DNA from: Candidatus Zixiibacteriota bacterium | Lineage (GTDB): Bacteria > Zixibacteria > MSB-5A5 > GN15 > PGXB01 | Direction of reading: 5' to 3' | Assembly (NCBI GenBank): GCA_016933695.1 | Contig: JAFGAL010000001.1 | Span: 248,001-312,000, forward strand | Length of the DNA: 64,000 bases | Shown: positions 1 to 64,000 of the stretch, in pieces | Layout of the letters: the number at the start of each line of letters is the position of its first letter | Numbering within the stretch: position 1 is the first letter of the stretch | Notes under the pieces: model-generated | Told to the model about the DNA's origin: nothing | Seen by the model: the letters and a program-made list of their open reading frames with translations, nothing else | The model's database searches: none | Made by a program: the position numbers and the translations under genes

Positions 1-941
1 TCATACTCGGCGTCGGCCAGATATCCCTTAATCAGGTATTCCACCTCGCGAGTCGGATCGTACACCGGCGGCTTGCCCATATTGACCGCCCAGAACTCGG
101 TCTGAGTGAGTTTCAGAAGCTCCCGGGGCGAACCGACCGGCGGATTGGCACGGGGATACGCCGGGGAATAACTCCAGGCCAGACCACCGTCGACAATCGT
201 CTTGCCCAGACCCAGCGCCAGATCGACCACCCCGTCCTCAGGACGGGTGTGGCCCATACAATAGAAATTGTACGTTCGTGCCACTCCAGAAAGGTGCGGA
301 TAAAAACGATCGCTGAACCGGTCCCCGACCACCTCCTGTATGATGACCGCCATTTTTTCATCGCGCGATGATTTCCCGGTGGCCCGGATATAATCGCGGG
401 CATCCTTGAAAAAGGTCGATGCGTACACGAATTTGATCGCCTCGACCAGTTTCCGAAAACGCGTATCGATATCAGACTGATTGTTGGGAATCATCTTGGT
501 GCCGTACACGCCCGCGAACGGTTCGTACATGGCGTCTTCAAGCAGACTTGAGGAACGTATCGCCAGCGGCGTGGTGATCGCCGCCGTCAGGGCGCGTATA
601 TCACCCACCAGTTCCGCCGGCAGTTGCGCGTTCTGAAACAGGTGTGCGATATGATCATCGGACAACTCGTCGTCCAGGCTGTCGTACAGATTGTTGCGCT
701 CCATGAAACGGTCGAATATGTCGGTGGTCAACACGGTCAGGCGGGGAATATCCACGGTTATGCCGGGGAACGATTTTTCATCGAAATGCCGGGCGAGGAT
801 GTCACGAATGAACGCCAGACCGGAAGCCTTGCCGCCGATGACCCCGCCGCCGATATACGTGAATGTCTCGCGGGTTTCGAGCGTATGTCGATTGAACGGG
901 GTCAGCTGGTCGGTCGATACGGTAATGCGTCGAATCTGCAT
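1..941 (-). CDS. PEP/pyruvate-binding (PPDK N-terminal, ATP-grasp) domain protein, partial
   Basis: Read on the minus strand from ATG 941, this frame stays open to the window edge, so the C-terminus is missing. The translation shows a glycine-rich GGGVIGGKASGL segment near the start and LAIRSSSLLEDAM...FAGVYGT. The latter corresponds to the conserved RSS..ED..FAG ATP-binding core of PEP synthase/pyruvate phosphate dikinase N-terminal domains. The frame extends upstream to a TTG at 1007 (after a TGA at 1008-1010) with a GTG at 962. None of these starts has a good Shine-Dalgarno, whereas ATG 1037-1039 in another frame follows AAAGGTGAT, so a 5' frameshift is possible. It is probably related to the 848-residue protein at 19656-22202. 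The reaction and acceptor are unknown. Confidence 0.75.
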   Translation of the reverse strand, partial: MQIRRITVSTDQLTPFNRHTLETRETFTYIGGGVIGGKASGLAFIRDILARHFDEKSFPGITVDIPRLTVLTTDIFDRFMERNNLYDSLDDELSDDHIAHLFQNAQLPAELVGDIRALTAAITTPLAIRSSSLLEDAMYEPFAGVYGTKMIPNNQSDIDTRFRKLVEAIKFVYASTFFKDARDYIRATGKSSRDEKMAVIIQEVVGDRFSDRFYPHLSGVARTYNFYCMGHTRPEDGVVDLALGLGKTIVDGGLAWSYSPAYPRANPPVGSPRELLKLTQTEFWAVNMGKPPVYDPTREVEYLIKGYLADAEY

Positions 942-1100
942 GGCTCGTGCCTGTTTTTCCACGCCGTCGCGGCGGCGGGCATTGACGATTTCTTTCCCTG
1001 ACGGCAATCACACGTTTTGACGCTGTTGACCGCTACCATGCGATCACCTTTGATACTGACGTCAGCAATATTGACGATTTCCGGCAGGGAGGCAAGAAGA

Positions 1101-1134
1101 AAAAGCCCCGGAGGTTTCCCGCCGGGGCCTTTTT
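1101..1134 (-). terminator. Rho-independent terminator, downstream of glutamate dehydrogenase
   Basis: The arms GCCCCGG (1105-1111) and CCGGGGC (1122-1128) form a perfect 7-bp stem. An A-run lies on one side and a T-run on the other, so it could work in both directions. It lies about 20 bases past the stop of the minus-strand gene ending at 1155. Confidence 0.85.
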
Positions 1135-1154
1135 GTCATACGTAAAAGGGGCTT

Positions 1155-2441
1155 TTATACCCAGCCGCGTTCACGGCAGGCGCGCGCCACGCGATCGATC
1201 GCGATCACATAGGCCGCGTCGCGCATGTACAGTTTGCGCTTCGCCGCCAGGGCACTTACCGCCAGGAAGGCCGAGGTCATCTTGACATCCAGTTTGCCAA
1301 GAACTTCGTCCTTTTCCCAGAAATAGTTCATATTGCATTGCACCTGCTCGAAATAACTGCAGGTCACGCCGCCGGCGTTGGCGAGAAAATCGGGAATGAC
1401 GAAAATGTTTTTCGCCTTGATAATCTCGTCGGCTTCCGGCGTGGTCGGGCCATTGGCGCCTTCGGCAATGATTTTAACCTTGCCGCTGATCTTGCCGGCG
1501 TTCTCACCGGTGATCTGGTTTTCCAGCGCCGCCGGAATTAGAATATCGACTTCCTGTACCAACCAATCGTCACCCGGAAGCACCTCGTAACCGAGATCGC
1601 GCGCTTTGGCTTTGTTGATACCGCCGAACCGGTCGGTGATATCGAGCAATTCCTTGAGATTGACCCCGGCCACCTTCTTGAACGAGTACGACGTCTGGTC
1701 GGTCTGATCCCAGCTGGAAACGCAAATCACCTTGCCGCCCATCTGCGTGTACAGCTCGATGGCGTATTGCGACACATTGCCGAAGCCCTGCACGCTGGCG
1801 GTGGTGTCTTCGGGACGAATGTGCAATTGCTTCAACGCTTCGCGCACCGTGTAAATCACGCCGTACCCGGTGGCTTCGGTGCGACCCAGCGAACCACCCA
1901 GACCGAGCGGCTTGCCGGTAATGAAACCGGGGTATTTCTTGCCGTGAATCGCCTCGAATTCGTCGAGCATCCACAGCATGTGCTGACCGCTGGTCATCAC
2001 ATCGGGCGCCGGCACGTCGGCCAGCGGACCCACGTTGCGAGCCAGTTGGCGTACCCAGCCGCGACAGATCTGTTCCTGCTCGCGGGCGCTCAGGTTGTGC
2101 GGATCGCAGATCACGCCGCCTTTGCCGCCGCCCAGCGGAATATCGACTACGGCGCATTTCCATGTCATCCAGGTCGCGAGCGCGCGAACCGTATTAATGG
2201 TCTCCTGCGGGTGGAACCGAATGCCTCCCTTACAGGGGCCGCGACTGTCGTTGTGCTGAACGCGAAAACCACGAAAAACCTCGACGTGCCCATCATCCAT
2301 CCGGACCGGAATCGAGAATTGATATTCACGCAGGGGGACACGGAGAAGCGCCCGTGTCGCCGCGTCAAGATCAAGAATATCGGCCACATGATCAAACTGA
2401 GCCTGGGCCATTTCAAAAGCATTAAATGATTTACCACTCAT
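1155..2441 (-). CDS. Glu/Leu/Phe/Val dehydrogenase family, glutamate dehydrogenase
   Basis: Catalyses NAD(P)-dependent oxidative deamination of glutamate to 2-oxoglutarate, or the reverse, in the cytoplasm, linking carbon and nitrogen metabolism. The 428-residue length fits the hexameric GudB/RocG-type enzymes. The GGIRFHP substrate-binding segment, the catalytic-lysine region WKCAVVDIPLGGGKGG and the C-terminal Rossmann motif GFGNVSQ are all present. ATG 2441 is preceded by AGGAAAGG. The gene is monocistronic between its own promoter (2620-2647) and terminator (1101-1134), and its leader contains a probable attenuator (2482-2529), so expression is likely controlled by premature termination. 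Coenzyme preference cannot be decided from the sequence. Confidence 0.95.
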   Translation of the reverse strand: MSGKSFNAFEMAQAQFDHVADILDLDAATRALLRVPLREYQFSIPVRMDDGHVEVFRGFRVQHNDSRGPCKGGIRFHPQETINTVRALATWMTWKCAVVDIPLGGGKGGVICDPHNLSAREQEQICRGWVRQLARNVGPLADVPAPDVMTSGQHMLWMLDEFEAIHGKKYPGFITGKPLGLGGSLGRTEATGYGVIYTVREALKQLHIRPEDTTASVQGFGNVSQYAIELYTQMGGKVICVSSWDQTDQTSYSFKKVAGVNLKELLDITDRFGGINKAKARDLGYEVLPGDDWLVQEVDILIPAALENQITGENAGKISGKVKIIAEGANGPTTPEADEIIKAKNIFVIPDFLANAGGVTCSYFEQVQCNMNYFWEKDEVLGKLDVKMTSAFLAVSALAAKRKLYMRDAAYVIAIDRVARACRERGWV

Positions 2442-2481
2442 GGCAAAGCCTTTCCTGGATTAAACCGTGTACGAAAGATGC

Positions 2482-2529
2482 AAAAAAAACAGGCGTAGAA
2501 CGCCGGATACAAACGAAGCGTTCGGCGTT
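2482..2529 (-). promoter_or_regulatory. Putative transcription attenuator in the glutamate dehydrogenase leader
   Basis: On the minus strand the leader contains GGCGT-TCT-ACGCC (2504 down to 2492), followed after TG by eight Ts (2489-2482): an intrinsic-terminator shape 40 bases before the start codon. Just upstream lie AACGCC (2529-2524) and GAACGC (2523-2518). Each can pair with the 5' arm of that hairpin (GGCGTT or GCGTTC, within 2504-2498), giving mutually exclusive antiterminator structures. No known riboswitch class is recognised. The ligand or trigger is unknown. Confidence 0.55.
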
Positions 2530-2619
2530 GGCCATACCACCGAGGAAGCCGTTTATAAGCCCGCACGTATGTCATCTCCACATAACCGAACGTAAAACTT
2601 CGTTACTTTTTTCACGAGG

Positions 2620-2647
2620 AATATAGCACCCGTCTGCGAATTGTCAA
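2620..2647 (-). promoter_or_regulatory. Sigma-70-type promoter for glutamate dehydrogenase
   Basis: On the minus strand TTGACA (2647-2642), a 16-base spacer and TATATT (2625-2620) match consensus closely. The predicted transcription start is near 2613, giving a leader of about 170 bases that carries the attenuator. Confidence 0.7.
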
Positions 2648-2859
2648 GAAAATCCGAACGAAGCCAATCCGATTATTCCGGAATGACAAATCTCACGTAG
2701 CTCATTGTCACTCAATAACATTGAGGTTTTCAAGTGGTTCCGGTCGGGCCTCGATTGAAAGTTTTTTTTGTACTATCGATGGAGAATTATCATCCTGCCG
2801 CACCGGGTCCGGTTTGGGGGTATCATAATATAGAGGAACGACAAGTCTATTTTTGGGCC
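2648..2859. other. Intergenic region between two minus-strand genes, no gene seen
   Basis: Lies upstream of the glutamate dehydrogenase promoter and downstream of the response regulator stop. It holds a short inverted repeat CTCAAT-aac-ATTGAG (2711-2725) followed by a T-rich stretch, which is too weak to call a terminator confidently. No convincing coding frame or RNA gene is present. Confidence 0.5.
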
Positions 2860-3558
2860 TCAGGCCGTTTCCGGGTCATGAAAACGATATCCCACGCCAC
2901 GGACGGTTTCGATATATTTGCCGCAGGGACCCATTTTCTTGCGCAAACCGGCAATGTGGACATCAATCGATCGATCGGTCACCACAGTATCCTCACCGTG
3001 GGTGGAATCCATAATCTGATCGCGGGTAAACACCCAGCCGGGGCGTTGCGCCAAAAAATGCAACAGCCGAAACTCGGTCGAGGTGAGCGTGATCGGTGTT
3101 CCGGCCACGCGCACTTCATGCCGTCCGGGATCGATGGACAGATCCCGAAATGACAGCGGAACCATACCCTCCGGGGGCGGTTCGGACTTGCGCCTCATGA
3201 CGGCATGGATTCTCGCCAGGAGCACTCTCGGACTGAACGGTTTGCTGATATAATCATCCGCGCCGATTTCCAGCCCGGCGACGATATCAGCTTCCTCGGA
3301 TTTGGCGGTCAGCATGATGATCGGGATGTTGTCGGTATCGCTGTCGCGTTTGAGACTGCGGCAGACATCCAGCCCGTCCAACCCCGGAAGCATGAGATCG
3401 AGCAGGATCAGATCAGGTTTGATCGTTTTCGCCTTTTGCAATCCCTCTTCGCCGGTATAAGCGCGGGTTACCTGGTATCCCTCCCGGGATAAGTTATATT
3501 CCACGAGTTCCGCAATATCACGATCATCTTCGATGACCAGTACTTTTTGTTCGCTCAT
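2860..3558 (-). CDS. OmpR/PhoB-family response regulator
   Basis: A 232-residue DNA-binding regulator: receiver domain (about 1-120), then a winged helix (about 130-230). The acidic pair at residues 11-12, phospho-acceptor Asp54 in LLDLMLPG, the Thr in MLTAK and the Lys in YISKPFS are all present, so it should be phosphorylatable. The C-terminal GVGYRF motif is typical of PhoB-type effector domains. ATG 3558 follows a strong AGGAGG. No partner histidine kinase is adjacent. PhoB itself or another OmpR-class regulator are equally possible by sequence alone. Confidence 0.92.
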   Translation of the reverse strand: MSEQKVLVIEDDRDIAELVEYNLSREGYQVTRAYTGEEGLQKAKTIKPDLILLDLMLPGLDGLDVCRSLKRDSDTDNIPIIMLTAKSEEADIVAGLEIGADDYISKPFSPRVLLARIHAVMRRKSEPPPEGMVPLSFRDLSIDPGRHEVRVAGTPITLTSTEFRLLHFLAQRPGWVFTRDQIMDSTHGEDTVVTDRSIDVHIAGLRKKMGPCGKYIETVRGVGYRFHDPETA

Positions 3559-3708
3559 GTATTGGTCCTCCTGACAAACTTACCGTATAGAATACTTTTT
3601 TAATCGTTAAAACGCAATGATGAGTCTGTAAGAAAAGCATAATATTGCGGCTGGAATTGTCTCCGCTTGACGCCGGGCATTGCACGTAACAGTAAAAATG
3701 GCATGTGC

Positions 3709-3762
3709 TTGCCCTTTCGGCCGCAATCATATGCGGTCCGGCCTTCCGGGCAAAAAGGGCAA
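3709..3762. promoter_or_regulatory. Long inverted repeat in the divergent intergenic region
   Basis: TTGCCCTTT (3709-3717) and AAAGGGCAA (3754-3762) form a perfect 9-bp stem enclosing a second hairpin, CCGCA/TGCGG (3721-3725, 3732-3736). It sits just upstream of the promoter at 3781 and between two divergent genes, so it could be an operator or a folded transcript element. Confidence 0.4.
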
Positions 3763-3780
3763 ATTAAGTTCCGGAGTATC

Positions 3781-3809
3781 TTGACAAAACAGACTCCGGC
3801 GAATTATAT
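3781..3809 (+). promoter_or_regulatory. Sigma-70-type promoter for the CBS/SLC13 operon
   Basis: TTGACA (3781-3786), a 17-base spacer and TTATAT (3804-3809). The predicted transcription start near 3816 gives a leader of about 130 bases before ATG 3948. The stretch 3559-3947 otherwise holds only this promoter, the inverted repeat at 3709-3762 and the upstream region of the minus-strand regulator. Confidence 0.7.
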
Positions 3810-3947
3810 AGGACACAAGAAAATGCGGGCCGCTTGCCCGAAACCGTCCAACCATATAAAACAGCGGAATGCAAAACAACAACCGAATACTCGTACCGCG
3901 ATACCAACCACGTCAACCATCCGGTTGCCAACGGTCAGGAGAACACG

Positions 3948-4472
3948 ATGACAAGTAAACGTGCCGGGGATTTGATGATCCCGCTTGAGCAATATCCGCA
4001 TATTCCCCACTGGTTCACGCTTCGTCAGGCAATTGCGGAACTACAGAATTCGGTGATTGAAATAGAGGGAAAACAGTCCCTGCCGCGCGCTCTTCTGGTC
4101 TTCGATGAAAAATACGACCTGCTGGGAATCGTGCGCCGGCGTGATATCCTCCGGGGGCTGGAACCGAAATTCATGCGGACCATGTCGCATCCGCACCGGA
4201 AACAACTGTTCGATGTCGAGGCCGATCCCGATCTGACCGTCCTGACATCGGGGCGTGTCGCCAACGCTGTCAGGGAACTGGCGGAAACACCGATCAGCGA
4301 CGTGATGCAGCCGATTACGGCAACGGTGAATTACGATGATCACATCACCAAGGCCATCTACAAAATGATCACCCGCGACCAGAACCTGTTGCCGGTGTTG
4401 AAAGACAACAAAGTCGTCGGTGTGATCCGAAGCGTCGACGTGTTTAATGAAATCGCCCGTATTGTGATGTAG
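3948..4472 (+). CDS. CBS-domain pair protein
   Basis: A 174-residue cytoplasmic protein made of two CBS motifs, which typically bind adenosyl nucleotides as energy or ionic-strength sensors. The first ends with LLGIVRRRDIL, the second with VVGVIRSVDVFNEI, the usual 'G-I/V-R..D' end of a CBS motif. The second opens with ISDVMQPITATV. ATG 3948 is preferred because AGGAG precedes it; an open frame from 3834 lies inside the predicted leader. It is followed after 44 bases by an SLC13-family permease and probably regulates that transporter's activity, which is inference from adjacency. Confidence 0.85.
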   Translation: MTSKRAGDLMIPLEQYPHIPHWFTLRQAIAELQNSVIEIEGKQSLPRALLVFDEKYDLLGIVRRRDILRGLEPKFMRTMSHPHRKQLFDVEADPDLTVLTSGRVANAVRELAETPISDVMQPITATVNYDDHITKAIYKMITRDQNLLPVLKDNKVVGVIRSVDVFNEIARIVM

Positions 4473-4516
4473 TATCAGGCCGGGCCAACGTTTCAGTCCA
4501 GTCAGTGGGAGCACCT

Positions 4517-6049
4517 ATGTTCAAGCGTTCACAAAACGATAAGTCGCAGGACGGCCACGATAGCCTGCCCCCGATGCCCAAAGAAATTTACCTGAAGCGG
4601 GTGGTTGCCAAGATCGACACCCGCCGTTTGTTTTTTATTTTGCTTGGCGTGGCGTTGTTTTGCCTCGTCTATTTTTCGCCGGCCTGGCCCGATGCGATCG
4701 ATCCGGAGGGCAAACACTTCGAACTGACCCGCGAGGGCAAAGCCGCCATCGCACTCTTTTTACTGGCGGCAACCTGGTGGGTGTTCGAGGTGGTACCGAT
4801 CGGTGTGACCGGCATAACCATCGGCGTCATCCAGGCACTGTTTCTGATTCGCTCCGCCCAGGTTGCGTTCAGTGATTTCATGGATCCCTCGGTCTGGTTC
4901 ATTATCGGATCGGTGGTAATCGGCATGGCCTTCACCCGCACCGGCCTGACCAAACGGCTGGCCTACAAAATGCTGGTGCTGGTGGGCGAGAAAACCAGCA
5001 TGATTTATCTGGGAAGTTTTATCATGACCGCCGCGCTGACTCTGATCATGGCGCATACCGCCGTGGCGGCGGCGGTGTATCCCCTGTTGATGGCCATTTA
5101 TGCGCTCTACGATGAGGGCACCAAACCAACCAAATTCGGCAAGGGGTTGTTTATCGGCATGGCGTTTGTCGCCGGAGCGGGAAGTATTATCACCCTTTTG
5201 GGCGCGGCCCGGGGGGCGGTCGCGATCGGCTTTTTCCGGGATATCACCGGGCGTGAAATCTCCTTTTTCGAATTGTCCTATTATATGTTTCCGGTCGGGC
5301 TGGTTATGGTGCTGGCGTTGTGGGGCTTTTTCATGCTCTATTGCAAACCGGAACAGAAAACCATTCCCGGCCTGCGCGAACGGGCCCAGGCGTTGTATGA
5401 AAACCTGGGCGGCATCACCCGGCGGGAAATCCTGACCGTGGTTATTGTACTGCTGGCTATTGCCGCCATGAGTTTACGCAGTGTTATCCCGGGGCTGGAT
5501 CAGATCAATAAAAGCGCCATTATTCTGGTTTCCACGATACTCTTTTTCCTGTTCAAGATTCTCACGATCGAGGATCTCGAAGAGGTCCCGTGGAATATCG
5601 TATTGCTGTTCGGCGGCGCCATGAGTATCGGTTTTTGTCTCTGGCAAACCGGGGCGGCAAGCTGGATCGCTATCGAGTGGCTGGGACTGTTGAAAAACGC
5701 CAGCTGGTTCATTTTCGTCCTCGGTATCGCTCTGTTTGTTCTGGTTATGACTAATTTAATCATGAACGTCGCCGCGATCGCTATCTCGCTTCCGGTGGCA
5801 CTGGTGATCGCGCCGTATCTGGGCGTTGCCCCGGAAGTGGTGTTGTTCGCATCGCTGGTGACCGCCGGTATGCCGTTTCTGTTTCTGGTCGGTGCCGCAC
5901 CGAACGCGATCGCGTACGAAAGCAGGCAATTTACCAGTGGCCAATTCTTCGTCGCGGGAATCCCCGCCAGTGTTCTATTGATGATCGTGCTGGCGGTGTT
6001 CGTGCGCATTATCTGGCCGTTGATGGGAATGCCGGTGATTATATCCTAG
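4517..6049 (+). CDS. SLC13/DASS-family sodium:anion symporter
   Basis: A 510-residue inner-membrane protein with about twelve hydrophobic segments after a charged 40-residue cytoplasmic N-terminus. The family imports di- and tricarboxylates, sulfate or phosphate with sodium. FEVVPIGVTG and the two-fold repeat pattern are typical. The first signature reads MAHTAVAAAVYP and the second TNLIMNVAAIAISLP, so the usual Ser-Asn-Thr sodium/substrate signatures are altered, which makes the substrate hard to assign. ATG 4517 follows GGGAG; a GTG at 4505 is in frame but less likely. It is co-transcribed with the CBS protein and ends before a terminator. Confidence 0.88.
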   Translation: MFKRSQNDKSQDGHDSLPPMPKEIYLKRVVAKIDTRRLFFILLGVALFCLVYFSPAWPDAIDPEGKHFELTREGKAAIALFLLAATWWVFEVVPIGVTGITIGVIQALFLIRSAQVAFSDFMDPSVWFIIGSVVIGMAFTRTGLTKRLAYKMLVLVGEKTSMIYLGSFIMTAALTLIMAHTAVAAAVYPLLMAIYALYDEGTKPTKFGKGLFIGMAFVAGAGSIITLLGAARGAVAIGFFRDITGREISFFELSYYMFPVGLVMVLALWGFFMLYCKPEQKTIPGLRERAQALYENLGGITRREILTVVIVLLAIAAMSLRSVIPGLDQINKSAIILVSTILFFLFKILTIEDLEEVPWNIVLLFGGAMSIGFCLWQTGAASWIAIEWLGLLKNASWFIFVLGIALFVLVMTNLIMNVAAIAISLPVALVIAPYLGVAPEVVLFASLVTAGMPFLFLVGAAPNAIAYESRQFTSGQFFVAGIPASVLLMIVLAVFVRIIWPLMGMPVIIS

Positions 6050-6070
6050 CAAGAGACGGTACTGCATATA

Positions 6071-6106
6071 AAAAGCCCCGGCAGGCTTTCTGTCGCGGTT
6101 TTTATT
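6071..6106. terminator. Probable bidirectional terminator between convergent genes
   Basis: The arms 6071-6084 and 6090-6103 form a 14-bp stem with one mismatch and two wobble pairs around a 5-base loop, with A- and T-runs at either base. It serves the permease ending at 6049 and the minus-strand gene ending at 6126. Confidence 0.65.
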
Positions 6107-6125
6107 TTGTCGCAGTGATTTGATG

Positions 6126-7967
6126 CTACGGTGTCATCGTTATCAGGCAGATATCAAACATCGATTCATCGCCGCCATCGGTTTGCCCGACCACCGCGAT
6201 GGTTCCGTTTTTCGTGCAACACACGGCATCGGCCCGGTCGGAACGGTCGGTTCCGATCGTGCGTTCACTGAGAACCTCACCGTTGCGGTCCAATCTGACC
6301 AGATAGATATCATTGTCGTAAAATGCGATTCCCTCACCGATCTTTTTGGATGTCCTGCAGATCACCACGCCGCCGTCGGCATCAGGACAAATACCGGTTC
6401 CATAGTCATAGAATCTTCCGCCGAACATCTTCGCCAAAACTTCGTTACCGTCGCGGTCAATCATCACCAGGCGCGCATTCATCATGTCGGTGCAGTCGGA
6501 ATACCCCACCGCGGCATATCCCCGGTCTCCAAGCGATATTACCCCGCGGCACCAGTCAAGACCGTGTCCCGCCGGGCCGTCGCTTCCGTACGGCATGCTC
6601 TTGATCTCGTTGCCGTCGCCGTCAATCTGAATCAAATAAAAATCGCTGTTGCCCTTGCCGAATGTTCCGGTTGAGGCGCCGATAAGATAGTTGCCGTCGC
6701 CGGTCGGGACAATCGAGTTGGCCAGTTCGTACCGTTCGCCGCCGTATGTCTTTGACCAGAGTTCATTCCCGTTGGGATCGATTCTGACAACGTACACGTC
6801 CTCTTCACCCGCGCCGAAGGAATCGGTATATCCCGCGATGATAATATCGCCATTATCTGTTTCACAAAGCGCGGCGCCGACATCGCTATTTTCGCCGCCA
6901 TACGTTTTCGCCCAGAGTTGATTGCCATCGGTATCGAGTTTGACCACGAAGATATCCCGCGATCCCGCTCCGGTCGACGTGGTATACCCCGTCAACAGAA
7001 AACCATCGTCGAGTACCAAACAGGCATTGGCGTATTCCGCACCGTTTCCGCCGGACGCAGTCGACCAGATGACATTGCCGTCGGCATCAGTTTTAATCGC
7101 CAGCATGTCGGCATCTTTCATCCCCCGCGAGAATGTGTACCCCGCGATAAAAAAACCGCCATCGGGTGTGACCGCCAATGTCCGACCGCCGTCGGATTCC
7201 GCACCGCCGTATGTTTTCGCCCAGCGGATGCTGTTCGGCGCGAAAGCCGTGTCATTTACTGCCAGCGTTATTTCACTCCACTCGTCTTTGTCGGTGTCGC
7301 CGGTATGATGAATCTCAACCGCCCTTGCCACAGCGTTCGCATTGACCACGTGGTTGTACAATCCCCGCGAATAGGTCACCACGTTGCCGTCAATCACCGG
7401 CCCGTGATCCTTGCCGATAAACGTCGCCCCGGCCGCTTCGAATTCGGCTTTGAAATTGTCATTGCCGACCACGTTCTTCCCGCGGATAACATCCGCCGCG
7501 GCCAACACCCGCACCCCCGCGCAGGTTGCCGAAACCACCCGGTCATGCGCGGCGGCATCACCGATCAGCTTCAGCAGTACCGGACTTTCGAGAAATTCAT
7601 CGAACGGAACCGGCGAAAACAGGTTGGTCGACGGCATCACCATTACCGCATCGTATCGGTCAACCTGTTTGACATCTTCCAGCGCGATATCGGGAATAAT
7701 CGACGGGATTTTCGCCACGTAATAATAATACCCGCACACCGGAATGGTATCCAGCACACCGGTATGCGTAACATGCCAGCCATCTTGCTCCATCAGATCA
7801 CGTGAAAGGAAATAATTGACACCGTAATTCCGGTTCATCAATAACAGGACGTTGATTCCGGATATATCCGACCGGACGGAGTCAGTTGGCATCGAACCGC
7901 ACCCTGTCAGTAAAACAGCGATGCTCAATATACATAGTGTTCTGATTATAGCGTGTGCATGTGTCAT
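6126..7967 (-). CDS. Lipoprotein: DJ-1/PfpI-like domain fused to a seven-repeat beta-propeller
   Basis: 613 residues. The first 22 form a lipoprotein signal ending LLTG before Cys23. Residues about 36-230 resemble the DJ-1/PfpI (class I glutamine amidotransferase-like) fold: the nucleophile elbow is SATCAG with Cys149. From about 245 to the end there are seven repeats of roughly 50 residues built on 'W.KTYGG...D.G...AGYT', often followed by 'D...V.K.D..GN', consistent with a seven-bladed propeller. ATG 7967 follows GAGGAT. The protein should be anchored outside the cytoplasm. Whether the DJ-1-like part is a protease, deglycase, hydrolase or inert binding domain is not decidable. The fusion order is unusual. 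Confidence 0.82.
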   Translation of the reverse strand: MTHAHAIIRTLCILSIAVLLTGCGSMPTDSVRSDISGINVLLLMNRNYGVNYFLSRDLMEQDGWHVTHTGVLDTIPVCGYYYYVAKIPSIIPDIALEDVKQVDRYDAVMVMPSTNLFSPVPFDEFLESPVLLKLIGDAAAHDRVVSATCAGVRVLAAADVIRGKNVVGNDNFKAEFEAAGATFIGKDHGPVIDGNVVTYSRGLYNHVVNANAVARAVEIHHTGDTDKDEWSEITLAVNDTAFAPNSIRWAKTYGGAESDGGRTLAVTPDGGFFIAGYTFSRGMKDADMLAIKTDADGNVIWSTASGGNGAEYANACLVLDDGFLLTGYTTSTGAGSRDIFVVKLDTDGNQLWAKTYGGENSDVGAALCETDNGDIIIAGYTDSFGAGEEDVYVVRIDPNGNELWSKTYGGERYELANSIVPTGDGNYLIGASTGTFGKGNSDFYLIQIDGDGNEIKSMPYGSDGPAGHGLDWCRGVISLGDRGYAAVGYSDCTDMMNARLVMIDRDGNEVLAKMFGGRFYDYGTGICPDADGGVVICRTSKKIGEGIAFYDNDIYLVRLDRNGEVLSERTIGTDRSDRADAVCCTKNGTIAVVGQTDGGDESMFDICLITMTP

Positions 7968-8157
7968 GATATCCTCGTTCCCGTGTGTTAGTGTTTCCTA
8001 TATAGGTATATTTATATGCAAAAGCTTTCAAGAACCCTGTGTTTTTTTCGTTTGGAAAATATCAGGCCGAAAGCGATTTGCAAATGAACTTCTTGTGGCA
8101 TACTGCTGTTATTGATGGTAATTTGAACGCAAAGCAAAATAGCACAAAGGAGTTGAG

Positions 8158-8697
8158 ATGTTGCAAGCCGACAACGCCGCACTGGTGATCGTGGACATAC
8201 AGGGTAAACTGGCCAGCCTGATGTATCAAAAGGAAATCTTCTACGACAATGTCGTGCGCATGATTAAAGGCGCGCGGTTACTCAATATCCCCATTATCTG
8301 GAACGAGCAACTTCCCGATAAACTCGGCGCGACCATTGAACCGATTAAAAGTGAGTTGAGCGACCTGCATCCGCTGGTCAAGAAATCGTTCAGTTGTTGC
8401 GGCAATCCGGATTTCGTGAAACGGCTCAAAGCGACCGGACGCAAACAGGTACTGCTGACCGGGATGGAAACCCATATCTGCGTGTTTCAGACGGCTGTTG
8501 ATCTGCTCGATGCCGGCTATGAAGTGCATCTGGTGACCGATGCCGTTGCGTCGCGATTCGAACACAATTACCGGGTCGGTATCGAACGGATCAAAGACCA
8601 CGGCGCGATCGTTACGTCGACTGAGATGGCGCTCTTTGAGATGTTCGACATCGCCGAAGGCCCGCAGTTCAAAGAGCTGGTGAAGATCGTGAAATGA
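8158..8697 (+). CDS. Isochorismatase-family (YcaC-like) cysteine hydrolase
   Basis: A 179-residue cytoplasmic enzyme of the isochorismatase superfamily. The catalytic triad is visible as Asp13 (LVIVDIQGKL), a Lys at 75 or 76 (HPLVKKSF) and Cys108 (TGMETHICV), and the C-terminal VTDAVASR segment is typical. AAAGGAG precedes ATG 8158. The length and lack of an aryl-carrier domain argue against a siderophore enzyme; YcaC/nicotinamidase-like hydrolases are the closest match, with unknown substrate. It stands alone, followed by a repeat-containing spacer. Confidence 0.9.
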   Translation: MLQADNAALVIVDIQGKLASLMYQKEIFYDNVVRMIKGARLLNIPIIWNEQLPDKLGATIEPIKSELSDLHPLVKKSFSCCGNPDFVKRLKATGRKQVLLTGMETHICVFQTAVDLLDAGYEVHLVTDAVASRFEHNYRVGIERIKDHGAIVTSTEMALFEMFDIAEGPQFKELVKIVK

Positions 8698-8723
8698 TGC
8701 TCTGATACGGCATAATGACGTAG

Positions 8724-8763
8724 GTCGGGTTCAGAGCGTGACTTGTCACGCGAATAACCCGAC
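8724..8763. repeat. Palindromic repeat, REP/BIME-like
   Basis: Nested inverted repeats: the outer arms GTCGGGTT/AACCCGAC (8724-8731, 8756-8763) enclose GCGTGAC/GTCACGC (8736-8742, 8745-8751). A further copy of the GTCGGGTT arm occurs at 8787-8794. The spacer 8698-9058 contains this and the next hairpin and no gene. Confidence 0.6.
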
Positions 8764-8835
8764 ATTGATCGTCATGGGTATTTTGTGTCGGGTTTCTCAT
8801 GTCGCTATCGCGTCATTCGGAACCGCGACTGGTGG

Positions 8836-8852
8836 CCCACCCTTCGGGTGGG
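8836..8852. repeat. GC-rich REP-like hairpin
   Basis: CCCACCC (8836-8842), a 3-base loop and GGGTGGG (8846-8852) form a perfect 7-bp stem without a T-run, so it is a repeat-like hairpin rather than a clear terminator. Confidence 0.5.
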
Positions 8853-9058
8853 TTTCATGCATATTGTGGATGTGTCACGACATTGGTAACAGAACAGACT
8901 CATCACATAGGTAACATTATTCGGTACCTCACAGCTCTGCTGTGGGAAAGGCGATTACAGCAAACATGACCCGCATGTCAAACAGGCCCCTGCCTGTCCT
9001 CAGATCGACCGCCAATGCCTTAAGACGCTGACGCGTGGTTGATCTGAAAACCCACCAA

Positions 9059-9484
9059 TCACTCCTCCACCACGATCGGCAGTTTGCGAGCGGTCGCAAT
9101 GGTGGAACTCACTTCCTTCGGTAGAGGCGGTATCCCGTCGAATCCTGTTTTTTCCACGTATTTGGTAACCATCACCCGTAACGCCTCCGGCTCCCAACTC
9201 GCCATTTTTCTAATGCTGTTTACTCCCGCATCGTAGTACAACCGGGCGCGAATCCCCTTGACCCCCGGCAGACGCGCCAGATCCGACAGGCATACCAACT
9301 CCAGAATAATCTTCCCCGGAACACCGCTCTCTTTGGCGAGAGCGGCCCGCTGTTTTTTGGTTCTTCCCGCGTCCAGCATCTGTTTGGTGTTTTTGATCTT
9401 CAGTTTTTCAAGCTGTTCGATGTGTTTCTCATCCACACCGCGAAACCCTCGCAGTTTGAAAGGACTTTGTTTTTTGGCGGTCAT
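9059..9484 (-). CDS. DUF4332 helix-hairpin-helix protein
   Basis: 141 residues. The segment around SDLARLPGVKGIRARLYYDAGV is characteristic of DUF4332, a double helix-hairpin-helix family of unknown function related to DNA-binding HhH proteins. Here it is preceded by a basic N-terminus with another HhH-like stretch (GFRGVDEKHIEQLEKL). ATG 9484 follows GGGAGACGG. The downstream neighbour in the direction of transcription is the repeat-containing spacer. No enzyme motif is seen. A nucleic-acid-binding role is inference from the fold. Confidence 0.8.
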   Translation of the reverse strand: MTAKKQSPFKLRGFRGVDEKHIEQLEKLKIKNTKQMLDAGRTKKQRAALAKESGVPGKIILELVCLSDLARLPGVKGIRARLYYDAGVNSIRKMASWEPEALRVMVTKYVEKTGFDGIPPLPKEVSSTIATARKLPIVVEE

Positions 9485-9612
9485 AGCCGTCTCCCTTTAT
9501 TTGGCATTTTGGAATCCAAGCGAAAGACAAATTAAACCTATATCCAAAAGCATAGACCGCCCCTCCTTTGTTCTTCATGCCCGGCATGAAGAAAATTCAC
9601 CAGGCCAGCGTA

Positions 9613-9632
9613 CCCCGCCGTAAGCGACGGGG
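9613..9632. repeat. REP-like hairpin between DUF4332 and pepF
   Basis: CCCCGCCG (9613-9620), loop TAAG, CGACGGGG (9625-9632): an 8-bp stem with one mismatch. It lies just downstream of pepF (ending 9649) and might also slow transcription, but no T-run follows. Confidence 0.5.
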
Positions 9633-9648
9633 CACTGCCGTAAAATCG

Positions 9649-11472
9649 TTACACCCCGGCCAGTTTTTCGACCTCGTCGACCTGATCCGCGAACAGCTTC
9701 AAGGTTGCCTTCACCGGGTCGGCGGTGGTCATATCGACTCCGCACCGCTTTAACTGGTCGATCGGGTATTCACTGCCGCCGGAACGAAGCAGGCCGAGAT
9801 ATTTCTCGACAATGCCTTCTTCGCCAGCGATGAATTTATCCAGAATCGCCTGCGACGCGGCATAGGCGGTGGCGTACTGATACACGTAATAGGTCACGTA
9901 ATAATGCGGAATTCGCGACCATTTGTACTTGGCATACGCATCGAGTGTGAGCGCGTCGCCATAATACTTCTTCGTCAACTCTTCCCACATTGCGTTCATG
10001 CCGTCGGGCGAGAGCGCCTCTCCCCGTTCGACCATCTCGTGTATCTTCAACTCGAAATGCGCGAAAAACACCTGGTTGAAAAACGTTCCGAACGTGTTGT
10101 CGATATGCCGATTAAGTAAGAACAGCTTTTTCTTCGTGTCGGTGACTTTCTTCAATAGATGCTGGAGTAGCAGTCCTTCGTTGAGGGTCGATGCGACCTC
10201 GGCGACGAATATCGAATACTGCGCCTTTTGATAGGGCTGGTTGCGGCAGGACAAATGTGAATGTAAAGCATGCCCCATCTCGTGCGCCAGCGTGAACATG
10301 TTGTCGACCGTGTCGCTGTAATTCATCAGGACAATCGGATGCGAGGTGTAAATGCCGGAGCTGTACGCGCCGCTTCCCTTGCCTTCGGTTTCGTACACAT
10401 CGACCCAGCGGTTGTCGAACGCATGACGCAGGCCTTTCTGGTATTCCTCACCGAGCGGAACCGTGGCGCGAAGGGTTTCCTGCACGGCCTCTTCGTACGG
10501 CACCTCGTAGTTTTCCTCGGGAAACAACGGGCAGACCACGTCGTACGGATAAAGCGCATCCAGTTTGAGAATTTTCTTCCGAAGCGCCATCCACTTGTGC
10601 AACCCCGCCAGACCGGCCTCGGTGGTTTCGATCAGGGCATGATATACTGACACCGGGATATTGAACCCGTCGAGCGCATGGTGCAGACTGCTTTCGTATT
10701 TGCGTATACGGGCATAGAACACGTCGCCGTTAACCGCCGACGCCAGCATTGCGCCGAGTGAGTTGAGATGTTCCTTGTACACCGACATAAACCCGTCGTT
10801 GGCGTCGCGACGAACCCGTTGATCGGACGATTCCATGAACTTGATATAGCGTTGCTTGGTCAGTTGTACTTCGTTGCCGACTTCATCGCTGATGGTCGGA
10901 TATTTCAAATCGGCATCGTTGAGCATCGTGAAAATCGTCTCCGGGCCACGCGCCATCATCACGGAATTGGCCAGCACCTCCTCGACTTCCGCCGAACGAA
11001 TATGCGGGCGCGAACGAATCAGGTCCTTTATATACAGGTCATATATATCGGTTTTGGGGAATTGGGCCGCCATCGCTCTGAGTTGATCATCGTCGATAGT
11101 CAAAATTTCCGGCTCGACGAACGAAAACGCCGCGGCGGCTTTCGAGGTTAGCATGGCGGCGCGTTCGGTCAGCACCTGGTATTTCGAGACGCGATTATCG
11201 AGATCCTGACTGCGGCGGGCATACTGGTTGAGGCTGTCGCAGATCATGGACAGTTTACTGCGCATCTCCAAACAGTCAAACAAGGTCTGCGCCGAATCGG
11301 CCAGTGTGCCGGCAAAGCCGGCGGCCTTCTCGATCAGTCCCAGGGCCTTTTTAAAATCGGCTTCCCAGTCGTTTTCGGTTTTATAAATATCGGTCAGGGC
11401 CCATTTGTATTTGTCTTCGATATCCGCGCGTTGCGGAATCGTCCGTACGGCGGGTTTGGTAGCGGTAGTCAT
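9649..11472 (-). CDS. pepF: Oligoendopeptidase F (M3 family zinc peptidase)
   Basis: A 607-residue cytosolic zinc metallopeptidase that cleaves short peptides. The zinc motif HEMGH lies at 397-401 within LAHEMGHALHSHLS. The glutamate of VAEVASTLNEGLL supplies the third ligand, and PYAYGS-like segments (GSGAYSSGIYTSHP) match the PepF clade. Length is normal for the family. There is no signal peptide. It is flanked by a REP-like hairpin downstream and a small hypothetical gene upstream, so it is probably transcribed alone or with that gene. Confidence 0.95.
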   Translation of the reverse strand: MTTATKPAVRTIPQRADIEDKYKWALTDIYKTENDWEADFKKALGLIEKAAGFAGTLADSAQTLFDCLEMRSKLSMICDSLNQYARRSQDLDNRVSKYQVLTERAAMLTSKAAAAFSFVEPEILTIDDDQLRAMAAQFPKTDIYDLYIKDLIRSRPHIRSAEVEEVLANSVMMARGPETIFTMLNDADLKYPTISDEVGNEVQLTKQRYIKFMESSDQRVRRDANDGFMSVYKEHLNSLGAMLASAVNGDVFYARIRKYESSLHHALDGFNIPVSVYHALIETTEAGLAGLHKWMALRKKILKLDALYPYDVVCPLFPEENYEVPYEEAVQETLRATVPLGEEYQKGLRHAFDNRWVDVYETEGKGSGAYSSGIYTSHPIVLMNYSDTVDNMFTLAHEMGHALHSHLSCRNQPYQKAQYSIFVAEVASTLNEGLLLQHLLKKVTDTKKKLFLLNRHIDNTFGTFFNQVFFAHFELKIHEMVERGEALSPDGMNAMWEELTKKYYGDALTLDAYAKYKWSRIPHYYVTYYVYQYATAYAASQAILDKFIAGEEGIVEKYLGLLRSGGSEYPIDQLKRCGVDMTTADPVKATLKLFADQVDEVEKLAGV

Positions 11473-11554
11473 AATGCCTCTTTACCTTTGAGATTCACAG
11501 TTTGACGTAATAAACAAAATATACGGACAAAAGCAAGGAGATGCGTGGCGGAAA

Positions 11555-11869
11555 TCATTCGGCCGAATCAGGTATTTCCTCGACTCGCCGCACGTCCTCT
11601 TTGCTGAAAAAATACGGAATTCCCGCCCCAACGCCGCGGGTTTGACTGCACACCAGAAACGTGCTCGATTCGTAAATGGCCACCACCCGGTCGGGAGGGG
11701 CATCGTATTCCAGATCGCGATAGGTCTTGCCCACCTCGATCAGCATCGCCGGTTGCCAGTGCTGGGCCGAGTTGACATCGATCGCGCGGATCGATCGCGG
11801 CCGGATTTTAATATGCAATCGCTCTTCCAGCTTACGGCGCAGTTGTTCTCGTTCGTCGCGGTTTAACAT
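11555..11869 (-). CDS. Small conserved-looking hypothetical protein
   Basis: 104 residues, not recognised. The N-terminal third is charged and probably helical (MLNRDEREQLRRKLEERL). The rest looks like a compact beta-rich domain ending in an acidic tail. It has no signal peptide, membrane segment or metal motif. It reads in the same direction as pepF with an 80-base gap, so co-transcription is possible. ATG 11869 has only a weak upstream purine stretch. Confidence 0.6.
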   Translation of the reverse strand: MLNRDEREQLRRKLEERLHIKIRPRSIRAIDVNSAQHWQPAMLIEVGKTYRDLEYDAPPDRVVAIYESSTFLVCSQTRGVGAGIPYFFSKEDVRRVEEIPDSAE

Positions 11870-12000
11870 ATATCGCTCGCTTCAATTCGCCTAAGATACG
11901 CATATTCGACGGTTCCGGCAAGAGGGGGAAAATCACAAATTCTGTTTGTCTGCGCGGCCGATTCTATATATTATAGCGGACACGCTAACCGCGAGGAAAT

Positions 12001-12471
12001 ATGAACAACCCGATTATTCATGCGCTGATACTGTCATTATTGCCGATATCCGAATTGCGCGGGGGAATCCCGTATGCGGTCGCCAATGATATCCCGCTGT
12101 GGGAGGCGTACGTTATCTGCGTGCTGTCAAACCTGTTGGTGATTCCCATCGTGTATATCTTTCTCGAAACGATTCACAAGAATCTATATGCGATCGGCTT
12201 CTATAAAAAAATCTTTGATCGCTATATCGAACGCACCCGCCGCAAGGCCGAGAAAAATGTCGGCAAATACGGCTACTGGGGCGTGATGCTGTTCGTGGCG
12301 ATCCCTCTACCGGTTACCGGCGCCTATACCGGCACGGTCGCGGCCTGGCTGTTAAAACTTGATCGGAAACGGTCGGTTTGGTATCTGGCGCTTGGTGTGG
12401 TCATCGCGGGCGTTATCGTCAGTATCGCAACCATTTCCGGGATCAAAGCCTTCGAGATTTTCACTAAATAA
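12001..12471 (+). CDS. COG2426-type small multidrug export family membrane protein
   Basis: 156 residues with about four membrane segments. The opening SLLPISELRGGIPYA and the later FVAIPLPVTGAYTGTVAAWLL are signatures of the COG2426 'putative small multi-drug export protein' family. The transport role is assigned by family name only and is poorly established. ATG 12001 follows GAGGAAAT. It converges with the flavodiiron gene downstream. Confidence 0.85.
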   Translation: MNNPIIHALILSLLPISELRGGIPYAVANDIPLWEAYVICVLSNLLVIPIVYIFLETIHKNLYAIGFYKKIFDRYIERTRRKAEKNVGKYGYWGVMLFVAIPLPVTGAYTGTVAAWLLKLDRKRSVWYLALGVVIAGVIVSIATISGIKAFEIFTK

Positions 12472-12475
12472 TCAT

Positions 12476-12511
12476 AAAAACGGCCACTCCTGACTCGCAG
12501 AAATGGCCATT
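12476..12511 (-). terminator. Terminator of the flavodiiron gene
   Basis: On the minus strand AATGGCCA (12511-12504) pairs with TGGCCGTT (12486-12479) through an 8-bp stem with one wobble, followed by a T-run (plus-strand A-run 12476-12480). Confidence 0.6.
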
Positions 12512-12530
12512 ATAACGAATTCGCCTTCAA

Positions 12531-13724
12531 TCAACCTCGCTTTATCGCCTCGCGGATTTTTTCGCCGAGTGCGACACAGCGTTTGATGTCATCAGGCTTG
12601 GGGACATAATTGACACTGACACCGTCGTCGATCACCTCGACTTTCATTTCGGTCAGCATCTCATTGAGCCGTTTCACGATCGTGTCCTGCCAGCCATACG
12701 AACCGAATGCCGCGCCGATCTTGCCGACTGGTGCCAGGCCTTTCATATAGGTCAGCATGTCCGCCATTTTGGGCAGGATGTTCTTGTTCAGGACCGGGGA
12801 GCCAACCACCACCGCTTTGGCATCGAGAATCTCGGTGATCACGTCACTGCGATGATTGTATCGCAGGTCATAAACACCGACGCTGATTTCACCGGCACCG
12901 CGAATTCCCTCGGCAATGGCGTTAGCCATTTTCATCGTGCTTCCCCACATGGTATCATACACCACCACCGCCTTGGGCCCGGCTTTCTGTTCGCTCCAGT
13001 CGATATATTTTCTCATGATGCCGGCGATATCCCTGCGCCAGATCAGGCCGTGATCGGTCGCCAATACGGCGGGCGCGATCCCCTTGGTTTCGAGCTTGGC
13101 CAGAAACTTGCGCATCCCCGCCGACATCGGCAGAAAGATATTAGCGTAGTACTTGGCGGCTTGAAAATGCAATTCGCCCGGATCGACCTCATCGTCGAAT
13201 CGCTCCGAGGTGGCCCAGTGCTGGCCGAAAATGTCATTGGAAATCAGGATATTGTCCTCACGCACATGCGAAACCATACTCTCCGGCCAGTGCAACATTG
13301 GAGAACCGATAAACTCGATGGTCTTATCGCCCAGTTCGAGCAGATCGCCCTCTTTCACGGGCGCGAACGGCCAGCCGTCGCACGGCAGATGCGCCTCGAT
13401 GGTTTGTTGCCCTTTGGCAGTGCAGAACAGTTTCTCCGGTTTGACCGCTTCCATGACTTTGGGAAGCGCCCCGGTATGATCCATCTCGGCGTGGTTGGCG
13501 ACAATGTAATCGATTTGGGATGGATCGATGATCATACTCAGACTGTTTAAAAACTGGTCGGCCAGATCGGCCTTGACCGTATCAAACAGGACGGCTTTTT
13601 CGCCCTTGATGAGATAAGCGTTATACGTCGATCCCTTTTCGGTCTGATAGCCGTGGAAATCGCGCAGATTCCAATCCACGGCGCCGACCCAGTATACATT
13701 TTTCGCGATTTCTATTGGTCTCAT
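12531..13724 (-). CDS. A-type flavodiiron protein (FprA-like O2/NO reductase)
   Basis: 397 residues with an N-terminal beta-lactamase-like diiron domain and a C-terminal flavodoxin domain (from about 250, starting VVVYDTMWGST). The diiron ligands are visible: His78, Glu80, Asp82 and His83 in NHAEMDH, the His of MLHWPESM, the Asp of SNDIFGQH and the His of ATDHGL. Such proteins reduce O2 to water or NO to N2O in the cytoplasm of anaerobes and microaerophiles. GAGG precedes ATG 13724. No rubredoxin gene is adjacent. It points to an oxygen-sensitive lifestyle. Confidence 0.95.
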   Translation of the reverse strand: MRPIEIAKNVYWVGAVDWNLRDFHGYQTEKGSTYNAYLIKGEKAVLFDTVKADLADQFLNSLSMIIDPSQIDYIVANHAEMDHTGALPKVMEAVKPEKLFCTAKGQQTIEAHLPCDGWPFAPVKEGDLLELGDKTIEFIGSPMLHWPESMVSHVREDNILISNDIFGQHWATSERFDDEVDPGELHFQAAKYYANIFLPMSAGMRKFLAKLETKGIAPAVLATDHGLIWRRDIAGIMRKYIDWSEQKAGPKAVVVYDTMWGSTMKMANAIAEGIRGAGEISVGVYDLRYNHRSDVITEILDAKAVVVGSPVLNKNILPKMADMLTYMKGLAPVGKIGAAFGSYGWQDTIVKRLNEMLTEMKVEVIDDGVSVNYVPKPDDIKRCVALGEKIREAIKRG

Positions 13725-13932
13725 GGCAATCCTCGATTTTCCGGCGGATACGCTCCGTCGGACGGTTATCTTACCCTGTGGCAGTCATATTACGATATTA
13801 TAACGGAATTTTCAAGCGCCGGTGCCCGGAAATCATCAGGTTTTCCACAGGGGATTTCTTTTTGTGTGGAATTAATATACGCGCTGTCTTATGTTCAATC
13901 GTCAGGATGCCGAACGATGAACCAGCGAACGG

Positions 13933-16608
13933 ATGAATATGAATGATTCAGGCAAAACCAAAGCACAACTCATAGAGGAACTGGAAACGCTGCGCACCCG
14001 AATCGCGAAGCTGGAAAGCATAAAGCATGACAGGCACTCGGCCCCCGCTCCAGCGGCGTTATGGCAATCCGGAAACTCCGTTGATGACCTGTCGCTGTTC
14101 GGAGCATTGATCGAATATATCCCGGACGCCATTATCGTGACCGGAACCGATTTTCTGATAACCCACGTGAACCGGGCGGCCGGAAAATTGTACGGGTATC
14201 GCTCCGATGAATTGATCGGCAAGCCGCCGATGATGTTCGGGGTTCATGATCAACCGCAAGAACGCGACGACGCGATTACCGACGCTTTGAAAGCCGGCAA
14301 AATATGGACCGGTGTGAATATTCATCGTAGAAAAGACGGCCGGACGTTTATTTGTGAGGAATCCATCTCCCCGATAACCGACGATACCGGCTCAGTCAGA
14401 GCGTTCATTTCAGTGCGCCGCGATATTACCGGGCGGTATGTGAATGAAAAACAACACGAGGATCATGAGCGGCAACGGGGAATCACGATGCAAAACGCCC
14501 CGGTAATGTTCAGCATGATTGACGACAACCGGATCATCCGATTCTGGAATCGGGAATGCGAACAGGTGACCGGATATCCCGCCGATGAGGTCGTCGGAAA
14601 TCCACGTTTTTTTGAAATGCTGTATCCCGACCCGGCATACCGGAAAAAAGTGTTTGAGAATTGGCAGCGGACCGGCAACAGCTTCCGGGATCAGGAGTGG
14701 GAATTGACCTGCAAAGACGGCAGTCGAAAAACGGTATCCTGGTCGGCGGTCGGCACGGGACCGGGCGGTATGAGCGAAATTTATCTCAATGTCGGGATCG
14801 ATGTCACCAAACGCCGCCGGGCCGAGAAAGAATTGCGCATGTTGCAGGCCGTTGTCAACCGTGCGGCCGACGGCATTATCTGTCATGCTCCCGATGGCCG
14901 CATCTTTTTCGCCAATGAGGCGGCGACCGGTATTCTGGGGTACTCGCACGAGGAGTTGATGACGTTGACGGCATTCGATATCGGCGGCGATGCCAATCGT
15001 GAAGCCATTCTGGACGTTCTGGAACAGGTCAGGAAAAAAGAATCATACACCCTGACACCGATAGTCAAGGGGCATCGGAACAGGGCAATCCCGATCGAGT
15101 TAACCGTCAATCATGTCGATCATGACGGCGAACAGCTTTATTTTTTGTTCTTCCGCGATATCACCCGCCGCAATAGAATTCAGCAGGCTCTGCGGGAAAG
15201 CGAGGCGCGTTTCCGCAATACATTCGAGCAGGCCGCCGTCGGAATCGCCCACGTATCGCTTGATGGGCGTTTTATTCGCATTAACAGCCGCTTCGGGGCG
15301 ATCCTGGGATATACCCGGGACGAACTTCTCGAAATGACGGTTCAAGCCATCACGCATCCCGACAGTCATGATGAAGATCTTCGCAACGTGCAAAGACTTC
15401 TGAAAAACATTATCCCCCATTATTCCATGGAAATGAAGTATATCAAGCGGGACAGAACCTCCGGCTGGGTCAACCTGACCGTATCTCTGGTTCGCGATGA
15501 CGAGGGCGAACCGCAATATTTCATTTCGGTAATCGAGGATGTCTCCCGTCGCAAAGAAGCCGAGACGGCGCTTCGCGAGGAACGGGATTTTGTGGCCCAA
15601 CTCATGCAAACCAGCCCGGCCGGGATTACCACTGTCGATCGTGAAGGAGTTATTACGTATGTCAACCGCCGGGCTGCGGAAATCTTGGGATTCGATCCTG
15701 AGAAGCAAAAATCACGGTCATTCGGTGATGTCAGCTGGCATATCGTGGATTTTGACGGCAATCCCTTCCCGGCCAAAAAACTGCCGTTTAACGTGGTGCG
15801 CCATACCGGCCAGGCGGTCCACGACGTGCAACATGCCATTCAGATGGAAAACGGGCGCCGGGTTTTGCTGTCGATAAGCGCCGCCCCCCTGTTCGATGCC
15901 AATAATGATTTCAACGGCATGATTGCCGTTCTTGAAGATATCACCCTGCGCAAGCAAATCGATTTGCAATTGCAGGCGTCGCTCAAAGAAAAGGAGATTC
16001 TCCTTCAGGAAATACATCATCGCGTGAAAAACAATCTGCAACTGGTCTCCAGCCTGCTGAGTCTGCAGACGGAATCGATTGCCGACGATTCTGTTCTGCA
16101 GGTCCTGCGCGACTGCCAGACCCGTATCCGCACCATGGCCCTGATTCACGAAGCGCTGTATAAGGCCGATGATCTTTCCAGTATCGACGCCCACGCCTAT
16201 TTTCGTGATCTGGCCAACTACGTGACCCGCACCTATCGGGATCAGGCGCAACATGTCAAACTCACCGCCGATATCGTTAACATCTCGCTTACCATTCACA
16301 CCGCCATTCCCTGCGGACTGATCGTCAACGAGCTGTTGTCCAATGCCCTGAAACATGCGTTTCCGAAAGGAGAAACCGGGGAAATTCATGTGTCGTTGCA
16401 TCGGGAAAACGACGGTCTGATCCGCTTGACGGTACGTGATAACGGGGTCGGTTTGCCGCCGGCGGTTGATGTGGAAAAATCAGCCTCGCTGGGATTACAG
16501 TTGATCAAGACGCTGGCCGGCCAGATCAACGCCACTGTCGAAATCGACCGCGCCAACGGCACCGCGTTCACGTTGTCGTTCGTGCCGGATTCGGTTCGGA
16601 AGGAGTGA
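13933..16608 (+). CDS. Multi-PAS sensor histidine kinase, HisKA_2 type
   Basis: 891 residues without membrane segments: a short coiled N-terminus, about five PAS domains (roughly 35-670), then a HisKA_2 dimerisation/phosphoacceptor domain with EIHHRVKNNLQL (His695-His696) and a HATPase (about 780-885; N box NELLSNALKHAF, then DNGVGLP). HisKA_2 kinases form a subgroup distinct from classic HisKA. The regulator 4 bases downstream is the obvious partner. PAS ligands cannot be told; haem, flavin or small molecules are all possible. ATG 13933 has only a weak ribosome-binding site; ATG 13939 is an alternative. Confidence 0.92.
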   Translation: MNMNDSGKTKAQLIEELETLRTRIAKLESIKHDRHSAPAPAALWQSGNSVDDLSLFGALIEYIPDAIIVTGTDFLITHVNRAAGKLYGYRSDELIGKPPMMFGVHDQPQERDDAITDALKAGKIWTGVNIHRRKDGRTFICEESISPITDDTGSVRAFISVRRDITGRYVNEKQHEDHERQRGITMQNAPVMFSMIDDNRIIRFWNRECEQVTGYPADEVVGNPRFFEMLYPDPAYRKKVFENWQRTGNSFRDQEWELTCKDGSRKTVSWSAVGTGPGGMSEIYLNVGIDVTKRRRAEKELRMLQAVVNRAADGIICHAPDGRIFFANEAATGILGYSHEELMTLTAFDIGGDANREAILDVLEQVRKKESYTLTPIVKGHRNRAIPIELTVNHVDHDGEQLYFLFFRDITRRNRIQQALRESEARFRNTFEQAAVGIAHVSLDGRFIRINSRFGAILGYTRDELLEMTVQAITHPDSHDEDLRNVQRLLKNIIPHYSMEMKYIKRDRTSGWVNLTVSLVRDDEGEPQYFISVIEDVSRRKEAETALREERDFVAQLMQTSPAGITTVDREGVITYVNRRAAEILGFDPEKQKSRSFGDVSWHIVDFDGNPFPAKKLPFNVVRHTGQAVHDVQHAIQMENGRRVLLSISAAPLFDANNDFNGMIAVLEDITLRKQIDLQLQASLKEKEILLQEIHHRVKNNLQLVSSLLSLQTESIADDSVLQVLRDCQTRIRTMALIHEALYKADDLSSIDAHAYFRDLANYVTRTYRDQAQHVKLTADIVNISLTIHTAIPCGLIVNELLSNALKHAFPKGETGEIHVSLHRENDGLIRLTVRDNGVGLPPAVDVEKSASLGLQLIKTLAGQINATVEIDRANGTAFTLSFVPDSVRKE

Positions 16609-16612
16609 GAAG

Positions 16613-19000
16613 ATGTCGTCCGGTCGCATTCTGGTCGTGGAAGATGAAGCTGTTGTCGCGAAGGATATCGCGAACAGCCTGGAGCGGCTTGGGTACACCG
16701 TGGTGGGTGCGACCACCAGCGGCGAGGACGCGCTGAAACTGGCGGAACGATTTCGACCGGATCTGGTGTTGATGGATATCAAACTGCAGGGGCAACTCAG
16801 CGGAATCGAGACCGCCGACCGTCTGCGAACCGTTTTTGACATCCCGGCGGTGTTTCTGACGGCGTACGCCGACGATGACACCCTGCGACGGGCACGGATC
16901 ACCGAACCGTACGGCTACATTCTCAAACCGTTTGAACTGCGGGAACTTCACAGTACAATCGAAATCGCCTTGTACCGTCATTCCGCCGAGAAAAAACTGC
17001 GCGAAAGCGAAGAGCGCTATCGCACCCTGCAAAACAACCTGCCGGTCGGTGTTTTCCGGGTCACGCCCGCCGGTGAGATCATCTCGGTCAACCCCGCCCT
17101 GCTACATATTTTCGGCGCCGAGACGGAATCACAGATTCTCAACATGCGCGTGGAGCAGTTGTATCAGCGGCCGGACAATCGACCGATTCATTTGCAACAG
17201 CTGTTGCATAACGGCAAGGCGCTCTTTCTCGAAGAGGAAATGCGGCGTCTCGACGGCGAAACGCGCTGGGTTCATATTCAGGTGAGTGTATTCAACGACT
17301 CCGACGGCAATCCCCAATACTTCGACGGCATCGTGCAGGATATCACCGAGCGTCGCCGCACCGCCATGGCGCTCCGGGAAAGCGAGCGCAAACTGTCCAC
17401 ACTGATGAGTAATTTGCCCGGGATGGTGTACCGATGTCTCAATGATGAACACTGGACCATGGAATTTATCAGCGAGGGATGTCGAAATTTAACCGGATAC
17501 CGCCGCAACGAATTGCTTGGAAACCGGGTCAAGTCATACAATGAGATTATCTATCCTGATGATCGGGAAATGGTACGCAATCATATCGACCATGAGTTAA
17601 AACAGGGCCAGCCGTTTCAACTGGAGTATCGCATTAACACCGCTTCCGGCGGCATTAAATGGGTCTGGGAACAGGGCGTGGGTATCTTTGCGGATAATGG
17701 GGCATTGGAAGCCCTTGAAGGATTCATTACCGATATCACCGAGCGCGTTCTGGCAGAACGGGCATTGCAGGAGCGAGAGGCGACGCTAAGAGGCATTTTA
17801 ACCGCGGCGCCGATCGGTATCGGACGAATAGACCCGGAACGGAAATTCGAATGGATCAATGAATCGATGATCACCATGGTCGGATATCAAGAGGATGAAT
17901 TGATCGGACGAAATTCCAGAATGCTGTATCTTGGTGATGCCGACTATAAGCGAATCGCCGATGCTGTACCGCGCAAGATAGGTCGCTACTGGTCAGCATC
18001 TGTGGAAACTCGCTGGCAACGCAAGGATGGAAAGATTATTGACGTTTTGCTTAGCGGGGCGGCAAAAGATGTCGATGACTTTTCGATCGGGATGGTCTTT
18101 ACGGCAGTTGACATCACCGATCGCAAACGCGCCGAACGGGCTCTGCGTGCCAGCGAAGCCCGGCTTATGCAGATCGTACAGGGGAGTTCGGTGGCATCAT
18201 TCGTGATCGACCGTAATCATATCATTACCCACTGGAACAAGGCCCTGGAAAACCTGACCGGGCACACCGCGGAACAAATGATCGGTACTAAAAACCAGTG
18301 GGCCGCCTTTTACAGAGAACGGCGTCCTGTGCTGGCAGATATGATCATTGACGGCGCTCCGGATGATGTCATTGACCACCAGTATCACGGAAAAAGTAAA
18401 CGCCATACGCTCATTGAAGGTTTTGAAGTCGAGGACTTCTTCCCGGATGTGGGTGACGGCGGACGCTGGCTGTATGTGACCGCCGCACCGCTGACCGATG
18501 ATGACGGCGCAATCATCGGAGCGGTGGAGACTCTGCAGGATGTTACGCTACGAAGAAAAGCAGAGGATGAACTACAGGAAAAACATCAGGCCCTGGAAGA
18601 GAAAAATATCGCACTCCGCTCGGTATTGCATCATCTGGAAGATGAAAAACGGGAATTCCGGGCGGGTATTGCCCGAAAAATCGATCAGGTCCTGATGCCG
18701 GCTCTGTCGAGATTGGTAAAAGTTAACGGAAAAGTCGATGCCCCGCAATATGATATGATCGCAGAGGGACTTCGCGGACTGGCGTTATCATCGGGAGGAA
18801 TTCTGCATTTATATTCCAAACTGTCGCCTCGTGAAACGGAAATCTGTAATCTCATCCGAAGCGGTGCCTCGTCTCCGGAGATTGCCAAAAGACTAGGTAT
18901 TACAGTGGGAACCGTAAAGAAACATCGGGAAATTGTTCGCAATAAATTCGGTATCTCAAGTAAAAACATAAAGTTAGCAGAGTTCTTGCGAAGTCTATAG
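16613..19000 (+). CDS. Response regulator with four PAS domains and a LuxR-type HTH
   Basis: 795 residues. The receiver (1-120) has acidic residues at 10-11 and phospho-acceptor Asp55 in LVLMDIKL. Then come about four PAS domains (roughly 130-640) including PAC-type 'DITERR/DITDRKR' ends, a coiled segment, and a C-terminal LuxR/NarL helix-turn-helix (about 735-795: LSPRETEICNLI, then GTVKKHREIVRNKFGI). Receivers followed by several PAS domains and an HTH are uncommon; the architecture implies that phosphorylation and direct ligand sensing both control DNA binding. It starts 4 bases after the kinase stop and is surely co-transcribed. No terminator is clear after it. Confidence 0.9.
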   Translation: MSSGRILVVEDEAVVAKDIANSLERLGYTVVGATTSGEDALKLAERFRPDLVLMDIKLQGQLSGIETADRLRTVFDIPAVFLTAYADDDTLRRARITEPYGYILKPFELRELHSTIEIALYRHSAEKKLRESEERYRTLQNNLPVGVFRVTPAGEIISVNPALLHIFGAETESQILNMRVEQLYQRPDNRPIHLQQLLHNGKALFLEEEMRRLDGETRWVHIQVSVFNDSDGNPQYFDGIVQDITERRRTAMALRESERKLSTLMSNLPGMVYRCLNDEHWTMEFISEGCRNLTGYRRNELLGNRVKSYNEIIYPDDREMVRNHIDHELKQGQPFQLEYRINTASGGIKWVWEQGVGIFADNGALEALEGFITDITERVLAERALQEREATLRGILTAAPIGIGRIDPERKFEWINESMITMVGYQEDELIGRNSRMLYLGDADYKRIADAVPRKIGRYWSASVETRWQRKDGKIIDVLLSGAAKDVDDFSIGMVFTAVDITDRKRAERALRASEARLMQIVQGSSVASFVIDRNHIITHWNKALENLTGHTAEQMIGTKNQWAAFYRERRPVLADMIIDGAPDDVIDHQYHGKSKRHTLIEGFEVEDFFPDVGDGGRWLYVTAAPLTDDDGAIIGAVETLQDVTLRRKAEDELQEKHQALEEKNIALRSVLHHLEDEKREFRAGIARKIDQVLMPALSRLVKVNGKVDAPQYDMIAEGLRGLALSSGGILHLYSKLSPRETEICNLIRSGASSPEIAKRLGITVGTVKKHREIVRNKFGISSKNIKLAEFLRSL

Positions 19001-19556
19001 GGGCGTATAAACGTATCTGTCCATTTGCGCGTCTTTTTCTCGCCTTGTCAAATATTCAAAACCACCGATATTCAGAAACAGAATCAGAGATCATGTTCTT
19101 TCATCGTTGATTGATTCAACGCCAAGACGGCGGCTTTAGGTTGCCCGACATCATGACTGACATCGGGGAAGTGGTGCTGAAAGTGGTGGGTTATACAACT
19201 GGACCGACAGCAAAGCGGTTTGACATCGGATTGGACATCTTTGCCTGACACCGGATTGACACCTGGATAACCGGGGACAGCAGAGAGTGGCGCTTGAGAC
19301 TGGGTTTGAGCACACGGTTGGGATTTTGCAGGGGGGTGTGAATTCGAACCGAGCCCGAGTCCAACGTTCGCGGGACAGCAAGAGTCACTTTTTGTCCGAA
19401 GATGCTGCTTTCTTTGGTGCACAGGGGTATTGGCTTCGAGGGGGCATGCCAATACCCCTTAATGTATTATCGCCTTTTCCCCTGTCGATCAGTCACTAAC
19501 CATTTGCCATTCAATACAGTAAAGACGGCGTCCAGCCGGCGAGAGAACGAAAGACC
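19001..19556. other. Non-coding spacer of about 550 bases
   Basis: No convincing gene. It holds six GACATC/GACACC hexamers at 19147, 19159, 19222, 19234, 19247 and 19258, spaced 11-13 bases within each cluster, and a perfect 12-bp inverted repeat at 19423-19459. Short open frames here lack ribosome-binding sites and recognisable products. It looks like a regulatory region or decayed DNA upstream of the operon at 19656. Confidence 0.5.
19423..19459. repeat. Perfect 12-bp inverted repeat
   Basis: AGGGGTATTGGC (19423-19434) and GCCAATACCCCT (19448-19459) flank a 13-base loop. No T-run follows directly. It lies about 100 bases upstream of the promoter at 19557. Confidence 0.6.
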
Positions 19557-19585
19557 TTGCATTGGTCTCGGCTTGCCTCTATATT
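19557..19585 (+). promoter_or_regulatory. Sigma-70-type promoter of the PEP-synthase-like/kinase operon
   Basis: TTGCAT (19557-19562), a 17-base spacer and TATATT (19580-19585). The predicted transcription start near 19592 gives a leader of about 65 bases and rules out the longer open frame beginning at 19557. Confidence 0.65.
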
Positions 19586-19655
19586 CATAACGGTTTACAA
19601 CCGATTGCGGACGCTTGTTATCGATGATTTCGCCCGAACCGGAAAGGTGATGCCA

Positions 19656-22202
19656 ATGCGGTGGTCGCGAAAAAAAGCAAAAGGCGCCGACAGCGAGGCC
19701 GTCCTGGCCCAGTTACAGGGTAAATTTTCGCATTTTGTCGGACTGCTGGAATGCAACAGCCGCTCGCTTAAAACCATCGGCGACATGGAGGAAAAGGCCC
19801 AGGGCGATTACCTTTTCGATATCAATTATATTCGCACCAGCTATAACGACGTAGTATCCGATATTGACCGGATCATCACGCATTTGTCGGCACTCGGCGA
19901 CGGCAAGTACGGCGATTTGCGCGATCGTTTCAATACCATCCGCAAAAACATCGGCGCTCTTCTGCCCGGCAATAAAGAAATTACCCGCGATGACTATACG
20001 GTTGCCTATGACTCACTTGGCCGGGAAAACGCCGATTCGGTGGGCAGTAAAAACGCCCAGCTGGGAGAAATGAAATCGCGGCTCGGCCTGCCGGTCCCGG
20101 AAGGTTTCGCCATTACCGCATGGGCATATCGGCATTTTGTCAGCGCCAACGACCTGCAAAGCCGGATCAACGAAAAACTCAGCGAACTTGATATCCGTCA
20201 ATACAGCGATCTCGTCACGGTCAGTGAACAGATTCAGGCAATGGTGGTGGCGTCGCCGGTTCCGCAGGATCTGGAAGCCGCGATTTTACGCAGTTACAAC
20301 GACCTGATCGCCCGCGCGCCCTCGGAACGTTTTTCCCTTCGGTCCAGCGCATTGGGTGAGGACACCCTGTTCAGTTTTGCCGGGCAGTACGCCACTTTTC
20401 TGAATGTCCCCGAGGAGGAACTGGTGGCGCGGTACCGCGACGTGCTCGCCAGCAAATTCACCCCCAAGGCCATCTATTATCTGCTCAGCCATGACCTCTC
20501 CGAATCCGAGCTGGCCATGAGTGTGGGGTGCGTGTCGATGATCGACGCCGCCGTCAGCGGCGTGATTTACACCCGCGATCCGGTCGAGCCGGACAACGGC
20601 TGTCTGGTGGTCAACAGCATTTACGGTTTGGGGAAATACCTGGTCGACGGGCGTCTGACCCCGGACACGTTCCATGTATCCCGCGACGATTTCCTGCTCG
20701 ACCACGCGACCCTGGCGGTCAAACCTGTTTGCCTGGTGATCGATCTTGAGGGCGGAACGGTGGAAGAACCGGTGGCGGATTTTTTGCAGAAAGAGGCGTC
20801 ACTCACCGAGGCCCAACTGCGGCGGTTGGCGGAATATGCGATGAAGCTGGAAGAACATTACGACTGCCCGCAGGATATCGAATGGGCGATCGATCGCGCG
20901 GGGAAGATTTACATATTGCAGTCGCGGCCGTTGCGGGTGCTGCGGTGCGGAATTGTCGCCTCCGAGCCGGATATCGACACATTACGCGTGCTGATCGACC
21001 ACGGTACCCCGGTCTGTCCCGGAATCGGCGGCGGACCGGTATATCAAGTGCGGTCGACCCAGGATCTGGCGCGCGTGCCGAATAACGCCGTCCTGGTGGC
21101 CCCGGGCCCCTTCCCCGGGCTGATTACCGTCATGGGGAAAATCAGCGCCCTGGTGACCTGTGTCGGCGGCATGGCCAGTCATCTGGCGACCATCGCGCGC
21201 GAGTTCCGCATGCCCACCCTGATGGGGGTCGAACAGGCGGCCGATTTGCCGAACGGAAAGGAAATCACCGTGGACGCCTGCCGGGGAACGATTTTCGACG
21301 GTTTGCAGAGAGAGTTGATCGAAGTGCGCCGGGTGGATGAAGAGATATTCGACGACACCGGCATTTTCGCGATCCTCGAAAGCATGCTGACCTATATCGC
21401 CCCGCTTAACCTGCTCGATCCGACTTCGCCGGAGTTTGTCACCGATAACTGCCACACCCTGCATGATATCACCCGCTTCGCCCATCAAAAAGCGATGGAT
21501 GAGATGTTCGCCGTCGCCGCCGGCGTAAAACGACAGCAGGATGTCGGTGTTCTTTTGAAAAGCACGATCCCCCTTCAGGTGAAAATTATCTACATTGACC
21601 GGGAGTACGATGAGTACGCCTCCCAAAAATACGTCCCTGAAGATGACATGAAATCCCTGCCGATGGCCGCGTTCTGGAAAGGCATACATACCGAAGGATG
21701 GCCGTCGCACACCCCGACCGCATCGGTGAAGGGCTTTATGGGGGTGATCGGCACGACCGTGGCCAAGGGCGGCGTGAACGGTTTTTCCGAGAACAGCTTT
21801 GCGGTCCTCGGCGAAACGTACATGATGCTCAGCCTGCGGATGGGATACCACTTTACGACCGTCGAGGCGATGTGTACCGAGGATACCAGCCGCAATTTCA
21901 TCCGCATGCAGTACAAAGAGGGCGGCGCGACCATCGACCGGCGCATCCGTCGGATCAAACTGATATCGGATATTCTGCAGGAAATGGGATTTGAAAACCA
22001 CAGCCGCGCCGATTTCCTCGACACGCTGATCACCTACTGCGACTGCGATACGATCGAACAAAAACTCACGCTTCTGGGACGGTTGACCATTCTCACCAAG
22101 CAGTTGGATATGGCGCTGTCGACCGATCAGGTGGCCGCCTGGTACACCCGGGATATCATGGTCAAACTCGGGCTGAAAACAAGAGACGAGGAAACCGCAT
22201 GA
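19656..22202 (+). CDS. PEP-synthase/PPDK-like protein: ATP-grasp plus phosphohistidine swivel, no PEP-pyruvate barrel
   Basis: 848 residues. Residues about 1-110 are helical. The PPDK N-terminal ATP-binding domain spans about 110-440 (SVGSKNAQLGEM, RSSALGED..FAGQYATF, DIEWAIDRAGKIYILQSRPL). A swivelling phosphohistidine domain follows at about 450-570, with GGMASHLATIARE giving the phospho-carrier His509. The C-terminal 280 residues are unrecognised and do not resemble the PEP/pyruvate TIM barrel. It therefore should transfer phosphate from ATP to His509, but the final acceptor is unknown. ATG 19656 fits AAAGG spacing; ATG 19650 is an alternative. It overlaps the downstream kinase by 4 bases. 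Confidence 0.85.
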   Translation: MRWSRKKAKGADSEAVLAQLQGKFSHFVGLLECNSRSLKTIGDMEEKAQGDYLFDINYIRTSYNDVVSDIDRIITHLSALGDGKYGDLRDRFNTIRKNIGALLPGNKEITRDDYTVAYDSLGRENADSVGSKNAQLGEMKSRLGLPVPEGFAITAWAYRHFVSANDLQSRINEKLSELDIRQYSDLVTVSEQIQAMVVASPVPQDLEAAILRSYNDLIARAPSERFSLRSSALGEDTLFSFAGQYATFLNVPEEELVARYRDVLASKFTPKAIYYLLSHDLSESELAMSVGCVSMIDAAVSGVIYTRDPVEPDNGCLVVNSIYGLGKYLVDGRLTPDTFHVSRDDFLLDHATLAVKPVCLVIDLEGGTVEEPVADFLQKEASLTEAQLRRLAEYAMKLEEHYDCPQDIEWAIDRAGKIYILQSRPLRVLRCGIVASEPDIDTLRVLIDHGTPVCPGIGGGPVYQVRSTQDLARVPNNAVLVAPGPFPGLITVMGKISALVTCVGGMASHLATIAREFRMPTLMGVEQAADLPNGKEITVDACRGTIFDGLQRELIEVRRVDEEIFDDTGIFAILESMLTYIAPLNLLDPTSPEFVTDNCHTLHDITRFAHQKAMDEMFAVAAGVKRQQDVGVLLKSTIPLQVKIIYIDREYDEYASQKYVPEDDMKSLPMAAFWKGIHTEGWPSHTPTASVKGFMGVIGTTVAKGGVNGFSENSFAVLGETYMMLSLRMGYHFTTVEAMCTEDTSRNFIRMQYKEGGATIDRRIRRIKLISDILQEMGFENHSRADFLDTLITYCDCDTIEQKLTLLGRLTILTKQLDMALSTDQVAAWYTRDIMVKLGLKTRDEETA

Positions 22203-24385
22203 GTGCCAAATCCGATACCAGTGGCGGGCTGTTTGCGGCCGTTCTGAATTCCCCGTATCTGATCACGGTCAGTATCGTGCTGTTTTTCATCATGGTGAGT
22301 GCGGCGTTTTTTATGGTGTACCAAAACGTCGCGGCCATGCGCGAACGAATTTGCGCCGATTACAATCAGCAACAACTGCTGTTGGCCCGTCAGGCGGTGC
22401 GGCAGATCAACGATGAGTTTGCTCGAATCGAGCCCGAGTACCGCAGTCTGCAGAGACGGTATGCGAAGTTGAACGACCCCAAGGCATTCGCCGACTGCGC
22501 CGATGAGGCCGCCACGCGCATGGCACCGGCGGGTTTGTTGTCGCTCGGCGTGGTGGATTCACCGGGCGGGAGAGTCTTCCACGCAAACAAAGAGTGGCGG
22601 CGGATCTCTCATGTGGAAAAAGGCCTCAGTTTTCTCAGGAGAACCTGCTCGTCGGATCTGTTTGCCTTTAAGGATTTCGAATGGATGGTAAACGACAGCG
22701 GCCATCAGGCGTACACCGGTATCATCTGCATGCCGCTGAATCCCGATGATTCCGTACAGGCATTCGTGTACACCGAGTTCAACCTTACCGAGATCATCGA
22801 ACGTGCGGTGCATTCGATTACCTACGAATACGCCGGCGAAGCCTGGGTCATCGACCGCGAGGGTGTGTTCCTGTATCATCCCGATCGGGAATTGGTCGGC
22901 AAACAGGCGTTTGGGCTTAATCTTCGGTCGCGTCCGTTTGTTTTCATGCAACAGGCCACCGAACCGCTGCGCGAACAGATGTTAACCGGCATCGAAGGCG
23001 CCGGGCTTTTCGAAAGCGCCCGTCATGACGCCCCGGTGGGACGAATCAGCCGCCTGGTCGCGTTCACGCCGCTGGCCGGCCCGGTCTTCCCGGCGGAAAA
23101 CAGCTGGACACTGGCGGTGTCGACCCATGCCGATCAAGTCGCCAACGCGGTACAGGACGTGTATACCAGCCATTTCGCCGCCGAGGTGCTTCTGATCGCC
23201 AGCCTGTTCGTATTCGGCTGGCTGGCCTTTTTATACCAGCAGAAAGTCTCCCGCAAACTGCAGAAACGGGTCAGTGAGCAACAGGAAATCATCGCCAGTA
23301 TTATGAAAAACTCCATCGACGGCATTGTCTTCATCGACCTGCAAAACCGGGTCAAACTCTGGAATCGCGGCGCGGAGTTGATTTTCGGCTACCGTGCCGA
23401 GGAGATGATCGGTCAGACCTTCCACTGTCTGATCCCATCCGATATCGACCCGGATCAGGAGTTAAGGCGGATAACCGAGGAGGTAACCCGGTACGGTTAT
23501 ATCCGCAATTTCCGCACCCATCGGATCACCAAGGACAACCGCCGCATCATGGTGGATATCTCGCGCACGCTGGTGCTGTCCGATGAAAACCGGGTCCTCG
23601 GCAGTGTCGCGATTATCAAGGATATCACCGAAGAGGTGGAGATGGACCAGCGCATATACAACGCCGAAAAGCTGGCGTCGATCGGCACGCTGGCGGCGGG
23701 GGTTGCGCATGAGATCAACAACCCGCTGGGAATTATCCTCGGTTTCACCGATTTACTGCTGGAACGGTTCAAACCCGGCAGTCCCGAATATGAAGATTTG
23801 CGCATGATCGAACAGAACGCGCAGAATGCCAAACAAATCGTCGATGACATGCTCGGTTTCGCGCGGGTCACCGAGGGATTCGAGGACACGGTCGATATCA
23901 GCCGGGGAATCGCCACCGTGGTTAAAATCATCAAGAGCACTCTCACCAACGACAGAATCAATGTCATGGTCAATCTTCCGGAACAGCTTCCCCGGGTATG
24001 CGGCGACGACCGCGAGTATCAGCAGGTGTTGTTCAATCTGATCAATAACGCCGTGGCGGCGATGGAACCCGTAGGCGGAACGCTGACGATCACCGCCCGT
24101 GAACACGATCATGCCGTGTCGGTCGATATCAGCGATACCGGAATCGGTATCCCGCTGGAGATCCAGTCACAGATCTTCGATCCGTTTTTCACCACCAAAA
24201 AAGTCGGCGAGGGAACCGGTCTGGGATTGTCGCTGTGTTACGGCATCGTGAAAAAATACGGCGGGAATATCACTTTCAGCACCATGGCCGCCGCCGACAA
24301 ACCCGGACAGCCGTCCGGCTCCACGTTCACCGTCACCATGCCGGTGTGCTCTGCCGACGACAGCAATGAAGGAGAATCGGAATAA
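22199..24385 (+). CDS. Membrane sensor histidine kinase with periplasmic Cache-like domain
   Basis: 728 residues: a membrane segment at about 20-43, a periplasmic sensor region (about 45-320) resembling a Cache domain, a second membrane segment at about 325-347, a PAS domain, then HisKA with [11 protein letters not shown], and HATPase with N, G1 and G2 boxes ([23 protein letters not shown]). This is a complete NtrB-like kinase. Its start overlaps the PEP-synthase-like gene (ATGA) and its stop overlaps the regulator (TAATG), so all three are translationally coupled. The signal sensed is unknown. Confidence 0.93.
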
Positions 24386-24954
24386 TGCAAAGAATCCTGG
24401 TTGTCGACGACGAGCCTCATATGCTCAAACTGATGGAACGCATCATCACCGAAAAGACGACGTTTCATATCGACTGCACCAGCACGCCGCTGGAGGTGCC
24501 GGATATGCTCGCGCGCACCACCTACGATTTGATCGTAACCGACCTGAAAATGCCGGGCATGGACGGCATGGATATTCTGCACTATGTCAACGATCGTGAC
24601 CGCTGGGAAAAAGTGATCATCATGACGGCGTTCGGTTCGATGGAAAAGGCGCTGGAAGCGCTGTCGTCGGGCGTGTTCGACTATATCACCAAGCCGTTCA
24701 AAAAAGAGCAGATCATTTTCACGATCAACCGTGCCATGCGCTGGCAAAGCATCAAACGCGAGATGTTGCAGATGTCCCGGGCGTTCGACAGCGAACCGTA
24801 CGAGCGCGCGACCGAAGTGTTCAAACGCGAATACGTCCGGCGGCTTCTGGAAAAACATGATAACGACCACGGTGCGGTCGCAAGGAAAACCGGCCTGAGC
24901 GAGGAAATCATCGCCCGGCTGGCGACGGACGAATCCGCCGAAACGGATTCCTGA
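24385..24954 (+). CDS. Short NtrC-like response regulator without AAA+ domain
   Basis: 189 residues. The receiver domain (about 1-120) has phospho-acceptor Asp53 (IVTDLKMPGMDG) and the Lys of YITKPFK. The last 50 residues, beginning FKREYVRRLLEKH, look like a Fis-type helix-turn-helix as at the end of NtrC regulators, but the second helix region (ARKTGLSEEIIARL) is degenerate and no sigma-54 ATPase is present. It could bind DNA or act by protein contact. It is coupled to the kinase directly upstream, its presumed partner. Confidence 0.88.
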   Translation: MQRILVVDDEPHMLKLMERIITEKTTFHIDCTSTPLEVPDMLARTTYDLIVTDLKMPGMDGMDILHYVNDRDRWEKVIIMTAFGSMEKALEALSSGVFDYITKPFKKEQIIFTINRAMRWQSIKREMLQMSRAFDSEPYERATEVFKREYVRRLLEKHDNDHGAVARKTGLSEEIIARLATDESAETDS

Positions 24955-25031
24955 TCGCATTGAACCTTTTCGGTTCCGCCAAAATATCTTGCGCATTCCC
25001 CGTAAAAAACCGATAGTATCAATAACGTCCT

Positions 25032-25973
25032 ATGCAAACCAGAAAATTCATACGAGGTCTGATCGGCTGGGCGCTCGCCGCCGTCATCCTGTACATACTC
25101 TTTCGCACCGTTGTCAACAACTGGGATGATCTTCGCGCCTGGCAATGGCAGATCCATCCGGGAAGTGTCATCCTCTCGGTCGTATTCCTGACTGCCGCGT
25201 ATATCGGCGCATCTCTCGGCTGGCGCACCATCATCGCCGGATTCGGTCACCGCGTGAAAATCCGCGAGGCGTTTCGGGTGGTGTATCTGGCTCAGCTGGG
25301 ACGATACATCCCCGGCAAAATCTGGCAGGTGATTGGGATGGTCGGTCTGGCCAGAGAACTGGGGATCCCGTCGGCGGTGTCGCTGGCATCGTTCGTGCTG
25401 GTGCAGGCTTATGCCCTTCCGGCGGCGTTTTTACTGATCATGGTCATGCTCGGTTCGTCGGATATGCTGTCCTCGCTGATCGTGTACCGCGACATTTTCT
25501 CTGTATTCATGGCGGTCATTCTGCTGGTATTTCTGATTCTCTTTTTCAAACCGGACGGGTTGTCGTGGGCGTTGAACAAAATGCTTCGCCTGCTGAAAAA
25601 AGAGCCGGTCGACTATCACCCGTCGTTTTACAACCGTATCTCGATTTTAACGATATATTTGTGCACCTGGGCTTTGTTCGGTTTTTCGTTTCATTTTTTC
25701 CTGACGGCGCTGGTCGTGGACGTTAACCAGACCTTCTGGTATTCCGCCGGGACCTATATCGCGGCGTATAATATCGGCTACATCGCCTTTTTTTCCCCCG
25801 GCGGGCTGGGATTTCGCGAAGGCGTCATGACCGCCCTTCTGGCGCCGGCGCTGACCCAGCCGATGGCGGCGTCGCTGGCGCTGATCAACCGGGTCTGGAT
25901 AACGATTGCCGAGGCGATCATCTCATTGATAGCGCTGCTGACATATAAGTTCAAGGGCCGCAAAGAACTCTGA
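25032..25973 (+). CDS. UPF0104/LPG-synthase-TM family integral membrane protein
   Basis: 313 residues with about eight membrane segments. The segment LAQLGRYIPGKIWQ and the late FFSPGGLGFREG are the two signatures of the lysylphosphatidylglycerol synthase transmembrane/UPF0104 family, whose members flip or modify lipids or glycolipids. No C-terminal LPG-synthase catalytic domain is present. It lies 77 bases after the regulator and may belong to the same operon or be its target. Substrate unknown. Confidence 0.82.
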   Translation: MQTRKFIRGLIGWALAAVILYILFRTVVNNWDDLRAWQWQIHPGSVILSVVFLTAAYIGASLGWRTIIAGFGHRVKIREAFRVVYLAQLGRYIPGKIWQVIGMVGLARELGIPSAVSLASFVLVQAYALPAAFLLIMVMLGSSDMLSSLIVYRDIFSVFMAVILLVFLILFFKPDGLSWALNKMLRLLKKEPVDYHPSFYNRISILTIYLCTWALFGFSFHFFLTALVVDVNQTFWYSAGTYIAAYNIGYIAFFSPGGLGFREGVMTALLAPALTQPMAASLALINRVWITIAEAIISLIALLTYKFKGRKEL

Positions 25974-26116
25974 CCCGCTTTCACCACTTTGCAATCTCTG
26001 TTTTCCCAAATTTTATGGAACGTCAGGCAGTCTGGGCTGTTTCAGTACAGACTTAAACGATTGAGTATCCCGCCGATACAAATAACAAGGCAACCGGAGC
26101 AGTAGAACCTTGATAT

Positions 26117-26851
26117 ATGGCGGATTGTGCAGTATATATGACTAAGACAAAAAAGAATACTCGGAAACATAATCAGGACACAGCAGACGTGTCACCATTT
26201 CAGATCAAAGACTGTGCGTTAATTGTCAGCATCTCCGACCAGCTTCCAGCGCTCAATCTTCGGGAGTTCCGGGAACGGGTTGCAACCTGTTCGATCGATT
26301 CGATTTACCATCACTTTTGCGAAACCGTGCTGCGACCGACTTTCGACGACCCGGAATTTCACAATGATTTTGCGCGCTGGGCGCGACGGGGACTGCATGA
26401 TCACGTGCTTGCCGAACGGTTGGAAATCCTCAATCCGTACGAGTACACCGATCTGGAGGATTTGCGCAAGGCGGTTCTGGATATTCTCGAAGACCGCTTA
26501 AGCGAACTGAGCACCATCCCCTGGGCGCTTCATGACAACCAGTTTTTCTTCCACAGTGCCACGACAGTGGTGTTTGATACCAGCCTAACCATCGATTCCC
26601 CGGAACACCTGGGACCAGCGGTGTCGCAGATGACAACCGGTTCGATTTATTACCATTTCTGGGAGGCCCGCCGTCGCACTCCCGGACACACTGACGACTT
26701 CACCGAATGGCTGAAAGGCTGGGACGGCAAGGGCGAGAAAATGATCGACGCGCTCTCGCATATCGATTTTTACTACATGCGCCTGCGGGAACTGCAATTG
26801 ACCCTGGTTGACCTGTTCACTGACATCTGCGGAAATGGAGCCGCCACATGA
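26117..26851 (+). CDS. DUF5752 family protein
   Basis: 244 residues, matching DUF5752 by its tandem 'SIYYHFWE' and 'SIYHHFCE' motifs, each followed by an acidic 'DFARWA/DFTEWL' stretch: an internal two-fold repeat (about 35-120 and 135-240). The function is unknown, but the family commonly sits next to trehalose synthase-type glycosyltransferases, as here, where the next gene overlaps by 4 bases. It is predicted cytoplasmic. The start could be ATG 26117 or ATG 26138; neither has a clear ribosome-binding site. Confidence 0.8.
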   Translation: MADCAVYMTKTKKNTRKHNQDTADVSPFQIKDCALIVSISDQLPALNLREFRERVATCSIDSIYHHFCETVLRPTFDDPEFHNDFARWARRGLHDHVLAERLEILNPYEYTDLEDLRKAVLDILEDRLSELSTIPWALHDNQFFFHSATTVVFDTSLTIDSPEHLGPAVSQMTTGSIYYHFWEARRRTPGHTDDFTEWLKGWDGKGEKMIDALSHIDFYYMRLRELQLTLVDLFTDICGNGAAT

Positions 26852-28086
26852 GATCGCTTCGCGAATATGAAAAAATAGTCGGTTCGGCGGTGTTGAATCA
26901 GCTGGAGCAATTGGCCGAAAACCTGACCGGACTGAAAGTGGTGCATGTCAATTCCACCAAAGCCGGCGGCGGGGTGGCCGAAATTCTCTCGTGGATGATT
27001 CCGTTCATGACGGAACTGGGCATCACTGCCTCATGGGAAGTCATTCAGGGGGATGAACCGTTTTTCAATGTCACCAAGACCTTCCATAACGGCCTGCAGG
27101 GACATCAGGTAAATCTGCTTCCATCACAGATTGCGGCGTACGAGGAAACCAACCGCAGCAACGCCGAGCGATTGCGACCGATACTCGAAGACGCCGATAT
27201 CGTGTTTATTCACGATCCCCAACCGGCGTATTTATTACACCTCTGCCCCAACCGCAAAGGCAAATGGATCTGGCGATGTCATATTGACGCCAGTCATCCC
27301 GCACGGTCGGTCTGGAAATATCTGCGGCCACTGCTGGAGGGGTTCGACGCCAGCATCTTCTCGATGGCGGAATTTTCAAAATCGCTTCCGCATCCGCAGT
27401 TTCTAATTGCACCAAGTATCGATCCGCTCAGTGAGAAGAATCGCAAATTAAGAGCTGATGAAATCGCGCGCGTCCGTACCAAATACAATCTCGATCCCGG
27501 CCGACCGATTTTGACTCAGGTGTCGCGTTTCGACTGGTTTAAAGATCCGATCGGGGTTATCGAGGGGTATCACCTGATTCGCAAATTTGCCCCGGTTCAG
27601 CTGGTGCTGGCGGGCGGCGGTGCGGATGATGATCCCGAGGGCGCCGAAGTCCTGCGGCTGGTCAAAGAGGCCGCGGCGGACGATCCCGATATCAATATCC
27701 TGCTGTTGCCGCCGGACGCGCATCGTACGATCAATGCCCTGCAAAGATGTTCCACGGTTATTATTCAGAAATCCACTCGCGAGGGATTCGGCCTGACTGT
27801 CACCGAAGGGCTCTGGAAAGGCAAACCAGTAATCGGCGGCGATGTCGGCGGGATCAGGCTTCAGGTGATCAACTACCACACCGGGTTTCTGGTGAACAGC
27901 CCGGAGGGGATGACCCAGAAGATCCGGTACCTGCTCAATCATGAAAATATGATTGAAATAATGGGCATCAAGGGGCGTGAATTCGTTCGCGAGAATTTCC
28001 TTTTAACCCGTCACCTCCGCGAGTACCTTACACTCATGGTCGGTTTGCGGCGTGGCTTTGCCAGCCGACTGATCGCGGCCGCCTGA
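26848..28086 (+). CDS. GT4 glycosyltransferase, trehalose synthase (TreT)-like
   Basis: 412 residues, GT-B fold. The start VVHVNSTKAGGGVAEIL and the donor-site run STREGFGLTVTEGLWKGKPV (with the E-x7-E glutamates) match the trehalose glycosyl-transferring synthase group, which makes trehalose from NDP-glucose and glucose in one step. A purely sequence-based distinction from other GT4 enzymes is not absolute, but the context (DUF5752 before, trehalose-phosphate genes after) supports it. Translationally coupled to DUF5752 and 23 bases before the phosphatase gene. Confidence 0.85.
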   Translation: MRSLREYEKIVGSAVLNQLEQLAENLTGLKVVHVNSTKAGGGVAEILSWMIPFMTELGITASWEVIQGDEPFFNVTKTFHNGLQGHQVNLLPSQIAAYEETNRSNAERLRPILEDADIVFIHDPQPAYLLHLCPNRKGKWIWRCHIDASHPARSVWKYLRPLLEGFDASIFSMAEFSKSLPHPQFLIAPSIDPLSEKNRKLRADEIARVRTKYNLDPGRPILTQVSRFDWFKDPIGVIEGYHLIRKFAPVQLVLAGGGADDDPEGAEVLRLVKEAAADDPDINILLLPPDAHRTINALQRCSTVIIQKSTREGFGLTVTEGLWKGKPVIGGDVGGIRLQVINYHTGFLVNSPEGMTQKIRYLLNHENMIEIMGIKGREFVRENFLLTRHLREYLTLMVGLRRGFASRLIAAA

Positions 28087-28109
28087 TATCCATTTTCAGG
28101 AAGGTGTCC

Positions 28110-28886
28110 ATGTCAAAAGTGCTCGATCGTTTTTTTGCCGGATTACAAACGGCACAATACGGATTGCTCCTGCTTGATTACGACGGGACACTCGCGCCGT
28201 TTCGTGAAAAGCGCGATGAGGCTATTCCCTATCCGGGCGTGGAAAACCGTCTGGATGAGCTGATCGCATCGAAAACCACCACAGTTGTGATAATCTCCGG
28301 GCGGGCGATCCGTGATCTGAAACCGCTTCTTCATCTGAAAACATACCCCGAAATATGGGGAAGCCACGGATGGGAGCATTGTGACAAAGACGGTGTCTAC
28401 ACGCTTCGCCGAGCCGATCCCGAGAGTCTCCGCAAACTGGCCGAAGCAAAAAAGTATATAGAAGACAGCAACTTAACAAGATATCTCGAAGAGAAACCGG
28501 TGTCGCTGGCGATACACTACCGGGGAGTCGATCCTGACAAAACCCTTGAAATAAAACATAAAATATCGCATCATTGGGAAGAACTGCTTGCGGGATCACA
28601 ACTGACCTGTGCCGAATTCGACGGTGGGTTGGAACTGAAACTTCCGCGTTTTACCAAAGGTGACGTCGTTAAGGGGATTTTGGAGCGTTATCCAAAACCG
28701 CCGGTGACGGCATATCTTGGCGACGACCTGACCGATGAAGACGCTTTTCGGGCGCTACCGGAATCGGGCGTGGGCGTCCTGGTCCGAACGGAGCAACGGC
28801 CGAGTGCGGCCAAAGCGTGGATACAACCGCCGGATGCGATGCTGGCGTTTTTAGACAGGTGGCTGAAGATTGACTCATCGCGTTGA
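28110..28886 (+). CDS. otsB: Trehalose-6-phosphate phosphatase
   Basis: 258 residues of the HAD superfamily. Motif I is LLDYDGTLAPF, motif II ISGR, and motif IV GDDLTDEDAF. It hydrolyses trehalose-6-phosphate to trehalose in the cytoplasm. ATG 28110 is chosen over GTG 28104 because AGGAAGG sits at proper distance. It overlaps the following synthase by 17 bases, so the two proteins are made together and complete the OtsA-OtsB route. Confidence 0.95.
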   Translation: MSKVLDRFFAGLQTAQYGLLLLDYDGTLAPFREKRDEAIPYPGVENRLDELIASKTTTVVIISGRAIRDLKPLLHLKTYPEIWGSHGWEHCDKDGVYTLRRADPESLRKLAEAKKYIEDSNLTRYLEEKPVSLAIHYRGVDPDKTLEIKHKISHHWEELLAGSQLTCAEFDGGLELKLPRFTKGDVVKGILERYPKPPVTAYLGDDLTDEDAFRALPESGVGVLVRTEQRPSAAKAWIQPPDAMLAFLDRWLKIDSSR

Positions 28887-30363
28887 CAATATCGAAGAGC
28901 TGAAACCGATCATTGCCTCCAACCGTCTGCCGATCAAACTGGAGCGGATCGACGGCAACTGGCAAATCCTCAGCGGTACCGGGGGACTGGTGACGGCACT
29001 GGCGCCGGTATTGCGACACAACGACGGGGTCTGGGTCGGCTGGCCGGGTGCTCCGGTCAACGAAGAGCTGGAACGGCTTCTGCATTCCAGTGCCGCCGAT
29101 ATCGGATATCAGCTGAAAATTGTCGATTTGACTGAAAAGGATATCGAGCGATTTTATCGCGGCTTTTCCAATGAAGCGCTCTGGCCGCTGTTTCACGATT
29201 TGATCGATCATTGCTCTTTCGACATCAAGCACTGGGAAACCTACCAGCAGGTCAATTACAAATTCGCGAAGGCAATCGCCGATACGGCATCCGGCTCCAA
29301 TTTGATTTGGGTTCAGGATTATCACCTGATTATGACAGGGTATTTTCTCAAGGAAATGGGCTTTACCGACAACACCGCCTTCTTTCTGCATATCCCGTTT
29401 CCCCCGCAGGATATTTTCATGCGTCTGCCCTGGCGCCAGGAAATTCTGGAAGCCATGCTCTGTTACCGGCTAATCGGCTTTCAAACCGAACGCGACCGTC
29501 GCAATTTCGTCCGCTGTGTCAAAGCCCTGCTTCCCGAAGCGCAGGTCAACCAGCGTCGGAAATACCAGATCATCAAATACAACAATCAACTCAGTCGTAT
29601 CGGCGCATTCCCGATCAGCATCGATTACAAGAGTTTCAACGACGACGCCAGGTCCAAAGATGTCAACGATGCCGCCTGGTATTTTCACGAGCGTTTCCCG
29701 GACCAGAAAATAATCGTCGGGATTGACCGTCTGGATTACACCAAGGGTATCCCCCATCGCCTCCTGGCGTTTGAAAACTGCCTGGAACGCTATCCTGAAC
29801 TGCGGCGCAAAATTACGCTGGTCGAGGTGGTGGTGCCGAGCCGCACCGAGGTTCCGGAATACCAAATGATGAAAAAGCAGATTGATGAGATGGTCGGCCG
29901 GATCAACGGCCGTTTTACCGAGGGCGGATGGGTGCCGATTCACTATATTTTCGGAACATTGGACCGCTCGGAACTTCTGGGATGCTATAAGGCATCCGAG
30001 ATTGCCCTGATCACCCCATTGAAAGACGGGATGAATTTGGTGGCAAAAGAGTATTGCGCCTCGCATGTGGATGATCTGGGGGTGTTGATTCTCTCCGAAT
30101 TCGCCGGAGCCGCCAGCCGTCTGGATTGCGGGGCGATTCTGGTCAATCCCTACAACGTCATCGAGGTGGCCGACGCGATTTTTCGCGCCTATATCATGGA
30201 CCAGTCCGAGCAGAAAAACCGCATGCGCAAAATGCGCTCGGAAATCCGCCGCAATAACGTGTTTCGCTGGGTCGAGCAGTTCGTGGCGACGTTCGAACTC
30301 GGCGACGAAAACGGGTATGGTAAAGCCGATTTGCCGGTTTCCACGTCCACTCCACAGCAATAA
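28870..30363 (+). CDS. otsA: Trehalose-6-phosphate synthase (GT20)
   Basis: 497 residues, joining a glucosyl donor to glucose-6-phosphate. GT20 signatures are clear: NRLPI near the start, VWVQDYHLI, GFQTERDRRNF, GIDRLDYTKGI, and the C-terminal PLKDGMNLVAKEY with LSEFAGAA. Translation most likely begins at TTG 28870, preceded by AGGTGG at 7 bases; no ATG in frame precedes the conserved NRLPI motif. It overlaps otsB and is the last gene of the trehalose operon. Confidence 0.96.
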   Translation: MTHRVDNIEELKPIIASNRLPIKLERIDGNWQILSGTGGLVTALAPVLRHNDGVWVGWPGAPVNEELERLLHSSAADIGYQLKIVDLTEKDIERFYRGFSNEALWPLFHDLIDHCSFDIKHWETYQQVNYKFAKAIADTASGSNLIWVQDYHLIMTGYFLKEMGFTDNTAFFLHIPFPPQDIFMRLPWRQEILEAMLCYRLIGFQTERDRRNFVRCVKALLPEAQVNQRRKYQIIKYNNQLSRIGAFPISIDYKSFNDDARSKDVNDAAWYFHERFPDQKIIVGIDRLDYTKGIPHRLLAFENCLERYPELRRKITLVEVVVPSRTEVPEYQMMKKQIDEMVGRINGRFTEGGWVPIHYIFGTLDRSELLGCYKASEIALITPLKDGMNLVAKEYCASHVDDLGVLILSEFAGAASRLDCGAILVNPYNVIEVADAIFRAYIMDQSEQKNRMRKMRSEIRRNNVFRWVEQFVATFELGDENGYGKADLPVSTSTPQQ

Positions 30364-30393
30364 AAAATTCAAAAAAAATTATCTCGCGGGGGG

Positions 30394-30421
30394 TTGCCAA
30401 CTTTTTTTAAAGTTGTATACT
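30394..30421 (+). promoter_or_regulatory. Promoter with palindromic spacer for the aminotransferase gene
   Basis: TTGCCA (30394-30399), a 16-base spacer and TATACT (30416-30421). CAACTTT (30398-30404) and AAAGTTG (30409-30415) form a perfect 7-bp inverted repeat occupying the spacer, a position suited to an operator. The predicted transcription start is near 30428. Confidence 0.65.
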
Positions 30422-30473
30422 ACTTTGCTATTGTTTCGGTGCGTATCGACCCTGTTAGAGAAGGAGACGAGCC

Positions 30474-31754
30474 ATGACTCTCACAACGACACAGAAAAAC
30501 CTGCTGGGGTATTCCGAACTTTCGGACAAGGAACTGCTGGACCTGGATGAACGATACGGCGCGAATCACTACCAACGGCTCAAGACCATCGTGCGCAAAT
30601 CGGAAGGGGCGTGGCTGTACACGCAGGACGGACGAAAAGTCCTCGACTGCCTGGCCGCATACAGCGCCGCCAATCCCGGACATCACCATCCGAAAATCGT
30701 CGCGGCGCTGGTGGATGCGCTTCAGCGCGGCTTCGGTTCGGTGATTTCCAATGTGGTCTATACCGACGTGATGTCGCTGTTTTTACAGAAAGTATCGACT
30801 CTGGTGCCGCAGTTGGGCACACGTTTCGGTACCGACGGGAACAAGGCCTTGCCGAAGAACGGCGGGGTGGAGTCGGTCGAGACGGCGATCAAGCTGTTAC
30901 GCTATTACGGATATAAAGAGAAAGGCATCCCCGACGGCAAGCAGGAAATTATCGTCTATGACAACAATTTCCACGGCCGCATGATTACGGTGGTGTCATT
31001 CTCCACGACGCCAAAATACAAAGAAGGGTTCGGCCCGCTGACTCCGGGATTCAAGGCGATTCCGTACGGCGATCTGGCCGCGACCGAGAAGATGATCACC
31101 AAAAACACCTGCGGTATTCTGGTTGAGCCGATGCAGGGCGAGGGCGGGATGTATCAGCCCCCGCAGGGCTTCCTGAAAGGCCTTCGCGAACTGGCCGACA
31201 AATACAACCTGCTGTTGGCGTTCGATGAAATCCAGGTCGGCCTGGGACGCACCGGAAAAACCTTCTGCTTCGAACATGAAAACGTCGTTCCCGACGCGGT
31301 TGTTCTCGGCAAGGCGATTTCCGGCGGTCTGGTGCCGCTGTCGGTGTTGGTGACTAACCGAAGCTTGATGGATCTGGCGTTCAAACCGGGCTCCGACGGT
31401 TCGACATACGGCGGCTATCCGCTGGCCTGCGCCGCCGGCGTGGCCGCGCTCGACGTTCTGCACGACGAAAAACTGGCCGAACGCAGTGCCACAACCGGGA
31501 AAATCCTCAAAGAGAAAATCGAGAAGGTCGCGGCGCGTTCTTCCCATGTCAAGGAAGTGCGCGGACGCGGGCTGTTTATCGGGATCGAGGTTAAGAGCGG
31601 TGACGCCATGGTGTACTGCCGCAAACTGCTCGATCTGGATATGCTGGCCAACGACAGCCACGGCCACACGATTCGCATCTCGCCGCCGCTGGTTATCAAC
31701 GACGACGAGGTTAATTACATTGTCGAACGGCTGGAGAAGGTTCTGGTCGACTGA
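30474..31754 (+). CDS. Class III PLP aminotransferase, ornithine aminotransferase-like
   Basis: 426 residues. SAANPGHHHPKI, the EPMQGEGG segment, the PLP-phosphate DEIQVGLGRTGK and the Schiff-base lysine in VLGKAISGG show an active class III (OAT/ArgD/PatA) enzyme acting on an omega-amino group. DEIQ-GLGRTGK favours the ornithine aminotransferase side, but acetylornithine or putrescine transaminase remain possible. GAAGGAGAC precedes ATG 30474. It has its own promoter and terminator and is monocistronic. Confidence 0.88.
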   Translation: MTLTTTQKNLLGYSELSDKELLDLDERYGANHYQRLKTIVRKSEGAWLYTQDGRKVLDCLAAYSAANPGHHHPKIVAALVDALQRGFGSVISNVVYTDVMSLFLQKVSTLVPQLGTRFGTDGNKALPKNGGVESVETAIKLLRYYGYKEKGIPDGKQEIIVYDNNFHGRMITVVSFSTTPKYKEGFGPLTPGFKAIPYGDLAATEKMITKNTCGILVEPMQGEGGMYQPPQGFLKGLRELADKYNLLLAFDEIQVGLGRTGKTFCFEHENVVPDAVVLGKAISGGLVPLSVLVTNRSLMDLAFKPGSDGSTYGGYPLACAAGVAALDVLHDEKLAERSATTGKILKEKIEKVAARSSHVKEVRGRGLFIGIEVKSGDAMVYCRKLLDLDMLANDSHGHTIRISPPLVINDDEVNYIVERLEKVLVD

Positions 31755-31833
31755 CGACGATGGCAGACTTGATGCCGCCGGGCGATGAGTTGCGGCGGTC
31801 GATATAGACCCTCATCTTTTCAATTACCCTTAT

Positions 31834-31867
31834 CCGGTGCGGTCTTCGGATCGCACCGGTGTTTTTT
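31834..31867 (+). terminator. Strong Rho-independent terminator with TTCG loop
   Basis: CCGGTGCG (31834-31841) pairs with CGCACCGG (31852-31859), extended inward by GTC/GAT to a TTCG tetraloop (31845-31848), then seven Ts. It ends the aminotransferase transcript and insulates the next gene. Confidence 0.9.
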
Positions 31868-31872
31868 TGCTG

Positions 31873-31901
31873 TTGTCTTCATGGCTGAATATGGCTATAT
31901 T
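31873..31901 (+). promoter_or_regulatory. Promoter of an apparently leaderless gene
   Basis: TTGTCT (31873-31878), a 17-base spacer and TATATT (31896-31901). The expected transcription start, about 7 bases further, coincides with the A of ATG 31908. No Shine-Dalgarno precedes that ATG. Confidence 0.6.
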
Positions 31902-31907
31902 TGATAT

Positions 31908-33302
31908 ATGAAAAGGGCGCGGGACTATGCAATCCGGGCTATCCTTGTGGTCGCTGTCGGCATTTCGTCACAATCAGCCACAGTACAGGGCACAACTTTT
32001 AAGCGTATTAATGATAATCCGGAACCATCGGACATAATCAATGCCATCAGTAAAGGTCATTCGGTTTTTCTCAAGAATTGCACAATTGAGGGGAATCTGT
32101 GCTGCAGTAATGAAATTAGGGGTGAGCTTGGTTTTTTGGATTGCAACTTTCTGGATGATGTAGATTTTTCCAGGGCTAAATTCTACGGCAAATTGCATTG
32201 TGTCGGCATTCACTTTAAAGGAAACGTGAGGTTTGAATCGTCGGTATTTTCCAGTGTCGATTCTTCTAATAGTCCATTTGGTCAGTTAACGCGCAAAGGC
32301 GATGTTGAATTGGATCAACTAGTTCGTTTTAAAAGGTGCACATTCCACAAAAAGGTCTGTTTTATAAATGCTGTCTTCAACGATTCAACGTCGTTTTGTG
32401 CCGTTGAGTTTTTGGATGATGTTTCATTTCATAACACTCGCTTTTATCGTTTCGTTGATTTTCATTACTGCGAGTTCAAAGAAGGCGCGGATTTCGATTC
32501 AACGACATTTGACTCCGGTGTCAATTTCGCCAATTGTCTCATATGCAATGGCAGTTTCATAGAGACTACACTAGAGGGAGCGGAATTTTCGGATGCATCA
32601 TTTAATCATGTTATCTTTGAACCGCGAACGATGCCGGATTATTCAACTCTGGCCGAAGTACAGGGACTCCATACGCTCACCTATGACGGTAACCCGTCTC
32701 AATTAACCGGTCTCTACGGCTCGTTTTTTAATAATCGTTATCTTAATCAATCACGGCAGATCAAGTACGCCATAAGGAAGACTGAGAATGAGAAGGACAG
32801 ACAATCACATCCCTTCATCTATGGTTTGAAATGGCTTTTTCTTGATAAAACGTGTCAATATGGCATGAATGTATGGAGACCATTAGGCATTATATTTGGA
32901 TTTTTTATAATTTTCGCTGTTAGCTATTACCTGATCATTCGATTTGGCGGACGAAAAAACGGCATTGCCGTCAATCATTCAGGTGATATGTACTCGCATA
33001 AATATCCCCCTTTGGTAAAACCGAAACGTATTATTGAACAGCGCCCCTTTAAAAAGGTCATTGCGTTTTTAAAATGGGAATCCAAGCTCACTTATGAAGC
33101 GTTTTTCTTTAGCCTAATTAATTCGTTTAATATCTCATTTCAGGATTTTACACTGCGACGATGGTTTACACTATTAAGATTGAATCCAAAGTCAATAAAA
33201 CCCATTGGTTGGGTGAGACCATTATCAGCAATACAATCGCTTGCAACTCTTTATCTTTGGATCCTGTGGATTTTTATATACGGCAAGAGTCTGATTGAAT
33301 AG
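31908..33302 (+). CDS. Pentapeptide-repeat-like exported protein with C-terminal membrane segments
   Basis: 464 residues: an N-terminal hydrophobic signal or anchor (about 8-28), a central right-handed-helix-like region (about 45-240) with loose pentapeptide repeats ('CTIEG', 'FSRAKF', 'ADFDSTTF', 'FSDASF'), a linker, then membrane segments near 320-345 and 440-460 separated by a basic loop. This resembles the pentapeptide membrane proteins often seen as singletons. Codon use and base composition are clearly AT-richer than the neighbours, suggesting recent acquisition. The function is unknown; a scaffold or ion-channel role is speculation. Confidence 0.7.
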   Translation: MKRARDYAIRAILVVAVGISSQSATVQGTTFKRINDNPEPSDIINAISKGHSVFLKNCTIEGNLCCSNEIRGELGFLDCNFLDDVDFSRAKFYGKLHCVGIHFKGNVRFESSVFSSVDSSNSPFGQLTRKGDVELDQLVRFKRCTFHKKVCFINAVFNDSTSFCAVEFLDDVSFHNTRFYRFVDFHYCEFKEGADFDSTTFDSGVNFANCLICNGSFIETTLEGAEFSDASFNHVIFEPRTMPDYSTLAEVQGLHTLTYDGNPSQLTGLYGSFFNNRYLNQSRQIKYAIRKTENEKDRQSHPFIYGLKWLFLDKTCQYGMNVWRPLGIIFGFFIIFAVSYYLIIRFGGRKNGIAVNHSGDMYSHKYPPLVKPKRIIEQRPFKKVIAFLKWESKLTYEAFFFSLINSFNISFQDFTLRRWFTLLRLNPKSIKPIGWVRPLSAIQSLATLYLWILWIFIYGKSLIE

Positions 33303-33499
33303 CAAATAATGTCGCATTATATAGATCCAAGCCAAATGGAGATGATTTTTCTCTTCCTCCACAACCAACATTTTGCCTGATTCAGCTCTAATTGAGGATA
33401 TCGAATAACTAGCCATTTCTGATTCATACCGTCTCGCACTATTGGATCATACGATACTCACCGGAGTTGTCGTTCGATAAATAAATATAATGGCAACTA

Positions 33500-34690
33500 T
33501 CAGCCCTGAATCAGGCGATGGACGGTAATTTCCGAGCGCGCACCCAGTCTGATCTGTGGCCCCCAGTAGCCGGTTCCCCGACTGACATAGACATGCGTCC
33601 CGTCATGCGTGTGGAATCCGGAAAGATAGGGCTGAGTCAGCGCCGCCAGAAAATGGTACGGGAAGTACTGCCCACCGTGGGTATGGCCGGAAATCATATA
33701 ATCGAACCCCGCCCGAGACGCTTCGAATATGCTTTTCGGTTGATGCGCCAAAAGAATCCTGGCGTGACAATCCGGAGCATTGGCTATGGCCTGATGCGGA
33801 TCGGACACATGCCGTTTGCCGAAGCGTCCGCCCTCGAAGTCGGTAACCCCGGCCAGAAGCAGTTTCCCCTCGCCGCGGTCGATAATCCGGTGTTCGTTTA
33901 CCAGCACGGTGAATCCCAGCCGCGATACTTCTTCGATCCACGGTTCCACGCCCGAATAGTACTCATGATTACCGGTAACGAAATATGAACCGTACGGTGC
34001 CTTCAAATCCGCCAGCGGGGCGACATCAACACCCAACTGTGCCACGGAGCCGTCGACCAAATCGCCGGTCAGCGCGACAAGATCAGGCTGTAAGGCATTG
34101 ACCGTATCGACCACCTCTTGCACGAACGGCCGTTTGATCGTACCGCTGACATGTATGTCGGTAATTTGCACGATGGTGAATCCATCGAGATCGGAGGGGA
34201 GATTTCTCAGGGGGACATCGACCCGGACTATTTTCGGATCGCGCAACGCGCCGTATATGCCGTACCCCGTCAGCGCGCCGGTCAGACCGAGAATGCCCAG
34301 ATTGACCGAGTTGACCAAAACCCGGCGGCGTTCCGGATCGACCGTGTCCGCGGTACCGGTCGGCGTTCCGAACAGGTTGCCCGCAACCTGCAGCAGACGA
34401 TGCACCCCCGTCGACACCAGCAGGATGACGTCCTTTACAACTAAAATCGCAAACAGCAGGGTGAAAAAACCGAATCCGAGATAACCGATCCACGCCAGAA
34501 CGTCGATCAATCCGTTACTCGTACCGCTGAACCGAAAGGCCGCGGTCACGATCGGCAGTGCCCAGAACACGGCGACAATCCCCCACAGGATGATAGTCGT
34601 CGGCAAACCGAAATCGGCCGGAACGATTATCCTCCAGCCGATATACCCATACATCAGGGCCAGCACGAATATGGCAATCAGAATAAACAT
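33500..34690 (-). CDS. Membrane-anchored metallophosphoesterase (YaeI-like)
   Basis: 396 residues: about four hydrophobic segments within the first 150, then a calcineurin-like phosphoesterase domain with ITDIHVSG, LTGDLVDG, GNHEYYSG and GHTHGGQ, the full metal-binding set. YaeI-like members act on phosphodiester substrates such as lipid head groups at the membrane. It is the last gene of a same-strand run, 94 bases after the CoA-transferase. The spacer 33303-33499 holds no visible gene. Confidence 0.88.
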   Translation of the reverse strand: MFILIAIFVLALMYGYIGWRIIVPADFGLPTTIILWGIVAVFWALPIVTAAFRFSGTSNGLIDVLAWIGYLGFGFFTLLFAILVVKDVILLVSTGVHRLLQVAGNLFGTPTGTADTVDPERRRVLVNSVNLGILGLTGALTGYGIYGALRDPKIVRVDVPLRNLPSDLDGFTIVQITDIHVSGTIKRPFVQEVVDTVNALQPDLVALTGDLVDGSVAQLGVDVAPLADLKAPYGSYFVTGNHEYYSGVEPWIEEVSRLGFTVLVNEHRIIDRGEGKLLLAGVTDFEGGRFGKRHVSDPHQAIANAPDCHARILLAHQPKSIFEASRAGFDYMISGHTHGGQYFPYHFLAALTQPYLSGFHTHDGTHVYVSRGTGYWGPQIRLGARSEITVHRLIQG

Positions 34691-34784
34691 GATATCGTAT
34701 CAGGCATAACCCCGGAGTGCTTCCGATGGTTCCTGAGTATATCCGGAGTGCCGGAAGATCAGTCGATACCGAACCGGATTGTCG

Positions 34785-36176
34785 CTATCGATCGAGCCGT
34801 TTGATCGCTTCTTCGTACGGCGTGAATCCCGACAACCCTCTCGCCCAGGCCTTGTCCGGCTGATGAAACGCGGGATTGTCACGAATAACCTTCAGCAGTT
34901 TTTCGGTATCTTCCGGGTCCGCCAGATGCGCGATTCCGACCGCCCGTTCGCCGAGACTCAATCCGCGCGGATCAAAGGCACCGTGTTCGGTTACCAGAAC
35001 CACCTGATCGGCGGGAATCGCGGTGGTGGTGATCCCGGCCGGACACATATCGACAATTTTGGAGATACCTTTCACGGTTTTCGATTTCATGGCGATGATG
35101 GCCACGCCGCCCGGAGAATACTGCGCCCCGCGAATGAAATCGGCCTGGCCGCCGACGCCGCTGTAAATTTGCCGGGCATGAAGTGAATCGGCCCAGATAT
35201 TGCCATGCAGATCAACCCCAATCGCGCTGTTGATGGTTACCATCTTCGGCTGATCGGCAATCTTGAACACGCTATTGGTATAGTCACAGGGACGGCTTTG
35301 AATCGAACTGTTGTAATCGAGCCAGTCGTACCCCTCTTTGTTTTCCGCCAGAAAGATCGATGAAATCGAGAAATTGACTGATTTTTTCCAGCGGTTGGTC
35401 ACCGCACCGCTTTGCACCAGTTTGATCATCGCACCGGCGAACAACTCGGTATGAATCCCCAGGTCGCCGACACCTTTTCGGATAATCGAATCGGTCACGG
35501 CTTCGGGAACCTCGCCGATACCGTACTGGAGGGTCGATCCCGGGGTGGTGCCGGTGCCGTCCTCGATATACAGCGCCGCGATAATATCACCGATCCGCCG
35601 CGCCGTTTCATCCGGTTCATGCACCGGACTGACCGGGAGTTCATAGCCGGTCTCGAACAGGTAGTCGATACTGCTTTCCGTGATGGTGGTTCCGAGCACG
35701 AACGGCATGCGTTCGTTGTGCTCCGCGATGACAATGCCCCCGTCCTTCTTGGCCACGCGAATCGCCTCGGCCACACCCTCCACGGTTGTCCCCAGACTGT
35801 AATTGCCGCCGTGATCCGGCCCGCTGACGCTCAACATCACAATATTGGGCCTGATCAACCGGATATGCCGCGGAATTTCCGAAAGGTGGATGGGATGATA
35901 CTTCGCCCATCCCCGGTTCACCGCGACCTGCGAAAGACGCCCGTTGAATATGACGCGGTGGGTCAGATCCCGACACCGTTCCTCGGAAAACAGCGGCTCC
36001 AGCCGGTCGCCCAGGATCAACACACTGTACATTTCAACGTCTTTAATTGACAAATCTTTTGCCAACTGGAGCAGTAACTCCTGCGGAGGAGCGGCATTGC
36101 CGGACACATAAATAACACTGCCCGGCTTTATTATGGCAGGGTTGATAACTTCTTCAGCAGTTCTAATTCGTTTCAT
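34785..36176 (-). CDS. Acetyl-CoA hydrolase/CoA-transferase family (4-hydroxybutyrate CoA-transferase-like)
   Basis: 463 residues, two Rossmann-like halves. The LGIHTELFAG segment carries the catalytic glutamate used to form the CoA thioester intermediate in 4-hydroxybutyrate and related CoA-transferases. GIGEVP and VTEHGAFDPRGLSLGERA are further family marks. It should move CoA between acetyl-CoA and a short-chain acid. The natural acid cannot be told, and no 4-hydroxybutyrate pathway gene is adjacent. It is transcribed with, or downstream of, the SDR and nitrilase-like genes. Confidence 0.85.
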   Translation of the reverse strand: MKRIRTAEEVINPAIIKPGSVIYVSGNAAPPQELLLQLAKDLSIKDVEMYSVLILGDRLEPLFSEERCRDLTHRVIFNGRLSQVAVNRGWAKYHPIHLSEIPRHIRLIRPNIVMLSVSGPDHGGNYSLGTTVEGVAEAIRVAKKDGGIVIAEHNERMPFVLGTTITESSIDYLFETGYELPVSPVHEPDETARRIGDIIAALYIEDGTGTTPGSTLQYGIGEVPEAVTDSIIRKGVGDLGIHTELFAGAMIKLVQSGAVTNRWKKSVNFSISSIFLAENKEGYDWLDYNSSIQSRPCDYTNSVFKIADQPKMVTINSAIGVDLHGNIWADSLHARQIYSGVGGQADFIRGAQYSPGGVAIIAMKSKTVKGISKIVDMCPAGITTTAIPADQVVLVTEHGAFDPRGLSLGERAVGIAHLADPEDTEKLLKVIRDNPAFHQPDKAWARGLSGFTPYEEAIKRLDR

Positions 36177-36341
36177 GACTCTCTCATCTCACTCTCAGGC
36201 ACGAGGCACAACCGGCCCGGCCGTTGGCCTATCCGTTTTAACCAATCAAACGTGCTAACATAATAATTAACGGCGGAATTGTCTATGACTTTATTGTGCC
36301 GACATCAAACCATCCCACCCCGGCAAGGCCTTGTGGAAAGC

Positions 36342-37844
36342 CTATCGCCGCGGCCGAACGATCAGAGACATAACCGCAATCAGGACAAAGCCGACCGCCA
36401 TTATCCAGGCGAACAGATCGCGGATATGCGGGTACAGCGTCCCGACGCCATCCACAGGGACATCGCAGATCATGACCCGTTCATCGGTAGTAAAAGAATC
36501 CAAAGCGCCGCGCACTCGCCCCTGACAATCAACTCCGACCGAAAGGCCGTGAGCGGTGCACCGCACCAGCGCACAGCCGTTTTCCACCGCGCGAAAAACC
36601 GCCGCGTGGGTGTTGAGCGGGGTTATTTGACGCCAGTCAAACGACGGCGCCAGCAGGATATCGCCGCCGTGACGTCCCACCTTCCCGATATAATCGGGAA
36701 CGTCCAGATCGAAACAGATCACCGGGGCGATAATGCCGAATGGCGTTGCGACAAAGGGAATGACACCGTCGCCGGGCTCGATATGTTCACCGAACAGCGG
36801 GTGGGCTTTGTGATATTCCCAGACGATTTCCCCGTTCGGATCGATCATGACGAATTTATTATCGGGAAGCGTGACCGCCTCGCCCCTGTCGGCCGGTTCA
36901 CCGTCGGCATTGCGCGATACGGTGTAATAAGTCATCCCCAGATAGATGCCTTCCTCACGCGCCACTTCATATCCCGGAGCGAGAAACGCCTCTTCTTCAT
37001 AAATCAGCGAAACCGCCGTTTCCTGCCAGATCACGACGTTGGCGCCGAGTTGTGCCGCTCGGCGACTTTGTGCCAACAAACGATCACGTTCGGCGAATCC
37101 GACCGCCTGTTTGTCGCGAAGGTATTCGGCGGTACTCATTTCGTCACGATAGCCATCAGAACGAAGGATCCCGGCAATACGCACCGTTTTTCCCGCCGGC
37201 GCGAAATACGATATACGGACGCCGCCGTATAGCAAGACTATCGCCAGAATACCACCATAGATATACAGGGCCTGTCGGATACGCGCTATGTGGAACTCCC
37301 CCTCCCAGACATAATTGGCCGTCGAGGCGAACCAGGTGACAAGAAACGCTATTCCCCAGATACCGGTAATCGACGCCAATTGCATCAACGGCAAATTACC
37401 ATACTGGGTGTATGCCAGATTGCTGTATGTTGCAAACGGGCTGACCAGTGAGACGATATATTCCATCGTGGTCCAGGCCAGCGGAAACACCAGGGTGGAA
37501 ACGAACCCGTGATGCCGTGGCGCGATCAACCGATCGAGCACAAACGGCAAAAACATCACCACCCCCATCGCGCCGACAAACAGCACGGAAAACCAGTCCC
37601 AACCGCCGGTCATGAGCATGCGAAGCCACATCACCATCGACGCCGCGACATACCCGACCGCGCCGATGACAATGCCGGACAGAGGGCGACGACTTCGCAA
37701 AAAGCGAATCAAAAACAGCGGCGCCAGCCAGGCGGCAACCGGGGCAATCCAGCGTCCGTTGGAAACCACCAGCAGAACCGCCGCGGCAATAAGCCAAAGA
37801 TATGATCGACCGGTGGTATTCTTATGAAATGCTGATCCGGACAT
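36342..37844 (-). CDS. Apolipoprotein N-acyltransferase-like membrane protein with nitrilase domain
   Basis: 500 residues: six to seven hydrophobic segments in the first 230, a carbon-nitrogen hydrolase domain (about 230-470) and a last membrane segment. The catalytic Glu is in VIWQETAV, the Lys in WEYHKAHPLFGE, and the Cys in VICFDLDVPDYIG. The Cys motif differs from the usual Lnt 'C-Y-E' form, so it may acylate or hydrolyse something other than lipoproteins. ATG 37844 follows GGGAG; a frame from 37856 is less likely. It lies 78 bases after the SDR gene. Confidence 0.78.
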   Translation of the reverse strand: MSGSAFHKNTTGRSYLWLIAAAVLLVVSNGRWIAPVAAWLAPLFLIRFLRSRRPLSGIVIGAVGYVAASMVMWLRMLMTGGWDWFSVLFVGAMGVVMFLPFVLDRLIAPRHHGFVSTLVFPLAWTTMEYIVSLVSPFATYSNLAYTQYGNLPLMQLASITGIWGIAFLVTWFASTANYVWEGEFHIARIRQALYIYGGILAIVLLYGGVRISYFAPAGKTVRIAGILRSDGYRDEMSTAEYLRDKQAVGFAERDRLLAQSRRAAQLGANVVIWQETAVSLIYEEEAFLAPGYEVAREEGIYLGMTYYTVSRNADGEPADRGEAVTLPDNKFVMIDPNGEIVWEYHKAHPLFGEHIEPGDGVIPFVATPFGIIAPVICFDLDVPDYIGKVGRHGGDILLAPSFDWRQITPLNTHAAVFRAVENGCALVRCTAHGLSVGVDCQGRVRGALDSFTTDERVMICDVPVDGVGTLYPHIRDLFAWIMAVGFVLIAVMSLIVRPRR

Positions 37845-37922
37845 CTCCGCTCCCATTGTTACTGGTGAATGATACCTATTACCGAAAATATCGGGACATA
37901 ACCCCCAAAAGCAATGTTTGTA

Positions 37923-38678
37923 CTATCCGCACAACACTGCACCGCCGTTGACATTCAAAATTTCACCCGTGATAAACGTCGAAAGCTCCGATGCCAGAAA
38001 CAGTACCGGTCCGGCCAACTCCTCGGCGGTTCCGGCACGCCCCAGCGGGATCAGGTGAAGGATGTTCTCACGGTCATCGCTAATCAACGCCTCGTGACTC
38101 ATATCGGTGTCGACCCACCCCGGCGCGACACAGTTGACCCGGATATGATATTCGGCCAGTTCCGGCGCCAGCGATTTGGTCAGGCTGATTACCGCCCCCT
38201 TCGATGCGGCATACGGCGAGTGAAACGCCTCACCGCGCTGTCCGGCGGTGGAGGAGATATTGATGATATTGCCGGTCTTCCGGGCCATCATGTGCGGTAC
38301 CACCGCCATAATCGGGTAGAACGTCCCAAGGATGTTCACGTCGAGCGTTTCTCTTAACAACTCTTCCGACATGTTATAGATCGGATTATGTTTCCAGATA
38401 CCGGCATTGTTAACCAGAATGTCAATCCGACCGAATGTCTGTATGGCATTCGCCACCATCGCATCGACCTGTGCGCGATCCGCAACATCCGCCGCCATCG
38501 CCTGCGCCCGCACGCCGAGGGCTTCCACCTTACTGCGTGTTTGCTCGGCAGCGGCGGCATCGCTTCGATAATTAATAATCACATCACACCCGGCCTTCGC
38601 GAACAGCATCGCCACCGCGCGGCCGATTCCTCGCGACGCTCCGGTGATAAGAGCGACTTTACCGTTCAAACTGATCAT
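37923..38678 (-). CDS. SDR-family reductase (3-oxoacyl-ACP reductase-like)
   Basis: 251 residues, classical short-chain dehydrogenase: GASRGIG cofactor motif near residue 12, NNAG, the catalytic Ser of ISSTAG and YAASK with Tyr and Lys. The CAPGWVDTDM segment is typical of FabG-like enzymes. NADP(H) preference is likely from the Arg after GAS. ATG 38678 follows GGGG at 6 bases; GTG 38684 is in frame but unnecessary. It may act in fatty acid or polyketide reduction, but no other lipid gene is adjacent. It follows the ammonia-lyase gene by 29 bases. Confidence 0.92.
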   Translation of the reverse strand: MISLNGKVALITGASRGIGRAVAMLFAKAGCDVIINYRSDAAAAEQTRSKVEALGVRAQAMAADVADRAQVDAMVANAIQTFGRIDILVNNAGIWKHNPIYNMSEELLRETLDVNILGTFYPIMAVVPHMMARKTGNIINISSTAGQRGEAFHSPYAASKGAVISLTKSLAPELAEYHIRVNCVAPGWVDTDMSHEALISDDRENILHLIPLGRAGTAEELAGPVLFLASELSTFITGEILNVNGGAVLCG

Positions 38679-38707
38679 ATGCACCCCGCTATGTATGATT
38701 TCTTTAT

Positions 38708-39889
38708 CTATGCCGAACTGATAACTTCCGCAAAATGTGCCGGGTCGGTATCTCCCTCGGTATTAAGCAATAATACGGTACTGTTCGTTGTCAAACCCAA
38801 AACCTCCCCCGCCGGTTGCAGCGTGTCGAGACCAGATAGTGCCAGCAAAGCCGCCAGTCCGGCCGCGCCGGATTCTCCGGAAACAATACGACGGTCGCCG
38901 GTTTCGGGATAGTAGTATCGTCGCATCGCCTTCAGGCTGTACTCATCGGGGACGGTCAGAAACACATCGAAACCGGATCGTATAAACGGCCACGCCACTA
39001 TCGACGGTGTTCCGCAATTCAGCCCCGCCATAATCGATTTTTGCGCACCCCGGCAGGTAACCGGTTCGCCGTTCGGCGAGTCAATCGATTCCAGCAAACA
39101 GGCGGCATCCGGGGGTTCGACCGAAACCAGTTGCACGTGTTTGGCATCCGACTCATGATTGTAGTACCATGACGCCGTCGCGGCCAGCGCTCCGACTCCC
39201 GACTGCACGAATATAACATCCGGCCTTTCGTTCACCACGTCATCGATCTCTTCGAACATGGTCACATATCCCGCCATGATATCGCGCGGAATGGTGTCGT
39301 ACCCCGGCCATGACGTGTCGGAGATCATCAGCCACTGATTGCGTCCGGTTTCCCGTATCGCGGTCTGTACTGCCAGATCATAATTGCCGTCGACAACAAC
39401 CACCTCGGCCCCTTCGGCGCGGATGGCATCGATACGCGCCGGCACGGTTCCCGATGGCATGAAAATCACCGCCTTCTGATGAAGTTTGCGTGCGGCCCAG
39501 GCCACACCCCGTCCGTGATTGCCGTCGGTGGCGGTGCAAAAAGTAAACGTGTTCGGCGGCAACATTTCGGCCTTGCGATAAAACGATGCGGCGTCCGGGC
39601 AGGCATCTCCCGCCTTCATGAGATGATCCCGCACCTGACGATAAATCGCATAGGTCGAGCCCAGCGCTTTGAATGCCTTCAGTCCGAACCGATACGATTC
39701 ATTCTTGACCAGTATGTTCCCGACTTTCAGCGACTTCGCGAGACGCGGAAGCTCGACCAGCGGCGTCGCCAGGTACTCCGCCAGTGACCGATGCACAATG
39801 CGGATATCGCCCTGCCGGAATGCGGCGGTTTCGTGATCACTCCATGCCGGACGATTTTGACGATAGGGATTGGGTATGTACCTGCACAT
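38708..39889 (-). CDS. Diaminopropionate ammonia-lyase-like PLP enzyme
   Basis: 393 residues, fold-type II PLP enzyme. YRFGLKAFKALG holds the PLP lysine (Lys74), TATDGNHGRGVAWAA is the phosphate-binding loop neighbourhood, and the GVGAL segment is conserved. This matches DpaL/YgeX, which converts 2,3-diaminopropionate to pyruvate and ammonia. Serine/threonine dehydratase activity is the alternative. ATG 39889 is preferred because the protein then starts MCRYIPNPYR, close to the conserved region; GTG 39922 would add 11 residues overlapping the upstream stop. Confidence 0.85.
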   Translation of the reverse strand: MCRYIPNPYRQNRPAWSDHETAAFRQGDIRIVHRSLAEYLATPLVELPRLAKSLKVGNILVKNESYRFGLKAFKALGSTYAIYRQVRDHLMKAGDACPDAASFYRKAEMLPPNTFTFCTATDGNHGRGVAWAARKLHQKAVIFMPSGTVPARIDAIRAEGAEVVVVDGNYDLAVQTAIRETGRNQWLMISDTSWPGYDTIPRDIMAGYVTMFEEIDDVVNERPDVIFVQSGVGALAATASWYYNHESDAKHVQLVSVEPPDAACLLESIDSPNGEPVTCRGAQKSIMAGLNCGTPSIVAWPFIRSGFDVFLTVPDEYSLKAMRRYYYPETGDRRIVSGESGAAGLAALLALSGLDTLQPAGEVLGLTTNSTVLLLNTEGDTDPAHFAEVISSA

Positions 39890-39931
39890 GACAGAAACAG
39901 TATAATACAAACGAAGCGACACGGGAAGCGA

Positions 39932-42151
39932 TTAATGACTCATCAACACCATCAAGCTGTCAAGCGTGGCGACTTCCGGTGCGATTTCAGCGACTCTCTG
40001 ATCGACTCGCACCAGCCCGGTGCTGTCATTTTGCATCTTATAGACCTGTCCCAGATAGGCCAGCTGGTGAAGATACATCGAGGACATCTGGCGGGCAGTG
40101 GGGTCATAGAATTTTCCGGCCAATCCGCGCAGATCGAAACGATCCAGAATATTGTCGGCAAGAATGTGATGGTCGTTGCGGCTGGAATCATCGGGACACA
40201 GTCTCCACGCCAGACCATCGAGACGTGCCAGCGACGAAAGCCCGAGCGGAAGATGTTCGCCGAATCCCGCGGAAAAATAAATCGGGCGGCGCCACTGATT
40301 TTCGCGGATAATATCAAGAACCAACCGGTGTCCGATAAAAAGGATGTTGCCGAAGGTCGGTTCGACCACGATGCGAACCGAGTCGGACTGCGGGGTAACC
40401 CCGGCGACGGCGACAGTGTCGGTTTCCCACGGGATATGGTGCATAGTTCCCACGGAATCTGCGGTCACACTCCAGGGCATGTCCGGATGGTAGTGCATGA
40501 TACTCCGCAAAAACCAGGGCGTGTTCAGCAAATGGATGTTTAACACTGTCACATCGGTGCGAACCCGCTCGACGGCTTGAAAATACAACGGCAAAAACGT
40601 ATCGCTGTCACCGGCGGTGAACAGGATGGCATCGGACTCGCAGGTTTCCAGAAGATTGCGCCCGAAGGCCGAGGCGGTATAATTGCCGCTCATGTCGAAA
40701 TCATTTCTATTCGCCCAAAAGGCATTGACGGGCAAAATCGCCAGCAAAATCAACGCGGCCATCCCCTCACCGGCTTTGCGTCCAAGAATACGTGATCCCG
40801 CTTTCAGGAGCACATACGCCCCGATTCCGATCCAGAGTGCGATCAGCATGTACGATACCATGTAATGGCGGTCCATCTCGCGGAAGAATCCTTCGGGGAC
40901 ATTAAGATAGAATATCGCGACGAGCGATGCGAACAAAAAGGCCACGATGACCATGACAGCCGAGCGTCCCTGCTTGAAAACATGATACACAAAACCGATC
41001 GCGCCGATAATCAACGGCAGGCCGTACATCCGACTCCAGTTCACACCGGCTCCGCCATCTCCCATTCCGGCAAAATTCCACCCGACATAGCGCAGATACA
41101 TCTCATTGATCTGATAACTCCAGAACGGGCCTTTACGCTCAAACAGGTCGGATCCGAATGCCGCAATGCCGTACGTTTTCAATGCAAAATAATCCCACAA
41201 TCTCGAAAACGTTTCCACGTCGCCGTAATTGAACTCCGGATGCAACTGCGCGCGGAACATCAGGCCCAGCTGTAACGATAATCCCAGCGCAAAAAGGCCG
41301 ATACATCCCAGCCAGAGACGGACATCACGGAATGCCGAGGGACGGCGGATCAGCACCAGCACCACGAAAAACGGCGCCAGCAGAAGGTTACTGCGATGCA
41401 CACTGAGATCAAGCCCCAACAGAAACGCCGTCAGCAGGAGATAATTGCCTGCTCCGGCCTGATCGGCTCTTTCCCACCAGCGCACGGCCAGATACATCAG
41501 CATGGCCCCGACCAGCAGGGAAAACGTGTAGGGATTGGCAAAAGTCGCCTTGGCCCAGACACTGGCGCTAAACGCCAGAGTCAGCGCCCCAAGCGCACTC
41601 GCGATCAGTATCGATCGATCGGGTTGCCGTCCGGTGATACTACTCAGCAGACGCACCCCGGTCAAATAGGTTACCGTAATCGCACCCGCCGTCAAAACGG
41701 CGATCAGCAGATTAAAACCGTGCACCGGAGTCGTGATCACGGTCAAGAATGCAAAGCATCGTCCCACAAGTTGCAGGAAAAACGATCCGGGTGGCGGCGC
41801 CACCCAAAGCTGGTAACTCGCGGCAATATACTGACCGCTGTCCCACCATCCCGGTCCCGGCCAGGCGGTCAGGCAATACCCCACACAGGAGATGACAAAC
41901 ACCGTCACGCCACCGATTGCAACCGGCGATATGAATGCGCCGCGTTTCGATTGCGGCCATTGCGATAAACCGCGCGGGCGCAAACCCAGCGGTGTCAATA
42001 CACCGTAGCCCAAAACCAGCAGGACCGGTGCGAAGATCAATGTCAGGTTGCCGTCAACGGGCGGAACCCGCAGAAAGCCCATGCCGATTAAAATGCACAA
42101 CAGACCGACATAAAACGAACGCGACGGTGATTCAAGATTTGCCATTGTCAT
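39932..42151 (-). CDS. DUF2723 family membrane protein (GT117-like)
   Basis: 739 residues with about eleven membrane segments in the first 500 and a soluble C-terminal region. The loop PGWWDSGQYIAASYQLWVAP is the signature of DUF2723, whose members resemble lipid-linked glycosyltransferases/O-mannosyltransferases and place their catalytic loop in the periplasm; the Asp of that loop is likely catalytic. The soluble end contains FTAGDSDTFLPLYFQ, also typical. It sits 51 bases after the MgtC/DUF4010 gene and just before dpaL, in one transcriptional direction. Confidence 0.85.
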   Translation of the reverse strand: MTMANLESPSRSFYVGLLCILIGMGFLRVPPVDGNLTLIFAPVLLVLGYGVLTPLGLRPRGLSQWPQSKRGAFISPVAIGGVTVFVISCVGYCLTAWPGPGWWDSGQYIAASYQLWVAPPPGSFFLQLVGRCFAFLTVITTPVHGFNLLIAVLTAGAITVTYLTGVRLLSSITGRQPDRSILIASALGALTLAFSASVWAKATFANPYTFSLLVGAMLMYLAVRWWERADQAGAGNYLLLTAFLLGLDLSVHRSNLLLAPFFVVLVLIRRPSAFRDVRLWLGCIGLFALGLSLQLGLMFRAQLHPEFNYGDVETFSRLWDYFALKTYGIAAFGSDLFERKGPFWSYQINEMYLRYVGWNFAGMGDGGAGVNWSRMYGLPLIIGAIGFVYHVFKQGRSAVMVIVAFLFASLVAIFYLNVPEGFFREMDRHYMVSYMLIALWIGIGAYVLLKAGSRILGRKAGEGMAALILLAILPVNAFWANRNDFDMSGNYTASAFGRNLLETCESDAILFTAGDSDTFLPLYFQAVERVRTDVTVLNIHLLNTPWFLRSIMHYHPDMPWSVTADSVGTMHHIPWETDTVAVAGVTPQSDSVRIVVEPTFGNILFIGHRLVLDIIRENQWRRPIYFSAGFGEHLPLGLSSLARLDGLAWRLCPDDSSRNDHHILADNILDRFDLRGLAGKFYDPTARQMSSMYLHQLAYLGQVYKMQNDSTGLVRVDQRVAEIAPEVATLDSLMVLMSH

Positions 42152-42202
42152 AAGTGTACTGACTTCTCACCACGATGTCAATAGCAGACATGCCGGGCGA
42201 TA

Positions 42203-43447
42203 CTACCGGGAAAGTAAAATAAACGGCACATGCAGCAGTGCCCAGATTCCGTATCGAATCAGCGACTGCCCACGCGCCGCTTTGGCCAAAAATCCGAAAT
42301 ACAGCCCCTTCATGACCGTGTTGCCCATCATCGACACCAGCACCGCCGCCAATATCATATTGTGGAATTCGGGCGTCTGATTGACCAGCGACAGGATAAA
42401 CGGATCGATATCGGTCACGCCGGTGATCGCGGCCAGAACAATCAGACCCGTGTCGCCATAGAGCCGCAGGACAAATACGGTCACCACCGACAACATCACG
42501 AACAGAACGGCGAAAACGAGTGCCGGTTTTATCTCAAAGGGGTTGCGAAGCGGTTCCAGTTGCGCCTTCTCCGATCCGGGAACGGACGACCTGATCCCAA
42601 TCGACAACAACACCCCGATTAACGCCATCATGACCAGCTTCCACCAGAAAAAGTGGGCAAACTCGGGACGGATCAGCCAGATTAACACCAAAATGCGCAA
42701 ATACATAACACTGCTGGCCAGAATCGATGCCTGCAGGGCGCAGACACTTCGGTTGGGATTACGTTGTGCGGTGCGTCCTGCCGAGATACTCACCGCCGTA
42801 CTGGAGACAATCCCGCCAAGAATACCCGACAGCCACAGCCCCACTTTCCCGCCGAATTTCTTGGTCAGAAAATACCCGACAAAACCGATAGCCGATACCA
42901 GCACCACGATTTGCCAAATATGGCGGGGATTCAGATTGAATTCGGTGTACGGCTTATCGGGCAGAACCGGAAGAATAATCAGTGTCACGATCAGAAACTT
43001 CAATACCGCCAGAAATTCGTTTTCATCCAGACGTTTGACATACTGCTCCATCTTGGTCTTTTCGGAAAGTAGAAACGTGCTGATGATCCCGATCGAAAGC
43101 GGCACCCAAATCGACGCCAGCAGACTCAGCGCCCCGGTAACAAAAGTCACCAACGCCGCCACCTCACTGGTCCACCCCACGTGCCCCTCTTTCAACTTGG
43201 CCAGATACCCCACCAACGCCAGAGCGCTGACCGACAGCAGTCCCATCGGCATCGCCCATTGAATCCCGACCTGAAACAACCAGGCGCACCCGAAACCGAA
43301 AATACCAATCAGCGAATAGGTGCGCACTCCGGCGAACACCCGCCCCTTGGTGCGAGCACCGGAGCTTTCCCGCTCCAGGCCCATTAAAAACGCCAGGCCC
43401 AGCGCGATCACAAAACGCAATTCGAATGGTACCGAGAATTCCAGCAT
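42203..43447 (-). CDS. MgtC/SapB-like membrane protein with DUF4010
   Basis: 414 residues. An MgtC N-terminal domain (ALGLAFLMGLERE, then GVRTYSLIG) is followed by a DUF4010 domain with further membrane segments: about eleven in all. MgtC-like proteins support magnesium limitation or membrane potential control in other bacteria, but the DUF4010 class has no established function. It is the first gene of a long minus-strand run and begins near a REP-like hairpin (43479-43498). Confidence 0.88.
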   Translation of the reverse strand: MLEFSVPFELRFVIALGLAFLMGLERESSGARTKGRVFAGVRTYSLIGIFGFGCAWLFQVGIQWAMPMGLLSVSALALVGYLAKLKEGHVGWTSEVAALVTFVTGALSLLASIWVPLSIGIISTFLLSEKTKMEQYVKRLDENEFLAVLKFLIVTLIILPVLPDKPYTEFNLNPRHIWQIVVLVSAIGFVGYFLTKKFGGKVGLWLSGILGGIVSSTAVSISAGRTAQRNPNRSVCALQASILASSVMYLRILVLIWLIRPEFAHFFWWKLVMMALIGVLLSIGIRSSVPGSEKAQLEPLRNPFEIKPALVFAVLFVMLSVVTVFVLRLYGDTGLIVLAAITGVTDIDPFILSLVNQTPEFHNMILAAVLVSMMGNTVMKGLYFGFLAKAARGQSLIRYGIWALLHVPFILLSR

Positions 43448-43478
43448 ATCTTATGTCCTCGTCGATCTGTCGGGTCGT

Positions 43479-43498
43479 CCCCGGACTGAAATCCGGGG
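43479..43498. repeat. REP-like hairpin
   Basis: CCCCGGA (43479-43485), loop ctgaaa, TCCGGGG (43492-43498): a perfect 7-bp stem just upstream of the MgtC-like gene. Similar in style to the hairpins at 8836, 9613 and 50728 but not identical. Confidence 0.5.
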
Positions 43499-43608
43499 CG
43501 TTATACTTAATATCGGTTTACTCACGAACATTTTACATATTACTCCCCTGCCGGGTTTTACGATCCGGTTGAGTGTGAAATATACCGGGTTTTCATATCT
43601 CGTGGGGG

Positions 43609-43639
43609 GAAAAAAAACGGCCCGCCGGGGTGGGCCGTT
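43609..43639 (-). terminator. Terminator of the class V aminotransferase gene
   Basis: On the minus strand AACGGCCC (43639-43632) pairs with GGGCCGTT (43623-43616), 8 bp perfect, followed by a run of Ts (plus-strand A-run from 43610). It lies 23 bases past the stop. Confidence 0.88.
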
Positions 43640-43661
43640 TGAATCGACAATAATGTACAGA

Positions 43662-44876
43662 CTAATTTACACTTGCCTGTTTGCGGCTTTTCATATCCCG
43701 GGCGCGTCTGGCGATATTGGTCATCGCCTCGATTGCGGCGTCGATATGCGCCTCGGTGTTGAACGGTCCGATCGCAAAGCGCACTCCGCCGTGAATACCG
43801 GTCGTGCCGATCTGTTGGTGCACCAGCGGTGCGCAATGCAGTCCGGTGCGGGTGGCGATATTGAAATCGACGTCGAGCATAATCCCCACATCGCCCGCCT
43901 CGAGACCGTCAACATTGACCGTCATCGTCGCTAAATGGTTTTCCAGGCTATCACAGCAGTAGACGATCACGCCGTCGATGGCCTTAAATCCATCCACCAG
44001 CCTGTTCGCCAGTTTCATTTCCTGCGCATGGATCGCCTCCACACCACCGGATTTGGCAATCCATTCCTGTCCGGCCCAGAGCGACGCCACCCCGACCATA
44101 TTGGGCGTGCCATATTCCATACGGAACGGATATTCCGGCAAATGATAAGGATATGCCGAACGCACCCCGGTTCCGCCGCTTCTGGTCTGACGGATATCGA
44201 CATGAGAACGAACACACAGCCCGCCAATCCCGGTGCACCCCATGAGCGACTTGTGTCCGGTAAACGCCAGCACGTCGACATGCATTTCGTGCATGTTAAT
44301 CGGCACCATACCGGCCGTCTGGGAAACGTCGATCCCGAACAGCACGCCTTTCTCCTTGCAGATGCGGCCGATGTCCGCTACCGGTTGCACTGTCCCCAGC
44401 ACGTTGGACCCGTGATTGACCATGACCAGCCGGGTGTTCTTTTTTATCGCCCTGCCGATGTCGTCGGGATCGACAAAACCGTTGTCATCGAACGGCACAT
44501 AGGTGGCCTCGACTCCGCCGTCGCGCACCAGATGATTGATCGGGCGGATAACCGAGTTGTGCTCGACATTGGTGGTGATGACATGATCGCCGTTGCCAAG
44601 CAAACCCTGAATAATCAGATTCAGGGCGTCGGTGGCATTGTAGGTATAACACAGCCGTTCCGGGACGGCTTCGTCGCCGCCGAAAAACCGGGTCAGGCGA
44701 AGGCGCAAATCCTCGATGATGTTGCCGGCCTCAATGGCCTTGTCGAAACCGCTTCGTCCGGGATTGACCCCGCAGGAGCGATAGAATTCCACCATGAACG
44801 AATAAACGGAATCCGGTTTCGGCCACGACGTGGCGGCATTGTCAAGATATATCAATTCTTCCACTTTGGGCTCCAC
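43662..44876 (-). CDS. Class V aminotransferase, cysteine desulfurase family
   Basis: 404 residues, PLP fold-type I. IYLDNAATSWPKP starts the family, EHNSVIRPI follows, and the PLP lysine sits in FTGHKSLMGCTGIGGL. This matches the cysteine-desulfurase-like group that includes SufS/CsdA relatives found without iron-sulfur scaffold genes. No suf or isc genes are nearby, so sulfur transfer is likely but the acceptor unknown. Translation appears to begin at GTG 44876. It has its own promoter (44910-44937) and terminator. Confidence 0.88.
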   Translation of the reverse strand: MEPKVEELIYLDNAATSWPKPDSVYSFMVEFYRSCGVNPGRSGFDKAIEAGNIIEDLRLRLTRFFGGDEAVPERLCYTYNATDALNLIIQGLLGNGDHVITTNVEHNSVIRPINHLVRDGGVEATYVPFDDNGFVDPDDIGRAIKKNTRLVMVNHGSNVLGTVQPVADIGRICKEKGVLFGIDVSQTAGMVPINMHEMHVDVLAFTGHKSLMGCTGIGGLCVRSHVDIRQTRSGGTGVRSAYPYHLPEYPFRMEYGTPNMVGVASLWAGQEWIAKSGGVEAIHAQEMKLANRLVDGFKAIDGVIVYCCDSLENHLATMTVNVDGLEAGDVGIMLDVDFNIATRTGLHCAPLVHQQIGTTGIHGGVRFAIGPFNTEAHIDAAIEAMTNIARRARDMKSRKQASVN

Positions 44877-44909
44877 AGTAAAACTACCCAGTTGTTTTTT
44901 TCCGGATGC

Positions 44910-44937
44910 AAGATAAGGATTTATGGCAAAATGTCAA
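44910..44937 (-). promoter_or_regulatory. Sigma-70-type promoter for the class V aminotransferase
   Basis: On the minus strand TTGACA (44937-44932), a 16-base spacer and TATCTT (44915-44910), giving a short leader of about 25 bases before GTG 44876. Confidence 0.6.
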
Positions 44938-44984
44938 CCTGCGCCGATGTTTCCATGATGGTATTTTGACGGGTGTTCGGGCAT

Positions 44985-45021
44985 AAAAAAGCGGCGTCAA
45001 GGCCACTCAATCTCAACGCCG
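44985..45021 (-). terminator. Terminator of the sigma/CHAT/subtilase operon
   Basis: On the minus strand CGGCGT (45021-45016) pairs with ACGCCG (44997-44992) and is followed by a C and a run of six Ts (plus-strand A-run just before 44991). It is 24 bases past the subtilase stop. Confidence 0.7.
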
Positions 45022-45045
45022 TTTTGTGTTTTTTATGGGGTTATC

Positions 45046-46692
45046 TTAACGGCAACGACACCCCTGCCCGCCATAATACAAATAATCCATAAGGATTTGC
45101 ACATCGCGATAATCGACTGACCCGGAATGATTGACATCCCCGGTTCTTTCGATCGGTTGCGGCGGTGGGCCGTTGTGATAGACATAGTCGATCAAATACA
45201 AACCGTCACTCAAATCCACTTCACCGGAATTGTCGGTGTCGCCGCAATGCAGAGACAACATTGCCCGAAATGCGTCCACCAGTCCGTATCCGTAGTGGAA
45301 ATCCGGCGGACGGATCGTTATCGACAGCAATCTTGTCCGGGCAGTGGTGCGGATTGTCTCTTCGACGGCAAACGGCGGCATATGCGGCTGGTCGGCACGA
45401 ATCAGGGCGCAGACCCCGGCCGCCATCGGGGCGGAAAACGAAGTTCCGCTCCAGTATCCCCATTCGTATTCGCCGACCAGTGCGCTGTACACCAGTACAC
45501 CCGGCGCGCACACGTCGATATGCGGGCCGTAATTCGAGAAATCCGCGAGTAATTCGAGCGAGTCCAGCGCGGCGACGGAAATCACGCCGGGATATCCCGA
45601 CGGGAAACTAACCTGCGCGGAGGCATCGTTGCCGGGCGCAGCCACCAGCGTCACCCCGGAATCCCGCGCGGCGTCGATTGCCATCCGAATAACGGCATTG
45701 TCTTCGTACGTCCCGAAACTCATGTTGATCACGTCGGCCTTGACCGAATCGCTGATGGCCAGGTATATGGCGTCGGCGATTAAAAACGAACCGGCGAATC
45801 CCTCGGTGTCGAATACGCGAATGGGAAGAATGTTACAGTCCGGTGCGATCCGTTTGATTATCCCCGCCACGAACGTCCCGTGTCCGTACAACACCCCCGG
45901 TTCTTCTTCGGGAATCGTGTCATTATCGAGCAAATCGTACCCGCTACCGGCCAAAGCGTTCTCGAACAGCGGGTGTGATATGGCGATCCCATTATCGATT
46001 ACCACCACGACCACCCCTTCACCGGTCGAAAACAAATTGGCGCTGTCGGCATTGATCGTATACCCGCCGCCGTCGCCGTAATACGGACCCGGGCTTTCAC
46101 CCAGCATATGCACCGGACGCTCCTCATCGGGAAACGACTGGCTGACCTGAAAGACCTCCGGAAGACCGACTTCATAATTGGGCTGAGCAAAGGAAACCCC
46201 GGGATCGTCCTGCAGAGTCGAAAGGACTGACTCTATCGACACGGTATCCGGGAATTCCGACAGGAAGGTTCGCTCCGCGGCGATACTGTCGACAACCATC
46301 CCGTGGAAATTGCGGATCATCGGTCCGACATCGCCCCCGGGAACCGGCCGGACCACAATCTGTCTTTGCATGTGCCGTCTCGGTTGGCATGAAATGGTGC
46401 GGTTGTGCAAACATCCGTCCGCCGCCGTACATTCCACGTCGCACCGAAAATCCTTCCTGCCGTTAACGAATACCGTATCCCCGGCCTGAAACTCACCATA
46501 CGTATCGAGCACGAAATACCGACTGTTGCCCGCATCGGTTTTAAACAACAAACAGCCGTCGACTTCTTCCAACACCCCACATCCGTGGAAAAAACCGTGT
46601 CGAGCCGATGCCTGCGATTGCAACAGACAAACGGTCAACAGTAGAAAACCGCTCAGCCGCAGGCCGAAATGAGTTGTATATGACGCTTTCAT
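45046..46692 (-). CDS. Secreted subtilisin-like (S8) protease with C-terminal dockerin
   Basis: 548 residues: signal peptide (1-30), a small beta-rich domain (about 35-100) and an inhibitor-like propeptide (about 115-180). The S8 domain follows (about 215-475) with catalytic Asp233 (VIDNG), His271 (YGHGTFVAG) and Ser418 (SGTSFSAPM), and oxyanion Asn355. Last is a type I dockerin (about 482-545) with two calcium-loop repeats, DTDNSGEVDLSDG and DVNHSGSVDYRD. All catalytic residues are present. GGGAG precedes ATG 46692, which is 15 bases after the CHAT gene, so it belongs to that operon. It should act outside the cytoplasm, unlike CHAT. No cohesin gene is in the window. Confidence 0.92.
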   Translation of the reverse strand: MKASYTTHFGLRLSGFLLLTVCLLQSQASARHGFFHGCGVLEEVDGCLLFKTDAGNSRYFVLDTYGEFQAGDTVFVNGRKDFRCDVECTAADGCLHNRTISCQPRRHMQRQIVVRPVPGGDVGPMIRNFHGMVVDSIAAERTFLSEFPDTVSIESVLSTLQDDPGVSFAQPNYEVGLPEVFQVSQSFPDEERPVHMLGESPGPYYGDGGGYTINADSANLFSTGEGVVVVVIDNGIAISHPLFENALAGSGYDLLDNDTIPEEEPGVLYGHGTFVAGIIKRIAPDCNILPIRVFDTEGFAGSFLIADAIYLAISDSVKADVINMSFGTYEDNAVIRMAIDAARDSGVTLVAAPGNDASAQVSFPSGYPGVISVAALDSLELLADFSNYGPHIDVCAPGVLVYSALVGEYEWGYWSGTSFSAPMAAGVCALIRADQPHMPPFAVEETIRTTARTRLLSITIRPPDFHYGYGLVDAFRAMLSLHCGDTDNSGEVDLSDGLYLIDYVYHNGPPPQPIERTGDVNHSGSVDYRDVQILMDYLYYGGQGCRCR

Positions 46693-46707
46693 GATTATTG
46701 CTCCCGT

Positions 46708-49467
46708 CTAAATGCCCAATAATATAAAAGAACTCCAGAACATGGGATTTTCGGTCATACCGACAATGGTCTCCATGGCGCCGGTATAGGCGCGATATAT
46801 ATTTTTCGTTCGGGCCAGTGCCCGGTAAAACTCCACCATAAACAGCATACTGAGCCGGTCGGACACCGGCCACAGCGATGCCAGTACAAATCTGCTTCCG
46901 GCCTGATAAAACGCTTTGGCAAGACTGAATGAATTACCGTAATATAGCCCCGGAGCGGCAGTTTGGCAACCGGAAAGCGTTACCAGGCTTGGCCTTATTC
47001 CCGTACCGAAAAGATCAAACGGAAACAGCGGGCCGTCACCCATGAATATTTTCGAGAACAGCGGGTTTTCCGATGATCGTGACGCGTGCGCCGCCACGTG
47101 GACAAATAACCCCGCTCGCCCCAATTCCCGAAGCAGATGTTTACGGTCGGCGGCAGTATCGAGATACAGCCTGGCCTTGCCGAAAATCCGGCTGATGTGT
47201 TCGGCTTCGATCCGAATCGATGGCAAAGTGTCCGAACTCACCGCGAATATCGCACCGGATCGCCGTGTCTTGACACCATCGTTCTGTCGATTGGACACAT
47301 CCCGGGGATTGGCGATCATGCGAATTTCGTACGATTCCCGGACATACCGCCCGGCAGTGTCGCGCAGGGCCAGGAACGGAATCTGGTAAAACGGTCCGTC
47401 GGCGATCACGATAATGTTCCTCCCCGCCAGTTTCGTCACCAGCGGCGCGAACACGGCGAGATACAATTGCTCCAGAATGGCATTGGCCAGCGGCGTAGTG
47501 CGTTCACTCTCGCGGATGCCGAATACCGATTTCTCGCAGACGAAACCCAGCTTTCTCAGCAGGGTTTGCAATTCGATCTCGGTCAATCCCAGATCGATAA
47601 ACGCGGTGTCCGAAGCGGTAACGCAAAACACCCCCATTTTGCCGTTGACCATCAGATAATTCAGCAGGGTTTCATCCGGTCGGAGTTGTTCGACGATATC
47701 GATTTCGGTTTCTTCGCCTTTCACCGGCCCATCGGTCGGTGCATACCCGTACGCCCTGATTTTACGTTCCACCGACCACAGCTTTTGTTCCGTTTTACGC
47801 CAGTCCGTAACCGCCGTCACTCCGCGGAATTCTCCCCCCGGCGCCATCTGCAGTTTCATTAACCTGGCCCGCAGGGCATCGCGTTGTTTCTGCAATTCCG
47901 GGGGAATCCGCGACGGCATGGACATTGACATTCCGCTTTGCTGGTTCAGCAACTGCAGCGCCTTGAGATTGGTCAGAAATGAATCCCGCGGACGCTTCAA
48001 CCGCAACAGGCATTCCACGGTCATGCGATAGATGTCGTACTTGTCCGCGACGAAGAAAAAGCGAATTTCATCAGGATACATCGATTCCAACACCTTTTCC
48101 ACGGTTGTCACCGCCGCCTTGAACCAGTTCAGGGCAAGCGACGGTTTGTTGCCGAGATAGTAGCATTTGCCGATCAGGTAATACAGCGTGTATTCCTGAT
48201 AACTCAACAGGGTGCGCCGTTTCAGCGAAGCGGCGCGACGAAGGGCGCGCCCGATATCCCCGGCGCTCAGCAATACTTCCATGCGCACCACGTCGGCATC
48301 GGTGGCCCGGCGTTCATCGCCGCTCCTGCGGAAGGCGGCGCGTGCTCGATCAACATAACGAAGTGCGAGTGAGTAATTCTCCTGCGCCAGGGCCAGCCGG
48401 GCACGGGCGACATGCACCATCCCCAGCCAGAGACTGTTGTGTTCCTTGCGGAACAACTCCGAAGCGCGACTGAGACTGTCCGCGGCCCCGGTATAATCCG
48501 ACAACTGCGCTCGTGCCTGCGACAGGAAATAATACGCCTTCCCCTCTTCATAGCGCATTCCCAACGAGCGCAGTCCCGGAATGATGCCTTCCGCCTGCAT
48601 GATGGTTGTGCCGTATTGATTTACCTGCAGGTTGATTTCCGCCAGATCGAGCTGGGTGATGGCGGCGGTTTTGCGATCCCCCAGCGAAACGAACCGATCG
48701 TGCACCTCTTCGAACATCCGCAGGGCTTCGGCGTACCGGTTCTCCAGATAATTGACATACGCCAGCGAATACCGGGCCTGGCATTCGGCAATGTGCATGC
48801 CCAGTTTGGCGTACAACTCACCCGATTCGTGATACAACTCGCGCGCCCGGGTCAACTGGTTCAGGTTGGCATAGATATTGGCGCGATTGTACTCGATAAT
48901 GGCGAGCCCAACGCCCCCCTCTTTCGCGAAAATCCGGCGGGCCCGCTCGTAAAAACGCAGGGCCATGCGATTGTTATCCATCCGATGATAGATATTGCCG
49001 ATGTTGTTCATTACCCGCGCGGCTTCGCCGGATAGTTTGTGCCGCAGGAAAAATCGCAGGGACCTGTGCCCCTCCTCCAGCGCCTGGCGATAATGCCCCA
49101 GATACATATGCACGTCCATCAGGCCGCGCCTGACCCGGGCGCTCCACAACCAGTCGCAGTGCTGTTCGTTGATCACCAGCGCCGACTGGTATTTCCGCAG
49201 GGCCTTTTTATGGTCGCCGATCCAGTGACAGTACCGCGCCTCGATAGCACACCGTCGCGCCTGAAACTTCTCGGGGAGATATCCGAACAGCCGCGCCACA
49301 CACCGGACATAGTCACTGGCGACCGTGAGATCGGTCCGTATCAGGGTATGCAGGCCGTCGTTGACGCCGGTAATAAACCGCTCGATGTCACCATCGAACG
49401 TCTTCACCAGGTACTGCGCCAACGCATCCTGATCGGCAAGATGCTTTATATCATCATACGGTATCAT
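46708..49467 (-). CDS. TPR-CHAT caspase-like protease
   Basis: 919 residues. Roughly the first 470 are tetratricopeptide repeats (for example MNNIGNIYHRMDNNRMALRF, then further 'A..Y' helical pairs). A linker follows, and the C-terminal 310 residues are a CHAT (caspase HetF-associated) domain. The catalytic pair is intact: His794 in HVAAHASR and Cys834 in LSGCQTA. CHAT proteases cleave after specific residues once TPR arms receive a signal, as in type III-E CRISPR Csx29 and separase-like enzymes. The gene overlaps the anti-sigma-like gene by 4 bases and follows a sigma factor gene. The substrate is not known; the preceding protein is the first candidate. Confidence 0.92.
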   Translation of the reverse strand: MIPYDDIKHLADQDALAQYLVKTFDGDIERFITGVNDGLHTLIRTDLTVASDYVRCVARLFGYLPEKFQARRCAIEARYCHWIGDHKKALRKYQSALVINEQHCDWLWSARVRRGLMDVHMYLGHYRQALEEGHRSLRFFLRHKLSGEAARVMNNIGNIYHRMDNNRMALRFYERARRIFAKEGGVGLAIIEYNRANIYANLNQLTRARELYHESGELYAKLGMHIAECQARYSLAYVNYLENRYAEALRMFEEVHDRFVSLGDRKTAAITQLDLAEINLQVNQYGTTIMQAEGIIPGLRSLGMRYEEGKAYYFLSQARAQLSDYTGAADSLSRASELFRKEHNSLWLGMVHVARARLALAQENYSLALRYVDRARAAFRRSGDERRATDADVVRMEVLLSAGDIGRALRRAASLKRRTLLSYQEYTLYYLIGKCYYLGNKPSLALNWFKAAVTTVEKVLESMYPDEIRFFFVADKYDIYRMTVECLLRLKRPRDSFLTNLKALQLLNQQSGMSMSMPSRIPPELQKQRDALRARLMKLQMAPGGEFRGVTAVTDWRKTEQKLWSVERKIRAYGYAPTDGPVKGEETEIDIVEQLRPDETLLNYLMVNGKMGVFCVTASDTAFIDLGLTEIELQTLLRKLGFVCEKSVFGIRESERTTPLANAILEQLYLAVFAPLVTKLAGRNIIVIADGPFYQIPFLALRDTAGRYVRESYEIRMIANPRDVSNRQNDGVKTRRSGAIFAVSSDTLPSIRIEAEHISRIFGKARLYLDTAADRKHLLRELGRAGLFVHVAAHASRSSENPLFSKIFMGDGPLFPFDLFGTGIRPSLVTLSGCQTAAPGLYYGNSFSLAKAFYQAGSRFVLASLWPVSDRLSMLFMVEFYRALARTKNIYRAYTGAMETIVGMTENPMFWSSFILLGI

Positions 49468-50054
49468 AAGTCGATGTCAACGACGGCGACAGCCCGGTTG
49501 TCGGCCAGCACCGTCAGGGTATAGGACGCGACGGGCAGACGCGGCACATAAAACAGGCAGAATTCATCGGTTGCCGCCGCCATCGTTCGGGCTTCGGATT
49601 TCAGTTCAATCCGGCAAGGTCGAGTTATCTCCGGGCCCGCAACCTGACCCACCAGCTCATAAGCGTTCAGCGCCACCGGATACAGCGACAACTCCAGTTC
49701 CATGTCGTCCGTCTTGTATTTCAATCGTCGGGTGTCCACCACCGCCGGACGAACTCCCTCGGGAATCGGCAGGTTTTTCGAGTCGTAAACCGCCAGACCC
49801 CGGGGCGGATCGGTTTGTGATCCCATTCGTCGCCAGTCCCGAAACATCCGCGCCGAAAGCTCGCGCGCGGCCGACCGCAATTCGTACAGCGCTGGTCTTT
49901 TCTCCGAGGTCGTGCTTTCCCGCAGGAAATCGCGAAGGCGGCGCAGAGCGGGATCGGTTTTCAACAGTGCTTCGAGACGACGAGATTCGTCCGGTGAGCA
50001 TTCCCCCTCAAGATGGCACATCAGCAGTTCCACCCGGTCGGGTTCGCGGTTCAT
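49464..50054 (-). CDS. Small protein with anti-sigma-like N-terminus, candidate CHAT substrate
   Basis: 196 residues. The N-terminus (ELLMCHLEGECSPDESRRLE, then ALLKTDPALRRLRDFL) resembles the helical start of anti-sigma factors, but the zinc pattern HxxxCxxC is absent. The middle is basic and polar. The last 80 residues look like an Ig-like beta domain (ELSLYPVALNAYELVG, then FYVPRLPVASYTLTVL). No membrane segment. ATG 50054 follows AAAGG; a TTG start at 50108 overlapping the sigma gene is possible. It lies between sigma and CHAT genes and overlaps the latter. Whether it binds the sigma factor is inference. Confidence 0.7.
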   Translation of the reverse strand: MNREPDRVELLMCHLEGECSPDESRRLEALLKTDPALRRLRDFLRESTTSEKRPALYELRSAARELSARMFRDWRRMGSQTDPPRGLAVYDSKNLPIPEGVRPAVVDTRRLKYKTDDMELELSLYPVALNAYELVGQVAGPEITRPCRIELKSEARTMAAATDEFCLFYVPRLPVASYTLTVLADNRAVAVVDIDL

Positions 50055-50097
50055 GTTACCTTTCCCTTCGTTATGCGACTCGCTGTCGCTTTCTTCA

Positions 50098-50670
50098 CTA
50101 TCGTTCAAACCGTTTTTGTTTCAAAATACGATACAGCTTTTTCAGACATCGCAATCGCGTCGGACCGACCGACGATACCGGCATATGCAAACGTGCGGCC
50201 ACCTGTTCGTAATCCGGCTTGCCCTCCTCGAAAAACAGCGCCCGCAACAGCCGGTAATCCCGTTCCGGAAGTTGCACCATGGCGCGGTTGATAATTTCGT
50301 TCAACCGGGTCAGTTCATATAATTTTTCGGGCGATTCCGGCGCGATATCATACAGCGCCCTTTTAATCGCCTGCCGTGACCGTTCCGCCAACTGCACCCG
50401 GCGGCGAAGCTCGCCGACTTCGCGACGGGTCATGGTTGCGACATAACTCATCAGCCGGTCCGCCGATTTGACATGGTCCAAATTCCGCAACAGCAGGTAG
50501 GACACCTGCCCGAACACGTCATAGCTTTCCTCACGCGACAGACGCATGGTTGCGCAGATGGAAAAGATCAACGGCGTCACCACATCGACCAGCCGCTCCC
50601 AGGCGAGCGGGTCACCATCGAGGCAGGCTCGGATTAATTCGGTATGGGTCTTCTCCCCGGCGCGACTCAT
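50098..50670 (-). CDS. ECF-type RNA polymerase sigma factor
   Basis: 190 residues from ATG 50670: region 2 (about 10-85, GDPLAWERLVDVV, then ESYDVFGQVSYLLLRNL) and region 4 (about 130-185, LPERDYRLLRALFFEEG, YEQVAARLHMP, and VGPTRLRCLKKLYRIL). Regions 1 and 3 are absent, as in ECF sigma factors. A start at 50712 is possible but lacks a ribosome-binding site. It is the promoter-proximal gene of the operon with anti-sigma-like, CHAT and subtilase genes and probably drives its own or a linked regulon. Confidence 0.9.
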   Translation of the reverse strand: MSRAGEKTHTELIRACLDGDPLAWERLVDVVTPLIFSICATMRLSREESYDVFGQVSYLLLRNLDHVKSADRLMSYVATMTRREVGELRRRVQLAERSRQAIKRALYDIAPESPEKLYELTRLNEIINRAMVQLPERDYRLLRALFFEEGKPDYEQVAARLHMPVSSVGPTRLRCLKKLYRILKQKRFER

Positions 50671-50727
50671 GAATCCAATGTGTCGAAACGCGACGCAAAG
50701 CGCAATACGCAAGTTGTCTCAACGCAT

Positions 50728-50756
50728 CCCCCACCCCGAAGGGTCAAGCCCGGGGG
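50728..50756. repeat. GC-rich REP-like hairpin
   Basis: CCCCC (728-732 of this kilobase) and GGGGG (752-756) enclose ACCC-cgaa-GGGT (50733-50744). The stem is imperfect, with asymmetric bases on the right. Confidence 0.35.
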
Positions 50757-50817
50757 CGATGACATCCTCTGTCGGAACCCGTATCCCGACTCAGCGGCGG
50801 CCAAACGCGAGCACGGT

Positions 50818-50843
50818 TCTCTATTGTAGAGAGGGATATTCCC
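50818..50843. promoter_or_regulatory. Adjacent palindromes, possible operator
   Basis: TCTCTA-ttg-TAGAGA (50818-50832) is directly followed by GGGA-tat-TCCC (50833-50843). Two short dyads side by side between divergent genes suggest a regulator-binding site. Confidence 0.4.
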
Positions 50844-51047
50844 GACGAAAAAATACCGCAAATAACGCGGCCGACGGAAACAACCGGCATACGTGCCGGG
50901 CGCCAGGGCTTTTCGCCTGGCCGCATAGCGCAAGGATAGAACAAAAACACGGATCGGGCTTTATCTCCGGGCGCTTTCGGCCGAAAATATGATAATAAGA
51001 GTGTTTATGCCCAGTCGTGTTAAAATCGCCATACCGGGAGAATGACT

Positions 51048-52313
51048 ATGCGTCTCGATGAAATCCTGATGGAATGCGGATCCGCCGCACCGGCCCAGAT
51101 ACAAGAAGCGCTGGAATACCAGCAAACCTACGGGGGACGGCTCGAGACTCATTTGTTGCGATTCGGCTACATCGGGGAAAACAACCTGGTCAACGCCCTG
51201 TCACGTCAATTCCAGTGTGAAGGCATCAGCCTGGCCGGACGCGACATTCCGCCGGACGTCCTCAACCTTATCCCCGCGCCGATCGCGCGTGCCTATCTGG
51301 TTTTGCCATTTGCGTTCGACCGCGACTCCAATACCCTGCATGTCGCCTGCGAAAACCCCCGCGATGACCACCTTCGCGATATACTGCACCAAATTGTGAC
51401 AGAGCGGGAACTGCGCCTGCACGTGGCGGTCGGAGTTATTCTCAAATGCGCCATTGTCAACCACTACCGCACGATGGCGATCTCGCCTGAAAAGGAGCCC
51501 TTCTGCCAAATCGAAACCGCTGTCCCGGAACAGAACCGGCCAAAACCGGAAATGACCTGCCGGGTGTTGGCAGTATCGATCGACGGCCCGTCGCTTGATC
51601 TGTTTCAACATGAAACCGCCGAATACGGATATCAATTGACCGCCGCCGACAACCTTGACCGGTTCGACGATCTCTACCGGCAGTCGCGGCCCGATTTGCT
51701 GGTAATCATGCACGGCGGCACCAACACCGATATCAACGCTTTTATCGACAATCTTATCCTGCGCGACGTGTACATCGATCAGATTCCGACCTTTCTGCTG
51801 GTCAAGGCCGATGTCGTTCCCAATCTCAATGCCCTGTTAAAAGACGGCATCGAGGACGTGCTTCCGCTCGATGATTGTTTCTGGCCGTTGATTATCAAGA
51901 TGAACCGGGTGCGCGACCGTATCGAGGCGGTCTCCCGGCAGCGCCGCACCGTCATCCGGGAACTCGGCACCCACGGCACACTGGAAGACATGAACGTCAT
52001 CGACCTGCTTCAGATGATGGGGCCCAGCCGGAAAACCGCCCGCATCAGTATCACCGGCCATGGCCGGCATTTGACCATTTTCCTGAATTGCGGCAGTATT
52101 ATCTATGCCGAATGCGACGGAAAAACCGGCGCCGAGGCGGTATATCAGGGGCTGTCATGGAATTACGGGATCTGGAGTGTCGATCCGATTACCGAGGATG
52201 ACCTGCCAGAACCGAATAACGACCTTCCCAACGAATCGATTCTGCTCGAGGGATGTCGTCTGCTTGACGAGCAGAGCCGACAAGAGGATTCACCAACCAA
52301 TCTGCGCTGGTAA
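51048..52313 (+). CDS. MshEN c-di-GMP-binding domain, degenerate receiver, DUF4388 protein
   Basis: 421 residues. Residues 2-54 contain two 24-residue motifs of form RLx..L...G......L...L..Q separated by exactly five residues (QTYGG), the published layout of MshEN c-di-GMP-binding motifs; the usual Gly3 is Asp in the first and Glu in the second. About 165-290 resembles a receiver, but the phospho-acceptor Asp is replaced (PDLLVIMHGGT). About 300-400 is DUF4388 (LEDMNVIDLLQMMG). ATG 51048 is preferred over 51042 for spacing to GGGAG. It precedes an HD-GYP gene by 114 bases. A signalling adaptor rather than an ATPase. Confidence 0.85.
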   Translation: MRLDEILMECGSAAPAQIQEALEYQQTYGGRLETHLLRFGYIGENNLVNALSRQFQCEGISLAGRDIPPDVLNLIPAPIARAYLVLPFAFDRDSNTLHVACENPRDDHLRDILHQIVTERELRLHVAVGVILKCAIVNHYRTMAISPEKEPFCQIETAVPEQNRPKPEMTCRVLAVSIDGPSLDLFQHETAEYGYQLTAADNLDRFDDLYRQSRPDLLVIMHGGTNTDINAFIDNLILRDVYIDQIPTFLLVKADVVPNLNALLKDGIEDVLPLDDCFWPLIIKMNRVRDRIEAVSRQRRTVIRELGTHGTLEDMNVIDLLQMMGPSRKTARISITGHGRHLTIFLNCGSIIYAECDGKTGAEAVYQGLSWNYGIWSVDPITEDDLPEPNNDLPNESILLEGCRLLDEQSRQEDSPTNLRW

Positions 52314-52427
52314 ACCGGACATCTTCACTCCGCTAACCGCTGTAAATACAAATGCTTTTATATCAATAAATCCGCTCTATTGACGATACAAAGAATATCG
52401 CTTAACGTCTTTGAATTGGCTTGAATC

Positions 52428-53411
52428 ATGGCAGTAATATACGGCGAGACCGTCAAAACCGATGAATACCTGATTATCTATCTGGACTCGCTTCGCATCA
52501 ACAGCGTCCTGAATTTCGACCTGTATATAAAAAAGGCCGGGGAATATATCCTGTACCGTTCGGCCCGTCTGCCGTTCGAGGAAAAAAACCGTCAGAACCT
52601 GCTGGACAATAACATCGATCGCCTGTATATCCCTCTTGACAACCGCCGGAACTATCAGGAGTATATCGAAGGCAATATCCGCGAGATTATCGAAGACCCG
52701 CAGATCAAGGAATCGACCAAGGCTGGCATCGTTTACGACAGCGCCAAACTGCTGGTCAAGGACGTTCTCAACAATCCCACCCTGGGCGAAAATATCAAAC
52801 GCAGTCAGGCCATGGTGGAGGCAACCGTCACACTCATTCTCCGGGGGCAGAGTGCGTTCCACAATCTCTTGCGGGTGATGTCGTTCGATTATTATACGTA
52901 TACTCATTCGGTCAACGTCTGCACCTTCTCCCTGGCACTGGCGCGCTATATCGGCATCGAAAACGTCCGGGAGCTAAACGATCTGGGAACCGGCGCTTTG
53001 CTTCACGACGTCGGCAAGACCAAAATCTCGGAGACGATTCTCAACAAACGCGGCCCGCTGACGAAGTCGGAAATGCAACTGGTGAAAAAGCATCCCCGCT
53101 GGGGTTGTGACATTATCAAGGAAACCGATATCATTAACCCGGAATCGTACTTCCCCGTCATCGAGCACCACGAACGCGAAAACGGATCCGGCTATCCCAA
53201 CGGTATCGGCGCCGATAAAACCCACGCCTACAGCAAAATCGTGGCAATCGCCGATGTCTTCGATGCCATGACCACCAAGCGCGTGTATCGCGATGCAATG
53301 GCGGCCTTCCCGGCGTTGAAAACCATGTTTGACGACAAAGGCGCGTTCGACAAACACCTGCTGGAACATTTCACCCGTCTGATGGGTCCCAGCAAACTGT
53401 CCGACCTGTAA
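52428..53411 (+). CDS. HD-GYP cyclic di-GMP phosphodiesterase
   Basis: 327 residues: a helical/beta N-terminal region (about 1-130), then an HD-GYP domain with HSVNVC, LLHDVGKTKI (metal-binding HD), HPRWG and HHERENGSGYPNG carrying the GYP signature. It hydrolyses c-di-GMP to pGpG or GMP in the cytoplasm. It lies downstream of a probable c-di-GMP-binding protein in the same direction, suggesting a shared circuit. Translation starts at ATG 52428 without a strong ribosome-binding site. Confidence 0.93.
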   Translation: MAVIYGETVKTDEYLIIYLDSLRINSVLNFDLYIKKAGEYILYRSARLPFEEKNRQNLLDNNIDRLYIPLDNRRNYQEYIEGNIREIIEDPQIKESTKAGIVYDSAKLLVKDVLNNPTLGENIKRSQAMVEATVTLILRGQSAFHNLLRVMSFDYYTYTHSVNVCTFSLALARYIGIENVRELNDLGTGALLHDVGKTKISETILNKRGPLTKSEMQLVKKHPRWGCDIIKETDIINPESYFPVIEHHERENGSGYPNGIGADKTHAYSKIVAIADVFDAMTTKRVYRDAMAAFPALKTMFDDKGAFDKHLLEHFTRLMGPSKLSDL

Positions 53412-53469
53412 TACGCTTTCTCGTATTTAGAATTCAAAACGAAGGAATTAAGATTGGCAGGTCCTGGTG

Positions 53470-56253
53470 TTATTTTGACAGTGGATTTGGCACTGTTGGC
53501 TGAACAATACGATCCAATTCACTTCGTACCGCTTGTCCCAGTGCCTGACGCGTGTACGGCTTTTTCACATAGGTGCCCGCACCGAGTTTCTGCATGGCAT
53601 TCACCCGGTCGGTGGCGGAAAAACCGCTGACGATGATCGCCTTCTGGCCGGGGTGTTTCTTGATAATCTCCCGATATGTATCCAGTCCGTCGAATCCGTC
53701 GCCCATAATCATATCAAGCACCACCAGATCGACCGTGTGGGATTGCAGGAAAGTTATGGCATCCTGCCCGTTCACCGCCGTGTGCACCCGGTATCCCAGG
53801 CTTTCCAGAATTTCGGCCGCGATGTCGCGTTGCTCCTCAAGATCATCGACCACCAGCAGGGTTTCCGAGCCGGACACGTCATTCGCTTCGGTATTCTCCC
53901 TGACGACCGTTTCATGACTGACGGGAAAATACAATACGAATTCGGTTCCCTGATGGGGCACCGAGAACACGTCATAAAAACCCCGGTGGTCTTTCACGAT
54001 GCTGTATACCACCGCCAGCCCCAGACCACTGCCGCTGTTGCCCATTTTCTTGCGAGAATAGTACGGCTCGAAGATTTTCTCCAACTCATGCGGTTCGATA
54101 CCGACTCCGGTATCGCGGGCTTTGAAAACAACATACTCCCCGCTTTCAATCTTGTCATGTCCGCCGTACAACCGGTCGATATGCCGTTGTGAGGTCTCAA
54201 TGGTGATCGCCCCACCGTCCGGCATGGCGTCGAATGCATTTACCACCAGATTCATGATCACTTTCGACAGGTGCGCGGCCGACCCGTGGATTCTGCCGAT
54301 GGTGTCATCCAGATTGATTACCGGTTTGACATCGGGATGCGTGTCGAGCAGTTTTTGGAAATTGGCCGAATCCAGATACGATCGCACCACATCGTTGATA
54401 TCGGTCGCCACCATATCATAGCGCCCGCGACGGGCCAGGGTCAGCAAATCCTGAATCACGTCGGCGGCCGACCGGGCGGCGTTTTCGATGCGCTGCACCT
54501 GGCGGCGCACCGGGCTGTTTTCAGGAAGTTTCGCCAGGATCAATTCGGGATACCCGACCAGTGGTCCCAGCATGTTGTTGAGATCATGCGCGACACCGCC
54601 GGCAAGCATTCCCAGCGACTCCATCCGCTCGGCGCGCTCCAGTTTTTCCTGCAGTTTTTTGCGGTGTTCCTCGGCACGCCGCAATTCGGTGATATCCAGA
54701 ATGGAGCACAGCGCACCGATGTACGTTTTATTCTCATCGAAGCGAGGCGTAATCGACACATACACACTGCGCGGATTGCCGCAGGCGGTGCGGATGTCGA
54801 TTTCATACTGCGAGCTCCCCCCGGTCCGCCGCCGCTCGATATCCTGCATCCATATTTTTCTCTGGTCGCCGTCGACAAAATCAAGCAGGCTTTTACCGAC
54901 GATTTCGGAGGGGTGCGCGCTTTCGAATATTTTCGCGAAAGCCGGATTGGCGAATTCGATACTCTCGTCGGCATTGAGCAGGCCGATCCCCTCCATTACC
55001 GAATCGAACAATTCTTGATACCGCCGTTTTGACTCCAACAATGCATCCTGCGCCTGCTTGCGTTCAGTGATGTTCAGCGTGACCTCCACCACCCCGACAA
55101 GTTCTCCCTGCTCGTTGCGGACCGGATATCCACGTATCCACCAGACCCGGCCGTCACACGACGTCATCTCCGTCTCCTGCGGCTGACCGGTTTCCAGCGC
55201 CAGCAATACCGGGCAGTCCGGACACGGCGTGGTCCGGTGATTCCAGATTTCATGACAGCGTCGGCCGATCAGTTCATCGAGCGTGGCATTCACCGATTCC
55301 GCCCCGGCACGATTGGCCCAGATGACGCGCAAATCCCGATCCTGAAAACTGACCAGTTCGGACACGCTTTCCAGAATGGTGGCTTTTTCCTGCTCCGACG
55401 CCCGCAGGGCCTGTTCGGCTTTCTTGCGATCGGTGATATCCAGAAACAGCGCGGCCATTTTACCCGGCATGGTCGGAAACGCCACAACATGGTAGGCTCC
55501 GCTGATCAGGTTGTCCTCATAAACAACCTGTTCGGCCTGCCAGATTTTTCCTTCCCGCACCACCCGCCGGTATTGCTCGGGCAGTTCGGAATTGGCCAGG
55601 GGCGGAAACGCCTCCTCGATCGTCCTGCCGATAAACGCCTGATGGGATATTCCCAGCATTTTGTCGGCGCAATCATTGCATCCCTCGAATATCAACCGGC
55701 CGTTCTCCGCCAGGCGGTACTGATGCAATCCCATCGGCAAAACCTTGATCAACTGCTCGAACTGGTTTTCGCTTTCGCGGAGTTTGTCGGTTATCCGAAC
55801 CCGTTCGGTAACATCCTCCACTGACATCACCATCCCATCCACCCGCCCGGCGTTATCGGTCAGTGGCGCGGCGTTGATCGACAACAATACGCGCTTGCCG
55901 TCGGGACGCATAATGGCATGGCGGACGTCATACACCGGTTTTCCGGTGTTTTTTGCGACAGAAAACGGGAGTCTTTCGGACGGAAAGAGATTCCCGTCGA
56001 AATCGGTGATCACCCACTGGAAATCATCATATTGCCGACCGGCAATTTCGCTCCGGCTCAATCCGAGAATCTCTTCAGCGCGCTCATTGGCGGTAAGAAT
56101 CACTCCATCGCGATCCAGCACCACGATCCCGACCGGACTGGTTTCCATAATGCGATTGAAAACCGTCTGATCGCGCAGTGTATCGGATCGACGATTGCAG
56201 GGATCACGATGATATGCGGTTGACCTGTCTTTGGTGCTGTTTTGCTTGGTCAT
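53470..56253 (-). CDS. Hybrid PAS sensor kinase with C-terminal receiver
   Basis: 927 residues, soluble: about four PAS domains (roughly 25-530), HisKA with GGVAHDLNNMLGPL, HATPase with GSGLGLAVVY, and a receiver in the last 130 residues (phospho-acceptor in DLVVLDMIMGDG, Lys in YVKKPYT). One PAS (FQDRDLRVIWANRAG, then CHEIWNHRTTPCPDCPV) carries a Cys cluster, Cys-x2-Cys, typical of redox- or metal-related PAS domains of this kind, though also common without cofactors. A phosphotransfer partner is not in the window. It converges with the HD-GYP gene. Confidence 0.92.
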   Translation of the reverse strand: MTKQNSTKDRSTAYHRDPCNRRSDTLRDQTVFNRIMETSPVGIVVLDRDGVILTANERAEEILGLSRSEIAGRQYDDFQWVITDFDGNLFPSERLPFSVAKNTGKPVYDVRHAIMRPDGKRVLLSINAAPLTDNAGRVDGMVMSVEDVTERVRITDKLRESENQFEQLIKVLPMGLHQYRLAENGRLIFEGCNDCADKMLGISHQAFIGRTIEEAFPPLANSELPEQYRRVVREGKIWQAEQVVYEDNLISGAYHVVAFPTMPGKMAALFLDITDRKKAEQALRASEQEKATILESVSELVSFQDRDLRVIWANRAGAESVNATLDELIGRRCHEIWNHRTTPCPDCPVLLALETGQPQETEMTSCDGRVWWIRGYPVRNEQGELVGVVEVTLNITERKQAQDALLESKRRYQELFDSVMEGIGLLNADESIEFANPAFAKIFESAHPSEIVGKSLLDFVDGDQRKIWMQDIERRRTGGSSQYEIDIRTACGNPRSVYVSITPRFDENKTYIGALCSILDITELRRAEEHRKKLQEKLERAERMESLGMLAGGVAHDLNNMLGPLVGYPELILAKLPENSPVRRQVQRIENAARSAADVIQDLLTLARRGRYDMVATDINDVVRSYLDSANFQKLLDTHPDVKPVINLDDTIGRIHGSAAHLSKVIMNLVVNAFDAMPDGGAITIETSQRHIDRLYGGHDKIESGEYVVFKARDTGVGIEPHELEKIFEPYYSRKKMGNSGSGLGLAVVYSIVKDHRGFYDVFSVPHQGTEFVLYFPVSHETVVRENTEANDVSGSETLLVVDDLEEQRDIAAEILESLGYRVHTAVNGQDAITFLQSHTVDLVVLDMIMGDGFDGLDTYREIIKKHPGQKAIIVSGFSATDRVNAMQKLGAGTYVKKPYTRQALGQAVRSELDRIVQPTVPNPLSK

Positions 56254-56570
56254 TGCCTGTTGATATCACGCCTGCCAGGCAGGCCGCGATGTACCGATAT
56301 GTTTCCCCAGTGCGATATTATCGTCATAAGGCTGATGTATGCTGTCCTGACAATGATGCGAATAACCGTGAACCGTTACGCCGTTAAGACATATCTATTA
56401 TCTACTATATCGGCATACGGCCGGATGGCTTAATAGTGGAATGCAAAGACCATTTCATCCGGGAAACCGGCGGCATACTCGCACAATCCGAGCGGATTAC
56501 GGGGATTACCCGCCGGCGATGCCATGGGGAACCGTAAGACTGCCGGTTCTGATCCCGGCGAGATTCACAA
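56254..56570. other. Intergenic spacer, no gene seen
   Basis: Upstream of the hybrid kinase and downstream of the M16 pair. Besides the terminator at 56571-56601 I see only short unsupported frames and no clear promoter consensus, although the kinase promoter must lie here. Confidence 0.5.
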
Positions 56571-56601
56571 GAAAGCCGGAAGCGGTCTCACCGCTTCCGG
56601 C
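56571..56601 (-). terminator. Strong terminator of the M16 operon
   Basis: GCCGGAAGCGGT (56575-56586), a 3-base loop and ACCGCTTCCGGC (56590-56601) form a perfect 12-bp stem; on the minus strand it is followed by TTTCTT. Confidence 0.85.
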
Positions 56602-56664
56602 CATGAAAGAACCTTTTGGGCATGCGTCTCAGCCGGAGCATCCCGGCCGTTTCACCTGTCGGTT

Positions 56665-57987
56665 TTATTTCCGGCCGACAATCGACACGTAGTGACGGTC
56701 GTCGGTCAGATTCGTCTTGACGAACGCATTGACTTCATCCAGCGAAATCTGATCGGCCAGCTCGATTAAATCGAGAATGGTTCGATAGGTGCATCCGATG
56801 TATTCATAATACGCCATGTTGTTGGCGCGAGTCGACTTCCGGTCGATGCCGTAGATCAAATGGTTTTTCATGTTGATTTTGGCGTCGGCCAGTTCACCTT
56901 CGGTGATTCCGACCCGTACCAGAGAGTCCATTTCGCGGTTGAGCGATGCCAGCGCAATTTTAACCTTTGAGGTGTCGGTGCCGATGGCGGCCCGGAAAAC
57001 GGCGTCGTTTTTGTTGAAAATGTACTGCGTGTATACCGAATATGCCAGTTTCTCCGTCTGGCGCAGATACCACAATCGCGAACCGACATTATTACCCATG
57101 ATTTCATTGAGCAGGATCACGCATGCCATTTCACGCGGCTGAAGATGCGGCAGGGCATAGCCCATATAGACGAACGACTGATTCCGATCGAATGGAATGA
57201 AACCGTCCTTTTGGGCACTGCCGGTCAGCGCCACCGTGCCGACCGAAGTCGCTTCTTTTTTCAATCCGCCGAGATGCTCCTGCACCACGGCGACAATGCG
57301 TTCCGGCATCAGGTCGGTGGCAATCGAGAACAGGACATTCGCACCGCCGACGTATTTTTCATAATGCGCTCTGATATCCCCGGCGGTTATTCCGGCGATT
57401 GATTCCTCCGTTCCGTTGGTCGATAGGCCGTATCCTTGTTCACCGTAGACGGTGGCCCAGAATAATTTACTCGACGCCTGGGACAGGTCTTCGTCTATCT
57501 CCATGATATCCCCGATCACTTCGTGTTTCAGTTTTCCCAGTTCATCTTCGGGGAAGGTCGGTGCGATCAGCGAGCGCCCGACAATGCGCATTACCTCATT
57601 GAAATTTTCCGTGAGCGAAACCACCGAAATCGCACTGTAGTCCCGATAACAATCGGCCGTCACACTGGCACCGAGAAAATCAAGCCGGTCGGTGACTTCG
57701 GTTGCGGTCATGACTTCGTTGCCCTTTAACAGCATCTTTATCATCAGGTTGGTGATCCCGTTGTTCTCCGCCGTCTCGGACATCACTCCGCCACCGATCA
57801 AAATGCGTGCCGCGGTCAGCGACGTGGTTTCGTCATGATTGATCAGAACCGTTATGCCGTTTGCCAGCGACGCGCGGCCGTACCCCTCGGTATCAAGAGC
57901 GATATTTCCGGCCTGCTGACCGCATCCCGCAAACAGCATCAGGGCAATGATGCCCGTTAAAAACATCCGATATGAAATTGTCTTCAT
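56665..57987 (-). CDS. M16 family non-catalytic partner, lipoprotein
   Basis: 440 residues with a lipoprotein signal (LFAGC, Cys at about 22). Two M16 halves are present, but the zinc motif HxxEH is missing: the equivalent region reads NNGITNLMIKMLL. This is the usual pattern of the beta-type subunit that pairs with a catalytic M16 subunit. It overlaps the catalytic gene by 4 bases and should form a heterodimer with it in the periplasm, attached to a membrane by lipid. Confidence 0.9.
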   Translation of the reverse strand: MKTISYRMFLTGIIALMLFAGCGQQAGNIALDTEGYGRASLANGITVLINHDETTSLTAARILIGGGVMSETAENNGITNLMIKMLLKGNEVMTATEVTDRLDFLGASVTADCYRDYSAISVVSLTENFNEVMRIVGRSLIAPTFPEDELGKLKHEVIGDIMEIDEDLSQASSKLFWATVYGEQGYGLSTNGTEESIAGITAGDIRAHYEKYVGGANVLFSIATDLMPERIVAVVQEHLGGLKKEATSVGTVALTGSAQKDGFIPFDRNQSFVYMGYALPHLQPREMACVILLNEIMGNNVGSRLWYLRQTEKLAYSVYTQYIFNKNDAVFRAAIGTDTSKVKIALASLNREMDSLVRVGITEGELADAKINMKNHLIYGIDRKSTRANNMAYYEYIGCTYRTILDLIELADQISLDEVNAFVKTNLTDDRHYVSIVGRK

Positions 57988-59276
57988 TGCGGCACCACCG
58001 TCGTCTTAACGTATGAATCGGTATTGAGATAAACTTTCGCGGCGGCGTTCAATTCCGCCAGTGTCACCCGTTCGATATTGTCGGGATAGGAATCGACAAA
58101 CTCCCGGCCGATAAAGGAATCGTACTGCGCGTACTTGTCGGCGATATTCAATCCCTGTTCCATCGACGTGTAATAATCGGTCTTGATGACGTTCTTGGCC
58201 TTGCGCAATTCCTCCTCGGTGAAACCGTTTTCGCGGACATCTGTCAGGACACCATTGACCACCTGCTCAGCCTCGACAAGATTGGACGTATCGAGTGTCA
58301 TCACCGAAAACATGGTGCCTTCGTATTTATGAGTGTAAAAGAGAAAATCGATGGCATACACCAATCTCAGTTCCTCTCTCAGTTTCTTTCGGAGACGGCT
58401 GGAATCGCTTCCGCCCAGGAGGATGGCCATGATATCGCAGGTGAACTGATCGGGGCTGTCGGCCTTCGGCCCGATCATCGACATCATCAAATACGCCTGC
58501 TCGATGTCTTTTTTGATCTCAATTTCGGCCACTTTATTTCGTTTGGGCGGCGGGGTGTAATTGTCATGCGGAATTTCGCCCCGGGGAAAATCACCGAAAT
58601 ACTTCTTCACCAACTCCAGCGTATGCGCCGCGTCGACATCGCCGACAATCACCATGGTCATGTTATTCGGGGCGTAATACCGCTTGTAGTACGCATACAC
58701 CGAGTCACGCGGGATATCGCGCACGTTTTCCTTGGTGCCCAGCACGTTCTTGGAATAGGGATGCTTGCCGTATAATGTCGCCAGCGACGCCCGGTATGCC
58801 TTGCGAAACGGGCTGTCCTCGGTAATACTGATTTCCTCGATAACCACCTGCCGTTCCTGATCCATTTCCGCCTTCGGGAAATTGGACCGGAACAGCATGT
58901 CGGCGTGAATCTGCAGGGCGAATTCGAGATTTTCCTTCGGAAGGGAAATCACGAAGTCGGTCCAGTCGCTCGACGTGTACCCGTTAAAATACGCGCCGTG
59001 TTTTTTCATCGCCTCGCCAACCTGTTCGCCCGTCATCTTTTCCGTGCCGCGAAACAGAATCAAATGCTCCAGCAGATGCGTGGCGCCGTCGAAATAATCG
59101 GTCTCGTTTTTGGCGCCCGCCTTGATCGTCGTCGAAAGGTTAACCTGCGGAACCTGATGATTCTCGAGAATCATCACCTTCAGGCCGTTGTCGAGTTCGG
59201 TTATCTGCCAGTCCGATGCCGACGCGGACACGCACAGCAACAAACAACCGACAATAAGCAGATTGCGCATGAACAT
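57984..59276 (-). CDS. M16 family zinc peptidase, catalytic subunit
   Basis: 430 residues with a signal peptide (about 1-20). The inverted zinc motif is HLLEH (67-71), and the distal glutamate lies in QVVIEEISITEDS. It degrades peptides or misfolded proteins in the periplasm. AGGAGG precedes ATG 59276, and the non-catalytic subunit follows with a 4-base overlap. Substrates are unknown. Confidence 0.94.
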   Translation of the reverse strand: MFMRNLLIVGCLLLCVSASASDWQITELDNGLKVMILENHQVPQVNLSTTIKAGAKNETDYFDGATHLLEHLILFRGTEKMTGEQVGEAMKKHGAYFNGYTSSDWTDFVISLPKENLEFALQIHADMLFRSNFPKAEMDQERQVVIEEISITEDSPFRKAYRASLATLYGKHPYSKNVLGTKENVRDIPRDSVYAYYKRYYAPNNMTMVIVGDVDAAHTLELVKKYFGDFPRGEIPHDNYTPPPKRNKVAEIEIKKDIEQAYLMMSMIGPKADSPDQFTCDIMAILLGGSDSSRLRKKLREELRLVYAIDFLFYTHKYEGTMFSVMTLDTSNLVEAEQVVNGVLTDVRENGFTEEELRKAKNVIKTDYYTSMEQGLNIADKYAQYDSFIGREFVDSYPDNIERVTLAELNAAAKVYLNTDSYVKTTVVPQ

Positions 59277-59319
59277 CCTCCTATGACATTATTACAATGG
59301 TGTCTCACCACCCAATAAA

Positions 59320-59359
59320 AAGGCAAAACGGGACAAAAACAAGACACCCTGCCCGTTTT
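59320..59359 (-). terminator. Terminator after the permease gene
   Basis: On the minus strand AAAACGGG (59359-59352) pairs with CCCGTTTT (59332-59325), an 8-bp stem with a 19-base loop, followed by GCC and Ts. Confidence 0.65.
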
Positions 59360-59428
59360 TCCATATTATGGAATTATACGACAGGATACGGTTTTTGTTT
59401 TATATCCGTCCGTCATGGATCAATGCGA

Positions 59429-61858
59429 TTATTCACAGCGAAGCGCATCCACCGGATTGGCGGTTCCCGCTTTGACCGATTGCAGTCCGGCAGTGGCCAG
59501 GGCAAAAAACAGCACGGTCCCGATCACAAAGGCATAGGTCCCGATGCCAATGCCGACCTTATACGGAAACCAGTACAAGAAATCCTGCATGATGATATAG
59601 GCAATCGGCAGGCCCAGCACATTGGCAATGACGATCAACAGCACGAACTCCCGGGACAGCATCGCCACGATACTGCCGACACTGGCCCCCAGCACTTTGC
59701 GAATACCGATTTCCTTGGTGCGCTGTTCCGATGTGTACGAAACCAGACCGAGAACTCCCATACAGGCAATCGCAATCGCGAAGATCGCGAACGCCATGAA
59801 CATTTTCGATTGCGAGCGGGATTCGCTATAACCGCTGTTTATCTCGGCATCGAGAAAGGAATAATCGAATTCGTATCCCGGAAGCGCCCGTTCCCAGGCC
59901 TGCCGAACCGTTGCGACCGATCCGGCAATATTATCCGGGGGCAGACGCAAGGCCAGACTGGTGGTCCGATCCGGATTCATCATGATGACAATTTCCGACC
60001 GGTAGCCGAAACGAAGCGGCATCGCATGAAAATCGTTCACCACGCCGATGATTTCATAAAACCGGTCTTCACCGCCATACAGCCTGGTCCCGATCGGATT
60101 GTCGCCGCCGAGCGTCCGGGCGAATGATTCATTGACGATAATCGCATGGTCCACATCGGACGCCACCCCCGGCGAGAAATTACGTCCTGCAACCAGGGTC
60201 AGTCCAAACGTTTCCAGAAAATCATAATCGGTCATAAAGGCTTTGGTGACAATCATGTTTTCCCGCAGGCGCTGTTCATCGGTGTAATAACCATAAAAGG
60301 CCAGCCGCCTCCGGCCGGGCGGGCAGTTTACCGCCGAGGAAGCTTCCACGCGAACGGTTTGCATGATTTCACTCTGCACCAGACGGCAATGTTCGGCGGC
60401 CTGTTCGCCGTCGAAATCCAGCACCATTATGTTGTCCGTGACAAACCCGGGATCGACCGACGTGATCATACTCGTTTGGCGGATAATAATCGTCGTCATG
60501 AAAATAAACACCGCCGCCACGCCGAACTGAAAAATCACCAGTCCCTTGCGCAATAGTGACCGCGATGATTTCATGCGGCTGTTTCCCTGCAGGACGGCAA
60601 TCGGCTGATACCGCGAGATGTACAGGGCGGGATAAAACCCGGCCAGCACACCGACCACCGCGATCAGTCCAAGCGATGACACCAAAAACATCGGATTGTT
60701 GTAAATGTCGGCGAACATCTGGCGAGGAAGCAGATCCTCAATATTGAGTTTGAATATTTCAAAAATCGCCACCGCCAACAACATCGAAACAAACACGATA
60801 ATAATCGATTCCCCCAGAAACTGCTTGATCAAATGCGGTCGATACGCCCCGAACACCTTGCGCATGCCAACTTCTTTCATTCGGTCGGCCGATCGCGCCG
60901 TCGAAAGGTTGATAAAATTGGCAATCGCCACGATCAAAATAAACAGGGCCACGGCCAGAAAACTGTAAATGACCGAGGCTTCCCCGCCCGGAAACAACTC
61001 GTCGCGGTTGGGAGAACTGTACACCCCGAAGAAAATATCTTTCAGGGACCTTAACCGAAAGGAATAATCTTTGGCGTGTTCCGGAGGAAAATACCGTCCG
61101 GTTACCGATGAAATCTTCGACTGCACTATCTGTGCATCGGCATGATCGGTCAACAGCAGGTATGCATAATCGCCGTCGAACGTTTCCCAGTTTGCCATAC
61201 TCTCATCACTTGTTGCAAGAGTGGCATAGGAGATAATGAAATGGCTGTACAACTGCGTGTTCTGTGGGATGTTTTTCAATATCCCGGTTATTTTGCAGGT
61301 ATGGCGATCATTAACTACCATCACTTGCCCGACCGGATTCTGATTCGGGAAGTACTCCGCCGCCGCATCCTCGGAGATAAGCGCCGTGTTCGGTTCACTC
61401 AGCGCCGTGGCTGGATTGCCCTGTACCAGCGGGAAGGTGAACACCTCGAAATACTCCGGCCCCGCGAAAATCAGTTTGTTGCCGTGGGCGTATCCCGCAC
61501 CTTCATATTCGTTGATAACTCGCTGTCGGAAATTGTCAATTGTGAGACTGGTGATCTGCCCCACCCGAAACACCGCCGCGTGTTCCACCTCAGGAATGTC
61601 CGCGGCAAGCGCGGCGCCCAGCGGCGGCATCACCGTGGCGGTCGAAAACTGCGAATCGGCCCGCGCAAAATCGCATTCCACCCGGTAAATCGCATCCCGG
61701 TTTTCATGGAAATCCTCAAAGCTTTTTTCATACGCGACATGACTGAGCGTCGCCAGACATAATGCCAGACCGATGGCCAAACCGATAATATTGATGACGG
61801 TATACCGTTTCTTGCGCAGTAACATGCGGACGGCAGTCTTGAAATAATGCGTGAGCAT
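59429..61858 (-). CDS. MacB/FtsX-family ABC transporter permease
   Basis: 809 residues: an N-terminal membrane segment (about 20-40), a MacB-like periplasmic core, a first FtsX domain with three segments (about 285-430), a second periplasmic core, and a last FtsX domain (about 680-800). SADRMKEVGMRKVFGA and ERTKEIGIRKVLGA are the paired FtsX-coupling helices. Such permeases couple ATP hydrolysis by a separate subunit to outer-envelope efflux or signalling. No ABC ATPase gene is in the window, so the partner is elsewhere. AAGGAG precedes ATG 61858. Confidence 0.92.
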   Translation of the reverse strand: MLTHYFKTAVRMLLRKKRYTVINIIGLAIGLALCLATLSHVAYEKSFEDFHENRDAIYRVECDFARADSQFSTATVMPPLGAALAADIPEVEHAAVFRVGQITSLTIDNFRQRVINEYEGAGYAHGNKLIFAGPEYFEVFTFPLVQGNPATALSEPNTALISEDAAAEYFPNQNPVGQVMVVNDRHTCKITGILKNIPQNTQLYSHFIISYATLATSDESMANWETFDGDYAYLLLTDHADAQIVQSKISSVTGRYFPPEHAKDYSFRLRSLKDIFFGVYSSPNRDELFPGGEASVIYSFLAVALFILIVAIANFINLSTARSADRMKEVGMRKVFGAYRPHLIKQFLGESIIIVFVSMLLAVAIFEIFKLNIEDLLPRQMFADIYNNPMFLVSSLGLIAVVGVLAGFYPALYISRYQPIAVLQGNSRMKSSRSLLRKGLVIFQFGVAAVFIFMTTIIIRQTSMITSVDPGFVTDNIMVLDFDGEQAAEHCRLVQSEIMQTVRVEASSAVNCPPGRRRLAFYGYYTDEQRLRENMIVTKAFMTDYDFLETFGLTLVAGRNFSPGVASDVDHAIIVNESFARTLGGDNPIGTRLYGGEDRFYEIIGVVNDFHAMPLRFGYRSEIVIMMNPDRTTSLALRLPPDNIAGSVATVRQAWERALPGYEFDYSFLDAEINSGYSESRSQSKMFMAFAIFAIAIACMGVLGLVSYTSEQRTKEIGIRKVLGASVGSIVAMLSREFVLLIVIANVLGLPIAYIIMQDFLYWFPYKVGIGIGTYAFVIGTVLFFALATAGLQSVKAGTANPVDALRCE

Positions 61859-62058
61859 GAAATCTCTCCTTCTGTCCGGACTGGTGATTATATGATTAAC
61901 TCACGGCGTTTCATCGCCGCCACCCATTGTGATAGACTGCATTTGACGGAAAAAGTTTCGTTTATGTGAAAACCCGGAAGAGATTAACGTTGTCCGATTG
62001 GAACCGGTCTATAACGGCTTGAGGATAAAAGAATCAGATCCGGTATTCACGTTCGCGG

Positions 62059-62814
62059 TTACAGGTACTCCCGCGCTTTGAGCCACTGGATCGATTCCGG
62101 AAAGTGCCCGTTTTCCGTCTCCAGCGCCCAGATCGCATCCGGGGCATGCTGTTCCAACGCCGCACAGACTGCATCCATCGGAATTGTTCCGCGTCCGAAT
62201 CCCAGATGTTCATCGGAACTCCCATTGTTGTCATGCAAATGAACATAGCCGATCCGCGTGCCCAGCGTTTCGACCCATGCGGACACGTCCTGACGGGCGT
62301 TGCAGTGCACGTGCCCCACGTCGAGACAGACATCCACCCGGCTGTCGCCGATCGCATCGATAACATCGGCGAACATGCGCACGTCGCGTTCGAGATGATT
62401 TTCCAGGTGCACCCGAAGACTGTCCGGCTTGTCCGCGAGAAACTCGCGCCAGAACACCGAGACACGTTTGATCCATCCGTCGGGATGACTGGTTCCCGGC
62501 ACATAGCCGTGATGCAGAATCAAATGGCTGATTCCAAGTTGTGAGGCGATATCATACGACTGCTGAAAACGATATCGCGCCAGATCGCGCACCATCACAT
62601 CGAAACTCCCGGCGCAGAGATCGCCGAACGCGCCGTGAAACGAACGGCCGGAAATCTCGCGGATCAACTCGATGTGTTTCGCGACGGCGTCGGGATGCCG
62701 CATGAGATACGTCGGATCGTAAAACGACTGCACCTCGATTCCGAGATTATGCTCGCGACATAATGTCACGGTCTCATCGACATAACACCCATCGCACAAA
62801 TGAACCGCCTGCAT
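62059..62814 (-). CDS. Sugar phosphate isomerase/epimerase-like TIM barrel protein
   Basis: 251 residues of the xylose isomerase-like TIM-barrel family (AP endonuclease 2 superfamily). LILHHGY, HLENHLERD, CLDVGHVHCN and YVHLHDNNGSSDEHLGFGRG hold the metal-binding His/Glu/Asp set. Substrate is unknown and not indicated by neighbours. It has no signal peptide. The upstream region 62815-63097 instead serves the plus-strand gene. Confidence 0.85.
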   Translation of the reverse strand: MQAVHLCDGCYVDETVTLCREHNLGIEVQSFYDPTYLMRHPDAVAKHIELIREISGRSFHGAFGDLCAGSFDVMVRDLARYRFQQSYDIASQLGISHLILHHGYVPGTSHPDGWIKRVSVFWREFLADKPDSLRVHLENHLERDVRMFADVIDAIGDSRVDVCLDVGHVHCNARQDVSAWVETLGTRIGYVHLHDNNGSSDEHLGFGRGTIPMDAVCAALEQHAPDAIWALETENGHFPESIQWLKAREYL

Positions 62815-62928
62815 GATATCCTCCGATTATGACAATATACCCGCATGGTATAATCCATGCCACACAATTTTACAGTGCGGGACATCATAAATAACCCGGC
62901 GATCCTCAATTCCATTATTAGAAATCCG

Positions 62929-62956
62929 TTGACCTTTTGTATATCTCATCTATATT
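62929..62956 (+). promoter_or_regulatory. Sigma-70-type promoter for the secreted Asp-box protein
   Basis: TTGACC (62929-62934), a 16-base spacer and TATATT (62951-62956). The predicted start near 62963 gives a leader of about 135 bases. Confidence 0.65.
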
Positions 62957-62992
62957 TTATATACATAGTATGTGCAATACAAGCTTGCTTAT

Positions 62993-63050
62993 GAAGAGGC
63001 TCGTCCTGGTTTGATAAGTGTTCACCGGTACCGACATCGATCGCCTCTTC
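62993..63050 (+). promoter_or_regulatory. Leader hairpin with a small upstream reading frame
   Basis: GAAGAGGC (62993-63000) pairs perfectly with GCCTCTTC (63043-63050) across a 42-base loop. A 14-codon frame (ATG 62970 to TGA 63014) overlaps the left arm and starts about 7 bases after the predicted transcription start. Function of either element is not shown. Confidence 0.4.
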
Positions 63051-63097
63051 GGACATCTTACGATTGACTTACATTTTACCGCACAGGGAGGGACTAT

Positions 63098-64000
63098 ATG
63101 CGATTGGTAATGTTTTTCAGTATCGGCATGATTATGACGGTAACCGTCTTCGGCGGCATCCTTCCGCCGGCTTCGCCAAGTGATAACGACAAATCCGATC
63201 CGGGATTCAACGGTGGCGCTGTTATCGACTTCGCCTATCATACCAATTGTATCTGGGCAGCCGGGAACGGTGTCAATGAAACCTGCGATCTCGGGGGCTC
63301 CTGGGTCTATCATGATTCCGATAATACCGATGGCGTGGTCGGCAATTACCTGTCGGCCATTTACACCGATGGGGCGCGCCTCTGGATTGGCAGTAATCAC
63401 ATGGAAAGCGATCAACTGTTTTCCGATGGCCTGTCGTACACCGATGACGCCGGTTCCAGCTGGCAACAGGTGGATTTTGGCCCGACCGGACACGACATCC
63501 CCAATCTGATCGGCGTGAATTACACGATCTACGACATTGCCGGTCATGACGACCAGTCCGCGGGCGCGAACTGGATCTTTATCGCGGCATATGCCGGCGG
63601 GTTTGTCGGAACCAACGATGGCGGTCAAAACTGGAAGCGGCTATTTCCCACTCCGGATGATTCCGTGGATTATGTCGACAATCCCGTTCCCTCCCTGCGC
63701 AACCGATATTTCGCCTGTGCCGCCGATATCTCCCACGGTGATTCTCTGTTCGTATGGACCGGAACCGCCGGCGGCATTTTTCAATACATCTTTGCCGACA
63801 ATGACATTTCTCCCGATACCGTGCTGGAACATGTCGCACCGACCATCCCCGGAAATTATATCTATGCCATCGGCATTCACTATCAGCCGTCCGGCCCTGC
63901 CGATGTCTGGGTATCATGCCGTCCGGTCGATGCCGGTGAAACGACTGCCATTATCAAAGGCGAATTCGTGGGAGACCAGATTTCATGGACCACTCAATAC
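63098..64000 (+). CDS. Secreted Asp-box (BNR-like) propeller protein, partial
   Basis: 301 codons are visible before the window ends. A signal peptide (about 1-25) leads into a beta-rich region with Asp-box repeats, DDAGSSWQQVDF and NDGGQNWKRLF, spaced as in sialidase/sortilin-type propellers. AGGGAGG precedes ATG 63098. It is secreted or surface-exposed. The missing C-terminus may carry a sorting or dockerin domain like the subtilase, which cannot be seen here. No glycosidase catalytic residues can be assigned. Confidence 0.8.
   Translation, partial: MRLVMFFSIGMIMTVTVFGGILPPASPSDNDKSDPGFNGGAVIDFAYHTNCIWAAGNGVNETCDLGGSWVYHDSDNTDGVVGNYLSAIYTDGARLWIGSNHMESDQLFSDGLSYTDDAGSSWQQVDFGPTGHDIPNLIGVNYTIYDIAGHDDQSAGANWIFIAAYAGGFVGTNDGGQNWKRLFPTPDDSVDYVDNPVPSLRNRYFACAADISHGDSLFVWTGTAGGIFQYIFADNDISPDTVLEHVAPTIPGNYIYAIGIHYQPSGPADVWVSCRPVDAGETTAIIKGEFVGDQISWTTQY

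Follow-up and report, generated by a model that had tools for sequence, protein, structure and literature searches.

A four-gene operon with a sigma factor gene and two protease genes

The window analysed here is a 64,000-nucleotide stretch of a Candidatus Zixiibacteriota genome (contig JAFGAL010000001.1, positions 248,001 to 312,000). It contains a four-gene minus-strand operon that encodes a predicted ECF sigma factor, a 196-aa protein, a TPR-CHAT protease, and a secreted subtilase (Table 1). The spacing from sigma factor to subtilase is 43, −4, and 15 bases, and the ORF coordinates agree with the sequence-only reading of this DNA that had proposed the operon. That reading also assigned it a single terminator: a hairpin is present at 45008-44989, but hits of this class are not clearly above those in shuffled sequences (11 observed versus 8.0, sd 2.5), so we consider the terminator weakly supported. 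Rfam had no match in positions 42000-54000, and PADLOC returned generic CHAT, TPR, and subtilase matches and named no defence system. The plus-strand neighbours at 51042-53411, which encode an MshEN/DUF4388 protein and an HD-domain protein, are ordinary.

Table 1. Features of the operon, in window coordinates.
Feature	Coordinates	Strand	Basis or remark
Predicted ECF sigma factor, 190 aa, regions 2 and 4	50098..50670	-	TIGR02937, family profile; conserved across operons
Predicted soluble class I anti-sigma factor, 196 aa	49464..50054	-	Homology, fold model
Anti-sigma domain (predicted), residues 1-77	49824..50054	-	Helices 7-15, 21-33, 35-49, 55-77; without zinc ligands
Linker, residues 78-108	49731..49823	-	Holds D91, S92, R102; candidate recognition or cleavage segment
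C-terminal beta-sandwich, residues 109-195, CarboxypepD_reg-like	49470..49730	-	Family profile, model
TPR-CHAT protease, 919 aa, no signal peptide	46708..49467	-	Start overlaps anti-sigma gene by 4 bases
TPR superhelix, about residues 1-460	48088..49467	-	Pfam, model
CHAT domain, residues 664-918	46714..47478	-	His794 at 47086-47088, Cys834 at 46966-46968
Secreted subtilase, 548 aa	45046..46692	-	N-terminal hydrophobic signal, S8, dockerin
Weak terminator-like hairpin with T run, 3' of subtilase	44989..45008	-	Class not above chance

The first gene product matches TIGR02937 (sigma70-ECF, NCBIfam) at 4.2e-16, above the cut-off, and its family profile aligns over positions 5-177 to the whole two-domain ECF structures SigW, SigH, and RpoE. 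Because the Pfam sigma region models stayed below their cut-off for this protein, the call rests on NCBIfam and the family profile; both bear out the earlier claim that sigma regions 2 and 4 are present and point to an ECF sigma factor with the two regions in one short protein. As a test for autoregulation, 24 + 20 regions upstream of the sigma genes were examined by pair counting and by a Gibbs search; neither gave a shared promoter motif convincing over shuffles, and some sites there resemble ordinary sigma-70 promoters.

The TPR-CHAT protein has Pfam matches to CHAT (PF12770, 2e-44) and to TPRs. Its His794 and Cys834, noted in the initial reading, are in place, and the His/Cys dyad is invariant in every related CHAT that has this region, in both clades described below. 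As judged from these features, it is a CHAT protease. The CHAT part is poorly modelled; the nearest solved folds of the model are separase, which is closer, and Csx29, both of which are site-specific proteases. Hydropathy gave no signal peptide, and we read the protein as cytosolic.

The subtilase matches Peptidase_S8 (1.1e-44) and dockerin models in Pfam, and comprises a hydrophobic N-terminal signal, a prodomain-like region (107-172), the S8 domain (224-470), and the dockerin (484-538). The catalytic triad that had been recognised in the sequence (D233/H271/S418) is in place, and the Asp/His/Ser triad is intact in all 28 operonic subtilases tested. Since it carries a secretion signal, the subtilase is likely a separate arm and not a protease that meets a soluble anti-sigma.

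Conservation across the phylum

The initial reading had proposed, as a check on the operon, that its gene order should be conserved beyond close relatives, and this was borne out. About 45 loci from across the phylum have the four-gene set, and they form two deeply diverged clades: clade I, near the window, in which CHAT identity is mostly 39-53%, and the far clade II, in which it is about 25%. The related records from the contig scan are all Candidatus Zixiibacteriota, and some contigs in the locus survey end within the operon. The gene order is nearly always sigma factor, small protein, CHAT, and S8, and nearly every complete locus has the subtilase; one locus (L077) has an inverted CHAT gene that is still adjacent and retains all four genes. 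About 30 of the 133 genomes of the phylum, from several families, carry the clade I small protein, and the window's own genome has a second complete four-gene operon (G000:C6, L006 2362-7746), with 48% CHAT identity and the same 4-base overlap. The recurrence of the gene set in about 45 loci, together with this second copy, indicates that the operon is no local accident and reflects more than chance.

In 22 of 26 clade I loci the anti-sigma and CHAT frames share 4 bases; every clade II locus also has some overlap, with start codons that are uncertain there. Distance correlations among the four proteins form a chain in clade I and are absent in clade II; they are confounded by gene order. Profile searches of six CHAT loci on plasmid records of other phyla found no linked sigma factor, small protein, or subtilase, and the small protein itself had no significant match in the plasmid records.

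Some loci depart from the common form. The whole four-gene operon is duplicated in tandem in L065 (2935-14222), and part of clade II (L052, L056, L058, L059, and L061) has subtilase ORFs of ~1150-1450 aa versus ~480 aa. CHAT genes are split by frameshifts or stops in L040, L042/L082, L044, and the first copy in L065, where the sigma and anti-sigma frames are open; such splits in relatives may be decay, assembly error, or phase variation.

The small protein as a predicted anti-sigma factor

Class I anti-sigma factors are defined by four helices, three of them bundled and the fourth following a linker; the Hx3Cx2C motif marks the zinc anti-sigma domains, but it is found in about half of class I anti-sigmas and is not obligatory, and zinc-less members are counted in the class (PMC7406223). 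The AlphaFold2 model of the window's small protein agrees with this definition: it has four helices up to residue 77, predicted with moderate confidence, then a linker of low confidence, and from residue 109 a beta-sandwich that is confidently modelled. The alignments behind the structure models are shallow (6 and 4 rows), and a Foldseek search with the small-protein model returned generic Ig-like folds, none of them significant.

The window protein has a mere trace of zf-HC2 in Pfam. Matches to this model occur in 5 of 20 clade I small proteins (best 5e-7), and matches to CarboxypepD_reg are weak (3 of 20, best 0.003). The zinc motif is kept in 13 of 15 clade II small proteins and is absent from the window protein and from clade I (0 of 20); the small proteins of the two clades are homologous (hhalign, E=3e-11). 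On the strength of its homology to the zinc-motif relatives and its predicted fold, we read the 196-aa protein as an anti-sigma, in line with the anti-sigma-like character first suggested for it. By homology, it is a soluble class I anti-sigma factor, which would bind and inhibit the sigma factor.

Across 43 non-redundant sequences of the small-protein family, D91, S92, and R102 are the only invariant residues, and all three lie in the linker. This pattern would fit a candidate recognition or cleavage segment; a structural role is also possible.

Compartments of CHAT proteases and anti-sigmas

We compared the location of CHAT proteins with that of the protein encoded between sigma factor and CHAT, scoring a CHAT as exported if a simple hydropathy rule gave a hydrophobic N-terminal segment. 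Cytosolic CHATs go with a soluble intervening protein (about 45 of 45 loci); where the CHAT is exported and a sigma gene lies just upstream, the intervening protein is transmembrane (11 of 11), and zf-HC2 was found in all nine transmembrane intervening proteins of the main group. Another 17 exported CHATs in the sample have no sigma gene recognised nearby. Such matching is expected if the anti-sigma is the CHAT substrate and is acted on at the part that lies in the compartment of the CHAT protein. On the CHAT tree, however, export switches a single time; with so few independent events the matching is suggestive only, and a Fisher value for it is no true probability.

Two transmembrane anti-sigmas beside exported CHATs (L090 3181-4029 and L113 1948-2763) seemingly carry tandem anti-sigma domains, of which one has the zinc motif and the other lacks it.

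A possible protease-gated sigma switch and its alternatives

Our preferred reading, which we hold at even odds, is that the operon is a CRISPR-independent, protease-gated sigma switch, a reading in which we infer sigma binding, cleavage, trigger, and output. Speaking for it are the joint retention of the four genes, the invariant CHAT dyad, the anti-sigma homology, the invariant linker residues, the frame overlap, the compartment matching, and the fold similarity to separase and Csx29; speaking against it are the single export change on the CHAT tree, the exported CHATs that have no recognised sigma gene nearby, the failure to find a promoter motif, the poor CHAT model, and a correlation chain that clade II does not repeat. 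The N-terminal four-helix domain of the small protein would keep the ECF sigma factor inactive, and the cytosolic TPR-CHAT protein, translationally coupled to the anti-sigma, would serve as a sensor-protease. Binding of a signal molecule or partner to the TPR superhelix would activate the CHAT domain, which may cut the anti-sigma at its conserved linker/beta-sandwich part; the cut inhibitor would fall away, and the sigma factor would direct transcription. As a product of the same operon, the secreted subtilase would be a separate or downstream arm outside the cytoplasm.

The proteases could instead be outputs, with the sigma factor released when the anti-sigma itself changes, for example through ligand binding by the beta-sandwich or redox or metal sensing by the zinc form. 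The operon would then yield the secreted subtilase and a CHAT protease whose targets are other proteins of the cell. Conformational sensing is common among soluble zinc anti-sigmas (PMC8999054, PMC7406223), and this explanation is compatible with the gene order. Against it stand the overlapping anti-sigma and CHAT frames, the absence of zinc ligands throughout the clade I sample while the CHAT dyad is invariant, and the compartment matching, which outputs alone would not lead one to expect; we judge it unlikely, though a serious contender. The frame overlap and compartment matching argue for contact and not for cutting, and the TPR superhelix offers a surface for binding. The TPR-CHAT protein might thus control the anti-sigma purely through contact, in the manner of a scaffold or partner switch, with the protease cutting itself or another target. 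A catalytic dyad that is invariant in two clades asks for a proteolytic role, however, and we find regulation by binding only improbable.

The subtilase, which has an intact triad and is present in nearly all complete loci, might itself be the protease that removes the anti-sigma; this is one possible reading of the proteolytic control proposed for ECF54, as summarised in PMC8999054. Its signal-like N-terminus, prodomain, and dockerin, set against an anti-sigma with no membrane segment, should place the two proteins in different compartments, and we give this reading very little credence. For the protease-gated switch, a proposed substrate, a candidate segment, and a single-residue control are all named, which makes it a directly testable question.

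Relation to known systems

In type III-E CRISPR systems, the Csx29-Csx30-CASP-sigma module is established, and such logic thus exists (PMC10028731). Like that module, the window operon encodes together a TPR-CHAT protease, a putative sigma inhibitor, and an ECF-type sigma factor, and the inhibitor has a sigma-binding N-terminal part (predicted here) and a separate C-terminal part. The two differ in that Csx30 has 565 aa, whereas the small protein has 196 aa and is a predicted anti-sigma of the zf-HC2/ASD type; the similarity of the CHAT protein to Csx29 is confined to the fold, with separase closer; and a secreted subtilase is fixed in the window operon. Csx30 is present in the PDB (8eey), yet profile searches of that database with the small protein did not match it; lacking this homology, the operon would fall outside the CASP systems. 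The operon contains no cas genes, and no Cas1 scored above the cut-off in the genome, which is 82% complete. By analogy, a stand-alone version of the Csx29-Csx30-sigma logic is a fair working hypothesis for the operon.

An association of caspase-type peptidase and ECF sigma genes is also seen in the bacterial caspase/EACC2-ECF sigma-DUF1822 neighbourhoods, for which a transcriptional arm has been proposed; these have other domain sets, no identified anti-sigma, and no subtilase (PMC8195603).

By gene context alone, the operon is also similar to that of ECF54 from Actinobacteria, which, as summarised in PMC8999054 (citing Casas-Pastor 2021), includes carboxypeptidase-type, subtilase, and CHAT proteins, and for which proteolytic control is proposed and no anti-sigma is described. 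All three components are present in the window operon, with CarboxypepD_reg being a weak match, but here the CarboxypepD_reg-like protein carries a predicted anti-sigma domain. The window operon thus looks like the same kind of context as ECF54, as that summary presents it, with the anti-sigma made visible. If so, the ECF54 context, read in that literature as having no anti-sigma, may hide one. Given the known ECF54 association, as summarised there, the gene set is less novel and the anti-sigma assignment counts for more.

More broadly, and with somewhat less than even confidence, we suggest that CHAT proteases may be general, CRISPR-independent first-cut proteases for anti-sigmas, placed where the anti-sigma C-terminal domain lies, and that the type III-E CASP switch may be a specialised use of an older sigma/anti-sigma/CHAT logic. 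If the protease-gated switch holds for the operon, caspase-fold proteases would gate bacterial transcription without any CRISPR part, and a compartment-specific protease-to-transcription switch would be on offer.

In the DegS-RseA-RpoE and RsiW-SigW systems, a protease frees an ECF sigma factor by destroying a membrane class I anti-sigma. These systems use periplasmic DegS and an intramembrane protease, whereas the window operon pairs a predicted cytosolic, soluble anti-sigma with a caspase-fold protease. Elsewhere in its own genome, two sets (L008 2292-6846 and L007 3437-8001) comprise a sigma factor, a transmembrane zf-HC2 anti-sigma, and an exported TPR-CHAT protein, and these exported-CHAT/transmembrane anti-sigma pairs would be nearer to the DegS-RseA and RsiW-SigW type.
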